From Candidatus Cloacimonadota bacterium (lineage in GTDB: Bacteria; Cloacimonadota; Cloacimonadia; Cloacimonadales; TCS61), in contig JAGGWK010000056.1 of assembly GCA_021157525.1 (NCBI GenBank), forward strand, positions 1 to 58,496: a DNA stretch of 58,496 bases. Direction: 5' to 3'. The notes beneath the pieces were generated by a model. It ran no database searches. It saw only the letters and a list, made by a program, of their open reading frames with translations, and was not told the origin of the DNA. Made by a program: the position numbers and the translations under genes. This document shows, one piece after another, positions 1-58,496 of the stretch (the first letter of the stretch is position 1; each line of letters begins with the position of its first letter).

Positions 1-261
1 ATATGATTATATGGCATTTGAAGGATGATGAAAAATGCAGGGATTTCACCCAGCTTTCACTTCCTTCAAGCCATCCCGACCATGCTTGGGCGGGCAAGAT
101 TCTCTTCCTGTACGGCTTTAACCTGGAAGTATTTTATCCATGATCGGTGTCTTGTCTTTCATTTTTCTTTGTTCGCCTCATCAAGACTTGAAATCGATGA
201 ACTCACTCCCTTCACACAGCACCGATTTCTTAACGTCTTGATTTCGGTACAAATAACGAAA

Positions 262-463
262 ATGGCTGAAGCGGGTTATTTCCGAGAGATTTTGTACTTC
301 GATGGAGGAAAAGTAAAATGAATATTACATCGGCTTTTCCCATGGGGCGGAACCACTATGGGATAAGCTGAAGATGGCGTTGCACCAGCAGTTGAAACTG
401 GTGGTTAATGAGAAAGCAGCAGATGCGTGGCCCGATAGGAAAGGTTCATGCGATACCCAGTAA
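262..463 (+). pseudogene. possible frameshifted gene remnant
   Basis: I do not recognise this. An ATG at 262 opens 19 codons ending in a TGA at 319-321. From about 317 the next frame is open to a TAA at 461-463 and reads like a protein C-terminus (GFSHGAEPLWDKLKMAL and onward). The two pieces would join into a roughly 65-residue protein if one frameshift were removed. The second piece ends inside the 3' end of the convergent gene that stops at 446. The rest of 1-445 holds no convincing gene on either strand. It could equally be chance reading in non-coding DNA. Confidence 0.2.
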
Positions 464-790
464 TGCTTCTAAAATGAGATTTGAAAGGGTGATAAGGGCT
501 GATGCGATTGTGGCTGCAAGGCATCCATCCAGTTGAAAACGGGGAACCAGAGAAGAGGCGATGAGCAGAGAAATGCCGTTGATAACCAGCAAAAATCCAC
601 CCAGTGTGATGACGGTGAGGGGCAAGGTGAAGAAGATGATGAGAGGTCGCACGATGGCATTTATCAGGGCAAGAACAAGGGCCGATATCAGAGCAGTATC
701 ATAGCCATCCACGCGGTACAGTCGGGTGAGACGCCCCACCAGATAGATGGAAACGGACATCACGATGATACGAATAATGAAGTCTTGCAT
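446..790 (-). CDS. YvlD/phage holin IV-type four-helix membrane protein
   Basis: A 114-residue, very hydrophobic protein with about four membrane helices and the family pattern of a polar N-terminus followed by NAIVRPLIIFFTLPLTVITLG. This matches the YvlD family, also called mycobacterial four-TM phage holin superfamily IV. Despite the name, these are usually chromosomal envelope proteins. Its ATG at 790 overlaps the ftsZ stop by one base (TGATG), so it is probably translated by reinitiation as the last gene of the division cluster. Its function here is unknown; the link to ftsZ is by position only. Confidence 0.75.
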   Translation of the reverse strand: MQDFIIRIIVMSVSIYLVGRLTRLYRVDGYDTALISALVLALINAIVRPLIIFFTLPLTVITLGGFLLVINGISLLIASSLVPRFQLDGCLAATIASALITLSNLILEALLGIA

Positions 791-1977
791 CAGTTACTGA
801 ACTTCCGTAAAAAAGCCGGAATCTCCATTTGTTGGCCTGTTTTAAATTTATCATCACTCTTTTGGGGCGCTTGCTTCAGCAGATTGTTGTTGCTGTTGTG
901 CAGACGAACGTTTTTCAAAACCTGGCTGATGTCTTCTTCTTCAAAGTCATCATCGGAGGCAGAGGAATGGGTACTCTGGAATGCGAGGGTATCGTCATCA
1001 TATGACTCTGGAGCATCCAGGCCAGTGGCGATAACGGTTACCTTCACCTTGCCTTCCATGGAATCATCCTGAACCAAACCGGTGATAACTTCGCCCCGGT
1101 CGCTGGCACAGTCGGAGATTTCAGATAAAATCTGATCGAATTCATCCATCCTGAGGTCGTTTCCGCTGGTGATATTTACCAGGATGCCATGGGCATTTTG
1201 CAGAGAGATTTCGCTCAGTAGCGGATTTTTAATGGCTTGATCGATAGCTTTTTGAGCCCGATCTTCACCTTCTCCGGTACCGTTTCCCATCAGGGCAAAG
1301 CCATGGGAGTTCATCATCATGATGGTGCGCACATCGGCAAAATCCACATTCATGTAGCCACTGTGATGAATCACGTCGGTAACGGCTTTTGCCGCTTGAT
1401 AGAGAACGTTGTCGGCCCGTTTAAACACGGAATACACTGTTTCGGAAGTAGTGGTTTCCCGCAGTTTTTCATTGGGTACCACCATCAGGGTATCCACGAA
1501 TTGGCGTAATGTCGATATTCCCTTATCGGCATTCATATTGCGCTTTTTCCCTTCTCGTTTAAAGGGTTTGCATACTACAGCAACGGTAAGTATCCCCATC
1601 TCCTGAGCCAACTGCGCAACCACCGGAGCGGCTCCGGTGCCTGTACCTTTTCCCATCCCGGCGATGATAAAAAGCAGGTCGGCGCCTTCGATGTTTTCCT
1701 TTATTTCTTCACGGGATTCTTCAGCGGCTTTGCGTCCCACTTCCGGATTTGCACCGGCACCAAGTCCCCGGGTAACTTCCTGTCCCAATTGTAATTTAGC
1801 TTTGGCTTTGGACTTTCTCAAGTCCCGAAGGTTCGTGTTGGATGCAATAAATTCCACACCTTCAAGCCCGCCATCGATCATGGTGTTTATAGCATTTCCA
1901 CCAGCGCCACCGATGCCGATAATCTTTATCATTGTGCCATAAGGCTGTTCATCTTGCTTGAGATCAAGTTCCAACAT
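790..1977 (-). CDS. ftsZ: cell division GTPase FtsZ
   Basis: The tubulin-like GTPase that polymerises into the cytokinetic ring. The 395 residues contain the N-terminal GIGGAGGNA loop (about 21-29), the [11 protein letters not shown] segment, the tubulin signature region (108-115), the T7 loop NVDFADVR (210-217), an acidic variable linker (about 335-350) and a C-terminal IPAFLRK peptide for binding FtsA and other partners. The signature reads MGKGTGTG, with Lys at residue 110 where the family has Gly, and NTD is NTN at residues 47-49. The remaining motifs look intact. A strong GGGGGGA ribosome site precedes the ATG, 9 bp after the ftsA stop. Confidence 0.97.
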
Positions 1978-1986
1978 GTTCCCCCC

Positions 1987-3252
1987 TTATACAAAGTCTT
2001 TAAAAAATTTTACGATGCTCTGCCAGAAACGGGCAAAACCATCGGTGGTTTTATAGGCTTGCAGTTTTACATTTTTCTCGATCATCTCATTTTGTACATA
2101 GTACAGGATGCCAACAGCAGTAGCAAATTTAGGGCTCTGCAGCCGGTCTGTAGGACCAGACAGCCTATCCAGTTGCGGATATCCGATCTTGGTGGACATA
2201 TTGAATACTCCTTCCGCCAGACGATCGCAGTTCTTGAGCAGGGAGGCACCACCGGTGATGGTGAGGCCTGCGGTGATGAGCTTCAACTCGTGGTTTTCAT
2301 TCAGAATTTTGTAAGCATCTTCCATTATCTCACGCATCCGTGCTTCGATGATCTCGGAAATATATCGCAGCCGCTTCTGTTTTGCGTCTCGCCCGGCGAT
2401 GCCTTCTATCTTTATGGTCAGGTCTTTGGGGATGTCTTTGGAGATGGTGTTGCCCTTTTCTATCTTGATCTTTTCAGCATTGGCGGGGGATGTATGCAAG
2501 CCTATGGCGATATCGTTTGTGATGTTTGTGCCACCCAGCGGAATTACTGCGCTGAAGCGGATGCTGTTTTTAAAGAACACGGCGATGTCTGTGGTGCCGC
2601 CACCGATATCGATGAGGATGCTTCCCAGATCTTTTTCCACTTCATTGAGCACAGCAAAGGATGACGCGATAGGTTCCAGGATGATATCCTGCACGGTATA
2701 GCTGCAAATCTCGATACACTTTATAATGTTCTTCATGATGTTCATATCTGCCATCACAACGTGCACGTAGGCCGTGAGGTTAAATCCCGTCATATTCAGG
2801 GGATTCATGATGCCGTCCTGACCGTCGATATCAAAAAACTGCGGAATGGCGTGAATCACGTCCATACGCTCGTTGCCCTGCTGAATCTTTACATTGTTGC
2901 GGGCGTTTGAGATAACATTGCTGAGGTGTTCTGGGGTGACTTCAGTGGCTTCGTTTCCCGTAGAAAGAGAGATGCGTCCCAGGGTGTTTTGGCTTTTGAT
3001 GTAATCTCCGGCAATGCCCACATAGATATTTTGTGCTTTGCATTCCGCCATCTCTTCAGCCTGGTTCAGAGCAGAGCGAATTGCGCTGGATGCCTTCATG
3101 ATGTCGATAACCAGACTGTTTACCAGGCCATCGGATTTACTGGAACCGACACCTTTTACTTCCAGGGATCTATCGTCATTGAGCACTGCGATAATGGCAC
3201 AGATCTTTGTGGTGCCAATATCCAGGGCGGTAATAATATTCGTTTGCTTCAT
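1987..3252 (-). CDS. ftsA: cell division protein FtsA
   Basis: An actin-fold ATPase that tethers FtsZ to the inner membrane and recruits later division proteins. The 421 residues show the phosphate-1 motif (ALDIGTTKICAI), the phosphate-2 motif (IDIGGGTTDIAVF), the ITGGASLL adenosine motif and a C-terminal amphipathic helix (FARFWQSIVKFFKDFV) suited to membrane attachment. The SHS2-like subdomain 1C lies between the first two motifs. The ATG overlaps the ftsQ stop by one base (TAATG), and ftsZ follows directly. Confidence 0.96.
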   Translation of the reverse strand: MKQTNIITALDIGTTKICAIIAVLNDDRSLEVKGVGSSKSDGLVNSLVIDIMKASSAIRSALNQAEEMAECKAQNIYVGIAGDYIKSQNTLGRISLSTGNEATEVTPEHLSNVISNARNNVKIQQGNERMDVIHAIPQFFDIDGQDGIMNPLNMTGFNLTAYVHVVMADMNIMKNIIKCIEICSYTVQDIILEPIASSFAVLNEVEKDLGSILIDIGGGTTDIAVFFKNSIRFSAVIPLGGTNITNDIAIGLHTSPANAEKIKIEKGNTISKDIPKDLTIKIEGIAGRDAKQKRLRYISEIIEARMREIMEDAYKILNENHELKLITAGLTITGGASLLKNCDRLAEGVFNMSTKIGYPQLDRLSGPTDRLQSPKFATAVGILYYVQNEMIEKNVKLQAYKTTDGFARFWQSIVKFFKDFV

Positions 3253-4001
3253 TACTCCTCCGGTCGAATAACAAGCTGATCGGCGAAACGCAGATCGACA
3301 ATTCTATTTTTCTCAAAAATGGCGTTTTGTTCCAAAAAGCGATATTGCTTGATTTTACGCTCCAGGTCTCCGTCACCAAAAATAATCTTATAGCCTGTGA
3401 GCATCTCTACCAGGTAAAGATCGTCATCGTGACGATAGATCTCAGAAATTGTATTGAAAAATGTGGGCTCCACAGCTAACACTGCATCACAAAACGAGTA
3501 GACCGAATCCACAAAGGCATCGTGCAAAAAGGCTCCCACTTCCACTTCGTCATCTTGCAGGGTCGTGGTGATGATGGGGAAATTCTCGCCTTCGTAAAAA
3601 TTATCATTGTCCAGCACCATGCCTTCTGCATCCAGGGTGAAAACGGTTCCCTGAGCTGTGCGAAGGAAAAACCTGCCCACCCGCTCTTTTATGGTGATGC
3701 GCAGCTTCCCCGGCAATGTTCGGGCAATGGAGACATCCTTCACCCGCACCACGTTTTCAAAACGGGATGCAATCTCAGCATTTTTGGTAAGATGCAAATT
3801 GCGCCCCAGCAAATCCTTTACCAGATTGTAGAGGAAATCCGTTTCCAGGTTATCATTTCCCACCACCTCGATTTTTTCGATGGTGAAATAATCGGTAGTG
3901 CAGATGAGATACCGCCCGCCAAAGAATGCTACCAGCAGAACAATCCCGCTGGTTAGCAGGAAAAAGAAATAGCGGCTGTTGCCTCTCTTTTTGACGGTCA
4001 T
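3252..4001 (-). CDS. ftsQ: cell division protein FtsQ/DivIB
   Basis: A bitopic inner membrane protein that bridges cytoplasmic and periplasmic division proteins with FtsL and FtsB. From the chosen ATG it has 249 residues: a short basic cytoplasmic tail (VKKRGNSR), one membrane helix (about 10-32), a POTRA domain starting near FTIEKIEVVGN, and the FtsQ/DivIB domain. I chose 4001 rather than an upstream in-frame ATG at 4052 because AAGGAGT sits seven bases before it and the extension looks non-coding. The gene lies directly after murC; murB and ddl, often found between them, are absent. Confidence 0.9.
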   Translation of the reverse strand: MTVKKRGNSRYFFFLLTSGIVLLVAFFGGRYLICTTDYFTIEKIEVVGNDNLETDFLYNLVKDLLGRNLHLTKNAEIASRFENVVRVKDVSIARTLPGKLRITIKERVGRFFLRTAQGTVFTLDAEGMVLDNDNFYEGENFPIITTTLQDDEVEVGAFLHDAFVDSVYSFCDAVLAVEPTFFNTISEIYRHDDDLYLVEMLTGYKIIFGDGDLERKIKQYRFLEQNAIFEKNRIVDLRFADQLVIRPEE

Positions 4002-4178
4002 CTCTGTACTCCTTTTTATCTCTGGATGTAGTGGATTTGAGGGGCTTGGCACCCCCGGATCCCTTGAAAAACGCTAATGCTATACAAACTATAAAGATGC
4101 AAAATTCGACAAGGCTTTTGAACATTCCCGTCCAATCTCTTTAACACACCGGAATGTATTGAAGTTAGCTTTTCCATG

Positions 4179-5564
4179 TCAATGGTTTTTTCCACCTTTT
4201 TCCAATTCCCCTAAAAATTCTTCTCCAAAGCGAACGATAGAACCTGCTCCGATGGTGATTACCAAATCTCCGGGAAGACAAATCTCCCGCATCTTTGCTA
4301 CGATGGCTGCATTTGAATCCACATAAAAAACTTGCTTGTGACCTGACTGGATGGCTGCATCGGCGATAAGCTTACCCGTGATGCCTGGAATGGGATCTTC
4401 TCGAGCCGGGTAGATAGGCGTTACCAGTAGCACGTCGGATTGGAAGAAGGAGCGGCCAAATTCCTGAGAAAAATCTCGGGTGCGTGAATAGAGATGTGGC
4501 TGGAAGACGGCAATGATGCGGCGATCCGTGTTTTCCCGCATGCCGTTGAGGGTGGCTTTAATCTCGGTGGGATGGTGAGCATAATCATCGTAGAGGATGA
4601 TGTCGTTGCACTGGCCCTTGAGCTCGCATCTGCGATAGACTCCCCTGAATTCTGCCAGACCTGCCTGTATCGCATCAAAGGGAACATCCAGCTCCAGACC
4701 GATGGCTACGGCCATCAGGGCGTTGAGGATGTTGTGCCGGCCAAAACTGCTCATCTCTACGGTTCCCAGCAGCTCACCTCTGTGTTTAACGTCAAAGGCC
4801 GAATGAAATTCTTTCATTACCAGATTTTGAGCTTGAACGACGGCCTGTTTGGAGAAGCCATAGGTGACGATTTCCTTCTTGATGTGGGGAATTACCGACT
4901 GAACACCGGGGTTATCCAGGCATGCGATCACGGTGCCGAAAAAGGGAACTTTGTTGGCATATTCAATGAAGGCGTCTTTTACGCCTTCCAGGTTGCGGTA
5001 GCAATCCAGGTGGTCAGCTTCGATATTGGTGATGCCAGCGATGATGGGACTGAGGCTGAGGAATGAGCGGTCAAATTCGTCGGCTTCCACCACGATATAT
5101 TCGTCGGAACCCTGCATGTTGTTGGTGCCGAAGTTTTTTACCACGCCTCCAACGATTACGGTGGGGTTCAGGCCGGCAGCTTTCAGTACCATGCCGGTCA
5201 TGGATGTGGTTGTGGTTTTACCGTGAGTGCCGGCGATACCGATGCCATAGCCCAGTCGCATGATCTCGGCCAGCATTTCGGCCCGGCGGATTACCGGGAT
5301 TTTCCGTGCCAGAGCCGCTGCAACTTCGGGGTTGGTATCTCGCACAGCAGAAGATTTTACCACCGCATCAACTTCCAGAATAAGGTCGGCATTGTGGCCG
5401 ATGGTGATCTCTATACCCAACGATGTCAGGTGTTCTGTGATGCGGGATGCCTGCATGTCCGAGCCGGTGATCTGAAATCCTTTATTTGCCAGCAATTCTG
5501 CGATGCCGCTCATGCCGATGCCGCCGATACCGACGAAGTGGATTTTTTTTATACGTCCAAACAT
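4179..5564 (-). CDS. murC: UDP-N-acetylmuramate--L-alanine ligase MurC
   Basis: A cytoplasmic ATP-dependent ligase that adds L-alanine to UDP-MurNAc, the first amino acid of the stem peptide. The 461 residues have the full three-domain Mur ligase layout: a UDP-binding Rossmann start (HFVGIGGIGMSGIAE), the ATP loop GTHGKTTTT near residue 117, the central DEFDRSFL segment, and a C-terminal domain with YDDYAHHPTEI. The start overlaps the 3' end of murG by 16 bases. About 175 bases lie between its stop and ftsQ, with no convincing gene. Confidence 0.96.
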   Translation of the reverse strand: MFGRIKKIHFVGIGGIGMSGIAELLANKGFQITGSDMQASRITEHLTSLGIEITIGHNADLILEVDAVVKSSAVRDTNPEVAAALARKIPVIRRAEMLAEIMRLGYGIGIAGTHGKTTTTSMTGMVLKAAGLNPTVIVGGVVKNFGTNNMQGSDEYIVVEADEFDRSFLSLSPIIAGITNIEADHLDCYRNLEGVKDAFIEYANKVPFFGTVIACLDNPGVQSVIPHIKKEIVTYGFSKQAVVQAQNLVMKEFHSAFDVKHRGELLGTVEMSSFGRHNILNALMAVAIGLELDVPFDAIQAGLAEFRGVYRRCELKGQCNDIILYDDYAHHPTEIKATLNGMRENTDRRIIAVFQPHLYSRTRDFSQEFGRSFFQSDVLLVTPIYPAREDPIPGITGKLIADAAIQSGHKQVFYVDSNAAIVAKMREICLPGDLVITIGAGSIVRFGEEFLGELEKGGKNH

Positions 5565-6637
5565 TGGTTCTCCTTGATGGTGGTTAAGATGGAAGCGGCG
5601 ATGTTTTTGGCTGCATCCATGTGAGGTGTGGTGGGTAAAAAGTGTTTTTTATAGCTATGGATGTCTGCTTTCATGGCCAAGATGGTATTCAGGAGCCGGT
5701 CTGGTGTGAGCTCCTTTTGCCGGATGCAGACGGCGATGCCTTTTTTCTGCTGTTCTTGGGCGTTGTAGAGTTGGTGATTTTCTGCAGAGGATGGCAGGGG
5801 TACCAGGATGGCAGGGAGTTTTTTCGTCTCGATTTCTGCCAGCGTGAGTGCTCCGGCGCGGGCGATGACCATATCACTGGCATTGTACATCTCTGCGATG
5901 GAGTGGGTAAATTCAAAGCCGAAGACGCCGGTAAATGTTTTCGCAATGGGAAGGAAAGTGGCGGCGCTGTAGGTGCCTATCTGCCAGAAAAGCTCGATAC
6001 TATGGGCCACCAGTTCATCCAGAATCTGTACTATGGCTTTGTTCAGTACCACCGAACCTTGGCTGCCGCCTACCAGCATAATGCGGAATTTGCCTGGCTG
6101 CATCCCATACTGAGACAGATTTACCGGAGCCGTTCGGGCAAAAATCGTCGGATTTATCGGATTGCCAAAAAGTTCCGCATTGCCAGGAAAATGGTGTTGC
6201 GCACCGGTATTACCCAGAAATACCCGTTGTGCATATTTACCCAGAAGTCGGTTTGTGATACCGGCAAAGCTGTTTTGCTCCTGCAGAAAAATGGGGATGT
6301 GGCGTTGATGTGCTGCAAAACCTACCGGGCCGGAAACAAAACCACCGGTGCCAACGAAAAAGTCAGGCTTGAACTCTTTGATTATCCTGCGTGCATCCAG
6401 TATGCTGCGAAGCAGTTTACAGGGAAACAGCAGATGTCGGGGGGTAAAACTGCGATAGAGTTTTTGTACATCAATGCCTCGGAAGGCAAAGCCTTGCCTG
6501 GTTACCATGGTCTCTTCCATGCCGGCTCGATTGCCCACATAGAGTATTTCTACTCCGCGGTTACGCAGTTCTGCAGCTATAGCCAGAGCCGGAGTGATGT
6601 GGCCGCCACTGCCGCCGGCCGCTATGATGGCTTTCAT
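5549..6637 (-). CDS. murG: lipid II synthase MurG
   Basis: An inner-face GT-B glycosyltransferase that transfers GlcNAc from UDP-GlcNAc to lipid I. It has 362 residues with the N-terminal glycine loop AAGGSGGHITPA, VGTGGFVSGPVGFAA, QEQNSFAGITNR, and the C-terminal donor-site segments MLVGGSQGS and ARAGALTLAEI. The frame stays open upstream to 6868 inside ftsW, but the ATG at 6637 is preceded by CGGAGGAAGG and overlaps the ftsW TAA by one base (TAATG), so I use it. Confidence 0.95.
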   Translation of the reverse strand: MKAIIAAGGSGGHITPALAIAAELRNRGVEILYVGNRAGMEETMVTRQGFAFRGIDVQKLYRSFTPRHLLFPCKLLRSILDARRIIKEFKPDFFVGTGGFVSGPVGFAAHQRHIPIFLQEQNSFAGITNRLLGKYAQRVFLGNTGAQHHFPGNAELFGNPINPTIFARTAPVNLSQYGMQPGKFRIMLVGGSQGSVVLNKAIVQILDELVAHSIELFWQIGTYSAATFLPIAKTFTGVFGFEFTHSIAEMYNASDMVIARAGALTLAEIETKKLPAILVPLPSSAENHQLYNAQEQQKKGIAVCIRQKELTPDRLLNTILAMKADIHSYKKHFLPTTPHMDAAKNIAASILTTIKENQCLDV

Positions 6638-7785
6638 TATACCTTCCTCCGTTCTGCACTGATGCTCAGCAACAAGCCGATGGTGATGGAGTTTATCAGC
6701 AATGACGTTCCTCCGTAACTGATGAAGGGTAGCGTGACGCCGGTAGAGGGCACGGCAGACATCGATACGCCGATATTGAGCAGGGCATTGAAAAAGATGT
6801 TCATTCCCAGACCATAGCCGGCAAAGCGCAGAAAATTGCTCTTCTGATGATAGGCATTTATGAGGCATCGGGAAAAGAGAAATGCATACAATCCCAAAAC
6901 AAAAACCGAACCTAAAAAGCCAAACTCTTCTCCCAAGATAGCAAAAATGTAATCGGTTTTATCTTCGGGAATGAAGTAGTGTTTTCCGGTTCCACGATGA
7001 GGAGTGGTGCCAAAGATGCCACCACTGGAAAGGGCTATGAGACTTTCTCGTATCTGGTACTCTGCATCTCCGGTATAGGTTCCCTCCTTGTGAGCCAACT
7101 TATGAAACAGGGAATACTTTTCAAAAATCTGCATCCGCGCGCCACGATATTGAGGTCCAAACTTTATTACAGCTGCGCCAAAGAGCATCAACACCAACAT
7201 AATGCTGAGGATGGTGGAAAACTTGATGCGGGCCAGAAACAGCATCGACATGAGGGTGAGCCCCAAAATGATGAGAACACTGAAATGACGCTCGAACAGA
7301 ATAAGGGTGAAAATGAGGATGGGGATGATGATGAGAGGTGTGAAATTCTTCACAAAGTTTAACGGCCGTGATTCCTCGATAACATCCTGTTTCTTGGCCA
7401 GAATGTGAGCAAAATAGAGGATCAACACGATGCGGGCTAGCAAGCTGGGTTGAAAATTCACATTCATCATGGGCAAATGAAGGATGAAACTGCGCTTGGC
7501 TCCATTTACTTCAGAACCGAAGATCAGTACAAGAACCAGCAGCAGGATGGTGATGAACAACAACAAAGTAGTGAATTTGCGCCATTTTTGCAGATCGATA
7601 AACCGAAAAGCACTCCACACCGCAACAGCGGAAATGAGCAGCCAGATCAATTGTTTGTAGAAGGGCATCATCGAATCTTTCACCGAATTGACATTGAGTT
7701 GCATAAAGATGCCGATGACCATCAGGACGATGTAGCAGACGATTATCCAGTGATCAAATGAGATGATGTAGGTTTTTTGTTTCAT
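6637..7785 (-). CDS. ftsW: lipid II polymerase FtsW (SEDS family)
   Basis: A polytopic SEDS glycosyltransferase that polymerises lipid II at the septum together with FtsI. The 382 residues form about ten membrane helices, with typical SEDS segments: NSVKDS near the N-terminus, GGIFGTTPHRGTGKHYFIPE with the conserved acidic DYIFAILGEEFG after it, and a C-terminal GVSMSAVPSTGVTLPFISYG. The position between murD and murG is the usual dcw place. RodA is the closest alternative, but the neighbours favour FtsW. The start overlaps murD by four bases (ATGA). Confidence 0.93.
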   Translation of the reverse strand: MKQKTYIISFDHWIIVCYIVLMVIGIFMQLNVNSVKDSMMPFYKQLIWLLISAVAVWSAFRFIDLQKWRKFTTLLLFITILLLVLVLIFGSEVNGAKRSFILHLPMMNVNFQPSLLARIVLILYFAHILAKKQDVIEESRPLNFVKNFTPLIIIPILIFTLILFERHFSVLIILGLTLMSMLFLARIKFSTILSIMLVLMLFGAAVIKFGPQYRGARMQIFEKYSLFHKLAHKEGTYTGDAEYQIRESLIALSSGGIFGTTPHRGTGKHYFIPEDKTDYIFAILGEEFGFLGSVFVLGLYAFLFSRCLINAYHQKSNFLRFAGYGLGMNIFFNALLNIGVSMSAVPSTGVTLPFISYGGTSLLINSITIGLLLSISAERRKV

Positions 7786-9104
7786 GCCAGTGCCTGAACG
7801 ATCTCTTTAAACCGGTTTCCCCGCTCTTCAAAATTGGCAAAGGCGTCGTAGCTGGTGCAGGCGGGGGAGAGGACGACTTTGTCTCCTGGGGTGGCTTCGT
7901 GCCATGCAGTCTGGATGCATTCCGCAAAATTCGGGATCAGTGCTATTTCTGCTGTTCCGCGAAAAGCCGTTTCCATCTCTTTGGCGGTGGCGCCAGTGAG
8001 ATAGATTTTCTTGGCATATTTTTTCAGCAGTGGATTGAGTATGCGGTAATCTTCACCTTTTCCCGCGCCACCCAAAATGATGCGGATCGGCTGGTTGAAG
8101 GCTTGAAGGGCGTATTTTACAGAGTCTGTATTGGTGGCTTTGGAGTCGTTGTAAAATTCCACATTATCTATTGTGCGTACATATTCCAGGCGGTGAGGGA
8201 GCGGTGTAAAGGTTTCCAGACCCTTTTGCAAAATCTTCTGCGGGATGCCAAAAGGTTGCACTGCCAGCAGCGCCGCCATGATGTTTGCATGGTTGTGTTT
8301 TCCCCGAATGGTTGCCCTGGATGCATCGAAAAACCGGTCGCCGCAGCGAATAACGCCATCCTGGTAACAACAGGGCGCTGCCGATTCCGTAGAGAAGGCG
8401 GTAGTAGCTATGGGGATGTTGCTGGCGAAACGTTTTATAACAGGGTCATCGCCATTTATTATCGCCACGTCAGTGGGCTTTTGATGGGCAAAAATATTGA
8501 ATTTGGTCTGAGCATAGGCATCAAAATCCGGATAGCGATTGAGGTGATCTGGAGTGATATTGAGCAAGACCGCTACATCCGGGCGAAAGCTGGGAACCCG
8601 TTCTAACTGAAAACTGCTGAGTTCCAGCACAATCACATCAAGCCCTGGCTCTTCGATGGGATGAGCAGTGAAGGCTGTACCAATATTGCCTCCCAACACC
8701 GACCGCATCCCTGCCTGAAGCAACAGGTGATGAATAAGACTTACCGTGGTGCTTTTGCCGTTTGATCCCGTGACTGCGATGATTTTGCTGGCATGAGACT
8801 TGATGCGATAGCCAAACTCTATCTCGCTGATGATCTCGATGCCGCGACTGGCCGCCTCCCGCAAAATAGGCGTGTTAGGTGGTACTCCCGGACTTACGAT
8901 GATGCAATCGCATTGCAGCGCCCGCTGAGTGTGGCCACCAAATTCTATGGCAAATTCGGTCTGCAAAACGTTCCATTGGGGATGGGCATCGGCAGGGTTA
9001 TATTCGCTGATAAACACCTCGCCGCCCAGGGACTGGATCTTGCGGGCGGCGGCGATACCGCTACGGGCCAAACCAATGACGGTGTAACGAATGTTTGCAT
9101 CCAT
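7782..9104 (-). CDS. murD: UDP-N-acetylmuramoylalanine--D-glutamate ligase MurD
   Basis: A cytoplasmic ligase that adds D-glutamate to UDP-MurNAc-L-Ala. It has 440 residues with an N-terminal Rossmann-like UDP-binding domain (TVIGLARSGIAAARK), the ATP loop AVTGSNGKSTTVSL, LNITPDHLNRYP in the centre, and the C-terminal NDSKATNTDS and LSPACTSYDAFANFEERG, which are diagnostic for MurD among the Mur ligases. It begins six bases after the mraY stop region and ends in an ATGA overlap with ftsW. Confidence 0.96.
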   Translation of the reverse strand: MDANIRYTVIGLARSGIAAARKIQSLGGEVFISEYNPADAHPQWNVLQTEFAIEFGGHTQRALQCDCIIVSPGVPPNTPILREAASRGIEIISEIEFGYRIKSHASKIIAVTGSNGKSTTVSLIHHLLLQAGMRSVLGGNIGTAFTAHPIEEPGLDVIVLELSSFQLERVPSFRPDVAVLLNITPDHLNRYPDFDAYAQTKFNIFAHQKPTDVAIINGDDPVIKRFASNIPIATTAFSTESAAPCCYQDGVIRCGDRFFDASRATIRGKHNHANIMAALLAVQPFGIPQKILQKGLETFTPLPHRLEYVRTIDNVEFYNDSKATNTDSVKYALQAFNQPIRIILGGAGKGEDYRILNPLLKKYAKKIYLTGATAKEMETAFRGTAEIALIPNFAECIQTAWHEATPGDKVVLSPACTSYDAFANFEERGNRFKEIVQALA

Positions 9105-9110
9105 GTCTGC

Positions 9111-10226
9111 CTACCGCAATTTGATAGTGGCAAGTCCGATGGCCACCAATAACATGGTTACGATCCAGAAACGAACAACGATCTTCTCTTCGGAATAGCC
9201 CTTGAGCTCATAATGATGATGAATAGGGGCGCACCGGAAAACCCGGCGGCCAGTTCCGTATTTTTTGCGGGTGTATTTGAAATAATAGCGTTGGATAAGA
9301 CTGGATGCGGCTTCAACGATGAATACGCCGCCGACGATGATGAAAAATATCTCTTCCCGTAACAGGATGGCAGCGACGGCTAAAATGCCGCCAAGGGCCA
9401 GGGAACCGGTGTCGCCCAAAAATATCTCGGCCGGTTTTACATTGTACCACAAAAAGCCGATGAGGGTACCGATGAGTGCTGCAATGAAAATAGCCAACTC
9501 ACCAGCGGTTTCAATAAATTCCAGGTTCAAATAATCTGCGATAACAAAATGTCCTTTCAGATAGGCCATCACAGCCAGGGCAAAAGCGGTGAGTGCCACG
9601 TTGCCTACCGCCAGTCCATCCAGACCATCGGTGAGGTTTACTGCATTTGACATACCAGTGATCATAAATACCACAAAGGGAATAAAGAGCCATCCCAGCT
9701 GGAGAACGGTATCCTTCAAAAAGGGAATGTTTATAGCAGTGACGGCCGCTCTGTCTGGTGTGCCAAAATACAGTATAGAAGCGATGATAAGCCCAAGACC
9801 TACCTGGGCAAGCAGCTTGTAGCGGGCAATGAGGCCGGTTTTTACATGACGGAAATTTTTCAGATAATCGTCTAAAAATCCAACGCTTCCCAGCCAGATG
9901 GTGGTGAGAAACATGATGAGGATATTGCTGTTTATCAGGTTGTTCCACAATAGGCTGGATGCCAGCAGGCTGCTGAGCACGATGAGGCCTCCCATGGTGG
10001 GAGTACCCTGTTTTTCCTTATGCCTTAAGGGTACATCTTCGTTTATTGTCTCCACCGCCCGGTGATTTTTCAGCATCCTGATAAACTTTGGCCCGAAAGC
10101 CCATGAAAAGATCAGTGACGTGATGAATGCTGCCAAGGCGCGAAAGGTAACGTACTGAAAAACGTTAAAGAAATTTACACCGAACAGCTCTGTATTGGCT
10201 AAGGGCATGGATAAATGATACAGCAT
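9111..10226 (-). CDS. mraY: phospho-N-acetylmuramoyl-pentapeptide-transferase MraY
   Basis: A ten-helix inner membrane enzyme that transfers phospho-MurNAc-pentapeptide to undecaprenyl phosphate, forming lipid I. The 371 residues contain the family sequences KEKQGTPTMGG, the Asp pair in GFLDDYLK, NAVNLTDGLDGLAVG, FLGDTGSLALGG and the C-terminal APIHHHYELKG metal- and substrate-binding motif. Its ATG overlaps the TAA of the murE-murF gene by one base (TAATG). Confidence 0.97.
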   Translation of the reverse strand: MLYHLSMPLANTELFGVNFFNVFQYVTFRALAAFITSLIFSWAFGPKFIRMLKNHRAVETINEDVPLRHKEKQGTPTMGGLIVLSSLLASSLLWNNLINSNILIMFLTTIWLGSVGFLDDYLKNFRHVKTGLIARYKLLAQVGLGLIIASILYFGTPDRAAVTAINIPFLKDTVLQLGWLFIPFVVFMITGMSNAVNLTDGLDGLAVGNVALTAFALAVMAYLKGHFVIADYLNLEFIETAGELAIFIAALIGTLIGFLWYNVKPAEIFLGDTGSLALGGILAVAAILLREEIFFIIVGGVFIVEAASSLIQRYYFKYTRKKYGTGRRVFRCAPIHHHYELKGYSEEKIVVRFWIVTMLLVAIGLATIKLR

Positions 10227-13009
10227 TATAACCTCGCTATTATTTTTTCCAGATGGATGCCGTGAGATGCTTTTATCAGGATTACTCCTGGAGATGGCAG
10301 TTCTTGCAGCACAGAAGATGCTAACAATTGCTCCACAAAATCAAAATGTACAGTAGCGTGATACGCCTTGCTAAAACTCCCCACCGAGATCACTCTCTCA
10401 ATCATCAATTCTTTCAATTGAGTACCAATATTCTGATGATATTTTTCTGTCAATTCCCCTAATTCCAGCATGTCGCCAAGTATCGCAATATGAGGCAGTT
10501 GCGGTTTAAACTTTTCCCAGAAGGCGATGCTGGCCTTCATGGAATCTGGGTTGGCATTGTAACAATCCGCTATCCATATCTGCTGGCCCCGATGAATAAA
10601 GCGCATACGGTTTCCCATATCCAGCGGCATCGCAAGTCCGGCGGCTATGGTTCGGACGTCTATGCCCAGGGCTTTTGCCGCAACCATGGCAAAGGTGGCA
10701 TTTATCGCATTAACCCCAAAGGGAGTAGCTATGGTGAATTTCTCGTCCTTTACCTCAAAAGTTGTGTTTTCATCCTGCGCTACCTTCCGGATGCAATAAT
10801 CTGCCTCTGAGCTGTAGCCCACACTGGTTCCCTGGATGTCTCTGAAATAACTATCCAGCGGAAATATCCTCGCTTGTAGCGGCGCATCAAAGAGAGCCCG
10901 TTTTTCACGGAACACGCCATCACGATTTTGCAAAAATGCCAGATGGGAATCCCCAATGGAGGTAATGATACCGATGTCAGGCCTTACGATGTGGGTGAGA
11001 GCGGCGATTTCGCCAAAGTGGTTTGTGCCCATCTCGATGACGGCATAGCGGTGTTCAGGCCTCAAGTGCAACAGGGTTTTTGGCACGCCGATGCGGTTAT
11101 TTTCATTTCCGTGGGTTTTTAGTATGGACGCCTTTTGCTCAAGGATGGCAGCCAGATATTCCTTTACGGTAGTTTTACCGTAACTGCCTGTAATACCTAC
11201 GCAAGGCAGGCCAAAGCGGCTTTTGTACAGGGATGCCAGGGCGCCCAATGCTATCAGCGTGTCTTCTACCTGAAGTGCTCGTGGATGGCTGAAACCCGTA
11301 TCTCGGTTGCACAACGCTATCACCGTGGGGTCTTGCAGTACCGACGTGAGATAATCGTGACCATCAAAATGTTCCCCGATCAGAGGAATGAAGAGACTGT
11401 GCGACCGGATATTGCGGGAATCCGTGGAGACGTGGCGTAGCAGCGTTGTTGAAGGCAGTTTTTGGTTAAAGATTTTTGCCAAGAAATTGCTGTCTATGGG
11501 TAGCGCTAATTCATCATCGTCAAAAGGCTTGCGAGATTTTACGGCAGCAGCTGCTGCTTCCCGGTCATCAAAATGGTGGCGCACACCTCCAATTTCCTGG
11601 TAGGTTTCGTGGCCCTTCCCGGCTATCAGGATGCAGTCCCCTGGCTGAGCAAAGCGTACCGCCGCTTCTATGGCAGCGGCTCTGTGGGTAACTATCCACC
11701 AGGGTTCATGAGGTTGAGCCGTGGCCACGATGTCATGGATGATGGATTCCGGCATTTCATTGCGCGGATTATCGGTGGTTACAATAGCCAGGTCGGCTTC
11801 GGCCAATACGGCATGGAGCATCAAAGGGCGCTTTGAAACGTCTCGATTTCCCCCTGCGCCAAAGACGCAGATCAGGCGACCGGTGGTAATGGGGCGGAGG
11901 CACCGTAAGGCGTTGGTGAGAGCATCCGGGGTGTGGGCATAGTCCACAAAGATGCCGAAATTGTGAGGATTTTGCACCGCTTCCATGCGCCCGGCAACCG
12001 GTGGTATGTGGGGCACGTGGGTGGCCAGGTGAGCAAAGGTTTCGATGCCGAGGCCTTCCAACGCAACCAGCGCCGTAGCCAGATTAAAAAGATTGTAGCG
12101 GCCGATAAAGGGAGATGAAAATCGGTGCGGTTGTCCGTCTTTTATGAGAGTGAACCGGACGCCGGAAACCGATAATGCGATATCGGAAATGAGGGCATCT
12201 CCGGAAGATGCAGAGATGCTGTATCTGGGGCCGGGAAAATTATTATAAAGTTGATTGCCGGCAGCGTCATCGATATTTATCACCGCCATCCCGCCGGCAG
12301 CGGCAGTTGCATAAAACAACTCTGTCTTGGCAGCCAGATATTCTTTCATGGATGTATGATAATCCAGATGCTCCTGGGTGAGATTAGTGAAGCAGGCACA
12401 GGAAAAGTGAAAACCAAAGACCCGTTGCTGAGCCAGGGCGTGGGAAGAGACTTCCATAACCACATGGGTTACGCCAGCCTGAAGCATCTGTTCAAAAATG
12501 GTATATAGCTCAATTACGCCGGGGGTGGTGTTGGCAGTGGTGTAATGGGTGGATGCAATATCGTAGCCCAGAGTGCCTATCATTCCGGCCTTTTTGCCGC
12601 AGGCCTGAAGCAAGTGAAACAGCATGTGGGCTGTGGTGGTTTTGCCGTTTGTTCCGGTGATGCCGATGAGGGTAAACTGTGATGTGAGGTCACCGTAAAA
12701 GAGGCTGGCAAGCAGAGCCAGGGCTTTCCGGGTATCTGTTACCAGCAGGTGAGGCAGGGATGCATCCTGGATGCAATCCACCACCACCGCGGAAGCACCT
12801 GCATCCAATACAGAGGCTATGGCACTGTGACCATCGAAGGCGGCACCGCGGATGCAGACGAAAAGGCATCCTGAAGAAAGAGCACGGCTATCGGTGCACA
12901 GTGATGGAAAAGTGGCTGTATCCTGTACCCCCCCTGCACTGCGAAAAATGCCGTGGCGGGTGAAAAGGGAGACCACGTCCCCAAAGGTTATTGGGCTTTT
13001 ACCGTACAT
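10226..13009 (-). CDS. murE-murF: MurE-MurF fusion (two stem-peptide ligases in one chain)
   Basis: One uninterrupted 927-residue frame encodes two consecutive Mur ligases. Residues 1 to about 490 are MurE: ATP loop GTNGKTT at 119-125, the DNPRNE motif at 413-418 that marks meso-diaminopimelate specificity, and GKGHETYQ near 464. A short linker (about 491-503) leads into MurF: STDSRNI, ATP loop GSYGKTT at 608-614, the GNENNRIGVP region and DCYNANPDSM. The product would add meso-DAP and then D-Ala-D-Ala. Usual lengths are about 490 and 450 residues, so neither half is truncated. The start overlaps the ftsI 3' end by 22 bases. Confidence 0.95.
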   Translation of the reverse strand: MYGKSPITFGDVVSLFTRHGIFRSAGGVQDTATFPSLCTDSRALSSGCLFVCIRGAAFDGHSAIASVLDAGASAVVVDCIQDASLPHLLVTDTRKALALLASLFYGDLTSQFTLIGITGTNGKTTTAHMLFHLLQACGKKAGMIGTLGYDIASTHYTTANTTPGVIELYTIFEQMLQAGVTHVVMEVSSHALAQQRVFGFHFSCACFTNLTQEHLDYHTSMKEYLAAKTELFYATAAAGGMAVINIDDAAGNQLYNNFPGPRYSISASSGDALISDIALSVSGVRFTLIKDGQPHRFSSPFIGRYNLFNLATALVALEGLGIETFAHLATHVPHIPPVAGRMEAVQNPHNFGIFVDYAHTPDALTNALRCLRPITTGRLICVFGAGGNRDVSKRPLMLHAVLAEADLAIVTTDNPRNEMPESIIHDIVATAQPHEPWWIVTHRAAAIEAAVRFAQPGDCILIAGKGHETYQEIGGVRHHFDDREAAAAAVKSRKPFDDDELALPIDSNFLAKIFNQKLPSTTLLRHVSTDSRNIRSHSLFIPLIGEHFDGHDYLTSVLQDPTVIALCNRDTGFSHPRALQVEDTLIALGALASLYKSRFGLPCVGITGSYGKTTVKEYLAAILEQKASILKTHGNENNRIGVPKTLLHLRPEHRYAVIEMGTNHFGEIAALTHIVRPDIGIITSIGDSHLAFLQNRDGVFREKRALFDAPLQARIFPLDSYFRDIQGTSVGYSSEADYCIRKVAQDENTTFEVKDEKFTIATPFGVNAINATFAMVAAKALGIDVRTIAAGLAMPLDMGNRMRFIHRGQQIWIADCYNANPDSMKASIAFWEKFKPQLPHIAILGDMLELGELTEKYHQNIGTQLKELMIERVISVGSFSKAYHATVHFDFVEQLLASSVLQELPSPGVILIKASHGIHLEKIIARL

Positions 13010-15162
13010 GTGTCACCATATTTTATTGGATTTCCCGAAGGGATAGACTGCCATCTGATCACGCCGTGACCTTTCACTTTGAGCTGAATATTGAGCTTGC
13101 GGGCCAGGGTGATGGCGCGACGCAGCGTGAGACCGTAAAGCTGTGGCATGGTATTTGCCGTGAGCACCTGGTCTTCAACTTTGGGTTTTTCTCCGATTAT
13201 GATGGAGGGTTTGTTGGTGGGTGAGAAGGAGACACCTCCCTTGGGAAACTGGTTTACCACCACGCCATTGCCGTGTTTCACGATGAATTGGCCCTCGATA
13301 TTCAGTTTTGCCAGTGCTTTTTCTGCTTTTTTCTGTGACAATCCGGTAAGATCAGGCATCTCTACAAAGGTACACTGAGCCGAGCGGATGGTGGGGATGA
13401 TGTCTGAACTGCTGAGATTTACCAGATCGATGACCACATCGCGAAAGGTGGGAACTGCCGAAAGAGATGCGTAGTAGGAATAATCTTCAAAATTGGCCTC
13501 ATCATATACAATGATGATGACGTATTGTGGCTCTTCAACCGGGAAAAATCCGGCAAAAACGGAGGTAAATTTATCCTTGGAATATTCTCGTTCACCCTGA
13601 ATGATTTTTTCCGCAGTACCGGTTTTTCCGGCGGTGGTCACAAAATCCAGCTTTGCACCCTTGGCTGTGCCATAATCAACAACATTTTTCAAAAAGTATT
13701 TCAGCGTATCCAGCGATGTCGGATCTGACACTTCCCGCAGGATTTTTGGCTGTTGCTGCTCTATGATATGGCCTTCCTGATCTTGAATGTGATCCACAAT
13801 GTAGGGAAGCATCAGATGGCCACCATTGGCCACAGCACAATAGGCGTTTGCCAATTGCAGCGCCGTGACGCTTATCTCCTGACCAAAGGAGATGGAGTGC
13901 AGAGAAAATCCCTGCCAGTCTTTGAGTTTGTGAAATATTCCCGGCGCTTCACCGGCGATATTGGAGCCGGTTCTGTGCCCAAATCCCAGAGATATCAACC
14001 GCTCGTAGAGTACGTTACTCCCTACCTGCTCCACAATCTTGCTTATTCCCACATTGCTGGAGTATGCGATAATGTCTCTGAAACTGAGTTCGGAAAATTC
14101 ATGGTCGTCCGTGATTGTGCGCTCCGGCATCACGTAGGGCCGGCAATCGATAACGTCGTTTGGATGGTAAATGTTTTCTTCCAGCGCCAGCAATGCGACA
14201 AAAGGTTTCATTACCGAACCGGGCTCAAACATAAAACTCACCGGCAGATTTGATAGAGATCGTAATACCGAAGCTTCGCGATTCAGGTCGGTATCTGCAA
14301 ATCCAGCCATGGCCTTTATTGCGCCGGTGTGACAATCCATCACGATGCCGATGGCGTGTTTTGCACGGTATTTCTTCAATCCCGACTGAAGATTTTCTTC
14401 TAAAATCTCCTGATATTTGCTGTCTATGGTAAGGTATAGGGAATGGCCGTCCTGAGTCTGGCGATGACGCAGATCCAGTTTAGGAATGCGGTTGTTATTG
14501 GCGTCGTGAATCGTTTCATCCCAGCCATAGATGCCGGTAAGCTGGTCGTCAAAAGTGGCTTCCAGCCCGCATACGCCCTTTAGTCGATAGATCGATTCTT
14601 TGGCAAACTCATCATCGGTAGTGGTTTTTCGTACCATTCCCAGCAGGCGGGATGCCAGGCGATCTTGGGAATAGGTGCGTTTCATATTGCAAAATTGTTT
14701 CATCAGGCCGGGGATTTTTTGCTCTTTCAGCCGGGCACTGATGGCATTGATCTGGTTTTCGGGAATGTTTTCCGCAATAAAGATGCTGGTGTTGTAGGGC
14801 TTTTTCAGAAGTTTTGATTGCAGAGTGTTGCGACTGATATCCGAATTATCTGCAATGATCTGCGCCACGGTTTTCAGCTCGGATCGCAGATTGCGGGTTG
14901 AGTCGTCTTTGCAGGCGTTGAAGAGCAGGTTACGGTCAAAATCGATCTGGAAGAGTTTGATGGAACTTACCAGAATTTTGCCGTGACAATCCAGAATGTC
15001 ACCTCGGTGGGGGATGTTAATCTGCTTGGATGGGTGCTGACGCAGGGTGATGGTCTCGGCAAAATCGTGAGGATCCAGCACCTGCAGGACAAAGAGGTAG
15101 ATGCACCAGACGCAGAGGAGTATTGAGATGACCACGCTGAATATGATTAATCTGGTTTTCAT
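12988..15162 (-). CDS. ftsI: division transpeptidase FtsI/PBP2-like, with two PASTA domains
   Basis: A class B penicillin-binding protein that cross-links septal peptidoglycan. From the ATG at 15162 it has 724 residues: a membrane helix (about 5-28), a PBP dimer domain, and a transpeptidase domain with SVMK at 316-319, SSN at 368-370 and KTG at 513-515, all intact. Two PASTA-like repeats occupy about 595-724, starting near EMPDLTGLSQKKAEKAL and TMPQLYGLTLRRAITLA. The frame allows an upstream GTG at 15180, but that codon lies inside a hairpin; neither start has a good ribosome site. It sits between ftsL and murE-murF. Confidence 0.93.
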   Translation of the reverse strand: MKTRLIIFSVVISILLCVWCIYLFVLQVLDPHDFAETITLRQHPSKQINIPHRGDILDCHGKILVSSIKLFQIDFDRNLLFNACKDDSTRNLRSELKTVAQIIADNSDISRNTLQSKLLKKPYNTSIFIAENIPENQINAISARLKEQKIPGLMKQFCNMKRTYSQDRLASRLLGMVRKTTTDDEFAKESIYRLKGVCGLEATFDDQLTGIYGWDETIHDANNNRIPKLDLRHRQTQDGHSLYLTIDSKYQEILEENLQSGLKKYRAKHAIGIVMDCHTGAIKAMAGFADTDLNREASVLRSLSNLPVSFMFEPGSVMKPFVALLALEENIYHPNDVIDCRPYVMPERTITDDHEFSELSFRDIIAYSSNVGISKIVEQVGSNVLYERLISLGFGHRTGSNIAGEAPGIFHKLKDWQGFSLHSISFGQEISVTALQLANAYCAVANGGHLMLPYIVDHIQDQEGHIIEQQQPKILREVSDPTSLDTLKYFLKNVVDYGTAKGAKLDFVTTAGKTGTAEKIIQGEREYSKDKFTSVFAGFFPVEEPQYVIIIVYDEANFEDYSYYASLSAVPTFRDVVIDLVNLSSSDIIPTIRSAQCTFVEMPDLTGLSQKKAEKALAKLNIEGQFIVKHGNGVVVNQFPKGGVSFSPTNKPSIIIGEKPKVEDQVLTANTMPQLYGLTLRRAITLARKLNIQLKVKGHGVIRWQSIPSGNPIKYGDTCTVKAQ

Positions 15163-15167
15163 ACTGC

Positions 15168-15198
15168 AAAAAAGGCTCACTTCTGAAGAAAGTGAGCC
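15168..15198 (-). terminator. terminator-like hairpin between ftsL and ftsI
   Basis: Read on the minus strand, a nine-base stem GGCTCACTT / AAGTGAGCC closes a seven-base loop and is followed by six T. It has the form of an intrinsic terminator, yet lies inside the cluster, 8 bases after the ftsL stop and 6 bases before the ftsI ATG. It may attenuate transcription into the murein genes or act on ftsI translation. Confidence 0.6.
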
Positions 15199-15205
15199 GC
15201 ACTCA

Positions 15206-15535
15206 CTAATGAGTTAACGCCTCAACCGAGGGTATGATATAATCGATAAGACAAAATTTATTGCTCTCCTCATCCATCGCGATGTAATGCACATGATCGG
15301 TTGATGTTGGGAAAAACATGCCGAGCTTCGCCGTTGCCAACTCCTGGATGCGTTTTCGTGACTTCAGACTGTTGTTGTCGCTTACCAGGATTTTGTTCTC
15401 CTGGGTTTTGGTGTTCAGCTCTTTCATCATTGCGGTGTGTTGACGGGAAAGCTGGATAATGTGGTGATTGTTATAATAATGGAAGAATACAGCCAGCAAA
15501 ATGAGGCCAGCTATAATGTAGAAACGATGGCTCAT
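15206..15535 (-). CDS. ftsL: cell division protein FtsL-like
   Basis: A small bitopic protein that, with FtsQ and FtsB, activates FtsWI. The 109 residues have a short cytoplasmic tail, one membrane helix (about 6-19), a coiled coil with asparagine-rich heptads (about 27-65) and the family ending KRIQELATAKLGMFFP. Sequence conservation of FtsL is always low, so the call rests on topology, size and the position between rsmH and ftsI. The ATG overlaps the rsmH stop by four bases. Confidence 0.82.
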   Translation of the reverse strand: MSHRFYIIAGLILLAVFFHYYNNHHIIQLSRQHTAMMKELNTKTQENKILVSDNNSLKSRKRIQELATAKLGMFFPTSTDHVHYIAMDEESNKFCLIDYIIPSVEALTH

Positions 15536-16464
15536 TTTTCCTCCTTACGTTCGGCAACCCGCAATTTTGCACTGCGAGCCCGGGGGTTTGCTTCTATTTC
15601 CGATGCATCGGCACCGATGGGTTTACGGGTCAGAATCTTAATGGTTGATATTTTGGAACATTGGCAGACGGGAAACGATGGAGGGCAGACGCAATCTTTG
15701 GCTTCCTCCACCATAAATTGTTTTACGATGCGATCTTCCAGACTGTGATAGGACATTACCACCAATCGCCCCTGAGGTGCCAGGGCCTGAATCGATTGGC
15801 TCAGGGCAGATTTCAGCACATCCAGCTCGCCATTGAGATGGATGCGGATCGCCTGAAAAATCCTGGCCTTTACTTTAATTTTGTGTTGAGATCGGGCACT
15901 CAGATCAATGATCTCACTCAACTGATAGGTGGTCTCTATGGGCTTTACTGCACGGCTGGTTGCTATTGCCCGGGCAATGTGATAGGCTTCCCGCTCTTCA
16001 CCATATTCCCGAAACACTCTGGTAAGCTCCTCCACTGATGCAGTGTTTATGAAATCATAGGCAGTCTCGGATGTGGTAGCATCCATTCGCATGTCCAGCT
16101 TTCCATCCTGCATAAAACTGAATCCCCGGGTAGGATCATCGATCTGCCGCGACGAAACTCCCAGATCAAAAAGGATGCCATCTACTTTTGTGATGCGTTG
16201 CAAAGCGAGCTGCGTGCGGAGCCGGGCAAAATTACTGTGGATAAAGTGCACCCGATCAGAAAATTCTTCCAGTCGTTTGGATGCATGTGCTATGGCTGCG
16301 GAATCCTGGTCAAAGCCGTATACCGTGATGGTGCTGTTACTTTTTAGCATCGCTTCCGTGTGACCGCCTCCCCCAAGGGTTGCATCCACATACACTCCGC
16401 CATCTTTCAGATTAAGCTGAGCAAGACAGACTCCTACCATTACCGGTGCATGATAAAATTCCAT
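15532..16464 (-). CDS. rsmH: 16S rRNA (cytosine(1402)-N(4))-methyltransferase RsmH
   Basis: An S-adenosylmethionine-dependent enzyme that N4-methylates C1402 in the ribosomal P site (formerly MraW). It has 310 residues with the HAPVM start, VDATLGGGGHTEAML cofactor loop, DGILFDLGVSSRQIDDPTRGFS, the inserted helical domain, and a C-terminal MSYHSLEDRIVKQFM followed by NPRARSAKLRVAE. The reading frame is open further upstream, but the ATG at 16464 has GGAGG ten bases before it and overlaps the mraZ TAA (TAATG). Confidence 0.97.
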   Translation of the reverse strand: MEFYHAPVMVGVCLAQLNLKDGGVYVDATLGGGGHTEAMLKSNSTITVYGFDQDSAAIAHASKRLEEFSDRVHFIHSNFARLRTQLALQRITKVDGILFDLGVSSRQIDDPTRGFSFMQDGKLDMRMDATTSETAYDFINTASVEELTRVFREYGEEREAYHIARAIATSRAVKPIETTYQLSEIIDLSARSQHKIKVKARIFQAIRIHLNGELDVLKSALSQSIQALAPQGRLVVMSYHSLEDRIVKQFMVEEAKDCVCPPSFPVCQCSKISTIKILTRKPIGADASEIEANPRARSAKLRVAERKEEK

Positions 16465-16904
16465 TATTGATAATCCTCCGCAGAAAAGCGCTTGCGATGT
16501 GCCTCTACCTGTTGCTTGATGTAGGCAGCATAAGACTCCGGTTTCCATACTGTAATGTAACGACCGTTCCCCTTCAGAACAACCCGGCTGCCGATGCCTG
16601 AGATTCCCAGCAACTCATCACTCACCTTTACCCTGCCAGCAGTGTCCAGCTTCTGCGGTTCGGTGGCCAGTTCCTGGATGTTGTTCAACAGAGCCCGCTG
16701 GTGGTCGTTTCCACCTTTGAGTTCCTCCACTTTCTCCTGCCATTTATCCAGAGGATAGATAACCAGGGTATCACGCGGACCGATGGTAATAACAACCTGA
16801 GAGCGCGCATTGATGGTGAAGTTCTTTTTGAAAGCAGTGGGGATGGTGATCCATTTTTGCTTATTAACCGAAACCTCGAACTTACCCAAAAAATCCTGTG
16901 GCAT
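16464..16904 (-). CDS. mraZ: transcriptional regulator MraZ
   Basis: A DNA-binding protein of the AbrB-like MraZ fold that in other bacteria binds short direct repeats upstream of its own gene and controls the dcw operon. The 146 residues carry two tandem SpoVT/AbrB-like halves; the second includes PQKLDTAGRVKVSDELLG. It is the first gene of the cluster. The start has GGGAG seven bases upstream, and three regularly spaced repeats lie 22-48 bases upstream, consistent with self-regulation. Confidence 0.95.
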   Translation of the reverse strand: MPQDFLGKFEVSVNKQKWITIPTAFKKNFTINARSQVVITIGPRDTLVIYPLDKWQEKVEELKGGNDHQRALLNNIQELATEPQKLDTAGRVKVSDELLGISGIGSRVVLKGNGRYITVWKPESYAAYIKQQVEAHRKRFSAEDYQ

Positions 16905-16925
16905 TTTAACTCCCTTTTGTGTTTA

Positions 16926-16952
16926 TCTGAGAATATCTGAGATACTCTGAGA
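16926..16952 (-). promoter_or_regulatory. three 10-bp-spaced direct repeats, probable MraZ operator
   Basis: The heptamer TCTCAGA (minus strand) occurs three times, at 16946-16952, 16936-16942 and 16926-16932, exactly 10 bases apart, between the ribosome site of mraZ and a possible promoter. Known MraZ operators are short direct repeats with the same helical-turn spacing, though the base sequence here differs from the E. coli TGGGN box. Confidence 0.65.
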
Positions 16953-16964
16953 AAACATGGGTCA

Positions 16965-16993
16965 AAATTGGCGATTTGTGAGAAACACGTCAA
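16965..16993 (-). promoter_or_regulatory. possible dcw promoter
   Basis: TTGACG (16988-16993) stands 17 bases before CAATTT (16965-16970) on the minus strand. The -35 is good and the -10 poor. Transcription would start just before the three repeats at 16926-16952, a position suited to repression. The rest of 16994-17209 is AT-rich and shows no gene. Confidence 0.3.
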
Positions 16994-17209
16994 CCGAAAA
17001 ATTACTTTTTTTTTCTTGGAGATTTTGTCAAAGTGCAAAAGTGGTTTATTGAATAGGTAACTCTCTATATAACATATAATTACAGTTTTCTATCTAATGC
17101 GTTACCTTTCCTTGCTTTGCTTCAGTTTGGAAAACATGCTTGCTAAAAATGAATGAAACAATTTTTCTTGCTTGGCATTAATCCTCTAGGATTGATCAAA
17201 GGAAAGGCC

Positions 17210-18526
17210 ATGGGAGAAAAAAAAAGCATTTTCATCGTTGAAGACGAACGTGTCGTATTATTGGATATTCAACACACGTTGCTGGGTATCGGTTATGTGG
17301 TGGCGGGGGTAGCGTCATCGGGAGAAGAGGTATTGCCCGCTATTGAAAAAGTGCATCCTGATCTGGTTTTGCTGGATATTGTTTTGGAAGGAAAGATGAG
17401 CGGCATTGATGTGGCGGAACAGATTCAGCAAAGTTACGAAATTCCGGTAGTATTTCTCACTTCATATTCAGATGAGGCGACGTTAAAACAGGCAAAGCAA
17501 ACCGGTGCTTATGGGTATATCATTAAGCCATTTGAAGAGCGAGAACTCTTTGCAGCTATTGAGATTGCCTTTTATAAGTTTAATGTTGATCGCATCTTAC
17601 GAGAATCAAAACGGAAAATCGAGCTGCTGCACGTCACTGCCAGAAAACTTGCCAGGATGCAAGAGGCCGAAGATGTATATCAGGAAGCGGTAAATGCCGC
17701 CGAAGCCATCCTGGGATTTACCACCTGCAATCTTCAAATTTTGGAAGACGGCCAATTTGTGGTCAAATCCAGCTCCACCCGTTCATCCTATGGTGAAGGG
17801 ATGACTCCTCAGAGTGCGGAAGTGCTTCAGGCTTACAACGAAAATGAATTTAAAATAATCTCCGATGATGTGCATTCCCGGATATTTTTACCCATTGCCG
17901 GCTATGGCGTGTTCAATGCTCAAACGGCAAAAGCCCATTTTTGCGATGATGATAAACGAATGCTCGATCTTCTTTTTGGTCATGTTAGTGAATCGTTACA
18001 GCGTATCACTCTGCAAAGCAATCTCAAAGCCCAGGCCATCCATGATCCTCTTACCGGGCTCTATAACCGCTATTTCCTCTATCAAACCCTGGAAAACCAA
18101 AAACGTCTTTCAGTCCGCTATGGTCGTGCCATCGCCTTTGTGATGATCGATGTTAACGGATTGAAGGAGGTGAATGATAAACTGGGGCATCTCATGGGAG
18201 ATCAGTTGTTGAAAGATGTCTCTGAAGTGCTGGTGGGAGCATGTCGTAACACCGATATCGTTGTTCGCAGTGGAGGAGATGAATTTCTGATTATCCTGCC
18301 TGAAACAGGAGAGGAGTTGGCGGTGATCGTTAACCGTATCCAGGAGAAAGAGAAGGAATGGAACGAGAAGCATGTCAGCGGTCACTACCGGATGAGCTTT
18401 GCCCTGGGTTACTCTTGGTGGACCCCGGATGGCAACGAGTCGTTAGACGATTCGATAAGTCGAGCTGACGAGCAGATGTACCGTAACAAACGATCTATGA
18501 AACAGGAAATGAGGTCTGATGAGTAA
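17210..18526 (+). CDS. response regulator with GGDEF domain (diguanylate cyclase)
   Basis: Probably makes cyclic di-GMP when its receiver is phosphorylated. The 438 residues begin with a receiver domain (acidic VEDE, phosphorylated Asp56, Lys in KPFEER), then a helical and GAF-like segment (about 135-265) and a GGDEF domain whose catalytic motif SGGDEF (355-359) is intact. RNTD five residues upstream is a complete inhibitory I-site, so product feedback is expected. I use the ATG at 17210 because AAAGGAAAGG precedes it; an upstream in-frame ATG at 17153 lacks this. No kinase is adjacent. It overlaps the next gene by eight bases and diverges from mraZ. Confidence 0.92.
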   Translation: MGEKKSIFIVEDERVVLLDIQHTLLGIGYVVAGVASSGEEVLPAIEKVHPDLVLLDIVLEGKMSGIDVAEQIQQSYEIPVVFLTSYSDEATLKQAKQTGAYGYIIKPFEERELFAAIEIAFYKFNVDRILRESKRKIELLHVTARKLARMQEAEDVYQEAVNAAEAILGFTTCNLQILEDGQFVVKSSSTRSSYGEGMTPQSAEVLQAYNENEFKIISDDVHSRIFLPIAGYGVFNAQTAKAHFCDDDKRMLDLLFGHVSESLQRITLQSNLKAQAIHDPLTGLYNRYFLYQTLENQKRLSVRYGRAIAFVMIDVNGLKEVNDKLGHLMGDQLLKDVSEVLVGACRNTDIVVRSGGDEFLIILPETGEELAVIVNRIQEKEKEWNEKHVSGHYRMSFALGYSWWTPDGNESLDDSISRADEQMYRNKRSMKQEMRSDE

Positions 18527-19913
18527 ACGAATATTAATAGTTGAAGACGAGTGCTTGATTGCTGAAGACTTGAAAATGACGTTACAACAATTTGGCTATG
18601 AAGCCAATTCTATCGTAGCCTATGGCGAAGAAGTGCTGAGTGTAGCCCGGGAAATAAAACCTGATCTGGCCTTGATAGACATCAAATTACGGGGTGGGAT
18701 GGATGGTCTTTCAGCTGCTCAGAACTTGTACAACGAATTGGGTACCCCCGTTATTTTTCTCACAGCAAATGCCAATATCGATACCATTAAAAAAGCGGCA
18801 AAATCTGCCCCCTATGGTTATTTGATAAAACCCTTCCAGGAGCGGGAATTGCAGGTCACTATCGAGCTGGCTCTTTATAAACACAAGATGAACCGTTTTT
18901 TGCGTGATCGTGAAATCCTGCTTCGTAATGTGATAGACATTGATCCGAATATGATATACGTGAAGGATCGAGAAGGCCATTTTGCCATCGTGAATCGATC
19001 CTTTGCCGACATGTTTGGTCTTTCTCCCGAAGAAATCGTAGGCAAGACGTTGCAAGATCTGGCAGATCAGGGCAAACTTTCTGTTTCGCTGATGGAGAGG
19101 CTTTTGCAGGAAGAGATCCAGGTAATGTCAAAGGCTGCACGCATCCATGTACCCGAAGAAGTCTTTGATATCGGCGATGGCAAATTGTGGTTGAAACGCA
19201 CCGTTATTCCACTGGAATTGGATGTATTAGATTCTGGATTACTGGGAGTTTGGGTAGAGATATCAGACTTGAAAAATACCGAATTGCAATTGGAAGAAAG
19301 CTATCGGCAATTGCAAAAGGTAATGGAACAAACCGTGAATGGCTTTGGGGCTGCTATGGAGATGCGCGACCCCTTTACTGCAGGGCATCAACGAAGGGTT
19401 TCCGTCCTTGCGGTAATCTTGGCCAAAAATCTGGGGCTGGATGCACAGAGGATAGAAGCGGTTCGCCTGGCAGCACTGCTTCACGATATTGGGAAGATCT
19501 ATATTCCTTCAGAGATACTGAACAAGCCCCAGCATCTCCTAAACCAGGAGTATGATCTGGTAAAGTTGCATCCCGAAGTGGGATACAATACCCTGAAGAA
19601 AATCGATTTTTCCATGCCCATCGCAGACATCGTTTTGCAACACCATGAGAAGCTGGATGGCTCTGGATATCCAAAGGGATTAACCGGCGACGAAATCCTT
19701 TTTGAAGCGAAAATCATCAGTGTGGCAGATTATGTGGAGGCCATGGTGAGCAATCGCCCCTACCGGGAAGCTCGCAGTCTGACTGATGTCATCGAAAAGT
19801 TGAAAAAGCTTCGGGGAATCAGCTATGACGCCGATGTGGTAGATGCGTTCATCGATCTGGCAGAGACTAGACGCTTTGATTTCAATCTCTTCACCGAAAT
19901 TACCAGCGAGTAG
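18519..19913 (+). CDS. response regulator with PAS and HD-GYP domains (c-di-GMP phosphodiesterase)
   Basis: Predicted to degrade cyclic di-GMP. The 464 residues comprise a receiver (VEDE, Asp in ALIDIKLRGGMDG, Lys in KPFQER), a PAS sensor domain (about 135-255, with VKDREGHFAIVNRSFADMFG) and an HD-GYP domain with HDIGK and HHEKLDGSGYPKGL, both catalytic motifs present. It overlaps the cyclase gene by eight bases, so a synthase and a hydrolase with similar receivers are produced from one message and may answer the same kinase. The PAS ligand cannot be read from sequence. Confidence 0.92.
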   Translation: MSKRILIVEDECLIAEDLKMTLQQFGYEANSIVAYGEEVLSVAREIKPDLALIDIKLRGGMDGLSAAQNLYNELGTPVIFLTANANIDTIKKAAKSAPYGYLIKPFQERELQVTIELALYKHKMNRFLRDREILLRNVIDIDPNMIYVKDREGHFAIVNRSFADMFGLSPEEIVGKTLQDLADQGKLSVSLMERLLQEEIQVMSKAARIHVPEEVFDIGDGKLWLKRTVIPLELDVLDSGLLGVWVEISDLKNTELQLEESYRQLQKVMEQTVNGFGAAMEMRDPFTAGHQRRVSVLAVILAKNLGLDAQRIEAVRLAALLHDIGKIYIPSEILNKPQHLLNQEYDLVKLHPEVGYNTLKKIDFSMPIADIVLQHHEKLDGSGYPKGLTGDEILFEAKIISVADYVEAMVSNRPYREARSLTDVIEKLKKLRGISYDADVVDAFIDLAETRRFDFNLFTEITSE

Positions 19914-20025
19914 CAAAACGAAGCTATCAGGAATCAGGTGATTCTCCGGCGGTATCTGTTTAAATCCTTGACACCAAAATCGGTTCTGAAATGCATAACT
20001 CAAAATTAGTATAATGGAGGCTATA

Positions 20026-20400
20026 ATGGTACGTGAAGATTGTTTGTATACCGAAAGCCATGAATGGGTAAAAGTTGATGGCGAAATTGTAACCATCGGA
20101 ATTACCGACTACGCACAACAGGAACTGGGCGACATCGTTTTTGTCGAACTTCCCGCCGTTGGTGATGATGTAACTGCCGGAGAACCTTTTGGTTCTGTGG
20201 AAGCGGTTAAGGCTGTTGAAGACATCAATTCTCCCGTGAGTGGTGAGGTCGTAGAAGCCAATGAAATTTTGGAAGATGCTCCGGAAACCATCAATAAATC
20301 TGCTCTTGAAGAAGGTTGGATTATCAAAGTAAAACTTTCTGATACTGCCGAACTGGACAAATTGCTGACGGCCGATGCTTACAAAAAACTCATCGGATAA
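20026..20400 (+). CDS. gcvH: glycine cleavage system H protein
   Basis: A lipoyl carrier protein that shuttles the aminomethyl group between the P, T and L proteins of glycine cleavage. The 124 residues contain ESHEWVKVDGE, the lipoylation site in SVEAVKAVEDINSPVSGEVVE, and the usual C-terminal WIIKVKLS. I start at 20026 because GGAGG lies five bases upstream; an earlier ATG at 20014 lacks a site. No gcvT or gcvP is nearby, so it may serve enzymes encoded elsewhere or act as a lipoyl relay. Its 3' end overlaps gmk. Confidence 0.93.
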   Translation: MVREDCLYTESHEWVKVDGEIVTIGITDYAQQELGDIVFVELPAVGDDVTAGEPFGSVEAVKAVEDINSPVSGEVVEANEILEDAPETINKSALEEGWIIKVKLSDTAELDKLLTADAYKKLIG

Positions 20401-21028
20401 CCATTCCTTATCCGGCTTCGGTAAACGAAGTTTTCTGATAATTCTTATTGCTCCGTCTGGTGGTGGTAAATCTACTATCGCCGGTCGTATTTTGCAGGAT
20501 GCGGAAAACATCGACTATTCCATCTCCTATACCACCCGAAGTCCACGGGGGCTTGAAGAGAATGGCAAACAGTATTTCTTTGTTAAGGATGAAGACTTTG
20601 AGCGCCTGATTGCCGAGGATGATCTGTTGGAACATGCCACCGTTCACGGCTATCAATATGGCACATCACGCAGTTTTATCCAGAGCAGATTAGCAATGAA
20701 ACACCATGTGATTATGGATATCGATGTTCAGGGAGCTATCCAGATCATGAAGAGTGAGATTGACACCGTTACCGTGTTTGTCTTACCACCCAATGAAACA
20801 ATATTGCGCAACCGCCTTACTGCCCGCGGTACCGATTCACCTGAGGTGATCGCCCGCCGGCTTATCAATGCACGAGGCGAAATTGCGCAAATGCAGCTCT
20901 TTGACTATCTGGTGATAAATGATGATCTGGATGAGGCTGTAGAACAGGTGAACGCGATTATCTGCGCAGAAGAATTGAAGACTGCGCGATATACCGATGT
21001 TGAACGCATATTTTACGGGAGTGAATAA
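20375..21028 (+). CDS. gmk: guanylate kinase
   Basis: Phosphorylates GMP to GDP with ATP. The 217 residues show the P-loop APSGGGKST, the GMP-binding SYTTRSPRGLEENGKQYFFV, YGTSRSFIQ, MDIDVQGAIQI and a lid with ARRLINARGEI. The N-terminus is about 15 residues longer than usual and overlaps gcvH by 26 bases, so initiation may be at a later non-ATG codon. The following omega subunit gene is the common partner of gmk. Confidence 0.95.
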   Translation: MLTKNSSDNHSLSGFGKRSFLIILIAPSGGGKSTIAGRILQDAENIDYSISYTTRSPRGLEENGKQYFFVKDEDFERLIAEDDLLEHATVHGYQYGTSRSFIQSRLAMKHHVIMDIDVQGAIQIMKSEIDTVTVFVLPPNETILRNRLTARGTDSPEVIARRLINARGEIAQMQLFDYLVINDDLDEAVEQVNAIICAEELKTARYTDVERIFYGSE

Positions 21029-21030
21029 TT

Positions 21031-21255
21031 ATGAAAGAACGTAGCGTTGATGAATTTCTCGAAGAACACAACATGACTTATCTGTTTTTACTGCTTGCAA
21101 ATCTGGAAGCAGAAAGACTGGTAAATCTGCCATTTACCGTACGGAAGGAATTTAAGAAAAACATCCCGGGTTTGGCTTTGGACCATATTGCAAAAAATGA
21201 AATTCCTGATTATGTGGCCCAAGACGAGGTTTTCGAAGAAGATCACACCGATTAA
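21031..21255 (+). CDS. rpoZ: RNA polymerase omega subunit-like protein
   Basis: A 74-residue protein matching the omega/RPB6 pattern: TYLFLLLANLEAERL aligns with the helix that clamps the beta-prime C-terminus, and GLALDHIAKNEI with the family ALEEIAAGKI. Omega helps assemble RNA polymerase and mediates ppGpp effects in some bacteria. Conservation is moderate; the gmk-rpoZ order supports the call. GGGAGTG lies upstream of its ATG. Confidence 0.75.
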   Translation: MKERSVDEFLEEHNMTYLFLLLANLEAERLVNLPFTVRKEFKKNIPGLALDHIAKNEIPDYVAQDEVFEEDHTD

Positions 21256-21257
21256 CA

Positions 21258-21947
21258 ATGGTTCGTAAAGAATTGGAACAATATCTTGAATTCCTTGAAA
21301 TATCAGGAATTCAAGATATTTATTTTTCAAAAAAGGCATCCGCAGAAAAGGTGATAACAGCGAAGCCATCGGCTTTTGTATCCAATACCAAAGGCCAGAA
21401 ATTGGAAGCTCTGCAAAATGCCTATAAAGATTGCCAGAAATGCGAGTTGTGGCGAGGGCGCAATAAGTTCGTTTATGGTAATGGCAACCCGGACGCAAAA
21501 CTGATGCTTATCGGCGAAGGGCCCGGAGCAGAGGAAAATGCTACAGGCCAGGTGTTTGTAGGCCGCGCCGGACAATTGCTTACAAAGATGCTGCATGCCA
21601 TTCACCTCAGACGCGATGAGGTGTATATCACCAATATCGTAAAATGTCGCCCCCCGAACAACCGGGATCCCCTGCCTCAGGAACGGGCCGCCTGTATGCC
21701 CTACCTGCTGGAACAGCTCGCCATTATCCAGCCTGAACTGCTGCTGCTGATGGGCAAAGTTGCAGCCAATACCATTTTAGAATCTCGAGATACTCTCACC
21801 AAAATGCGGCAGCACACCCACCTGTTTCAGGGTATAAAAACCTACGTGACCTATCACCCTTCGGCATTACTGCGCAACGAACACTGGAAACGTCCCGCAT
21901 GGGAAGATCTGCAAATGCTGCAACGAGACTATGAAGCTTTGACATAA
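21258..21947 (+). CDS. family 4 uracil-DNA glycosylase (4Fe-4S)
   Basis: Removes uracil from DNA to start base excision repair. The 229 residues have an iron-sulfur set of cysteines (CQKC near residue 55, then KCRPP and AACMPYL), the family GEGPGAEEN motif in the active site loop, FVGRAGQLL, and the C-terminal TYHPSALLRN. The first 50 residues form a variable, Lys-rich extension common in this family. It follows rpoZ by two bases and precedes dnaB by eleven. Confidence 0.92.
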   Translation: MVRKELEQYLEFLEISGIQDIYFSKKASAEKVITAKPSAFVSNTKGQKLEALQNAYKDCQKCELWRGRNKFVYGNGNPDAKLMLIGEGPGAEENATGQVFVGRAGQLLTKMLHAIHLRRDEVYITNIVKCRPPNNRDPLPQERAACMPYLLEQLAIIQPELLLLMGKVAANTILESRDTLTKMRQHTHLFQGIKTYVTYHPSALLRNEHWKRPAWEDLQMLQRDYEALT

Positions 21948-21958
21948 TACGAGGAACC

Positions 21959-23329
21959 ATGGCAAAAAAAACCGACAGACAATTACCCTACGACATAAAT
22001 GCTGAAGCCGCCGTCCTTTCTGCAATGATGATAGACAATTACGTGGTGTCAAAAGCCTTTAATATACTCAAGACAGAGCATTTCTACCGCCGCGCTCATC
22101 AACACATTTTCAAAGCCATGATGAGCCTTTACGAAAATAACACGGAAATCGACATCATCACCCTCATCAACAAACTCAGGGAAATGGGTCTGCTGGATGC
22201 CGTGGGTGGCGAGGCCTTTATCAACGAACTTTCCGACATGGTAATGACTGCCGCAAATATGGATTACCATGCCACTATCGTATTACAAAAAGCGCTGCTC
22301 CGTGGACTGGTGCAATCATGCACCGAAATCATCGATAACTGCTACAACAGCAATCAGTCGGTGGATGATATCGTGGACGATGCGGAGCAGAAGATCTTCA
22401 AAATTGCTGAGCGTCCTGGCACCAAATCCTTTGTCGGATTGCGGGAAATCATCCCTCAGACCATCCAGAATATCGAAGACATCGCAACAGCGAAAAAATC
22501 CATTACCGGCGTCCCTTCCGGTTTCCGCGATCTGGACAAAAAGATCGGTGGATTTCGCCCGGGACAGCTGATTATCATTGCTGCCCGTCCTGCCATGGGT
22601 AAGTCTGCCTTTGCGCTGAATATAGCGCTGAATAGCGCCTGGATGCACGATAAAAAGGTGGGAATCTTTACTATGGAGATGGAAAGCGAAGAGTGCCTGA
22701 TGCGTATGCTCAGTGCAGCTTCCGGTATGCGTGATCTCTCCCGCGCCGTAAGTATGGAAACCATGCTCAAAGGCTATGGCATGGATCAACGTAAAATTCT
22801 TACCATCACCGGACTTGCAGAAGCTCTCTCGGAAAAAGATATCTACATCGATGACACCGGCTCAAATACCATCCTGGATGTACGGGCAAAATGCCGCCGT
22901 CTCAAAGCGGAAATCGGTGGTTTGGATATCGTCATTATTGACTATATGCAGCTGATGTCTGTATCGCGGAATCGAGATAATCGGCAGCAGGAAATTTCGG
23001 AAATATCCCGTTCTATGAAAATTATGGCTAAAGAGCTGGGACTTCCGGTTATAGCACTTTCTCAGCTTAATCGTGGCTTGGAAAATCGCGAAGACAAGCG
23101 TCCTAAACTGGCTGACCTTCGTGAATCTGGTGCTATTGAGCAGGATGCTGACATTGTGATGTTTATCTATCGAGATGAAGTGTATAATCCCAGTACACCG
23201 GACAAACAAAACCCTAAAGAGGGCAGTGCGGAGATTATCATAGGGAAAAATCGTCACGGTTCCATCGGCTCAGTAGATCTTACTTTTATCAAAGAATGCA
23301 CTCTCTTCAAAGATTCCTTCTATGAATAA
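21959..23329 (+). CDS. dnaB: replicative DNA helicase DnaB
   Basis: A hexameric helicase that unwinds DNA ahead of the replication fork and binds primase. The 456 residues have the N-terminal helical domain (PYDINAEAAVLSAMM), linker, and RecA-like domain with Walker A ARPAMGKSAFALN, Walker B VIIDYMQLM, LSQLNRGLENR and a C-terminal ESGAIEQDADIVMFIYR. No intein is present. GAGGAACC precedes the ATG, and the 3' end overlaps the next gene by eight bases. Confidence 0.96.
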   Translation: MAKKTDRQLPYDINAEAAVLSAMMIDNYVVSKAFNILKTEHFYRRAHQHIFKAMMSLYENNTEIDIITLINKLREMGLLDAVGGEAFINELSDMVMTAANMDYHATIVLQKALLRGLVQSCTEIIDNCYNSNQSVDDIVDDAEQKIFKIAERPGTKSFVGLREIIPQTIQNIEDIATAKKSITGVPSGFRDLDKKIGGFRPGQLIIIAARPAMGKSAFALNIALNSAWMHDKKVGIFTMEMESEECLMRMLSAASGMRDLSRAVSMETMLKGYGMDQRKILTITGLAEALSEKDIYIDDTGSNTILDVRAKCRRLKAEIGGLDIVIIDYMQLMSVSRNRDNRQQEISEISRSMKIMAKELGLPVIALSQLNRGLENREDKRPKLADLRESGAIEQDADIVMFIYRDEVYNPSTPDKQNPKEGSAEIIIGKNRHGSIGSVDLTFIKECTLFKDSFYE

Positions 23330-24077
23330 TCCTATTTTGCGGATTCTGCGGGAAATTGGCTCTTTTGTGCTTTTTCTGTTGCACATCAGCAGTCATTTGC
23401 CCCGCATGCGCAAACGGCTCTTGGAGATTGTGATGCAGATGAAGCGCATTGGCGTGGATTCCATCTGGCTTATTTCCATCACGTCGGGGTTTACAGGGCT
23501 GGTTACATTAGTGCAGGCGTCTTATCAAACCAGTGACTACATTCCCACCTCACTCATGGGAGTAATGGTGGCAAAATCGACTATGATCGAGCTGGCACCG
23601 GTACTCACGGCACTGGTTCTTACTGGTAAAGTAGGAGCTTCCATCGCCGCCGAAATCGGTACCATGCGGGTGAGCGAGCAGATTGATGCACTGGAAACCA
23701 TGGCCATCGACCCTGTGGATTTTGTCTATATGCCCCGTGTAATAGCTGGCGCAGTGATGGTGCCACTTCTCACTATCTATGCCAATATCGTGGGGATTTT
23801 CTCAGCGTATATTCTTTCGGTTCACCTGAATAACGTAAATTCTTTCACTTTTTTTAACAACATGAAGAACTTCTTTTTACCCTGGGATCTCTGGGGGGGA
23901 CTCATTAAAGGTTTTTTCTTTGGAATAATCATCACCACGGTGGGATGCTATGCCGGCGATCACGCTCATGGCGGCGCCGAGGGTGTGGGGCGTGCAGCCA
24001 CGCGCGCCGTTGTCTATTCAGCCATCCTGGTACTGATGATGGATTTTGTGGTAGCCAGTGTGCTCTATGGCGCGTAA
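23322..24077 (+). CDS. MlaE-family ABC transporter permease
   Basis: An inner membrane permease of the MlaE family, which moves phospholipids or other lipids between inner and outer membrane with an MlaF ATPase and an MCE (MlaD) protein. The 251 residues have five or six membrane helices and the conserved GKVGASIAAEIGTMRVSEQIDALETM and GGAEGVGRAATRAVV segments. Neither ATPase nor MCE protein is encoded next to it, so partners must be elsewhere. It overlaps dnaB by eight bases and the next gene by eleven. Confidence 0.88.
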   Translation: MNNPILRILREIGSFVLFLLHISSHLPRMRKRLLEIVMQMKRIGVDSIWLISITSGFTGLVTLVQASYQTSDYIPTSLMGVMVAKSTMIELAPVLTALVLTGKVGASIAAEIGTMRVSEQIDALETMAIDPVDFVYMPRVIAGAVMVPLLTIYANIVGIFSAYILSVHLNNVNSFTFFNNMKNFFLPWDLWGGLIKGFFFGIIITTVGCYAGDHAHGGAEGVGRAATRAVVYSAILVLMMDFVVASVLYGA

Positions 24078-25086
24078 TCTCTTCATCTGGATCACTCTTT
24101 TTGTGCTGCTTCTGGCAGGATGCAAACAGGCTCCGGCCGACGCTGTTCCCGCACCAGATCATCCTTTTACCATCTTGTACAGTGGTTTTGGCCAAAGCGA
24201 ATCTCAGCAGCAGAGTATCCGCACCTTCCTTCTGGAAGCCTGTGACCTGGATCCGGTGTTTATCACCTGTTCCGATGCTACTCAGGCATTGGCTGCATTA
24301 CGGCAGGATTCCCTGCAGGTAGATGTGTGGATCGGGCTGGATAATGTGATTGCTCCGTTGATTGAAGTTGATTCGTTGTTTGCCGATGTTCACACGCCGC
24401 AGCGTTCTGGCCTTGGCACTGATCGAAGCTTTTTTGCACCTCGAAAAATTGCCGCCTACGGTTACAGTTATTTCGCTATTTTATACGATTCGCAAGATGT
24501 CCAGGAGCCTCCAAGAACCTGCGGTGAATTGCAGGATGGCGCATGGCATGAAAGTCTGCTTCTGCCCGATGCCCGAATATCCAGCTTGGGAAATGGCATG
24601 GTGCAGTGGTCTAATGAGCTTTTTGGTGATAATGGCTATCAACAGTTCTGGCGGAGCATCAAGCCCAATGTCTATCACATTACGCCAGGTTGGCGTGAAG
24701 CCTTTGATATGCTGCTAGCCGATGAAGCTCCTCTGGCCATCGGACTGGTTTCTCAACCCTGGGGATATCACCTCAAGGATGATGTGGCCCGGTATAAAGC
24801 AGTGTTACCTCAGGAAGGAAGCTGGCTCTTTCTGGAAGGAGTAGCAATCCTGAAAAAAAGCACTTATAAAGCTGAAGCCCAGAAAGTGGTGAATCTCCTC
24901 TTTACCGAGGAGTATCAGAGCCTGGTAACCACCCAGGGATGGCTCTTTCCCGTTGATACCCATATCGAAATGATCTCCGGCATTCATGGCTTGAAGCCCA
25001 CTGGGGAGCGACGGATAAAAAGCAGCGAAATCGCTGCCCACAACACTTATTGGATCTTACGATGGAAAAAAATAGTATTGAAATGA
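24067..25086 (+). CDS. periplasmic binding lipoprotein, ThiB-like
   Basis: A predicted lipoprotein: signal helix with lipobox LLAGC at about residues 14-18, then about 320 residues of a type 2 periplasmic binding fold. Segments such as FTILYSGFG, QVDVWIGLDN, SFFAPRKIAAYGYSYFAILYDS and TTQGWLFPVDT resemble the thiamine- and iron-type binding protein class. No permease or ATPase lies beside it, so the substrate is open; thiamine is a guess from similarity. The ATG at 24067 lies inside the end of mlaE. Confidence 0.68.
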   Translation: MARNLFIWITLFVLLLAGCKQAPADAVPAPDHPFTILYSGFGQSESQQQSIRTFLLEACDLDPVFITCSDATQALAALRQDSLQVDVWIGLDNVIAPLIEVDSLFADVHTPQRSGLGTDRSFFAPRKIAAYGYSYFAILYDSQDVQEPPRTCGELQDGAWHESLLLPDARISSLGNGMVQWSNELFGDNGYQQFWRSIKPNVYHITPGWREAFDMLLADEAPLAIGLVSQPWGYHLKDDVARYKAVLPQEGSWLFLEGVAILKKSTYKAEAQKVVNLLFTEEYQSLVTTQGWLFPVDTHIEMISGIHGLKPTGERRIKSSEIAAHNTYWILRWKKIVLK

Positions 25087-25565
25087 CCGAACCCTTTCGC
25101 ATTGTTTTGTATCAACCGGAAATCCCGGCAAACACCGGCAACATCGGCAGATTATGCGTGGGAACAAATACCCAGCTTCACATCATTAAGCCCATGCGGT
25201 TTCTCATAACAGATAAACAGGTAAAACGTGCCGGACTGGATTATTGGGATAAACTGGATATTCATATTCACAACAGTTTTGAAGATTTTTTAGCAGAGTT
25301 TTCCGATAAAACCATTTATTTCTGTACAACTAAAAGCCAGAAATATTATTCGGATAGAGTGTTCAAATCGGGTGATTGTTTTGTTTTTGGTCCCGAATCC
25401 CGCGGTATCCCTGAGGATATCTTGCGGCAATATGTAGATCAGACAATTACCATTCCCATGAGTGGCGAGATTCGGTCACTCAATCTGGCAAACAGTGCAG
25501 CTATCGTATTGTACGAAGCTTTGAGGCAAACCGGGTATCGCGGTGAACCGCATCCTGGGCTATAG
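25083..25565 (+). CDS. trmL: tRNA (cytidine(34)-2'-O)-methyltransferase TrmL
   Basis: A SPOUT-family enzyme that 2'-O-methylates the wobble base of leucine tRNAs. From 25083 it has 160 residues, close to the E. coli length, with the three family motifs PEIPANTGNIGRLC, FGPESRGIPEDIL and IRSLNLANSAAIVLYE. The frame is open to an earlier ATG at 25062, but the start at 25083 overlaps the preceding stop (ATGA) and gives the expected N-terminus before FRIVLYQPEIP. Confidence 0.92.
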   Translation: MTEPFRIVLYQPEIPANTGNIGRLCVGTNTQLHIIKPMRFLITDKQVKRAGLDYWDKLDIHIHNSFEDFLAEFSDKTIYFCTTKSQKYYSDRVFKSGDCFVFGPESRGIPEDILRQYVDQTITIPMSGEIRSLNLANSAAIVLYEALRQTGYRGEPHPGL

Positions 25566-25576
25566 AAGGAGGAATG

Positions 25577-26458
25577 ATGTTACAGGGATCCTATGTTGCG
25601 TTAGTTACACCATTTAAAAACAACGAAATCGACTATAATGCCTTCGAAAAATTACTACAATTTCATCTGGATAGTGGGACCGACGGCATCTTACTGTGTG
25701 GTACCACCGGCGAATCCCCGGCATTAGCGTCGGATGAACGGGAGCGGCTTGTTCAGTTTGGCCGGCGGGTGATTGACGGTGCCTGTCCTATGATGGTGGG
25801 TACCGGCTCTAACAACATTCATCATACCATTTCGTCGACTATCAAGGCACAGGGCTGGGGCGTGGATTTTGCCCTGGTGATCACGCCATACTACAATAAA
25901 CCAACCCAGGCAGGGATGTATCACTATTTTAAACATCTGGCATCCCAGAGCGATATTCCCATCGTGATTTACAATGTTCCCGGCCGCACCGGCGTGAATA
26001 TAAACGCAGAGACCACGGTGCAACTGGCCCGAGAATGTACGAACATCGTGGGGATAAAAGAAGCAAGCGGTAATTTAGTTCAAGTCACTCAGATTTTGCG
26101 GGATGCACCGGCGGATTTTGTGGTGATGTCTGGCGAAGATGCCCTCAATTATCCCATCATGGCCTGTGGCGCAAAGGGCGTGATTTCTGTGACGGCTAAT
26201 GTGTTACCGCAGCAGGTTCACGATCTCACCGTCTTTACCAACAAGGGTAAACATGATAAAGCCCGGAAACTGCATCTTTCACTGCTGGAGATGAACAAAA
26301 TTCTCTTCTGCGAAACAAACCCCATACCGGTAAAAGAAGCACTGCACAGCATGGGAATGATCGAGCGGGAAATGCGGATGCCACTGTGGCCTTTGCAGGA
26401 TGCAAACCGGCTGAAACTGAACAACGTGCTGAAATCTTACGGACTCCTCCAAGGATAA
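25577..26458 (+). CDS. dapA: 4-hydroxy-tetrahydrodipicolinate synthase DapA
   Basis: Condenses pyruvate and aspartate semialdehyde, the first committed step to lysine and meso-DAP. The TIM-barrel protein of 293 residues has GTTGESPAL for substrate binding, the catalytic Tyr in YNVPGRTGVN, and the Schiff-base Lys in VGIKEASG. Two ATGs lie at 25574 and 25577; the spacing from AAGGAGG favours the second. Its product fits the meso-DAP type MurE half in the dcw cluster. Confidence 0.95.
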   Translation: MLQGSYVALVTPFKNNEIDYNAFEKLLQFHLDSGTDGILLCGTTGESPALASDERERLVQFGRRVIDGACPMMVGTGSNNIHHTISSTIKAQGWGVDFALVITPYYNKPTQAGMYHYFKHLASQSDIPIVIYNVPGRTGVNINAETTVQLARECTNIVGIKEASGNLVQVTQILRDAPADFVVMSGEDALNYPIMACGAKGVISVTANVLPQQVHDLTVFTNKGKHDKARKLHLSLLEMNKILFCETNPIPVKEALHSMGMIEREMRMPLWPLQDANRLKLNNVLKSYGLLQG

Positions 26459-26460
26459 TC

Positions 26461-26847
26461 GTGCGGGTTCGTAAAAAACCAACAAACAAAAATCTGGTGA
26501 TCTGTCCCCGCTCGAAGCAATGGACTGATCTGGTAGTGTGTGCTGCCGGATGTGAGCGACGGGCAACATGCGAAATATACCGAAAATCCATTACAATAGA
26601 GGATTTGCTGGAATTCATAGAAAACCATCCGGATTATGAGATAAAAGGAGAAATCATGGCTGCAGGAAAAACAACTACCACAAAAACCGAGAAGAGGTAT
26701 TGGGTTATTTATCCCGATACAACCTACAAAGAAGTTACCGAATCGGAGATCATTAACAATCCACAGGAATACGTGGACAAACAGATTTGGGACAAACCGC
26801 CCTTTAAATACGAAGTAGTTATTTCTCTGAAAAGGATTAAAGCTTAG
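26461..26847 (+). CDS. small Cys-containing protein of unknown function
   Basis: I do not recognise this 128-residue protein. The GTG at 26461 follows the dapA stop by two bases, with AAGGA upstream. Residues 14-38 hold four cysteines (ICPRSKQW, VCAAGC, ATCEIY) that could bind a metal or cluster. A Thr/Lys linker near 66-75 separates this from a C-terminal part beginning KRYWVIYPDTTYKEV. An in-frame ATG at 26656 has its own AAAAGGAG site and would give only the C-terminal 63 residues. The gene converges with the VanZ-like gene, overlapping by 11 bases. Confidence 0.65.
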   Translation: MRVRKKPTNKNLVICPRSKQWTDLVVCAAGCERRATCEIYRKSITIEDLLEFIENHPDYEIKGEIMAAGKTTTTKTEKRYWVIYPDTTYKEVTESEIINNPQEYVDKQIWDKPPFKYEVVISLKRIKA

Positions 26848-27205
26848 CCTGTTTCAGGTTGTGGATGATGCCCACAATAATGAGCATCAGGCCAATGCCC
26901 ACCAGATCTGCCAGCAGATCCCACCAGGAAAACATACGGCCCGGGATGGGAATCTGATGGAGTTCGTCTGCCAGGGGAACCCACAGGCAAAGAGCATAGA
27001 GGCGACGCCGGGCAACGGCAAAATCCTGAGGTGTAAACATCAATAAATAGAGAAGTGCCCAGATGGCGTAAAAGCCACTGTGAGCCAGCTTGTCGATGTT
27101 TACAATATTATCTATGGGAATCGTGAGTTTGGGTAATGAGGTAAGAGTAACCAGCAAGACCGTCCACATCCAGAAAAACAACTTATAGATCACTCGTTTT
27201 TTCAT
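26837..27205 (-). CDS. VanZ-like membrane protein
   Basis: A 122-residue protein with four predicted membrane helices and the VanZ-family signature NIDKLAHSGFYAIWALL, LADELHQIPIPGRMFSWWDLLADLVG. VanZ is linked to teicoplanin resistance, but most chromosomal relatives have no known role. It overlaps the end of the upstream DUF3108 gene by 23 bases, so it is last in the pgpH-led group. Confidence 0.82.
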   Translation of the reverse strand: MKKRVIYKLFFWMWTVLLVTLTSLPKLTIPIDNIVNIDKLAHSGFYAIWALLYLLMFTPQDFAVARRRLYALCLWVPLADELHQIPIPGRMFSWWDLLADLVGIGLMLIIVGIIHNLKQAKL

Positions 27206-27902
27206 AAGAATCCAACCTCCACACTACCGAAAAGGGCGACATTTTAAACACCGCTTTCACCGGAATATTACGGTCATCATCACTGAACCAGAAATAGAGT
27301 GTTCTGTCTGACACCAAATTATTGGTGAGCATATCACTGCGTTCGGTATCGCGATCTTCTCGCTTGCTGAAATTCATCTTCATTTTTCGTGCCGGGACTT
27401 TTCCCAGAGCCGTTTGTATCGTTTCATGCTTTACCACCTTATAGGTGACATCCCACATCATGCCAACAGCATCCAGACAGAGACTTCCTGCATCTTGTTT
27501 TGCTGTGCGCAAGAAGTAGAGTGCCGAAAAAAAGTCCCGACAATCTGATTGGATGGGGTAGATGCGGTTGCGGGATGGGGAGATGCGTGATGTGCGCTTT
27601 GCCGTGCCGGCGTCCCGCATATAGCGAATTTCCCTGTCTTCCTGGTAGTCTTTCTGTTTGATGCGTTTTTTGTAGGATTCCCCAAGGTATGAACCCCGGT
27701 AGTGCACTTCATAGCGGTTATTCATTTTGGCCGCAATGGTGGCAACGGTGGTTGCTTTGGCCGTTACAAGCAGCGTGGAATCTTGGTCTGTCATAGTTAC
27801 CCGCACAACTGGCATGCCCAGATACCGGATGGAGAGATGTAAGGTTTCTGCGGCCAGATGGGCGCACAAAACCAGGAGAAGTATCAGTAGTTTATTCTTC
27901 AT
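27183..27902 (-). CDS. DUF3108-type exported protein
   Basis: A 239-residue protein with a signal peptide (about 1-18) and the pattern of DUF3108 proteins: early beta strands with LGMPVVRVTM, a central FFSALYFLRT, then TALGKVPARKMKM and a C-terminal LYFWFSDDDRNIPVKAVFKM. Members are periplasmic or outer membrane associated and of unknown function. It overlaps the CNNM gene by 11 bases. Confidence 0.75.
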   Translation of the reverse strand: MKNKLLILLLVLCAHLAAETLHLSIRYLGMPVVRVTMTDQDSTLLVTAKATTVATIAAKMNNRYEVHYRGSYLGESYKKRIKQKDYQEDREIRYMRDAGTAKRTSRISPSRNRIYPIQSDCRDFFSALYFLRTAKQDAGSLCLDAVGMMWDVTYKVVKHETIQTALGKVPARKMKMNFSKREDRDTERSDMLTNNLVSDRTLYFWFSDDDRNIPVKAVFKMSPFSVVWRLDSYEKTSDL

Positions 27903-29148
27903 TCAAAATCTTCATGCGCACATAATTTATCCGGTTTGCCTTGATATTGCTTATGGTAAACTGTACGGCGTTATCGTAGAAATATTTTTCGTTTCGGGTA
28001 GGCACTTTGTTCATGGAATCATAAAGGAAGTCGGCCAGATTGTCATACTCATCCTCGTCGATATTGAGGTTAAAGGTACGATTCAGCTCGGCCACCGAGA
28101 CCATGGCGTTAAGCATATATTCGTTCTCTGTGAGCTTAGTAACGTAGGCTTGTTCTTCATCGTATTCATCCAGGATTTCTCCTACCAGCTCTTCCAGGAT
28201 GTCTTCCAAGGTTATCAATCCGCTTGTGCCGCCGTATTCATCAACCACAATAGCAAACTGGATTTTGCGGGTACGGAACTGATTGAGAAGATTTTGAATT
28301 TTCACATTTTCCGGGATGAATATAGTTGGCCGAAGTAGCGCATGGATGTTTGTTTTTTCAGGATTGAGGATGATGTCTTTGGCATAGACCATCCCGATGA
28401 TGGAATCGATATTTTTACGATAAATCGGGATTTTGGAATAGCCTTCGTCGATGATCAATTGCTTCAGGGCGTCGATGCCCTGACCGATGTCTATGGCTTC
28501 GATATCCACCCGGGGAACCATGATTTCACGGGCTGTGATGGAGGAAAACCGAAAGATGCTGTCGATGATCATCTTTTCACTTTCTTCCAGGGAATTTTCC
28601 GTCACTTTGGAGTTTATAAGGTTTTTAAAATCTTCCGATGTAAGATTTGACTGAAATCGAGGAGCCGATTTATCGGAAAATATCGAGCTGATAAAGGAGA
28701 GAATCTTGATGATGGGCCACAAAAGATAGCGCATGCATTCCAGCACAAAACCGGCATGGATGGCAAATTTCTCCGGGGATGAAAAGGCGATCAATTTTGG
28801 CGTGATTTCTCCCACGATCAACAGAAGCATCGTCATCACCACAATTTCCACCACCAGAGCCAGACTTCCAGCGGAGCCCCCCAGGGATTTTGCCCATTTC
28901 AAAGCAAGAGTGGCAGCTATCGATGAAGCAGCCACATTGACTATGGTATTTCCTATGAGGATGATGATGAGTAATTCCCGAGGGTTATGTAACAGACGAA
29001 CAACTCTGCGGGTTTTACGATCATTCTCTTTTTCAAGTTTTTTCAGATGAATTTTCGAAAGGGAAAAAAAGGCTGTTTCCGAGCCTGAAAAAAAAGCTGA
29101 TAATAACAGGAAAATTCCAATGGTTAGTAACGGCACACTATCGTCCAC
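27892..29148 (-). CDS. CNNM/CorC-family membrane protein (hemolysin family)
   Basis: Likely handles Mg2+ or another divalent cation. The 418 residues are a DUF21/CNNM membrane domain (about 1-185, [17 protein letters not shown] near the start), a CBS pair (about 200-325, beginning [10 protein letters not shown] and including [23 protein letters not shown]) and a CorC_HlyC C-terminal domain. The start is a GTG; AAGGAG lies 14 bases upstream, so the GTG four codons further in is also possible. It follows ybeY by seven bases. Confidence 0.9.
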
Positions 29149-29155
29149 GGCAGTG

Positions 29156-29581
29156 TTAAATCTCCTTCGCTTTTATTGATATTCTCTTTTCTAACGATTC
29201 CATATCTTTCTTATCCTTCGCTGCTATATGATCGAACCCATACAGGTGCAACAACCCATGTAAAAAGAGTTGCTGAATCTCTTCAAGCAACGATCTGTGA
29301 CCCTTTTGTCGTTCAGCCTGATAGATGTCAATAACAATATCCCCCAGGAATGGAACCTGTGGCTCTTCGACTGGAAACGAGAGCACATCAGTTACGCTGT
29401 TTCTGCTGCGGTAACGGCGATTCAGCTCCTGTATTTCCGCATCACTCACCAGGGCCAGAGAAAGCTCTTTCTCGGGATGTCCCAGCTCCGCAGCGGTCAG
29501 CTCAGCCATTTTCTCCAAGGTCTCGATGTTCAGAGGGATGTCGGTACTGTTACTGTAGTGGATTTTCTTCGGGATATTCAA
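29156..29581 (-). CDS. ybeY: endoribonuclease YbeY
   Basis: A zinc-dependent endoribonuclease needed for 16S rRNA 3' maturation and ribosome quality control. The 141 residues carry the metal motif HGLLHLYGFDH near residue 112 and the family segments LNRRYRSRNSVTDVLSFP and FLGDIVIDI. The start appears to be TTG, since no ATG or GTG gives the normal N-terminus, and it overlaps the pgpH 3' end by 32 bases. pgpH-ybeY is a widespread gene order. Confidence 0.94.
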   Translation of the reverse strand: MNIPKKIHYSNSTDIPLNIETLEKMAELTAAELGHPEKELSLALVSDAEIQELNRRYRSRNSVTDVLSFPVEEPQVPFLGDIVIDIYQAERQKGHRSLLEEIQQLFLHGLLHLYGFDHIAAKDKKDMESLEKRISIKAKEI

Positions 29582-31664
29582 GACGCTTCCTGTATATGCC
29601 CATGATGATGGGCAGCATGGCCTGTTTTATTTTGCTCAAATCCGCCAATGTTATGGGGGATTCATCCAGTTGATGTTCGGAAATCAGCCGCTCTATCGAT
29701 ACATCCAGGATGGAATGAACCGTCTCTTCCGTGATGCTATCCAGGGACTTTGTGGTAGATTCTACAATGTCGGCAATCATCACGATCACCGCTTCCCGGG
29801 TTTGGGGTTTAGGCCCGAAGTATTGAAAATCAGCATCGTCAAATTGAATTTTGTTGATGATTGCTTTGTTGTAAAAGTAGCGGATAAAACTGGTGCCGTG
29901 GTGCTGTGCGATGATATCCGTTATGGATTCAGGAAGAGAGTATTCTCGAGCCAGAGCAATTCCCTCCCGGATGTGATTGCGTATCACCGATGCACTTTCA
30001 TGGGGCAACATTTTGTCATGGATGTCTGCAGAGTTAGGGTTATTCTCGATAAAAAACTGGGGTGCAGTGATCTTGCCGATATCGTGGTAATAGCTGCCAA
30101 CCCGTGCCAGTAAATGATCTGCACCAATGGCTTCTGCTGCGCTCTCTGCAAGATTTCCTACGATGAGGGAATGATGGTATGTTCCGGGTGTGGTTTGAGA
30201 CATCCGTTTCAGCAGCGGACTGTCAAAGTTGAGGAGTTCCAGCAAAATCTGCTTCGTCGGGAGCTTGAGTTTTCGTTCGGCAATGGGCATAAGCAGCATC
30301 AAGCCGGAGATGGATATGGTAACTGACACCAGGCCATAGATAAGCCGGGTGCTCATGGTGCTGAGGGAATCGAAAAAGATGATAGTGATACAGAGATTTA
30401 TCACAAAATAGGTAGCAGCGCTGTAGAGAGCAACCGGATAATATACTTGCCGGGGTGATCTGTGAATGGCAAAGATGCCACCCAAGGTGGCAAATGCCAG
30501 CATCATGGGAGTAAGAAAATCCCAATTGAGAAAGAGGGCAACCAGTACCATGAGAAAAAAATTATAAATAATGCCGATGCCGGTACGCATGGCCAGAGTA
30601 ACGATAAAGACTGCCAGACTGAAAGGGATAAGCAGTGCGGGTAATGTGAAAACAGAATGGATAAGTACCGTAATCACAATGGCGAGGGAGGTAGAAACCA
30701 TTACCAGAATAATCTGCGGCAGAGTAACGTTGTTTTTGCCGAAAAATTCGGCGATGATGAAGAAGAAGAAACCGAGCAAAAAAAGGGTAAAGAGAAATAC
30801 ACCAAAAGCCGTGGTAAGCAGTTCATTTTTCGAACGGGATGTCTTCATCTCATTTTGTGCCCGAATCAGGGAGTTGAGCTTCAAAAGTTCATTTGCCGTT
30901 ACCCGCTTGTTCTTACTGATGATTCTCTCGTTTTTCAATACCTTTCCCAGGGTGACCGGAACCTCTTCTCTGGCCTTCTGCTTCTCTAACCGGGTAAACT
31001 CATTATCAGGCACGACATTTTCTATGAGGATGATGTTGGAAATCTCCATGATTGCCGGTAAATAGGAGGGATCCGGATTTCCCGAAATGATCTTGCTTTT
31101 GGCCTCCTGCATGGAATAGAGCCGCGAAAGATTATACTCTACGATGCGGTTATTTTTTTTAACTTTTATCTTATGATTTTTGTAGGTGGTGGGATAGATG
31201 CCGATTTGAAGCACTTTAGAAATTTGTTCAGTGAGGTATTGGTAAATAGTCTGTCGATTCTCGGGATTTATCAGGATGGTAACCGCCTCGGGAGAAAGAT
31301 CATAGCCTCTACGCCGCAAAATTTTTCGTACATCCATGGTTGTGAGGTCGTCTCCGATGAATTGTTCAAAGATAAAATCCAGGTTTTTTTGAGCATTGAA
31401 ACGAAGATTTTCGGAAACTTGATAAATAGGCAAAACCTTGGATGCCGCTTCTTCTTGCTCGGCAGCAAGTATTTCGGGAGATTTGTGGATGTAAAATTCA
31501 AAGGGAGCGATGATGTCTTTTTCGGCAATTGACCCCAGCTTGATGTTTGCCTGAATGTTAGTAGATCGGTAGGGACTGCTTACATAATACAACAATGCGA
31601 TGAACATTGCTGTTAAGATGATGAGAAGTGTTTTTATCCGTGTCAAAAGTAGTAATAAAAGCAA
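29550..31664 (-). CDS. pgpH: 7TM-HD phosphohydrolase, PgpH-like (c-di-AMP phosphodiesterase)
   Basis: Predicted to hydrolyse cyclic di-AMP. About 704 residues: an N-terminal membrane helix (about 10-30), an extracytoplasmic 7TMR-HDED sensor domain (about 35-270), seven membrane helices (about 285-470) and a C-terminal HD domain with TYHHSLIVGNLAE, YYHDIGKI and IAQHHGT. The longest frame begins with a TTG directly after a terminator; the first ATG is at 31607, which would still leave a membrane helix. No ribosome site settles this. Confidence 0.9.
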   Translation of the reverse strand: MLLLLLLTRIKTLLIILTAMFIALLYYVSSPYRSTNIQANIKLGSIAEKDIIAPFEFYIHKSPEILAAEQEEAASKVLPIYQVSENLRFNAQKNLDFIFEQFIGDDLTTMDVRKILRRRGYDLSPEAVTILINPENRQTIYQYLTEQISKVLQIGIYPTTYKNHKIKVKKNNRIVEYNLSRLYSMQEAKSKIISGNPDPSYLPAIMEISNIILIENVVPDNEFTRLEKQKAREEVPVTLGKVLKNERIISKNKRVTANELLKLNSLIRAQNEMKTSRSKNELLTTAFGVFLFTLFLLGFFFFIIAEFFGKNNVTLPQIILVMVSTSLAIVITVLIHSVFTLPALLIPFSLAVFIVTLAMRTGIGIIYNFFLMVLVALFLNWDFLTPMMLAFATLGGIFAIHRSPRQVYYPVALYSAATYFVINLCITIIFFDSLSTMSTRLIYGLVSVTISISGLMLLMPIAERKLKLPTKQILLELLNFDSPLLKRMSQTTPGTYHHSLIVGNLAESAAEAIGADHLLARVGSYYHDIGKITAPQFFIENNPNSADIHDKMLPHESASVIRNHIREGIALAREYSLPESITDIIAQHHGTSFIRYFYNKAIINKIQFDDADFQYFGPKPQTREAVIVMIADIVESTTKSLDSITEETVHSILDVSIERLISEHQLDESPITLADLSKIKQAMLPIIMGIYRKRLEYPEENPLQ

Positions 31665-31665
31665 A

Positions 31666-31685
31666 GCCTCTCAAAAGTGAGAGGC
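31666..31685 (-). terminator. intrinsic terminator after the LysM gene
   Basis: An eight-base stem GCCTCTCA / TGAGAGGC with a four-base loop, followed on the minus strand by TTTGCTTTTATTA. It lies 19 bases after the LysM gene stop and directly before the presumed pgpH start, so pgpH should have its own promoter or rely on readthrough. Confidence 0.75.
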
Positions 31686-31703
31686 GTTGCAATGGTATTG
31701 AAA

Positions 31704-32591
31704 TTAGTCTCTTGGAATTTCGAAAACTTGGTTCGGGTAGATCAAGTCGGGATCTTTGATCTGATCTTTGTTTGCCGTGTAGATCTTTGTCCAGTTGCTT
31801 CCCTGACCATATACTTCCGGGTAGGATGCAATTCTCCACAGGCATTCGCCGCGATATACTTTCCAGCTGTTTGGAAGACCACGGGGTATTTTCAGAACCT
31901 GATTGGGGTAGATCAAATTGGGATCTTTGATCTGATCGCGGTTTGCACGATAGATGATGGGCCATTTGGTTGCATCATTGTAGATGAACTCATATCCCGA
32001 AATCTTTGCCAGATACTCACCCTTTTTCACGGTGTAGTTGTCTTCATAGTATTTTGGACGAACCCGCTCGATATCGTTTTCCAGGGCCATGATCTGATTG
32101 TCCAGATCGCTGAACTGGTTACGGAAGTCGGGAACTTTTGCCTGATTGGTCTGGCGATAGGTCTTGTATTCTTCGATAATCCCCATCACCTTTTTATGGT
32201 TATTCCATAACTCTTTATCAGACATGTTATTCAAACTCTGCAAACTGTTTTGATATGTAGCGATTTTATTTTCGATAGTCCCGAAATCTTCTTTGGATAC
32301 ATTAATTTTTGTCATGATGCGATTGTAGGTTTCGTTGTATTCAGTATCAACGGCTACAATCTGACTGTTTAATTCTTCGATAGTTGCCCTGTATTGATCT
32401 TGTTTAGCTATGGCGTCAGCTTTGCGTTGCTGATATTCGGCCAAGTCTGATTCTAAAACTCCCCAATAATTCAGGCGCTCATTTTTTTTCAGTTTTTTGT
32501 ATTCATCTTCATTGAGATAAACAACTTTTGCCTGAAGTACGACGGGGAGCAGGAGCGCGCACAGTAGGGTCATAAAAATAATTTTTTTCAT
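31704..32591 (-). CDS. exported coiled-coil protein with two LysM domains
   Basis: A probable peptidoglycan-binding envelope protein. The 295 residues have a signal peptide (about 1-21), a long coiled coil (about 30-180) and two LysM-like repeats at the C-terminus. Each repeat ends in nearly the same words, KDPNLIYPNQVLKIPR and KDPDLIYPNQVFEIPR, so they likely arose by duplication. It follows the lipoprotein gene by eight bases and probably shares its message. No catalytic domain is visible. Confidence 0.85.
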   Translation of the reverse strand: MKKIIFMTLLCALLLPVVLQAKVVYLNEDEYKKLKKNERLNYWGVLESDLAEYQQRKADAIAKQDQYRATIEELNSQIVAVDTEYNETYNRIMTKINVSKEDFGTIENKIATYQNSLQSLNNMSDKELWNNHKKVMGIIEEYKTYRQTNQAKVPDFRNQFSDLDNQIMALENDIERVRPKYYEDNYTVKKGEYLAKISGYEFIYNDATKWPIIYRANRDQIKDPNLIYPNQVLKIPRGLPNSWKVYRGECLWRIASYPEVYGQGSNWTKIYTANKDQIKDPDLIYPNQVFEIPRD

Positions 32592-32599
32592 CGTTACTC

Positions 32600-32842
32600 C
32601 TAATTAATTTCGCTTTCGTACTTTTTGAGGCTTTTCAGCTCTTCTTGCTTTGCTGCCAAATCACTCTGCAAAGCATCAGCTTCGGCACGTAGAGTGTCTG
32701 CGTCTTTTTCTGCTGTAATTGCTTCCTGCTCAGCAGTATCCAATTGATCCTTGGTTACCGGTGGGGGTGGGGGAGCACAGGCAGAAAGGAAAATTGACCC
32801 GATGATTACGGACAAAACCATAATTCTCATAATGTTTTTCAT
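32600..32842 (-). CDS. small coiled-coil lipoprotein
   Basis: An 80-residue protein: signal helix with lipobox LSAC (about 15-18), a proline run after the cysteine, then an Ala/Asp/Glu/Lys-rich heptad coiled coil to the end. The layout resembles murein lipoprotein Lpp, though there is no C-terminal Lys-Arg for attachment to peptidoglycan. The ATG at 32842 has AAAGGAG eight bases upstream; the longer frame from 32911 is rejected. Together with the LysM protein it suggests an envelope-tethering pair. Confidence 0.8.
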   Translation of the reverse strand: MKNIMRIMVLSVIIGSIFLSACAPPPPPVTKDQLDTAEQEAITAEKDADTLRAEADALQSDLAAKQEELKSLKKYESEIN

Positions 32843-32901
32843 ACTATCTCCTTTCATACTATCTTTACAAAACTTCCTAAAAATTGTTTTGAAGCGTAAT
32901 C

Positions 32902-32907
32902 TGTCAA
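32902..32907 (-). promoter_or_regulatory. possible -35 box for the lipoprotein-LysM operon
   Basis: TTGACA on the minus strand, 60 bases before the lipoprotein ATG. The sequence 17 bases on (ATTTTT) is a weak -10, so only the -35 is suggestive. Confidence 0.3.
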
Positions 32908-32957
32908 GCATAAATCTTGCAATGAAAAATTACGTCGATTGTGTTATTGGAGCAGGG

Positions 32958-33584
32958 CTACAATAATCTCTCTTTATCAACAAGCTTCAGACCATTGTGC
33001 AGGATGTCTATCAGTTTGGCGTTGATACTGTGTAACGATTTTTCATAGTTGTGATACACCCATTCGGTGAGAACATATTCCATGGTTCCAAGTAGCATCG
33101 AAACAAAGACATCGGTGTCAATCTTGCGTATCTCACCTGCGGAAATAGCATTCCGGATGAGAGAAGATATCGCCTCGTGGTAATTATAAAGGGGCCATCT
33201 GCTGTGATCTGTCTGCTGAAGCTGCGGTAACTGACGCATCTCGATGGCATAAAATCGGGCAAAATTCGGATTTTTGGTAAAGAAGTCTGCATGAAAATAA
33301 AAGAACTGCTGCAATTGTTCCAGATTGCTCTGCTGAGGGTCAATCTGCTCTTTCCATGCGTTCAGTTGCGTATCAATGAGTTCTCGAAAAACGGCCATCA
33401 TCAGCCGGGCTTTGTCGGGATAGTAGAGGTAGATTGTGCCATCACCCACTTTGGCCTGGCTGGCTATATCGGCAACTCGTGCTTTGCGGTATCCATGACT
33501 GGAAAATACCGTAATTGCTGCATCCAAAATGGCTTTCCGTTTTTTCTCTTTTTTTCTTTGCATCATTTTTGTTGCCCCGCTCAT
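32958..33584 (-). CDS. TetR-family transcriptional regulator
   Basis: A 208-residue repressor-type protein. Residues 13-60 form the TetR helix-turn-helix (AILDAAITVFSSHGYRKA, IASQAKVGDGTIYLYY); the remainder is a helical ligand and dimerisation domain. GGGAGGAG precedes the ATG. It is highly similar in its DNA-binding part to the TetR regulator at 39508-40113 (KVGDGTIYLYYPDK against NVGDGTIYLYFKNK), suggesting related operators. The efflux operon ends upstream of it behind a terminator. Confidence 0.93.
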   Translation of the reverse strand: MSGATKMMQRKKEKKRKAILDAAITVFSSHGYRKARVADIASQAKVGDGTIYLYYPDKARLMMAVFRELIDTQLNAWKEQIDPQQSNLEQLQQFFYFHADFFTKNPNFARFYAIEMRQLPQLQQTDHSRWPLYNYHEAISSLIRNAISAGEIRKIDTDVFVSMLLGTMEYVLTEWVYHNYEKSLHSINAKLIDILHNGLKLVDKERLL

Positions 33585-33614
33585 TTTCTCCTCCCGTCCC
33601 TAGTGGCGAAAAAC

Positions 33615-33627
33615 TGAATTCGGTTCA
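33615..33627. promoter_or_regulatory. possible TetR operator
   Basis: TGAATTCGGTTCA, with outer arms TGAA/TTCA, lies 31-43 bases upstream of the TetR gene. It resembles the two palindromes upstream of the other TetR gene, though it is one base shorter. Confidence 0.4.
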
Positions 33628-33640
33628 ACGTGTCAATGAA

Positions 33641-33666
33641 AAAGAGGCCTGTTTCCAAGCCTCTTT
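33641..33666 (-). terminator. intrinsic terminator of the efflux operon
   Basis: Stem AAAGAGGC / GCCTCTTT with a ten-base loop, followed by more T on the minus strand, 15 bases after the stop of the last efflux gene. It separates the efflux operon from the TetR gene at 32958-33584. Confidence 0.7.
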
Positions 33667-33680
33667 GCTCTGAAATGATG

Positions 33681-33980
33681 TTATTGAAGAAATGTTGAAA
33701 CAGGCCAACTACAGAGGGTTATGCGCTCATCAGGCGAAGATGTCTGATTATTAAAATCAGTTATTTTCTGGATGATCAGCGCTGTCATTGCCGTATCGAC
33801 CTGTATCATTATCGCAGCATTGTAGCCAGGCCATACTGGTGTATCCATCCGTGGTGTGCCTCCGGTGGAATGGGCACAAACCATATCAAACACCTGATAT
33901 TGTGTGATGTCCAATGCATCCAGCAGAGCCAGAATTTCTTCCAGCTCACTGATGTTGAAGGTAAGATAAATCATGTTCAT
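33681..33980 (-). CDS. small RND-efflux-associated protein (PG0541-like)
   Basis: A 99-residue protein, beginning MIYLTFNISELEEILALLDAL, with a GGTPRMDTPVWPGYNA loop and a C-terminal Cys/Trp-containing strand. Size, motif and position resemble small PII-superfamily-like proteins (PG0541 family) encoded with RND pumps in the Bacteroidota group. Its ATG overlaps the RND stop by four bases, so it is cotranslated with the pump and may modulate it. The family assignment is from memory. Confidence 0.65.
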   Translation of the reverse strand: MNMIYLTFNISELEEILALLDALDITQYQVFDMVCAHSTGGTPRMDTPVWPGYNAAIMIQVDTAMTALIIQKITDFNNQTSSPDERITLCSWPVSTFLQ

Positions 33981-36900
33981 TTTACAGCCTCCTGGCGAAC
34001 GTCTTTATGGTGAATAACCAGATACATCACCGGGATAAATACCAGGGTGATAAGGGTGGAAATCAGCAATCCACCGATAACGGTGATACCCAGAGGCTTC
34101 CACATTTCGCTCCCCATACCTTTGGAAGTAGCCAATGGTATCATTCCCAGAATGGTGGTAAAGGCAGTCATCAGCACAGGGCGCATCCTGGAATGGCCTG
34201 CCTCGATAGTGGCCCGGATAATCCCTTTGCCCCGCGCCCGCAGCAGATTGGTATAGTCCACCAGCACGATGCCGTTGTTTACCACAATCCCGATAAGCAT
34301 GATGATGCCGATGAAGCTGATCACGCTGATGGTGTAGCCGGTAATGAGGAAGGCCCAGATTACGCCGATGAAGGAAAGGGGTACGGCAAACATGATGATA
34401 AAGGGGTCGCTCAAAGATTCAAATTGTGCAGCCATCACCATATATACCAGTGCCAATCCCAGGGCAAACAGCATATACAGATTGCCAAAAGAATCGGCCT
34501 GCGACTCTAGCTGACCGCCATATTGCAGGATTACGGTATCGGGGATTTCTATCGATTCCATCGCCTTTTTCACCTGCTTTTCTGCTTTACCCAGTGATGT
34601 GTTATTTAGCTCGGCGGTGACGGTTACCACCCGTTGCTGAGATTCCCTGCGGATTTCCAGAGGCCCTGACCCACGGTGGATGGTTGCTACAGAAGAGAGA
34701 GGCACGATTTGTCCTGTGAGGGTTGTGATCATGATGTTTTCCAGGCTCTGAAGATCTGAGCGATGCTCCTTATCATAGCGAACCCTTATCTCGTAATCTT
34801 CGCCAAATTCGGTGAAGTCTCCAGCTTCGATGCCATAGATACTCTGACGAATGGAAAGAGCGATCATGGCGGTATTTAATCCCAGGGTCTGAGCTTTGTC
34901 TCTGTCGATGATTACCTGCAATTCCAACTTTCCTGCATCTATGGATGTGCTGATATTGTTGAGATAGTCTTGCTGCTTTAGTAGAGATTCGATGTCTCTG
35001 GCGGTGGCGTTTATCTCATCCAGATCATTCCCCAGCACTTTTATCTCTATGGGCTTTTCGTTTCCCATCATGGCAGCGCCCAAGATGCTGCCACCGGTGA
35101 TGCGGAAGGTCTCTACTTCAGGCAATTTGGCGATCCGTTTACGGATGCGATCAGCAATTTCTTTGGAAGTATAATTACGCTGATCGCTGACCACCAGCTT
35201 TGCACCGATGGTTGCAATATTTTTTCCTTCATCAAAACCCACCATCGAGAGCAACCCTTCATCGGTTTGCCCGCTGATGCTGTATTGCGCACGATATTCC
35301 GGCATCTCTTCCCGGAAGATGTTTTCTACTTTTCGAGCGATGCGGGCCGTCTCTTCTACCTTGGTTCCCACTTCTACATAAATCACTGCATTCACGTCAC
35401 CGGCATCAAATTCCGGCAAATAGTCGGTTCCTATAGATTGCCCCATATAGAGGGTACCAATGAATATCACCAGGACAATGGCGATAATGGTTGGACGGTG
35501 ATGAACTGCCCAGGTGAGCAAACGAGTATAGGTATCCTCTGCTTTTACAAAGAGCTTTTCGCTGAGCACATAGAGTTTGGTACGCTTGCGGGTTTTGCCC
35601 TTTTTTATCATGCGGGATGCCAGCATGGGTGTGAGGGTGAGAGCGGTAAACAGCGAAGCGATGAGGGTGATGGAGGTGAGCAGGGCAAGCTGTTTGAACA
35701 AAATACCTACCAATCCACCGATGAAAACCATGGGCAAAAATACCGCAATGGTGGTAAGGGTTGAGGCGCTGATGGCCATGCCCATTTCGCTGGCGCCAAA
35801 TTCTGCGGCAGCTTTGGGCTTTTCGCCATTTTCTATGTGCCGCGTAATATTTTCAAACACCACGATGGAGTTATCCACCACCATCCCGATGGCAATGGCC
35901 AGAGCCATAAGTGAAAAGATGTTCACGGAGAACTTGGCGATAAACATAAAGATAAAGGCTACGATGAGGGAGAAGGGAATCGTGAAAATGATGATGAAAC
36001 TACTGCGCAATTCCCGGAGGAAAAAGAGTACCACCAAGATCACCAACAACGATGCCCATAAAATGGTAGTGGTGAGGTTCTTGATGGCGTGTTCCACCAG
36101 CTCCGATGCATCTTGTACCTGGGTAATGGATACGTCGGCAGGCATCGTTTTACGGATGGATTCCATCTCGGCCTGAACCGCTTTCGCCACTTTCATGGTG
36201 TTCATGCCCGATTGCTTTTGCACCATCAGCACCACAGCCTGTTTGTCATCAGAGCGACAGATAATGTCTTTTTCCTTAAAATCATCTTTCACGGATGCAA
36301 TATCTTTCAGGCGAATCAGTTTGCCATCTATCGCCGTGATGACGATGTTATTCAGCTCATTCACCTTTTCAAATTCACCAGGGATGCGCACTGCCAGGTC
36401 ATAATCTCCGATCTCGATACTGCCACCGGGGATAGTGAGATTTTCCATCTTGATAATCTGCGCAATCTGACTCACCGAAACATGATAGCTCTTCAGCTTC
36501 ATGGGATCCACCGAAATCTTGATCTCCCGCTCAGGTTTTGCCACGGTGATGATCGACGCCACACCCGGAATATTTTTCAGTCGGTTGGATATCTTGTTTT
36601 CAATGATGTTGTCGATGCCCATAAAACTGGCATCCCCTTCTATGGCGTACATCAACACCGGCATCATGGAGCTGTTGATTTTTGTGATCATCGGGTTGCG
36701 AGCATCATCGGGAAGCTTTTGCTTCTTAAATTCTATCTTGTCACGCACGTCATTGGCCGCTTCATCCAGTTTGGCATTCCAATTGAATTCCAAGGAGATG
36801 ATGGATACATTTTCCTGGGATTTTGACTTCATGCTCTTCAGGTCTGGTACTCCGGCCAGAATCTCTTCCAGCTGTTTGGTGACCTGTTGCTCTACTTCGT

Positions 36901-37069
36901 TTGCCGAAGCTCCCGGATACACCGTAAGCACGGTGAGCATGGGCAACTCCACATCAGGAAGTACGTCCAACGGTAACATCAGCCGCGACACCATCCCAAA
37001 TATGAGCACTGCCACAAAGAGCATGATAGTACTAATGGGCCGTGAAACTGCGAGTTTTGGTAATCTCAT
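33977..37069 (-). CDS. RND efflux inner-membrane transporter (AcrB-like)
   Basis: A proton-driven exporter forming the inner membrane part of a tripartite pump. The 1030 residues have the duplicated RND structure: twelve membrane helices in two sets and two large periplasmic loops. The N-terminal LAVSRPISTIMLFVAVL and helix 4 GMVVDNSIVVFENITRH are typical. The relay position shows a single Asp followed by Asn, where AcrB has two Asp; this variant occurs in many pumps. Membrane fusion and outer membrane partners precede it. Substrates cannot be read from the sequence. Confidence 0.94.
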   Translation of the reverse strand: MRLPKLAVSRPISTIMLFVAVLIFGMVSRLMLPLDVLPDVELPMLTVLTVYPGASANEVEQQVTKQLEEILAGVPDLKSMKSKSQENVSIISLEFNWNAKLDEAANDVRDKIEFKKQKLPDDARNPMITKINSSMMPVLMYAIEGDASFMGIDNIIENKISNRLKNIPGVASIITVAKPEREIKISVDPMKLKSYHVSVSQIAQIIKMENLTIPGGSIEIGDYDLAVRIPGEFEKVNELNNIVITAIDGKLIRLKDIASVKDDFKEKDIICRSDDKQAVVLMVQKQSGMNTMKVAKAVQAEMESIRKTMPADVSITQVQDASELVEHAIKNLTTTILWASLLVILVVLFFLRELRSSFIIIFTIPFSLIVAFIFMFIAKFSVNIFSLMALAIAIGMVVDNSIVVFENITRHIENGEKPKAAAEFGASEMGMAISASTLTTIAVFLPMVFIGGLVGILFKQLALLTSITLIASLFTALTLTPMLASRMIKKGKTRKRTKLYVLSEKLFVKAEDTYTRLLTWAVHHRPTIIAIVLVIFIGTLYMGQSIGTDYLPEFDAGDVNAVIYVEVGTKVEETARIARKVENIFREEMPEYRAQYSISGQTDEGLLSMVGFDEGKNIATIGAKLVVSDQRNYTSKEIADRIRKRIAKLPEVETFRITGGSILGAAMMGNEKPIEIKVLGNDLDEINATARDIESLLKQQDYLNNISTSIDAGKLELQVIIDRDKAQTLGLNTAMIALSIRQSIYGIEAGDFTEFGEDYEIRVRYDKEHRSDLQSLENIMITTLTGQIVPLSSVATIHRGSGPLEIRRESQQRVVTVTAELNNTSLGKAEKQVKKAMESIEIPDTVILQYGGQLESQADSFGNLYMLFALGLALVYMVMAAQFESLSDPFIIMFAVPLSFIGVIWAFLITGYTISVISFIGIIMLIGIVVNNGIVLVDYTNLLRARGKGIIRATIEAGHSRMRPVLMTAFTTILGMIPLATSKGMGSEMWKPLGITVIGGLLISTLITLVFIPVMYLVIHHKDVRQEAVK

Positions 37070-38104
37070 TTATTCCTCCGTCTGGATGCGTACCTTCTGG
37101 CCGTCGATGAGAGTTTGTCTGCCATCAGTGGCCACATGCATCCCGGCCGGGATGCCGGAAATGGCTACCTGGTTGCCGATTTCGTCCTGCACTGATACAT
37201 CCGTTCGTATTGCCACGTTGTTTTCTATGGCAAAGACAAAATAGTTCCCCGTGCCGCTGAGCTGGATCAAAGCCCTGCGGGGTATGGTAATGACTTCCTG
37301 AGATAGTAATTGCACTTCTACCGAGCAGTACATTCCCGGTTTGATGAGATGTTGTTGATTATCAATTTTCAGGGTAACCGTGGCGGTGCGACTGAGGTGA
37401 GAAAGGGTGGGGGAAATGGCGGTGACTGTGGCTGGAAGAAGGATATCCTGTGCTGCGAAATGTGCCGTTGCTACGCTTCCCACCTCTATAGATGCCAGAT
37501 CCTGTTCGTTTACTTCGATCTCAATTTTCAGCGGATCCAACTGCATCAGACGAACCACACCGGCGGCGTGGGAATAGTTTATGTCCAGAGCAGGATAGTA
37601 GAAATAGTTTTCACCTTCCTGAACCAAGAACTCGGTAACGGTGCCGCTGAAAGGGGCGCGGATTTCCGTGTTTTTCTTCAGCATCTGCCATTTTTCGTAT
37701 TTTGATTCATATTCAGCTTTCAGGTGATCATAGTCCACTTCAGAGACGCTTCCCTTTTCAAAGAGCCGTTTTACCCGCAGGTAATCCTTTTGATATACCT
37801 TATATTCGATTTCTGCCTGAGCCAGCAGTTCGCCGGAAAGCTCGGCCAGCAGCTGATCTTTAACTACTGACTCACCTTCTTTAACGTGGAGTTTTTCTAC
37901 TTTCCCGGGGAGTACAGAGCCGCAATTTGCTTCTTTCCAAGGCTGTACACTACCAGCAAAGGTGAGAGTGGGCTGATAGGTGGTGACTTGTGCTGTGGCG
38001 GTATTAATTACCGCATCCTGAACAACGACGGTCTGCTCTGGAGCTTTGGCGCATCCAGCAAACAGCAGGGCAATGAGGGGGATGATTACCGTTTTATTTT
38101 TCAT
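37070..38104 (-). CDS. RND efflux membrane fusion lipoprotein
   Basis: The periplasmic adaptor linking the RND pump to the outer membrane channel. The 344 residues have a lipobox (LLFAGC), a split biotinyl-lipoyl domain (GSVLPGKVEKLHVKEGESVVKDQ and RAPFSGTVTEFLVQEGENY), a coiled-coil hairpin, and beta-barrel and membrane-proximal domains. I start at 38104, where AAAGGAG precedes the ATG and a signal peptide begins; the longer frame to 38227 runs into tolC. The RND gene follows directly. Confidence 0.93.
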   Translation of the reverse strand: MKNKTVIIPLIALLFAGCAKAPEQTVVVQDAVINTATAQVTTYQPTLTFAGSVQPWKEANCGSVLPGKVEKLHVKEGESVVKDQLLAELSGELLAQAEIEYKVYQKDYLRVKRLFEKGSVSEVDYDHLKAEYESKYEKWQMLKKNTEIRAPFSGTVTEFLVQEGENYFYYPALDINYSHAAGVVRLMQLDPLKIEIEVNEQDLASIEVGSVATAHFAAQDILLPATVTAISPTLSHLSRTATVTLKIDNQQHLIKPGMYCSVEVQLLSQEVITIPRRALIQLSGTGNYFVFAIENNVAIRTDVSVQDEIGNQVAISGIPAGMHVATDGRQTLIDGQKVRIQTEE

Positions 38105-38114
38105 AATTTCTCCT

Positions 38115-39506
38115 TTATAATGTTCCCAAGGCTTTTGCCAGGGCGGTGTGTTGTAATTGCAGTTGGGTTTGAGCATCAATGAGGGATGAGTTTGTATCCA
38201 GCCACAGGGTTTGAGCATCCAGAACATCGGAGCTGGTAGCCAATCCTTCTGCGAAGCGATCCTGGTACATTGCCAGATTGCGGCTTGCCTGTTCTACTGC
38301 TTTTTTGGCCGATGCTACCGATTGCTCAGCTTCATCCAGTCGTTGACGAGCCTGCTGTATTTCCAGGTCGGTAAGTTCATCTGTTTCGCTGATGCGGTGC
38401 TCAAGGGCACGTTTTTTGTGGGAGAGAGTGGCAGCATCAAAACCCCGCTCATTCCAGTGAAAGATGTCCCATTCGGCAACCACGCCGATGGTCCAATCAC
38501 TACCGAATTCCTTTTCCAGGCTGTTATAGGGATTGGGATTTGCCCACACATAGCTGCCTTCAAATGCCAGGTTTGGCAGGTATCGGCCCAGATTTGCCCG
38601 TTGCATCGATTGTGCGATACGGATGCCGCTTTCCAGCATGGCCAGCTCGGGCCGGGATTTTTCATTGATGCTTTTTTCCTGCATTTCCCAGTCGGTATTC
38701 AGGGAGTCTTGTACTTCTATGGATGCATGCAGGTCGTTACCGATGAGTTGATTGAGAGCCATGGATGCCAGGGCTTGGCCATTGGCTGCCTGCAACACCT
38801 TGAGGTTGGCCTGCTCCAGTTTTACCTGTGCTTTCAGCAGATCGTTGTCGGTGATGAATCCTTCATCCCGGTAGTTTTGCAGATCTTCCAGGTGCGCCTG
38901 TACTGTGGCTTTGTACTGCGTAGCCAGACGTACCTTTTCCTTGAGGGATACCACTTGCCAGTAGTGCTGATCTGTTTGGTACAGTACTTCCTGACGTGTG
39001 AGCTCCATAGCTTGCTGGGCAATGGCTTTTTCATAGCGGGATATGTTGTATTGTTCCAATACTTTGCCACCGGTAAAAAGTGGCTGTGTAACAGTAATCG
39101 CCGCACCATAATTATGTGTGTTTCCCACGGTGAGTTTCCGAGATGGCAACAGAGCCCAATTCTCCACTATGGGATTTCCGTTTGCATCCAATACCGGGTT
39201 GCCAGTTTCATCGGTGACGATGATGATGTTTCCTTGAGCATCGGCTACAGGCAGCGCCAGATCGGGAGTCTTGTATTCAAAGCTGTTGTTCATCTGTTGA
39301 TACATTCCGGTAGCGGAGATGCGTGGCAAAAAATGGGTGAAAGCACTCTTCCGGTTGCTTTCCTGGGCCAGTACTTCCTGTCGGGATGCCTTCAGTTGCC
39401 GGTTATGCAGCAGGGCTTTATCCCGACATTGTCGTAAGGTTAGGGGAGTGGCCATCAGAGCCGCTACAGCCAGACTGATAACCAGACAAAAGGTGATTTT
39501 TTTCAT
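38115..39506 (-). CDS. TolC-like outer membrane efflux protein
   Basis: The outer membrane channel of the pump. The 463 residues have a signal peptide (about 1-20), the starting motif LTLRQCRDKALLHNRQLKA, and two outer membrane efflux domains rich in Ala/Gln heptads with the terminal EGLATSSDVLDAQTLWLD. The ATG lies one base after the TetR stop, preceded by GGAG, so regulator and pump share one message. Confidence 0.93.
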   Translation of the reverse strand: MKKITFCLVISLAVAALMATPLTLRQCRDKALLHNRQLKASRQEVLAQESNRKSAFTHFLPRISATGMYQQMNNSFEYKTPDLALPVADAQGNIIIVTDETGNPVLDANGNPIVENWALLPSRKLTVGNTHNYGAAITVTQPLFTGGKVLEQYNISRYEKAIAQQAMELTRQEVLYQTDQHYWQVVSLKEKVRLATQYKATVQAHLEDLQNYRDEGFITDNDLLKAQVKLEQANLKVLQAANGQALASMALNQLIGNDLHASIEVQDSLNTDWEMQEKSINEKSRPELAMLESGIRIAQSMQRANLGRYLPNLAFEGSYVWANPNPYNSLEKEFGSDWTIGVVAEWDIFHWNERGFDAATLSHKKRALEHRISETDELTDLEIQQARQRLDEAEQSVASAKKAVEQASRNLAMYQDRFAEGLATSSDVLDAQTLWLDTNSSLIDAQTQLQLQHTALAKALGTL

Positions 39507-39507
39507 A

Positions 39508-40113
39508 TTAACTCCGTGGCAGCAGTCCATGTAAAACAATGTCTGCTATGGTGTTTTTTGTTTCGTTAAGAGAAAAAGTCTGATGGCTTAGTGACCACTC
39601 GGTGATCACGAAATTCATAGTGCCAAAGATGAGAAAACTCAGGGATTTCGTATCTATCGGCCGGATGCTTCCTTCGGCAATAGCATCGTTTATAAGGGTC
39701 TCCAAAAAACCCAAATACCGGCGTAAGGGCTGATACGTGGGATATCTTTCGAGAAATTCCGGACTTTGACGCAACTCCACAGCCATCAACCTGGCGACAA
39801 AGGGTTGGTCGCTGAACAATGCTACATGGTGATTGAAAAAGCTCACCAGCTTATCCATGGCTGTCTGCTCATTATCCAGAAGACTTTGTAATTGGTCCAG
39901 CCGCTTGGTGATGATTTCTTCAAAAACTTTGATCAAGAGGTCTTCCTTGTTTTTGAAATAGAGATATATGGTACCATCTCCCACATTTGCTTGGGCTGCA
40001 ATCTGAGCAATCTTTGCTTCATGAAAGCCATACTGTGCAAACACTTCAATAGCTGCATTCACGATGGCTGCTCGTTTTTGTATCTGTTTATCAGACAGAA
40101 CAGTATCGCACAT
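39508..40113 (-). CDS. TetR-family regulator of the efflux operon
   Basis: A 201-residue TetR protein and first gene of the efflux operon; it probably represses the operon and itself until a pump substrate binds. The helix-turn-helix includes AQIAAQANVGDGTIYLYF. The C-terminal ligand domain is helical. AAAGGAGG precedes the ATG. Two matched palindromes 15-60 bases upstream are likely its operators. Confidence 0.93.
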   Translation of the reverse strand: MCDTVLSDKQIQKRAAIVNAAIEVFAQYGFHEAKIAQIAAQANVGDGTIYLYFKNKEDLLIKVFEEIITKRLDQLQSLLDNEQTAMDKLVSFFNHHVALFSDQPFVARLMAVELRQSPEFLERYPTYQPLRRYLGFLETLINDAIAEGSIRPIDTKSLSFLIFGTMNFVITEWSLSHQTFSLNETKNTIADIVLHGLLPRS

Positions 40114-40127
40114 AAATCCTCCTTTTA

Positions 40128-40141
40128 TGAATCACTATTCA
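40128..40141. promoter_or_regulatory. palindromic operator 1 for the efflux TetR
   Basis: TGAATCACTATTCA: five-base arms TGAAT/ATTCA around four bases. It lies 15 bases upstream of the regulator ATG, between start and presumed promoter. Confidence 0.6.
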
Positions 40142-40159
40142 TTTTCTATGGCCAAAAAA

Positions 40160-40173
40160 TGAATCGCTGTTCA
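40160..40173. promoter_or_regulatory. palindromic operator 2 for the efflux TetR
   Basis: TGAATCGCTGTTCA: a second copy of the operator 1 pattern, starting 32 bases away, about three helical turns. The rest of 40174-40299 is AT-rich with no gene or clear promoter. Confidence 0.6.
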
Positions 40174-40299
40174 GTTAGTCAATTATTTTTCGTTCTTTTC
40201 CCTTCTGAAAGATTCGATCATGAAAAAAAAATTGACACCATACAATTTGAAATACACTTGTGTACTCAGGAAATCACAGAAATTGGAAAACAACATCTG

Positions 40300-40331
40300 A
40301 AAGTATTCTACAGAGAAAGTATTCTACAGAG
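40300..40331 (+). repeat. perfect tandem repeat, 2 x 16 bp
   Basis: AAAGTATTCTACAGAG occurs twice without a gap, at 40300-40315 and 40316-40331, ending 31 bases before the start of the corrinoid protein gene. The position suggests an operator for a regulator of the downstream sensory operon, but there is no direct evidence. Confidence 0.8.
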
Positions 40332-40362
40332 TTTGAAAGGTTTAATGAGATAAGGAGATGCC

Positions 40363-41025
40363 GTGAATACGTATAATAACGAACCACTATTTCTCGCTGT
40401 AAAGAAATCTAATCGAATACTGGCAAACGCTATTATAGATGAATATGCTCGGGAACATAGTTATCGCGAGGCCCTCTGCGACATTGTAAAGCCCATCATG
40501 TACACTCTGGGTGAGCTATGGCTCAAGGAAGAGACGACGTTGGCCCAAACTTATGTTGCGGCCAAAATTTCTGAAGATACCCTGAATAAAGCCATCCAGA
40601 AGGGAGAATACGAAGAAACCTCCTCAGACAACCATCGAGTGGCGGTGATTGGCAATGTGGAAGATGATTTCCATTCTCTGGGCAGGAAGCTGGTTGGTAC
40701 TTTTTTATCAGCTTCTGGATGGGAGGTGATAGATTTGGGTAACGATGTTTCCCCCGCAGAATTTGTTGAAACGGCGGTCTCTCACGGGTCCCATGTGATC
40801 GGTGTGTCGGCAATGATGTACAGCACTGCTCAAAATGTCGAGAACATCAGTGCAATATTGGCTCGGCGAAACCTTAAAAATGACATCAAACTGGCGGTTG
40901 GAGGTGCGGTGTTCAAACTCACTCCCACTCTGGTAAAAGAGGTTGGCGGCGATGGCACCGCATCCAATGCTACCGATGCTCCCCGGTTGTTTAATGAGCT
41001 TTTTGAATATCGTGAGGGAAGGTGA
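40363..41025 (+). CDS. corrinoid (B12)-binding protein, MtaC/CarH-like domains
   Basis: The 220 residues are a helical cap domain (about 15-80) and a B12-binding Rossmann domain (about 90-215). The base-off cobalamin motif is present as DFHSLG at 102-107, with His104 the expected lower cobalt ligand, and GG occurs late in the domain (LAVGGAVF). Such proteins carry methyl groups in corrinoid methyltransferase systems or act as B12 or light sensors. In the cap, Trp53 is followed nine residues later by Thr-Tyr where CarH-type sensors have Glu-His. Initiation is at GTG with AAGGAG five bases before it. No methyltransferase is nearby; kinases follow. Confidence 0.88.
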   Translation: MNTYNNEPLFLAVKKSNRILANAIIDEYAREHSYREALCDIVKPIMYTLGELWLKEETTLAQTYVAAKISEDTLNKAIQKGEYEETSSDNHRVAVIGNVEDDFHSLGRKLVGTFLSASGWEVIDLGNDVSPAEFVETAVSHGSHVIGVSAMMYSTAQNVENISAILARRNLKNDIKLAVGGAVFKLTPTLVKEVGGDGTASNATDAPRLFNELFEYREGR

Positions 41026-41028
41026 AGC

Positions 41029-41133
41029 ATGAATTTCAGAGGACGCATTACAGCGGTAATCGCCGAGCAACCTGCCAGGGGAATTCCTTATCGCGGGAGA
41101 AAATACTGTGAAAAATTGGAAGTGACGACATGA
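41029..41133 (+). CDS. 34-codon ORF of unknown function
   Basis: A short basic reading frame starting MNFRGRITAVIAEQPARG. GGAAGG lies upstream of its ATG, it begins three bases after the corrinoid gene stop, and its TGA overlaps the next ATG by four bases. It may be a genuine small protein or only a bridge for translational coupling. I do not recognise a family. Confidence 0.4.
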   Translation: MNFRGRITAVIAEQPARGIPYRGRKYCEKLEVTT

Positions 41134-41699
41134 AGACAACTCCCATCATTGCCTGTTCTATCTTTCGCCCGGCTCTGGAAGCTCTGGGCGACTCGATCCC
41201 ATCTCATCCGGTTTATTTTCTCGATTCCCGGTTTCACTTTACACCGGAGCGGCTTTACAATGAAGTCGTTCGCATCACTCAGGAATTGAAAGTAAAGCAG
41301 GTCTTTTTGCTCTATGGTGAGTGTTCTGCAGGCTTCAACCTGCCCATTCCGGGCATCAATATACTGAGGGTAAATCGGAAGGACTGTCTGGAATTTCTGC
41401 TGGGACCGGAGCAGACAAAATCCTTTGCTCGGCAACGGTGCTTTGTGATGCTTCCGGAATGGGTGATTCGCTGGGAAGAGCTCTTTTATCACTGGTTTGG
41501 TTTCTCACCGGATTTGCTGAAAACCTATATGCAAGAGATTTATTCATCTATCATCATTGTGGATGATCACAGCACTTCACTCCCCGACGCCACCCTCAAA
41601 GATATCGCACAGGCCACCGGCCTGGATTGCCAAAGGTATCCTGTGGATATCACTCTTTTCAGGGATGCAATTTTGCCTATCCTTACGGAGCTGGAATGA
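41130..41699 (+). CDS. DUF1638-like protein
   Basis: The 189 residues fit the DUF1638 pattern: an ACSIFRPALEAL start, FLDSRFHFTPERLYNEV, VFLLYGECSAGFN, NRKDCLEFLLGPEQ, and MLPEWVIRWEELF. Conserved cysteines (in IACS, ECSA and KDCL) could bind a metal. From memory, relatives often sit near corrinoid methyltransferase genes, which fits the corrinoid protein upstream. Biochemical role unknown. It overlaps both neighbouring frames by ATGA. Confidence 0.72.
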   Translation: MKTTPIIACSIFRPALEALGDSIPSHPVYFLDSRFHFTPERLYNEVVRITQELKVKQVFLLYGECSAGFNLPIPGINILRVNRKDCLEFLLGPEQTKSFARQRCFVMLPEWVIRWEELFYHWFGFSPDLLKTYMQEIYSSIIIVDDHSTSLPDATLKDIAQATGLDCQRYPVDITLFRDAILPILTELE

Positions 41700-44347
41700 A
41701 AGACAACAATCTTGATGCCTCTTCTCAGTTGTTCATCAAAAATGTGATAGAAAATGTCCTTGTTTATGCAAATGATCTTCCCCGATTTTTACGTCAGATT
41801 TCCCAACAGCTCAGTGCCTTGATCGGTGGTAAAACCATTGTCCTGACACAAACCTCAAAAGATCCTGAACTCCCGGAAAAAGTGCTGCATGTTTTGTCTC
41901 ATCGTCGACATGATGAAGTGGAAAAGCGCCCATTCTCTCATATCCTTACTCTGTGCAAAAAGGAAAAGAACATGGTGGAATTTCGTTGTGATGATGGCAG
42001 CGAAATTGGCCTGCTCCTTTCACAGATGGGATACAAAAATCTGGTACTGATGCCACTGAATATTCAGCAGCAATCGATAGGACTTTGCCTGTTTTTTGAT
42101 GCAGAGCTCCAGTTTAATTCCCCGGACATTGCAACTATTCAGCGTCTTTCATCTTTTATCTCCAGTATCTTACACAATGCACTTCAGATGAATTCCATGG
42201 AACAGCTGGTTACTCAGCGCACCAGGCGACTGTTAGAAACGGAGCAGCGATTTAATGCTGTGGTTACGTCTACCCAGGAAGGCATCATTATTATACAGGA
42301 TGGAAGGGTGATTTTCTCCAATCCTTCAGCTGAAGCGTTGTTGGGATATTCACCTGCAGAATTTCTTTCCCTGAAATTCAGCGATATCATTGACCCGTTA
42401 GAATGGGAAAAGGTGTGGGATAACTATGTAGCAAGGATGCGTGGTGACGATATCCCGCACAGTTATGAAACCCGCATTGTCGATAAGCAGGGGTATGTGG
42501 TTTCTGCCGAGATAAATGCTTCTGTGATGCAATACAATGGCGCATTGGCATATCTTGTTTTTCTGCGGGATATCACCGACCGCATCACGGCTGAACAGGC
42601 TTTTAAAGAGAGCGAACGCCATTTGCTGCGGGCAATGGAACTGGCCGATCTGGGTAGCTTTGTTTACTATGTTAAATCCAAACACTTTGTTTGCTCCGAT
42701 ACTTTTTATCGACTGTTGGGCTATGAACCTCACTCGATAAAATTTACCACAGATATTCTTAAGGCATCTCTGCATCAGGAAGAGATGTCTCAGCTTAAAG
42801 AGAGCGTAGATAAGATGGATGTGGGGGATACTGTTATCAGGCAAATACCCTACAAACGAGGTACGGAAACCCGTCATTGCCGAGTTATTGCGGAAAAACT
42901 GCACGAAGAGCAGACGGACATTACCTGGCTCAATTGCATTATTCAGGATATCACTCAGCACGCGCAGGATGCTGCGAAGCTGGAAGAGTACAACCGTTCA
43001 TTGGAAAAGATGGTAGAGTCCAGAACCAAAACCCTGGAAGAATCACGGCAAGCCCTCACCTCTTTGCTGGAAGATTCAAATAAGATTCGAGAGGATCTGG
43101 AGAAAATGAATGATAAATTGCTCAAGGAAACGACTATCAGAAAGCGTTCTGAGCAACTTGTCACATTGCAGTCAAAAACCCTTACAGCTCTCACACTGGG
43201 CACTGGGCAAAAAGAGATATTGCAAATAGTATGTGATGAAGTGAAGCAGATTATTCCTCACAGTGGTGTCATGATTTTACGGGAACACAATAACCTTTTG
43301 GAACCCTGTTGCTGGGCAGGGCTCACAGAGACGCAACTGGCCGGGATTTCGGAAGAGCTGGATGCATCCCAAACTGATTTGTTCCCGGGAAAAGCTTCAT
43401 CTGTGAACACGCAATCGGCTATTTTATCAAAAGATTACAAGGCTATTTTGCAGAGATTGAATTATCAATTCTGCTGGTATGAGCCCATAATATCCAAAAA
43501 TGAAAAAAATCTTGGAGTGTTTGTGTTGACTGGCCAAAAAACTGATATTCCGCCCAGCTATGAATCTGCTGTGCTAAACAGCGGAGCAAAACTCATAGCG
43601 CTGGTGCTGGAACGAAAATTGGCTGATCGTCAGGAAATGGTGTTTTCCCATAGATTGCAGGAAATGAACAAGGAGTTGGAAGCCTTTGCCTATTCAGTGT
43701 CTCACGATCTGCGGGCACCACTGCGACATATCGACGGCTTTACCTCAGCATTGAAAAAAAACATCGTCGATACTCTATCGGAGACAAATCGGCACTATCT
43801 CAATCGCATCCTGGAATCCACCAGGCGAATGGGCAGACTCATAGACGACCTGCTGGTCTTTTCCCGCATGGGACGTCAACCATTGAAGAAGTGTACAATT
43901 GATCTGGGGGTGTTGGTTGATTCTGTGATTCGGGAGCTGGATCCGGATATTTCCGGCCGGGACATCCGGTGGACCATCGAGCCCCTCGGGACAGTATTTG
44001 CTGACCAGAATCTCTTAAAACAGGTGATGATAAACCTGATATCCAATGCGCTGAAATTTACGAAAACCCGACAAAAGGCTTGGATCCATATAGGAGTGCG
44101 AGAAAATAATCTGGGGCAGAAAGTCTATTTTGTCAAAGACAATGGTGTTGGATTTAATATGGCATATAAGCATAAACTGTTTGGGGTTTTTCAACGTTTA
44201 CATCGGGATGACCAGTTTGAAGGAACCGGTATCGGTCTGGCCAATGTCAAAAGGATAATCAAGAGGCATGGAGGGGATGTTATGGCGTATGGGGAGCTGA
44301 ACAACGGCGCCAAGTTTTCCTTCACTCTTGATACCGAACAATTTTAA
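41696..44347 (+). CDS. multi-domain sensor histidine kinase (GAF-PAS-PAS-GAF, phytochrome-like kinase core)
   Basis: An 883-residue cytoplasmic kinase without membrane helices. Approximate order: GAF-like (1-170), PAS (190-300, IIIQDGRVIFSNPSAEALLGYS), second PAS with PAC (310-430), coiled coil (435-510), GAF (520-640), HisKA with phosphorylated His in YSVSHDLRAPLRHIDGF, and HATPase with NLISNALKFT, VKDNGVGFNM and FEGTGIGLANVKRI. The kinase core resembles cyanobacterial and bacterial phytochrome kinases, but I see no PHY domain. The start at 41696 overlaps the DUF1638 stop (ATGA). An Rcp1-like receiver follows. Confidence 0.9.
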   Translation: MKDNNLDASSQLFIKNVIENVLVYANDLPRFLRQISQQLSALIGGKTIVLTQTSKDPELPEKVLHVLSHRRHDEVEKRPFSHILTLCKKEKNMVEFRCDDGSEIGLLLSQMGYKNLVLMPLNIQQQSIGLCLFFDAELQFNSPDIATIQRLSSFISSILHNALQMNSMEQLVTQRTRRLLETEQRFNAVVTSTQEGIIIIQDGRVIFSNPSAEALLGYSPAEFLSLKFSDIIDPLEWEKVWDNYVARMRGDDIPHSYETRIVDKQGYVVSAEINASVMQYNGALAYLVFLRDITDRITAEQAFKESERHLLRAMELADLGSFVYYVKSKHFVCSDTFYRLLGYEPHSIKFTTDILKASLHQEEMSQLKESVDKMDVGDTVIRQIPYKRGTETRHCRVIAEKLHEEQTDITWLNCIIQDITQHAQDAAKLEEYNRSLEKMVESRTKTLEESRQALTSLLEDSNKIREDLEKMNDKLLKETTIRKRSEQLVTLQSKTLTALTLGTGQKEILQIVCDEVKQIIPHSGVMILREHNNLLEPCCWAGLTETQLAGISEELDASQTDLFPGKASSVNTQSAILSKDYKAILQRLNYQFCWYEPIISKNEKNLGVFVLTGQKTDIPPSYESAVLNSGAKLIALVLERKLADRQEMVFSHRLQEMNKELEAFAYSVSHDLRAPLRHIDGFTSALKKNIVDTLSETNRHYLNRILESTRRMGRLIDDLLVFSRMGRQPLKKCTIDLGVLVDSVIRELDPDISGRDIRWTIEPLGTVFADQNLLKQVMINLISNALKFTKTRQKAWIHIGVRENNLGQKVYFVKDNGVGFNMAYKHKLFGVFQRLHRDDQFEGTGIGLANVKRIIKRHGGDVMAYGELNNGAKFSFTLDTEQF

Positions 44348-44356
44348 GGAGGAGAT

Positions 44357-44800
44357 ATGGCTGAAGTTCCACGGATTTTATTAGCGGAAGACAACATCGA
44401 TGACATTGAGTTGACTCTACTTGCTTTTAAAGAAAACAAACTGGCAAATAACATCACAACCGTCCGGGACGGAGAAGCCGCTCTTGATTATCTCTATTGC
44501 CGTGGTGAATTTGCCCAGCGTCCACGAGGTAATCCGGTTTTGGTTTTGCTCGATCTGAAAATGCCCAAAGTGGATGGATTGGAAGTGCTGGCTGCCATGA
44601 AGAAAGATCCAAAATTGCAATCTATACCGGTGGTGGTTCTCACATCATCCAGGATGGAAAGCGATGTGGTTGAGAGCTACAATTTGGGGGTAAATGCCTA
44701 TGTGGTAAAACCGGTGGATTTCAGTGAGTTTGTGAATGCAGTGAAGAATCTGGGTATTTTCTGGATTTTGCTCAATGAACCCCCTCCGGAGGTCGTATGA
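44357..44800 (+). CDS. single-domain response regulator, Rcp1-like
   Basis: A 147-residue receiver with acidic residues in LAEDNIDD, phosphorylated Asp in LVLLDLKMPKVDG, Thr in VVVLTSS and Lys in YVVKPVDF. The insertion after helix 2 (YCRGEFAQRPRGNP) is typical of Rcp1-type partners of phytochrome kinases. No output domain. It follows the kinase by nine bases with GGAGG before the ATG, so it is the likely phosphoacceptor. Confidence 0.92.
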   Translation: MAEVPRILLAEDNIDDIELTLLAFKENKLANNITTVRDGEAALDYLYCRGEFAQRPRGNPVLVLLDLKMPKVDGLEVLAAMKKDPKLQSIPVVVLTSSRMESDVVESYNLGVNAYVVKPVDFSEFVNAVKNLGIFWILLNEPPPEVV

Positions 44801-46221
44801 GATTGATAAATGTTCTGCTTTTAGAGGATAATGAATTCGATGCAGAATTGATAGAACTGGAGATTGAACAGAGTAACCTCCCTCATCGCATTACCCGGGT
44901 AGAAACCAGGAGTGATTATAAGCAGGCTCTGGAGTCTCACCATTATGACCTTATTTTGTCTGATTACAGCCTGCCACAATTCGATGGTCTCCAGGCATTG
45001 CAAATTGCTCAGAAATGTGCTCCAGATACGCCTTTTATCATTGTCACCGGCTCGCTATCGGAAGAGACTGCGGCAGATTCTATAAAAAGTGGTGCGTGGG
45101 ATTATGTGGTTAAGCAGCGGCTTTTCCGCCTTACCGGTTCCATCAAAAATGCATTGGAATTGCAGCAGCAAATCAGCCAGAAGCAGATTGCCCAGCGGGA
45201 ATTGATTCGTAGCGAGCAACGGTACCGTACTCTGGTAGAGAGTGCTGAACAGCCCATATTTTTGGTGGATCGATCAGGCGTGACGTTGTATGCCAACGAT
45301 AAGGCAGCGGTAATATTGCAGGATGGAATTGCGGAAGATCTGGTTGGCTCGTCCATCCGGGATTTGTTGCCAGAGAACATCTCTGCCGATTTCATGGAAA
45401 AGGTTGAAGAGGCGCTGGATACCGGTTCTCAGGTGAAGTTTACCTATAGATGCATGAAACATGATACCGAGGTTTGGTTGACCTGCCGTCTTTCACCGGT
45501 ATCAGAGCCTGAGAATCATATAGATCAGGTGCTCATTATTGCCACAGACATTACCAATATCAAACAGTCGGAAGCCCGTCTGTTGCGAACCCTCAAGGAA
45601 AAAGACGTCCTGCTCAAAGAGGTGCATCATCGGGTGAAAAACAATATGCAGGTTATCACCAGTCTGTTGAATATGCAGGTTCGCTATACCAAAGACGTCG
45701 CACTCAAGCGCCTTCTTGGGGAGAGCGAAAGTCGCATTCGCTCTATGTTGCTCATCCATGAAACTCTGTATCAATCGGAGGATATCAGTTATGTTCACTT
45801 CCATTCCTACATCAATACAATGATCGATCATCTGCTCTCTTCTTACCTGACTATGGATGGGAATTTGGAAATCGTAAATAATGTGGATGATGTTTCTATC
45901 GATGTAAATACGGCCATTCCCTGCGGATTGATTATCAATGAGCTGATTACGTCGATGTTTGAGGAGAAAGGTGCCGGTGTGTGCAGAATAGTGGTCGGGT
46001 TTCACCAGCATCCAGACGGAACCTATGAGATGGAAGTAAGCCATGATGGCCAGGAATTACCCGATGATTTTAATATAGAAAAGGCCAACACCATGGGGAT
46101 GAGTGTGTTGCGGGCTTTAAAGAATCAATTAAACGCACGATTGGATATTCATACAAAAAAACCGGTGACCTATAATTTTACCTTTAAGGAACCTCATCTA
46201 CAAACCTATGGCAAAGTGTAG
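44797..46221 (+). CDS. hybrid receiver-PAS-histidine kinase (HisKA_2 type)
   Basis: The 474 residues are a receiver (about 1-120; Asp in LILSDYSLPQFDG), a PAS domain (about 145-260) and a HisKA_2 kinase with the His in LLKEVHHRVKNNMQVITSLLNMQ. The ATPase domain looks degraded: the N-box, usually NELVTNALKH, reads NELITSMFEE, and the DxGxG box is SHDGQELPDD. It may receive phosphate or bind partners rather than autophosphorylate. It overlaps the Rcp1-like gene by four bases and ends the operon. Confidence 0.88.
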   Translation: MRLINVLLLEDNEFDAELIELEIEQSNLPHRITRVETRSDYKQALESHHYDLILSDYSLPQFDGLQALQIAQKCAPDTPFIIVTGSLSEETAADSIKSGAWDYVVKQRLFRLTGSIKNALELQQQISQKQIAQRELIRSEQRYRTLVESAEQPIFLVDRSGVTLYANDKAAVILQDGIAEDLVGSSIRDLLPENISADFMEKVEEALDTGSQVKFTYRCMKHDTEVWLTCRLSPVSEPENHIDQVLIIATDITNIKQSEARLLRTLKEKDVLLKEVHHRVKNNMQVITSLLNMQVRYTKDVALKRLLGESESRIRSMLLIHETLYQSEDISYVHFHSYINTMIDHLLSSYLTMDGNLEIVNNVDDVSIDVNTAIPCGLIINELITSMFEEKGAGVCRIVVGFHQHPDGTYEMEVSHDGQELPDDFNIEKANTMGMSVLRALKNQLNARLDIHTKKPVTYNFTFKEPHLQTYGKV

Positions 46222-46315
46222 GGGCTGGCGCACAACGGATAAAACTGAGACCGCTGCTCTCCATTCCTTTGTGGAAGGTCGCTGCACAAATCTGCGCAGG
46301 GACGTATGTGAATAA

Positions 46316-46597
46316 CTACTTATAGATACATTTATAGGCTGCGGTTTCGGGAATCTGCAGCTGAAATTTCCGGTCCTTTTCCACGATAAAGGTTTGCCCG
46401 GATACAAAGGTTTCCCACTCTATTTTACCCGGAAGTTTAACGATCATCGAACCGGAAATCACGGTCATGTACTCAACTGTTGAAGTGCCGAATTCATACT
46501 CACCAGCTGCCATCACTCCCAGAGTTGCACGGCCTTCAGCGTTTTCAAAGGCGATAGATTTTACCTTTCCATCAAAATATTCATTGATTGTAAACAT
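46316..46597 (-). CDS. ppnP: pyrimidine/purine nucleoside phosphorylase PpnP
   Basis: A 93-residue single-domain cupin (formerly YaiE/DUF1255) that phosphorolyses several nucleosides. The family sequence is present throughout: NEYFDGKVKSIAFENAEGRATLGVM, EYEFGTSTVEYMTVISG and a C-terminal YKCIYK. It follows the sulfur-carrier gene by about 80 bases in the same direction. The 94 bases to the convergent kinase gene show no strong terminator. Confidence 0.92.
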   Translation of the reverse strand: MFTINEYFDGKVKSIAFENAEGRATLGVMAAGEYEFGTSTVEYMTVISGSMIVKLPGKIEWETFVSGQTFIVEKDRKFQLQIPETAAYKCIYK

Positions 46598-46677
46598 CGA
46601 TTATTCCTCTCTTGTATCATGTATTTTCTGAATTTTTATCTGGTAAAACGTTGGGTTTTGAACCAGGCATCCATTAC

Positions 46678-46878
46678 TTAGCCACCGCTTATCAGGTGGA
46701 TGACACTAACCTCGGCATGTTCAGGAATCCTATAGCTGTCCCATTGAGCTCTTTTTACCAGGGTCCCATTTACTTTTATCACCAACATCTTAAAGGTGTA
46801 ATTGCGAATATTCAAAATATCTCGAACCTTCATGCCCGGCTGCCAGGCCATCGATTCACCGTTTACCATTATGTTCAT
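46678..46878 (-). CDS. ThiS/MoaD-like sulfur carrier protein
   Basis: A 66-residue ubiquitin-fold protein ending in Gly-Gly (SVIHLISGG), the site adenylated and thiocarboxylated by an E1 enzyme. MVNGESMAWQPGMKVRDIL is typical of the ThiS branch. Next to a tungsten-type oxidoreductase it may serve pterin cofactor synthesis (MoaD role) rather than thiamine. The ATG overlaps the end of the E1 gene by four bases. Confidence 0.85.
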   Translation of the reverse strand: MNIMVNGESMAWQPGMKVRDILNIRNYTFKMLVIKVNGTLVKRAQWDSYRIPEHAEVSVIHLISGG

Positions 46879-47492
46879 TGTATTCCTTTGAAGAGTATTT
46901 CCAAGGCGCAATTAGCCTGCATATTGGCCACGATGCCCACCCGGGGCGCCATGGGGGAGATGCGTCCCTGCAATTGGGTTGTCTCATCTCCGCAGATATA
47001 AAGGGTTCCGGATTGACGGGTTTTCAGGGCATTGTTGTTACCTACTCCGGCCAAGCCAGATCCCACGATAATGGGTTTTTTCGGAAACGCACTGCACCAT
47101 GTTTCGATCAGCATCTCTTTGCTTTCTGCTGTATCAAAGGCTTCTATCAGGATGTCGCATTGCCCGAAAATCGGTACCACATTTTCTTCGTTTATTCTTA
47201 TTTGATGCATCTCCAGTAAGGTGAATGGGTGGATTTTTTCCAGATTGGATTTCAGTGCATCAACTTTTGTCTCGCCCAATTGAGACAAAAAAAACTGCTG
47301 ACGATTGAGGTTTGAGGCTTCCACTCGGTCAAAGTCAGCAATGACCAATGCACCAATGCCGGTACGTACCAGGGTTACCGCCACATTGGAACCCAGGCCT
47401 CCAGCTCCGGCGATACCGATTCTGGCATGACGAAGAATGGGGATAAAGCGGGGATTGTGGCGAGAAAAAAATTGGTCTTTTATGGCTTGCAT
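46875..47492 (-). CDS. ThiF/MoeB-like adenylyltransferase (E1)
   Basis: Activates the C-terminus of the sulfur carrier encoded next to it. The 205 residues have the nucleotide loop GIAGAGGLGSNVAVTL, DFDRVEASNLNRQQF, TKVDALKSNLEKIHP and DILIEAFDTAESKEML. The zinc-binding Cys pairs of MoeB and canonical ThiF are missing, as in the short ThiF family 2. It is coupled to the carrier gene by an ATGA overlap and lies downstream of the oxidoreductase. Confidence 0.88.
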   Translation of the reverse strand: MQAIKDQFFSRHNPRFIPILRHARIGIAGAGGLGSNVAVTLVRTGIGALVIADFDRVEASNLNRQQFFLSQLGETKVDALKSNLEKIHPFTLLEMHQIRINEENVVPIFGQCDILIEAFDTAESKEMLIETWCSAFPKKPIIVGSGLAGVGNNNALKTRQSGTLYICGDETTQLQGRISPMAPRVGIVANMQANCALEILFKGIQ

Positions 47493-47501
47493 AAGATGAA
47501 A

Positions 47502-47523
47502 AGCGGGGGATAATTCCCCCGCT
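47502..47523 (-). terminator. hairpin between the oxidoreductase and E1 genes
   Basis: Stem AGCGGGGGA / TCCCCCGCT with a four-base loop, followed by TTTT on the minus strand. It may partly end transcription so that cofactor genes are expressed less than the enzyme, or protect the upstream message. Confidence 0.6.
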
Positions 47524-47532
47524 GCTCCTTAC

Positions 47533-49710
47533 TTATTGATAGTATTTTTTCAGAACTTCCATCACGCCACTGTTGGCAAGGCCAAGCTCTGTGATTTTTT
47601 CTATCGTTGGTACACCGTTGTTATCCCATCCACGACGGTCATACACGGCATCGCACAGTTTCTGATATGCTTCTTCACGGAAGAAACGCATTTTTAAACG
47701 ACGTTCATCTACGCTTTTGCCGGTGGGATCCCAGCCGTATTTTTCTTTCAGCTGCTTGTCATACCGCTCTTCCCGGGAAAGGTACTCTTCATTGGTTACC
47801 GGCCCGGCAGAACGGTAGGGGATTTCATCATGTTTACGGGTTCCAAATCCCAAACGAAGATTGAATACCCGTTGGAAGTTATACACCCGTTCACTTTGCA
47901 AAATCAGCTCCTGTTGATCGATGTTGTTGCCGGTAATGGCATTGAAAAGGTCAACGTAATTTTGCAGGTGCTTTGGCACTTTTGCAGGCTCATCAGTTTC
48001 GCCATTGTCTGCCGGTTCCACATCATTCCATGGCAATTTACATAACCCCTGCAGGCCAAACCAGGTACGGAACATCGGGAAGTAATGCAGGGCTTCGGCT
48101 TTATCTTCAAAGGTTGGAATCTGGTTGTTCACCATATCCATAAAGATCAACCACGCTTCATCATGCTGGGCACCCTTCAGAGCAAGGCCGTATCCACCCT
48201 GCATTGCCAGCGATTCCTTGGTTACATACTCAGAATATTCCATACCTTTGCATTCCATACCGATGTCTTGCAAAAAGGCAGCATCTGCGCCATACTCTTC
48301 CACAAAGAGCTTTTTCATGCGACGAATACCCAGACCGATGATTTTTCCAAATCCTTCGCCCCGTGCCATTTTATGTAACATCTCTATGGCTTCTTCACCC
48401 CGGCCGAAACTGAGGTCGTAGCCTCCGGTGATCTCTTTGTTGATAATGCCATTTTCGTAGCATTCCATCACAAAGGACATCCCGGTTCCCCAGGAAATAG
48501 TATCGATGCCATAGGTGTCACAGTAGAAGTTAGCTTCAACGATAAAGTGAGGATCGAAAATCCCCATATTTGCGCCAAAGGCGGCAGCTGTTTCATATTC
48601 CGGACCATCAACAGAGACGATATCTCCTTTGTAAGGCCCGGTTCTTAATGTATATCTGTCCACGCTTTTTGCGCACTGCATGGTGCAACCATACCAGCAT
48701 CCGTCAGGGATGCCTTGTGTGAACATCTCGCGCCATACATGAGAAGTGATTTTTTGCGCCTTATCATGGCGACCAAATTTGTAGTTGTGGGTTGGCAGGA
48801 GATCATAATCGTTCATCAGCTCAACCAGGTGAGCGGTTCCCACATGACGCATGTCACATTGTTTATCATCTTCTTCATAGAGCTCACGATGATAATCGGC
48901 AGCAATTTCTTTGATGCGATCAAGGTCTGCCACGTGATTGCTGTCTGCCTGGAGCTGGCTGAATTTACACACGATGCCTTTGATCTTTTTATGGCGGAAC
49001 AGTGTTCCCAATCCACCGCGACCTGCCTGTTTCAGACGTGCAACCTGACGGCGACGATCGTAGAATGAGAAGTTCAGGCATCCAAAGAAGGAGTGCTCTG
49101 CTGCAACACCAGCGGAAACGGTGGCGATGGCTTTTTTCTCCTGCTCATTTTTGGCAAACATATCACACATCTGCTCTGCCAGAAGATGAGAATTCACATC
49201 CTCTTCGGGAGCTTCAAAAATCTGGATTTTTCCAGCATCGCCATCTATGAAGATGATGATATCTTTTTCGGCAATACCCTGCACTTCAATGGCATCCCAG
49301 CCGGAGAACTTGAGGTATGGGCCAAAGTAACCGCCTACGTTACTATCTACCGGTGCGCCAGTGAGAGGAGAAATCCCGCAGACGATAGATTTTCCAGCGC
49401 CGGGATATTGTGTGATACCCCCCATGGCACCAGCAGCGATGACAATTTCGTTTTCCGGAGAATCCCACTTGGTGTTTTCATTGGTGGCATCCCAGAGAAG
49501 TTTCATGTCAAAACCTCGTCCGCCAGTAAACACATCCTTCATCTCCTGAGTTACCGGCTTGGATGTGATGGTGTTTTCACTCACATTAATATGGAGTGTG
49601 CGGTTTGCATAGCCCATTTTCAGCGGCTGCTTTTCGTAGGTAAGCTCTGTCAAAAGCTTGTGAGCTTCTTTCATCTTTGCTACATTATAGGGATTTTGGT
49701 AAACATTCAT
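47533..49710 (-). CDS. tungsten-type aldehyde:ferredoxin oxidoreductase family enzyme
   Basis: The 725 residues match the AOR family: N-terminal AOR domain (MGYANRTLHINVSENTITS, FTGGRGFDMKLLWD, PLTGAPVDSNVGG) and C-terminal domains with the cluster ligands CWYGCTMQC, GPEYETAAAFGANMGIFD, DTISWGTGMSF and a late GLCKLPWNDV. It should hold a tungstopterin and one 4Fe-4S cluster and oxidise an aldehyde or reduce an acid. It is about 100 residues longer than archaeal AOR and the first two ligands are three residues apart (C-x3-C-x3-C). Substrate unknown. The ATG at 49710 overlaps the ferredoxin stop (TAATG). Confidence 0.92.
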   Translation of the reverse strand: MNVYQNPYNVAKMKEAHKLLTELTYEKQPLKMGYANRTLHINVSENTITSKPVTQEMKDVFTGGRGFDMKLLWDATNENTKWDSPENEIVIAAGAMGGITQYPGAGKSIVCGISPLTGAPVDSNVGGYFGPYLKFSGWDAIEVQGIAEKDIIIFIDGDAGKIQIFEAPEEDVNSHLLAEQMCDMFAKNEQEKKAIATVSAGVAAEHSFFGCLNFSFYDRRRQVARLKQAGRGGLGTLFRHKKIKGIVCKFSQLQADSNHVADLDRIKEIAADYHRELYEEDDKQCDMRHVGTAHLVELMNDYDLLPTHNYKFGRHDKAQKITSHVWREMFTQGIPDGCWYGCTMQCAKSVDRYTLRTGPYKGDIVSVDGPEYETAAAFGANMGIFDPHFIVEANFYCDTYGIDTISWGTGMSFVMECYENGIINKEITGGYDLSFGRGEEAIEMLHKMARGEGFGKIIGLGIRRMKKLFVEEYGADAAFLQDIGMECKGMEYSEYVTKESLAMQGGYGLALKGAQHDEAWLIFMDMVNNQIPTFEDKAEALHYFPMFRTWFGLQGLCKLPWNDVEPADNGETDEPAKVPKHLQNYVDLFNAITGNNIDQQELILQSERVYNFQRVFNLRLGFGTRKHDEIPYRSAGPVTNEEYLSREERYDKQLKEKYGWDPTGKSVDERRLKMRFFREEAYQKLCDAVYDRRGWDNNGVPTIEKITELGLANSGVMEVLKKYYQ

Positions 49711-50132
49711 TAGAAGTGCCTCCTGTAAAAAACTCGTTCCAGTGGTTCTGGTCGCTCTTCCAAGGTTAATGCACCGGTAGGGCAGCTCTTTACGCAAACG
49801 CCACAGGATATGCATTTAAAGGGAATTGGCTCTTTGGGAGCGAAAAACATTGATGCGCTGGGGCAAAAACCTACGCAGGACATACAGCCTACACAGGCAT
49901 TGGCATCCAGCCGCACAATGCCTTGGGCATCTCGGTTCAATGCCTCGACGGGGCACACATCTATGCACTCACCGCATTGGTTACATACATTACAATCCAA
50001 ACCAGATTCAGACGTGATGATTTTTATCCGGGATTTTTCCCGATTCTCTTCTTTAAACCATGTCTGTGAACATACATTCTCGCAAATGCCACAGCCAATA
50101 CATTTGGTTTTGTCCCAAACTAATACTTTCAT
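49710..50132 (-). CDS. ferredoxin-like subunit with four 4Fe-4S motifs
   Basis: A 140-residue electron transfer protein with four cysteine sets: CIGCGICENVC, CNVCNQCGECIDVCP, CVGCMSCVGFCP and CISCGVCVKSCP. The arrangement resembles the AorA and BamC subunits that pair with tungsten AOR and BamB enzymes. It is the first gene of the operon, so it probably takes electrons from the oxidoreductase. No FAD-binding third subunit is encoded nearby. Confidence 0.92.
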   Translation of the reverse strand: MKVLVWDKTKCIGCGICENVCSQTWFKEENREKSRIKIITSESGLDCNVCNQCGECIDVCPVEALNRDAQGIVRLDANACVGCMSCVGFCPSASMFFAPKEPIPFKCISCGVCVKSCPTGALTLEERPEPLERVFYRRHF

Positions 50133-50436
50133 ACAACCTCCACATTTATAAAGACCTTCCGATACGGATGAAACAAGATGCTATCGTTTATCCAGTTGAC
50201 TTTTCGAACTTTTAATCCTTACATCCTCTGTCAAGCTCATTTTCACGCCATTTACCTCCCACTTTTACTCTGTTGTCATAGCTCTTTTATTTTCTGGATG
50301 CAACCCCTCAGCAGCTGACATCCTATCTCTTTGTAACGCAGTGCTCTAGTGGCTTTTCCCCAATTAAGTCTTGACGCTCACTCACTCTGTACGATTACCT
50401 GCCAACTAAAAATAAGATAGTATGGAGTTACTACCT
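50133..50436. other. divergent intergenic region
   Basis: About 300 bases between the ferredoxin gene (minus) and nadE (plus). It is AT-rich with no open frame of note. TTGACG near 50372 on the plus strand lacks a good -10. I see no riboswitch, repeat or palindrome of note. Confidence 0.6.
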
Positions 50437-51213
50437 ATGAGAAATATCGATCTACATAAGCAAATAGAATTGATTGCTACCTTTATTCGCAAGCAGGTAC
50501 AGGATGCAGGCCTGCAAAACTGCGTTGTCGGTTTGTCCGGCGGTATCGATTCTGCTGTTACCGCAGCTCTGTGCGTAAAAGCATTAGGTGCTCAGCAGGT
50601 CTTTGGCGTGATGCTGCCCTATCGGGAAAGCCATCCCGATAGCCTGAACCATGCAAAACTGCTGGCCCGGCGGTTTGCCATCCAGTCGGAGGTTATCGAT
50701 ATCTCACCGATGGTTGATGCGTATTTGACAAATTATGCTCCCGATGCCGATGCTCTGCGCAAAGGCAATCGCATGGCCAGGGAACGCATGTGCGTACTCT
50801 ACGATCTCTCAGCCAAATACCGTGCCCTGGTGGCTGGCACTGGCAATCGCTCAGAATTGTTAATAGGCTACTGCACCCAATATGGTGACAGCGCATGCGC
50901 TTTCGAGCCCATCGGTCATCTTTACAAAACCGAAGTGAAAGAAATTGCTCGCCTGCTGGGAATACCCGATGAAATCATTGAGAAAAATCCCACTGCCGAT
51001 CTCTGGGAAGGGCAGACTGATGAAGATGAAATGGGCATCTCATACCTACGTTTGGATGGCATCCTGCATGGGCTTTACGACCTTTTTCTCGTCGATGACC
51101 AGCTCATCGCCCGTGGCTTTACGCCGGAAGAAATCGCTAAAGTAAAGAAAATGTATGCAGCTTCGGCTTTTAAACGTCGCTTGCCACCTCAAATAAAATG
51201 GGAGGGAAAATGA
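50437..51213 (+). CDS. nadE: NAD+ synthetase (ammonia-type)
   Basis: Amidates nicotinic acid adenine dinucleotide to NAD+. The 258 residues have the PP-loop VVGLSGGIDSAVTAAL, GTGNRSELLIGYCTQYGD and IGHLYKTEVKEIARLLGIP, and no glutaminase domain, so ammonia is the likely nitrogen donor. Of two in-frame ATGs (50422 and 50437) the second has GGAG at a suitable distance. The stop overlaps the next ATG. Confidence 0.93.
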   Translation: MRNIDLHKQIELIATFIRKQVQDAGLQNCVVGLSGGIDSAVTAALCVKALGAQQVFGVMLPYRESHPDSLNHAKLLARRFAIQSEVIDISPMVDAYLTNYAPDADALRKGNRMARERMCVLYDLSAKYRALVAGTGNRSELLIGYCTQYGDSACAFEPIGHLYKTEVKEIARLLGIPDEIIEKNPTADLWEGQTDEDEMGISYLRLDGILHGLYDLFLVDDQLIARGFTPEEIAKVKKMYAASAFKRRLPPQIKWEGK

Positions 51214-53027
51214 AGAAATTGAAGAAAATTGGGATAATTGTCGCCATTGTTTCAGGATTGATCCTACTCACTGCTGCAGCACTCTTTGTGTTTCGAGTGC
51301 CTATCGCAAAATCCATCATAGAAAAAAGTGGCTCTGCCATTGCCGGAGCAAAAGTGGAAGTGGAAGGCTTGCATAACAAACCCTTTACACTTGCTTTTTC
51401 CTGGGATCGATTGCAATTTACCGATAGCAACAACACCATGAAAAATGCCTTTGAAACGGGAAAAGTCACCTTTGATCTGGCCATGAAACCCCTCACCGAA
51501 AAGAAATTCATCATAGAAACCATGAGGGTGGAAAACATGGTGTTTGATACTCCTCGGACTACAGACGGCTACATCCCGCCTAAGAAAAAAAAGAAACCCT
51601 CTAAAATGCAAAAAGCCATGGAAAAAATGCTGAAAGAAAATCTGAAAAAGCAAACCGATCAGATCCCGGCGTTTAACCCCAAAGTCCTTTCTACCGAAAT
51701 CGATGTGGATTCCCTGATGACAGTGCTGAATCTCATCACTCCCGGTAAAGTTGACTCCCTCCAAAAGGTGGTGGATGCACGTTATGACTACTGGGAAAAA
51801 CGACTTGATGACAACAACTATGAGAAAGGCATCAAGACCATAAAGAAAAACGCCGAAAAGATAAGCGTGGATGAGCTGAAGGATATCACAAAGTTGGAAT
51901 CCAATCTCAAAAACATCACGACTCTGTACGAAACCTCAAATGCGATGTACAAAGATATCAAGCGGGATAAGAAGAATTTTGATAAAGATCTCACCATGAT
52001 CAAAGGGCTGCGTAAAGAGGTTCCTGCCTGGGTGCAGCAGGATTATCAGGCGGCCCTCAATCTGGCCGAACTTCCCGATTTTCAGGTGCAATATATCGCC
52101 AAGATGCTTTTTGGTGATAAGGTCTCCGGTTTGGTGGTGGGCATCGTGGATGCTATGCAAAAACCACGGATTTTAGCCGAGTCCAAAGAAGTGAAAAAAG
52201 TGCGGAAAGAGAAATTTCCCCAGCTGCCATCTTTATGGATAAAGAAGATTTTCCTCTCCGCTACCACAACCGGCGGTATCAGGATGGAAGGAATCGTTAC
52301 CGATGTTTCAAATGACCAGACCCGCACTCATGTGCCCATGCGCATTGAGATGAAGGGCCAGAAGAAAAACACCGGAAAGATCAATCTCACCGGCATCTTT
52401 GACTACCGTACGTCCCCCAGGGAAACGCTGGTATTGCAGGTAAAAGAGGTTCCAATCCGTAATGTGGATCTGGGAAAATTCGATCTGCTGCCCCGCAAGC
52501 TGAAATCCGGTACCGGGGAATTTGTTACCACGGTAAAAATCACCGATGCCGGCATGGATGCTGATTTTGGTTTTACCGCCAAAGATATCCAGTTCGATTA
52601 TGCTACGCAACCCAAGATGGACCAGCGTCTGGTACGGATTTCCAACGCTATCACCCGGGCTATGAAAACCGTGGATATCCAGGCTCATATTGTTCAGCGG
52701 GAAAAGGAAACGGATTTCACCATGGTTAGCACCCTGGACAAATTAATTGCTCGTGAGATGCATGCTGCCCTTTCCCGGGAACTGGACAGAGCGGTAGAAG
52801 AGCTGAAAAAACGGGTGATGAAAGAGATCGAGCCCTACGAAGCGCAACTGGATGTCGAGATCGCCAGGTTTGAAAGAGAATTGGAAAAACGTCTGGGGAC
52901 AAACATCAAAAATCTGGAGCTGGAGATGAGTAACGTCACTGGCAAAGAAGATGATATCAAAGAAAAAATAGATGAAATGACCAAAGGGCTGGGCAGAAAA
53001 GCGCTGGACAAACTGCTGAAATGGTAA
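51210..53027 (+). CDS. TIGR03545-like membrane-anchored protein
   Basis: A 605-residue protein with an N-terminal basic stretch, one membrane helix (about 9-30) and a long extracytoplasmic part. An AsmA-like beginning (AKSIIEKSGSAIAGAKVEVEG) is followed by a Lys-rich loop, a coiled-coil middle (about 180-270), beta-rich segments and a C-terminal helical bundle rich in Glu/Lys. This matches my memory of the TIGR03545 family, of unknown function. AsmA relatives act in lipid transport or outer membrane assembly. The ATG overlaps the nadE stop (ATGA) with GGGAGGG upstream. Confidence 0.75.
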   Translation: MKKLKKIGIIVAIVSGLILLTAAALFVFRVPIAKSIIEKSGSAIAGAKVEVEGLHNKPFTLAFSWDRLQFTDSNNTMKNAFETGKVTFDLAMKPLTEKKFIIETMRVENMVFDTPRTTDGYIPPKKKKKPSKMQKAMEKMLKENLKKQTDQIPAFNPKVLSTEIDVDSLMTVLNLITPGKVDSLQKVVDARYDYWEKRLDDNNYEKGIKTIKKNAEKISVDELKDITKLESNLKNITTLYETSNAMYKDIKRDKKNFDKDLTMIKGLRKEVPAWVQQDYQAALNLAELPDFQVQYIAKMLFGDKVSGLVVGIVDAMQKPRILAESKEVKKVRKEKFPQLPSLWIKKIFLSATTTGGIRMEGIVTDVSNDQTRTHVPMRIEMKGQKKNTGKINLTGIFDYRTSPRETLVLQVKEVPIRNVDLGKFDLLPRKLKSGTGEFVTTVKITDAGMDADFGFTAKDIQFDYATQPKMDQRLVRISNAITRAMKTVDIQAHIVQREKETDFTMVSTLDKLIAREMHAALSRELDRAVEELKKRVMKEIEPYEAQLDVEIARFERELEKRLGTNIKNLELEMSNVTGKEDDIKEKIDEMTKGLGRKALDKLLKW

Positions 53028-53040
53028 GGGAGAATTTAAC

Positions 53041-54237
53041 GTGTCTTTACTGAAAAGTGATCGCTGTAAACACTGTAAAACTCATCGGGGGTACCGCTTT
53101 TGCCAACGTATCGGCGGCGGCATCTGCTGGCACGACTGCAATGTGTTGCGGGTGGATTTCGGGTGCCCGGAAGGTTGTAAGTACAGTCTGAAAAAAACCG
53201 AACAATTCCAGTTGAAAACCAATGCCGATTCCCAAACCGAATATCGGGATTTGCTTCGGAGACAGATGAATATTTGGATTGAGACACCCCAGGAACTTCT
53301 GGATGGTGATGTCCCGGCAGATCTGGCGGAAACCCCCGAAGGACGTCGTCGGCTCCAAACGTTGCTGGACGGATTCCCCGGCTCGGATGTGGTGCCTATG
53401 GCGTACCTCTACAAAAAACTTCGGCTGGATGCATCCAAACTGATGGCAGCAGCCAAAAATCCCGAAGATGTCGCTGTTCTCTTTGTGAAGAAGTGCATCG
53501 TGCAGGACTGGGATGGCGCAATGGAGCTGCTTTCTCTGGCGCCTCATCTGCAGGACCCGGTGTATCAGACCCGGTATCGGGAGATGCTGGCAAACAACAA
53601 AACCATCGCCCGTTTTAAAGAATATGATATCATCTCATCGGCCATGAGCGAGGAAAAAAACCGCATACTTGTGCATTTTGAGATGAACGGAAAATATGAC
53701 CTGACTATCGGATTGGTGCTGGTGGACGGCCAGTGGCTGGTGGCGGGGAAAATCCTGGGTAAACCGGAGATTTACAATGGTGAAAATGAGGCCATCCAGC
53801 AAGTGGCGTTGATGCTGAGTAAAAACGATCTGGGCAATGTGTTTCCGTTGCTGAAAAAATACAGCGAAATCTATGTGGATTCCGCAGATTTTCAGTATTA
53901 CTGGGGGCTGTATTATACCTTCAGCCACCAGGAAAAAAAGGCCCGGATGTTCATGCTTAACGCATCAACACTGGATCCTACTTTTGTAGAGGCTCTCTAC
54001 AACTATGCCTATATGCTTCATGCTGCAGGGGAGCTGGACGAGGCAGAAACTCGCTACCGGAAAATCTTGAGCATAGACCCCGAAGAACCCAAAACCCTGA
54101 ACAATCTGGCATCCATTTGTATGGAAGATAAGCGACTGGATGAAGCGCGGGAATTGTATAAAAAGTGCCTGGCTCTACGTCCTGATTTTGAGATCGCACA
54201 GAAAAATCTGGAAAAACTGGAAGAGCTGGAAAATTAG
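53041..54237 (+). CDS. Cys-rich N-terminus plus TPR protein
   Basis: 398 residues starting at GTG. The first 45 hold seven Cys and several His (CKHCKTH, FCQR, CWHDCN, CPEGCKY), a likely zinc-binding module. The middle (about 60-280) has no family I recognise. The C-terminus has at least three TPR repeats (about 300-395), for example AGELDEAETRYRKILSIDPE and DKRLDEARELYKKCLALRPD. No signal peptide, so probably cytoplasmic. It follows the TIGR03545-like gene by 13 bases. Confidence 0.75.
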   Translation: MSLLKSDRCKHCKTHRGYRFCQRIGGGICWHDCNVLRVDFGCPEGCKYSLKKTEQFQLKTNADSQTEYRDLLRRQMNIWIETPQELLDGDVPADLAETPEGRRRLQTLLDGFPGSDVVPMAYLYKKLRLDASKLMAAAKNPEDVAVLFVKKCIVQDWDGAMELLSLAPHLQDPVYQTRYREMLANNKTIARFKEYDIISSAMSEEKNRILVHFEMNGKYDLTIGLVLVDGQWLVAGKILGKPEIYNGENEAIQQVALMLSKNDLGNVFPLLKKYSEIYVDSADFQYYWGLYYTFSHQEKKARMFMLNASTLDPTFVEALYNYAYMLHAAGELDEAETRYRKILSIDPEEPKTLNNLASICMEDKRLDEARELYKKCLALRPDFEIAQKNLEKLEELEN

Positions 54238-54241
54238 ATAG

Positions 54242-54283
54242 AAAAAAGCCCTCAGTCGGCCAATGCCAGTTGAGGGCTTTTTT
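54242..54283. terminator. bidirectional intrinsic terminator
   Basis: Thirteen-base arms, AAAAAAGCCCTCA and TGAGGGCTTTTTT, around a 16-base loop, five bases after the TPR gene stop. The A and T runs allow it to work for this operon and for the convergent helicase gene. Confidence 0.9.
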
Positions 54284-54308
54284 ATGATATCATCCCAGCT
54301 CCCCAAAC

Positions 54309-56663
54309 TCACACATCATCTGTCTCTTTCCAAAATTGTTCCAAAAGGGGCTGCACCTGCTGTTGTGCCGTCAGCCGCTTTGTTTTCCAATAGAAGGGAA
54401 TGAGGTTTCGATAGCGGTAACTTCCCAGGCGGTCATCAATGAGGAGAACGGCGCCACGGTCTTCTTCGGTGCGAATGACCCGACCCACTGCCTGCAACAC
54501 CCGGGTAAAGCCGGGGAAACGGTAAGCGTAATCAAATCCATCGCCTCTGGCATCATAATAATCTCGGATGCAATTGCGGGAAAAACTGATCCCTGGCAGT
54601 CCAACCCCCACGATGACGGCGCCGGTGAGGCGGTCTCCCACCAGGTCTATGCCTTCGCCAAACACGCCACCCATCACAGCACAACCAACGATAGTGCTTT
54701 GAGAATCCGTGGAAAAGCCATCCAGAAATGTTTGTCGTTCTTTTTCGCTCATCCCGCTCTCCTGCACTTGCCAACGAATCTGGGGATGTTGAGGAATGAC
54801 CAGTTCGGTGATCTGACGCAAGTAGGCGTAGGATGGGAAAAACAGCAGGTAATTTCCCCTGTGGGCGGTGATGAACTGGCTCACCATCCGGGCGATGGAT
54901 TGGGCTGTGGAGCTGCGATCTTTGTAGCGGGTAGAAAGTCTGGCATCCAGGATGGGAAGAAGATTTTCTGCAGGGAAGGGTGAAGAAAATCGCAGCTTCG
55001 TGGCAGTAGCGTCGCATCCAAGGCAATCGGCATAATAATTCATAGGAGAAAGGGTGGCGGAAAAAAACACTACACTGCGGGTGCAGGCCAGCACATTCCG
55101 TATTTCCGGGGCTGGATGCAAACAGAAAAGCCGGATAGTCAGTTCGGTTTTATCCCGCAGATAGAGGGTGGTATAGTGATCGCCAAAGCGTTCGGAGGTA
55201 CGCAAAAAGCGCAGTGCCGTGAAGTAGAACTCCAGCAGGTCGGCGCGAAAGGGTGTCTTGATATTGCGGCTGAGCCAGGTATCGCATTCAGCCAAAAATC
55301 GTTGCAGTAATTCGATAATCTTTTCCGGCAGAGCATTTTCCCGATATTCATCGCCTCGTATCTCCGCAGCCTTACGGGCATCCAGCAGCAGAGAGTTGAT
55401 GTTCCCCAAAAGAGTGTAAATCTTTTTCAGATGGCCTTTTAATGGGCGTCTGACATCCAGGATGTCCCGTTTGCTCAGAGTGGCGGAAAACATTTCTCGG
55501 CCCCGATCCACCATGTTATGGGCTTCATCCACCAAGAAAATGTTGTTCTCTTTTGCTGCCTGATCGGCATCGGCAAAAAAGCGTTTCAGTCGCACTCGGG
55601 GATCGAATCCATAATTGTAATCTCCAATGATCACATCGGCCCACAGCGCCATGTTGAGGGAAAATTCAAAGGGGCAAAGGGTGTGCTTTTGAGCCACTTC
55701 CACGATGCAGTCCCGATTCCACGCATCCAGCTCAAAACACTCCTCGGTGGCACTGCGAAGTCTGTCAAAATAGCCTTTGGCATAGGGACATTCTTCGGCT
55801 GTGCAGGATGCATCCGGTAAAAAGCACAGCTTCTCTTTTGCCGTGAGAGTGAGCTGTTTGCTCCGCAATCCCCGATTCCGCAAAAGGTCTAATGTGCTTT
55901 CGGCCAACTGTTTGCCGGTAGTGCGGGCGGTGAAATAGAAGATGCGGCTTTTTTCCATGCGCATTGTTGCCTTGATAGCGGGGAAGAGAGTGGCCATGGT
56001 TTTGCCGATGCCGGTGGGGGCTTGAGCCAAAAGCTGCGTGCCGTTCACCACCGCCCGATAAACCGCTACCGCCATTTCTCGTTGCCCTTTGCGATAGCTC
56101 TCGAAGGGAAATTCCAAGGCCTCGATGCTGGCGTTACGACGTTGTGACCATTGTGCCAAAACCGTGGCCCAGGCCAAATAATCCGCTACCAGTTTGTGAA
56201 AACAGGCGTGCAGTTCGTCGATGGAAAAATGGCGGTCTATGGCGATGGTTTCTTTGGTATCAAGATGGGCGTAGGTGAGGCGGATGGTGATGTCGCTCCA
56301 TTGCTGGTCTGTAGCATAAAGATAACCGTAAACGCAGGCTTGACCCCAATGTACTGCAGGCTGGTGAGCCTGCAAATCTGCCAAAGGACGGGTGGATGAT
56401 TTGATTTCTTCCAGAACTTTTTGTTGGGTAAATACTCCGTCAATGCGGCCTCGAAGCAGCAGAATTACCTCGTCGGTTTTTACGGTGGTCTTCACGTTCA
56501 CTTCACTTTCGTATTCGGCTGGTCGCATCTTTTGCAAGCGCTGATGCATGCGGGTGCCTTCCAGCATGCGGCTACCCCCGGAAAAGGTGGCCATATCCAA
56601 GTCCCCTTCCATCAGCAGAAATTCCACAAAGTCCCGCACTGAAAGGCTGATCTTAGCTGTCAC
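54309..56663 (-). CDS. XPD/DinG-type helicase with N-terminal Cas4/RecB-like nuclease domain
   Basis: A 784-residue DNA repair-type protein. The first 180 residues resemble a PD-(D/E)XK nuclease: GRIDGVF, VLEEIKSS and a following QACVYGYLY match the Asp, Glu-x-Lys and Gln-x3-Tyr elements. The rest is a superfamily 2 helicase with Walker A QAPTGIGKTM, a four-cysteine set for an iron-sulfur cluster (about 288-350), DEAH in VDEAHNM, and a C-terminal QAVGRVIRTEEDRG motif VI. Such proteins unwind 5'-3' from single-stranded DNA. The start overlaps the exonuclease gene by 11 bases. Confidence 0.88.
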   Translation of the reverse strand: MTAKISLSVRDFVEFLLMEGDLDMATFSGGSRMLEGTRMHQRLQKMRPAEYESEVNVKTTVKTDEVILLLRGRIDGVFTQQKVLEEIKSSTRPLADLQAHQPAVHWGQACVYGYLYATDQQWSDITIRLTYAHLDTKETIAIDRHFSIDELHACFHKLVADYLAWATVLAQWSQRRNASIEALEFPFESYRKGQREMAVAVYRAVVNGTQLLAQAPTGIGKTMATLFPAIKATMRMEKSRIFYFTARTTGKQLAESTLDLLRNRGLRSKQLTLTAKEKLCFLPDASCTAEECPYAKGYFDRLRSATEECFELDAWNRDCIVEVAQKHTLCPFEFSLNMALWADVIIGDYNYGFDPRVRLKRFFADADQAAKENNIFLVDEAHNMVDRGREMFSATLSKRDILDVRRPLKGHLKKIYTLLGNINSLLLDARKAAEIRGDEYRENALPEKIIELLQRFLAECDTWLSRNIKTPFRADLLEFYFTALRFLRTSERFGDHYTTLYLRDKTELTIRLFCLHPAPEIRNVLACTRSVVFFSATLSPMNYYADCLGCDATATKLRFSSPFPAENLLPILDARLSTRYKDRSSTAQSIARMVSQFITAHRGNYLLFFPSYAYLRQITELVIPQHPQIRWQVQESGMSEKERQTFLDGFSTDSQSTIVGCAVMGGVFGEGIDLVGDRLTGAVIVGVGLPGISFSRNCIRDYYDARGDGFDYAYRFPGFTRVLQAVGRVIRTEEDRGAVLLIDDRLGSYRYRNLIPFYWKTKRLTAQQQVQPLLEQFWKETDDV

Positions 56664-57822
56664 GGCGCTGTTCCAGCCTCTTTTTCCGATGGTGCAAAGC
56701 TGCCACCCGGGCAGAGTCTAACAAGTAAGAGTTCTCCAGCAAAGCCAGGGCGGTGTTTGTCCATTTCAGTGCGGTGACGAAATCTCCCACATGGTGCTCG
56801 GCGTATTTGGCCAGTTCTTCGCAGGATTGCCAGTTGATGGTAGCGTCTGCTTCCCACAATGTCGTGGCTTTTTCCCAGTTTTTCTGTTGTTTGCAGAGCA
56901 TCGCCATGCGCTGGCGCGATTCACCACTGAGGGATCCCTTTTCCGCCAGAAATGTGTAAAAATCCAGAGCTTCCTGGATGGAACCGTATTCTTCCCACAG
57001 GCGGCCAACAGCCGCCGGATCCACCAGCTCATCGTGCAAAACCGGGGCAGCCAGAAGTTCATTCATTTTGGTAAGGAGGGCCGCCAGAGAGTAGATATCC
57101 TGATCGTTGTGCTGCATCACCAGTTGCATGTCGGTGGCATCGTGGGTATCAAGATAGCGGAAGTAGGCGTCGGGGATGTCACGTCCGGGGATGTCTGCTT
57201 CCAGTTGCCGATGATGTCCCAGCACATAGGCCTCAATGTTTTGCAGCGTGCAGCTGCCGATACTGTTTTTCCACAGTCTGCGGGCAGGATGCAGCAGATC
57301 CAGGTGAGCCATGGTATCTGCGGGGCAGGGCATCTGGTTCATGATACAGCGAGTGCGCAGCAGGGGAACATCAAAGGATTTGCCGTTGTAACTTACCACC
57401 GTGTCAAATTGTTGCATCAGTGCATCTACCGCTATTAAGAGGGGTGCTTCACCGGCGGGGCTTTTGAGGAAAAACTGTTGGGTAACAAAATCGGTGTCCG
57501 AGAAATATCCTGCGCCGATGAGAAAAGCATAGGTGCCGCTGCCGCCGGCAAGACCGGTGGTTTCGGTATCGATAAAGAGCAAACGGGGATGGGATGAGGA
57601 GAGCTGGGCATAGCTGCGCAGCAGCGGAACCGGAGGTTGGGGCGTGCAGGTTTGCATCCCAACCGGATGAGACAAGGGATGGTGGATGCTGTGGTGAAAC
57701 ACCAGACCTGATGGATCCAGGGTTCCTGAAGGAAAGCGGGACTCGATATCGGCACCATAGGTGAGGGGTTGATGCGTCTTTTTCGTCAGGGTTTTCCTGA
57801 GCGATTTTTCCAGATCTAGCAT
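56653..57822 (-). CDS. MrfB/YprB-like exonuclease with C-terminal TPR-like repeats
   Basis: A 389-residue RNase H-fold exonuclease of the YprB type. Catalytic acidic residues appear in FIDTETTGLAGG (DxE), VVSYNGKSFDVPLL and HNDQDIYSLAAL; the last reads His-x3-Asp where many relatives have Tyr-x3-Asp. After about residue 280, helical TPR-like repeats follow. In Bacillus, MrfA and MrfB repair mitomycin C lesions together. Here it overlaps the helicase-like gene upstream by seven bases and the one downstream by 11, which supports joint function. Confidence 0.85.
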   Translation of the reverse strand: MLDLEKSLRKTLTKKTHQPLTYGADIESRFPSGTLDPSGLVFHHSIHHPLSHPVGMQTCTPQPPVPLLRSYAQLSSSHPRLLFIDTETTGLAGGSGTYAFLIGAGYFSDTDFVTQQFFLKSPAGEAPLLIAVDALMQQFDTVVSYNGKSFDVPLLRTRCIMNQMPCPADTMAHLDLLHPARRLWKNSIGSCTLQNIEAYVLGHHRQLEADIPGRDIPDAYFRYLDTHDATDMQLVMQHNDQDIYSLAALLTKMNELLAAPVLHDELVDPAAVGRLWEEYGSIQEALDFYTFLAEKGSLSGESRQRMAMLCKQQKNWEKATTLWEADATINWQSCEELAKYAEHHVGDFVTALKWTNTALALLENSYLLDSARVAALHHRKKRLEQRRDS

Positions 57823-58496
57823 GAGAGTAGTTCTTTGAGCAAGGCGATAACGTAGAGTCGGGAGCCACTACCCTGCTCTGCCACCGGGCCGACGCAGGCG
57901 GGGCAGCCATCCTGGCAATTGCAGTGTAACACTATATCCTGGGCTTCTTGAAGCATGTGAGGTAAAAGGGTGAAGAGCTTTTCGCTGAGTCCGATGCCAC
58001 CGGGGAAAGCGTCATACATCACGATGCCCGGCCGGCCCTGAGCAAGGGTAAGGTTTTGTTCCGATTGCACCCGCACATCGGTGCGGTCACACATCAGGTG
58101 GAAGGGTGCCATGTTGCGCAGAAGGTAGGCCAATCCCGCCAGACTACTCTGCACGCGGTATTGCTGCTCTGCAGCCCGATGACAGGTGGGGCAGAGGGTT
58201 ACAAGATTTTCCGGGTGATTGGCCCGGTGAGGATCGGTGAATTGTTTGAAGGGAATTTTGTGATGCACATGAAGTGGGGTTTTGCTCAAATTTTCGTGGA
58301 GGCCGCAGTGCTGACAAGTGTGCTTATCCCGTTCCTTTATCTTTTCGGTGATGGTCTTCCAGCCGCTACCATAGTTGTTTGATTTGCTGTTCCATTTTCC
58401 AGATGCGTCCAGAGTATCAACCACGGCAGAATTGATGGTGAACCATGTTCCCACGGTGATGAGATCGGTTTGTGGAAGTTCCACAATGCCGTAACC
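57816..58496 (-). CDS. MrfA/YprA-like helicase C-terminus with HNH domain (partial)
   Basis: The frame is open to the window edge (58496), so only the last 226 residues are seen; no helicase motors are in view. The final part is a DUF1998-type zinc domain: YLLRNMAPFHLMCDRTDV, MYDAFPGGIGLSEKLF and CNCQDGCPACVGP, the usual end of YprA/MrfA helicases. Before it lies an HNH module, residues about 45-110, with CQHCGLHE, LHVHHKIPF and NLVTLCPTCHRAAE, placed within the DUF1998 region. Whether the HNH cuts DNA is unknown. Confidence 0.8.
   Translation of the reverse strand, partial: GYGIVELPQTDLITVGTWFTINSAVVDTLDASGKWNSKSNNYGSGWKTITEKIKERDKHTCQHCGLHENLSKTPLHVHHKIPFKQFTDPHRANHPENLVTLCPTCHRAAEQQYRVQSSLAGLAYLLRNMAPFHLMCDRTDVRVQSEQNLTLAQGRPGIVMYDAFPGGIGLSEKLFTLLPHMLQEAQDIVLHCNCQDGCPACVGPVAEQGSGSRLYVIALLKELLSC

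Follow-up and report, generated by a model that had tools for sequence, protein, structure and literature searches.

What does a stand-alone corrinoid protein do at the head of a run of signalling genes? The question is raised by an operon in a 58,496-nucleotide stretch of DNA from a Candidatus Cloacimonadota bacterium (contig JAGGWK010000056.1), which at its full length is here called the window. The original prediction saw in it a possible sensor of cobalamin state, methyl donors or light. With a probability of about 0.6, we propose that the operon belongs to a conserved type of signalling cassette with a corrinoid input, composed of a corrinoid protein, a URO-D homologue, a DUF1638 protein and a GAF/PAS kinase or other output, and that it acts as a sensor of methyl or corrinoid state.

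The operon and its gene products

ORF calls and a domain scan confirmed the arrangement first described, six ORFs on one strand with ATGA overlaps or gaps of a few base pairs, together with the domains named for them. The operon (40363-46221) lies entirely on the plus strand, and its junctions are, in order, a 3-bp gap, two ATGA overlaps, a 9-bp gap and another ATGA overlap.

39508-40113, minus strand: divergent TetR gene, upstream of the operon
40299..40330, no strand assigned: perfect 16-nt tandem direct repeat (GAAAGTATTCTACAGA, two copies), 33 bp upstream of the first start codon
40363..41025, plus strand: corrinoid (B12-binding) protein, 220 aa, GTG start, PF02310 (E 9.5e-21)
41029..41133, plus strand: 34-codon ORF, matching no family in the domain scan
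41130..41699, plus strand: DUF1638 protein, 189 aa, PF07796 (E 7e-20)
41696..44347, plus strand: soluble histidine kinase, 883 aa, with PAS, GAF, HisKA and HATPase domains (Pfam)
44357..44800, plus strand: single-domain receiver, Rcp1-like, 147 aa, PF00072 (E 2e-18)
44797..46221, plus strand: REC-PAS-HisKA_2 protein, 474 aa, in which Pfam recognises no ATPase part

The corrinoid protein combines a helical cap with a B12-binding Rossmann domain and contains D102-x-H104-x-x-G107, S149 and GG180-181. The methyl-carrier features (DxHxxG, a conserved Ser and GG) occur in all 53 corrinoid proteins of our alignment, where the D-H-S ligand triad (D102, H104, S149) is invariant. The closest solved structures are the methyl carriers 1y80, MttC (7xcn) and MtmC (3ezx). 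The window protein itself deviates at six of 64 conserved columns, mostly mildly.

A cobalamin-binding domain with a helical cap is also used in sensing by CarH and the photocobilins (PMC11796333, PMC10979010), and the signature of B12-based light sensors is GxxW, EH, GxxH and GxxxP (PMC11796333). Although GxxW is present, with W53 in 52 of the 53 proteins, none of the 53 has the EH element; the window protein reads TY at this position, and all 53 have F or Y in place of His. The motif is DxHxxG, not ExHxxG, the D-H-S methyl-carrier triad is in place, and among solved structures methyl carriers (E 1e-32) are closer than CarH (E 1e-7). The URO-D and DUF1638 partners described below also set the cassette apart from CarH and the photocobilins, and URO-D would have no role in a light sensor. 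Light sensing by the CarH or photocobilin mechanism was rejected as contradicted by the sequence, and that part of the original prediction is not supported. A B12-based light sensor of the CarH, AerR or photocobilin kind feeding the phosphorelay is highly improbable here, even though distant order relatives (L043-L045) do encode corrinoid proteins that have the full W-x9-EH and are linked to kinases.

Corrinoid proteins of this W-x9-EH type were seen in order relatives at L043:1193-1891, L044:1814-2866, L045:7321-8382 and L046:9782-10843. The first three adjoin histidine kinases, and those of L044 and L045 have a phycobilisome/globin-like N-terminal domain, resembling the photocobilins.

The DUF1638 protein scores 71.9 bits against PF07796, for which the curated cut-off is 27. 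Cys9 and Cys86 of DUF1638 are invariant and Cys65 is nearly so; the window protein keeps all three. Its predicted model is alpha/beta and confident (pLDDT 93), and a fold search with it against the PDB returned no match at E <= 1e-3, so the fold gives no function.

The kinase begins with a GAF domain specific to the cassette (about residues 1-180), followed by PAS, a PAS-like region, GAF, HisKA and HATPase. It has the HisKA domain with His and the N, G1 and G2 boxes of an HK1 histidine kinase, its motifs being SHDLRAPL, NLISNALK, DNGVG and GTGIGL. A model and fold search confirmed the GAF fold of the N-terminal domain, which is better conserved among cassette kinases than the middle PAS region (mean pairwise identity 0.31 vs 0.20); no Cys is conserved in the N-terminal GAF alignment. 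The label "phytochrome-like" given to this kinase does not hold, since the Pfam scan lists only PAS, GAF, HisKA and HATPase, with no PHY family, and the label reflects generic kinase similarity alone. The receiver has the phosphoacceptor motif LDLKMP. In the REC-PAS-HisKA_2 protein Pfam detects no HATPase domain, so that its kinase activity is doubtful; a protein of this type also closes the operon of a relative from the same class (G112; L049:8404-12108).

The cassette in other genomes

DUF1638 occurs in three of 125 genomes of the window's phylum, and both of the others carry it in the same context. In G112, a corrinoid protein 49% identical to that of the window is followed in turn by a URO-D-family protein, a DUF1638-GAF-PAS kinase and the REC-PAS-HisKA_2 kinase. 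In G052, from the same order, the corrinoid protein and URO-D precede a single-chain DUF1638-HisKA-HATPase-REC protein. Corrinoid proteins of 33-38% identity from genomes of the same family were considered as orthologues and rejected; they belong to other gene clusters without these kinases, which by eye look homocysteine-methyltransferase-like.

A GTDB scan with the window corrinoid protein as lone query gave no match. An alignment of two corrinoid proteins was the productive query and retrieved 50 loci (40-54% identity) from about 12 phyla, with Geobacter relatives over-represented. The phyla comprise Desulfobacterota with Geobacter relatives, Nitrospirae, Bacteroidetes, Verrucomicrobia/Kiritimatiellae, Planctomycetes, Clostridia, Spirochaetes, Myxococcota, Armatimonadetes, Omnitrophota, Riflebacteria and others. 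These 50 loci and the two relatives from the same phylum (n=52) were searched with profiles built from the loci.

Immediately after the corrinoid gene, all 52 loci have a URO-D-family methyltransferase homologue (median spacing from the corrinoid stop, -3 bp), the counterpart of the cognate methyltransferase that a methyl carrier would be expected to have in its operon and that the window lacks. The URO-D gene overlaps the DUF1638 gene, which comes next in 50 of the 52; L054 is without DUF1638, and L077 ends. Among the 47 downstream or fused proteins scanned (48 members counting the window), 44 have an HATPase domain and are histidine kinases, one is an HD-GYP protein (L078) and two are cut by contig ends (L062, L097). 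Since retrieval used neither the kinase, URO-D nor DUF1638, the linkage is not a selection effect. The window has a corrinoid protein of the cassette clade, DUF1638 and a kinase with the N-terminal GAF in the same order, and in place of an intact URO-D gene only a probable remnant of 34 codons.

The linkage of corrinoid protein, DUF1638 and kinase is thus conserved in the way that a search for the same gene order had been suggested to reveal, with URO-D as an additional member. Related loci carry methyltransferase homologues together with the kinases, not instead of them. The absence of an adjoining methyltransferase or reactivase, stressed in the original prediction, is true of the window and misleading as a description of the system, because every other cassette has a methyltransferase homologue. 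In a literature search that reached mainly beyond the subscription journals, we found no published description of the cassette and, as first supposed, no described system with this exact gene set; the accounts consulted that name DUF1638 gave no link to kinases. The cassette is widespread in bacteria and apparently undescribed.

A sister clade, found in the same and other genomes, has the corrinoid protein and URO-D with DUF1638-kinase-REC or DUF1638-GGDEF proteins. The corrinoid proteins of both cassette types formed one clade (support 0.94), within which the main type alone was weak (0.40).

In the main type, DUF1638 is fused to histidine kinases (L049, L088), to GAF-PAS-HD-GYP (L078) and to PAS in a contig-end fragment (L062). 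In the sister clade it is fused to a histidine kinase in L039, to kinase-REC in L118, L119 and L120, and to GGDEF in L122, where the diguanylate cyclase (L122:3618-5255) follows the corrinoid/URO-D pair. The same pair precedes the fusions of L119 and L120, and that of L118 follows a corrinoid gene, with no URO-D recognised there. Fused as it is to kinases, HD-GYP and diguanylate cyclase, DUF1638 is part of the input module. An input that stays constant (corrinoid protein, URO-D, DUF1638) while the outputs are exchanged (kinase, hybrid kinase, HD-GYP, diguanylate cyclase) is characteristic of a sensory module. Conservation of the linkage across about 12 phyla, together with these fusions of DUF1638 to signalling outputs, makes a corrinoid-linked signalling system very likely, and in this respect the sensor first suggested stands.

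A different type of DUF1638 was also encountered, fused to a hydantoinase-A-like domain (L121:2418-5258) or encoded in one series of genes with URO-D, RACo and hydantoinase-like proteins (L127:3-5473), resembling a metabolic use of the protein.

URO-D homologues and the 34-codon ORF

The best solved relative of the cassette URO-D proteins is MtaA (4ay7; E 1e-24). The zinc ligands of MtaA and MtbA are HxC and a C-terminal Cys; both cysteines are missing from all 50 cassette members, which have an invariant Asp316 instead. Methyl transfer by these proteins is consequently putative, and they could be pseudo-enzymes. Judging from these residues, a thiol methyltransferase function is unlikely.

The window has no URO-D gene at this place, and the 34-codon ORF occupies the slot, beginning 3 bp past the corrinoid gene and overlapping the start of DUF1638 in the manner of URO-D genes at other loci. 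Residues 1-20 of the ORF, MNFRGRITAVIAEQPARGIP, align in register with the URO-D N-terminus (MNSxxRVxxTLxGxPVDRxP); of the 3,289 open start codons in the window none scores higher, and shuffling gives p ~1e-4. By eye, the C-terminal part of the ORF has no convincing match to URO-D C-termini. The ORF is probably a deletion remnant of a URO-D-family methyltransferase gene and not an independent gene, and the window operon is a lineage-specific version of the cassette following loss of that gene. The assembly is in 87 contigs and has no close relative for comparison, so a misassembly at the deletion is a residual possibility.

Loss of URO-D and drift of DUF1638 raise the question of decay. The window DUF1638 deviates from the family consensus at eight of 25 conserved columns, while others in its clade deviate at four at most. 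Against a decaying, non-functional relic, which we consider improbable, all other ORFs are intact with their catalytic motifs, translational coupling is preserved, the three DUF1638 cysteines are retained and the corrinoid protein shows only the few, mostly mild deviations noted above. The cassette seems instead to have been kept in altered form.

With URO-D deleted to a stub, the window operon may sense the ligand or redox state of the cobamide itself, may use a distant MtaA-like URO-D protein in trans or may be heading to a changed function. The genome has one other URO-D protein, on contig C55 (L050:2512-3528, plus strand), which is distant from the cassette type and by eye carries the HxC and C-terminal Cys motif of MtaA. 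Near it is a second, stand-alone DUF1638 protein (L050:4933-5547, minus strand), with no corrinoid protein there. These two proteins could serve the window corrinoid protein in trans. The other B12-binding proteins of the genome have 742, 562 and 587 residues, the last being below the cut-off; the 742-residue protein appears mutase-like in length and sequence. A single pterin-binding protein (399 aa) is encoded on another contig.

Proposed working, related systems and surroundings

What was observed is the order of the genes, their domain fusions, the conserved residues and the loss of URO-D; the best explanation is a cassette that signals corrinoid state. The corrinoid protein would hold a cobamide base-off/His-on, and the URO-D partner would determine the cobalt state by transferring a methyl or similar one-carbon group either to a ligand or from it. 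DUF1638, with its three conserved cysteines, would dock on the corrinoid protein, read or maintain the cobalt state, and hand it to the GAF domain of the adjoining kinase and so to the phosphorelay, which here would consist of the receiver and the REC-PAS-HisKA_2 protein. The methyl transfer, the docking, the direction of signalling and the ligand are inferred. Most likely, what is sensed is the state of the corrinoid (its methylation, ligand or redox state), which URO-D, where present, would set.

One of the closest known gene sets is the mec cassette of anaerobic dichloromethane degradation, with a kinase (MecA), a corrinoid protein (MecB), URO-D proteins (MecC and MecE) and a receiver (MecD) (PMC9768040). 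Both systems have a corrinoid protein and a URO-D-family protein adjoining a two-component pair; unlike ours, mec is metabolic, with an MTII protein and a transporter, and has no reported DUF1638 (PMC9768040). The cassette has a single URO-D without zinc cysteines, DUF1638 fused to outputs, and no MTII. DUF1638 itself is known from Phaeobacter inhibens, where it is required alongside a split methionine synthase and a RamA-like protein (PMC5764234), and from a glycine betaine demethylation context in Ruegeria (PMC12478193). There too the gene adjoins a stand-alone corrinoid protein, but its further partners are methyltransferase and reactivase subunits and a kinase is absent, whereas here there is a kinase and no reactivase.

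The mec and Phaeobacter systems, and the DUF1638 copies beside RACo and hydantoinase-like genes (L127), lend some support to a mec-like catabolic or biosynthetic corrinoid methyltransferase operon, in which the kinase would merely control expression and DUF1638 would help to reactivate the corrinoid, the role put forward for it in Phaeobacter. This account is unlikely, though less so than decay. Our flank survey found no recurrent metabolic family beside the cassettes, and no MTII pterin protein, RACo or transporter travels along; the one frequent flanking group, joined by loose clustering, apparently consists of signalling proteins. The window genome has no protein with the RACo/RamA C-terminal domain. 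In addition, DUF1638 is covalently fused to histidine kinase, HD-GYP and GGDEF domains, and it is the outputs that vary while the input remains constant.

Sensor kinases genetically tied to corrinoid methyltransferases are also found in Methanosarcina, where MsmS and RdmS, reported to be heme- or thiol-based, control methyltransferase genes (see references in PMC11619418). We know of no corrinoid/URO-D/DUF1638 input module in these kinases. A corrinoid-state sensor of the kind proposed here may constitute a new class that detects its signal through a genuine corrinoid-dependent transfer reaction: a URO-D homologue would charge the corrinoid protein dedicated to it, DUF1638 would read the cobalt state and interchangeable outputs (histidine kinase, HD-GYP, diguanylate cyclase) would respond, in mostly anaerobic bacteria of about 12 phyla; the window lineage would have shed the enzyme and would sense the corrinoid directly. 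We put this broader proposal forward tentatively, at slightly less than even chances. For DUF1638, to which no mechanism has been assigned, the cassette offers a testable role as the link from corrinoid protein to signalling outputs. Its distribution suggests that Geobacter-type bacteria, sulfate reducers, spirochaetes, planctomycetes and others share a widespread, uncharacterised sensor of corrinoid state or methylated compounds. The variant in the window, its enzyme naturally deleted, would be an experiment of nature separating corrinoid sensing from methyl-donor sensing.

The 16-nt tandem repeat before the operon is a possible regulatory site. Allowing two mismatches, the genome has no copy beyond the two, so that the repeat yields no regulon. 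The operon and its vicinity contain no riboswitch. An imperfect inverted repeat with 18-nt arms (40128-40173), likely a TetR operator, lies between the operon and the divergent TetR gene. Elsewhere in the window, two adjoining ORFs at 17153-19913 resemble, by eye from their translations, REC-GGDEF and REC-PAS-HD-GYP proteins. A PPNP-family gene follows the operon on the minus strand, and positions 46678-50132 of that strand hold what by eye is an aldehyde ferredoxin oxidoreductase-like cluster with ferredoxin, ThiF-like and MoaD-like genes.
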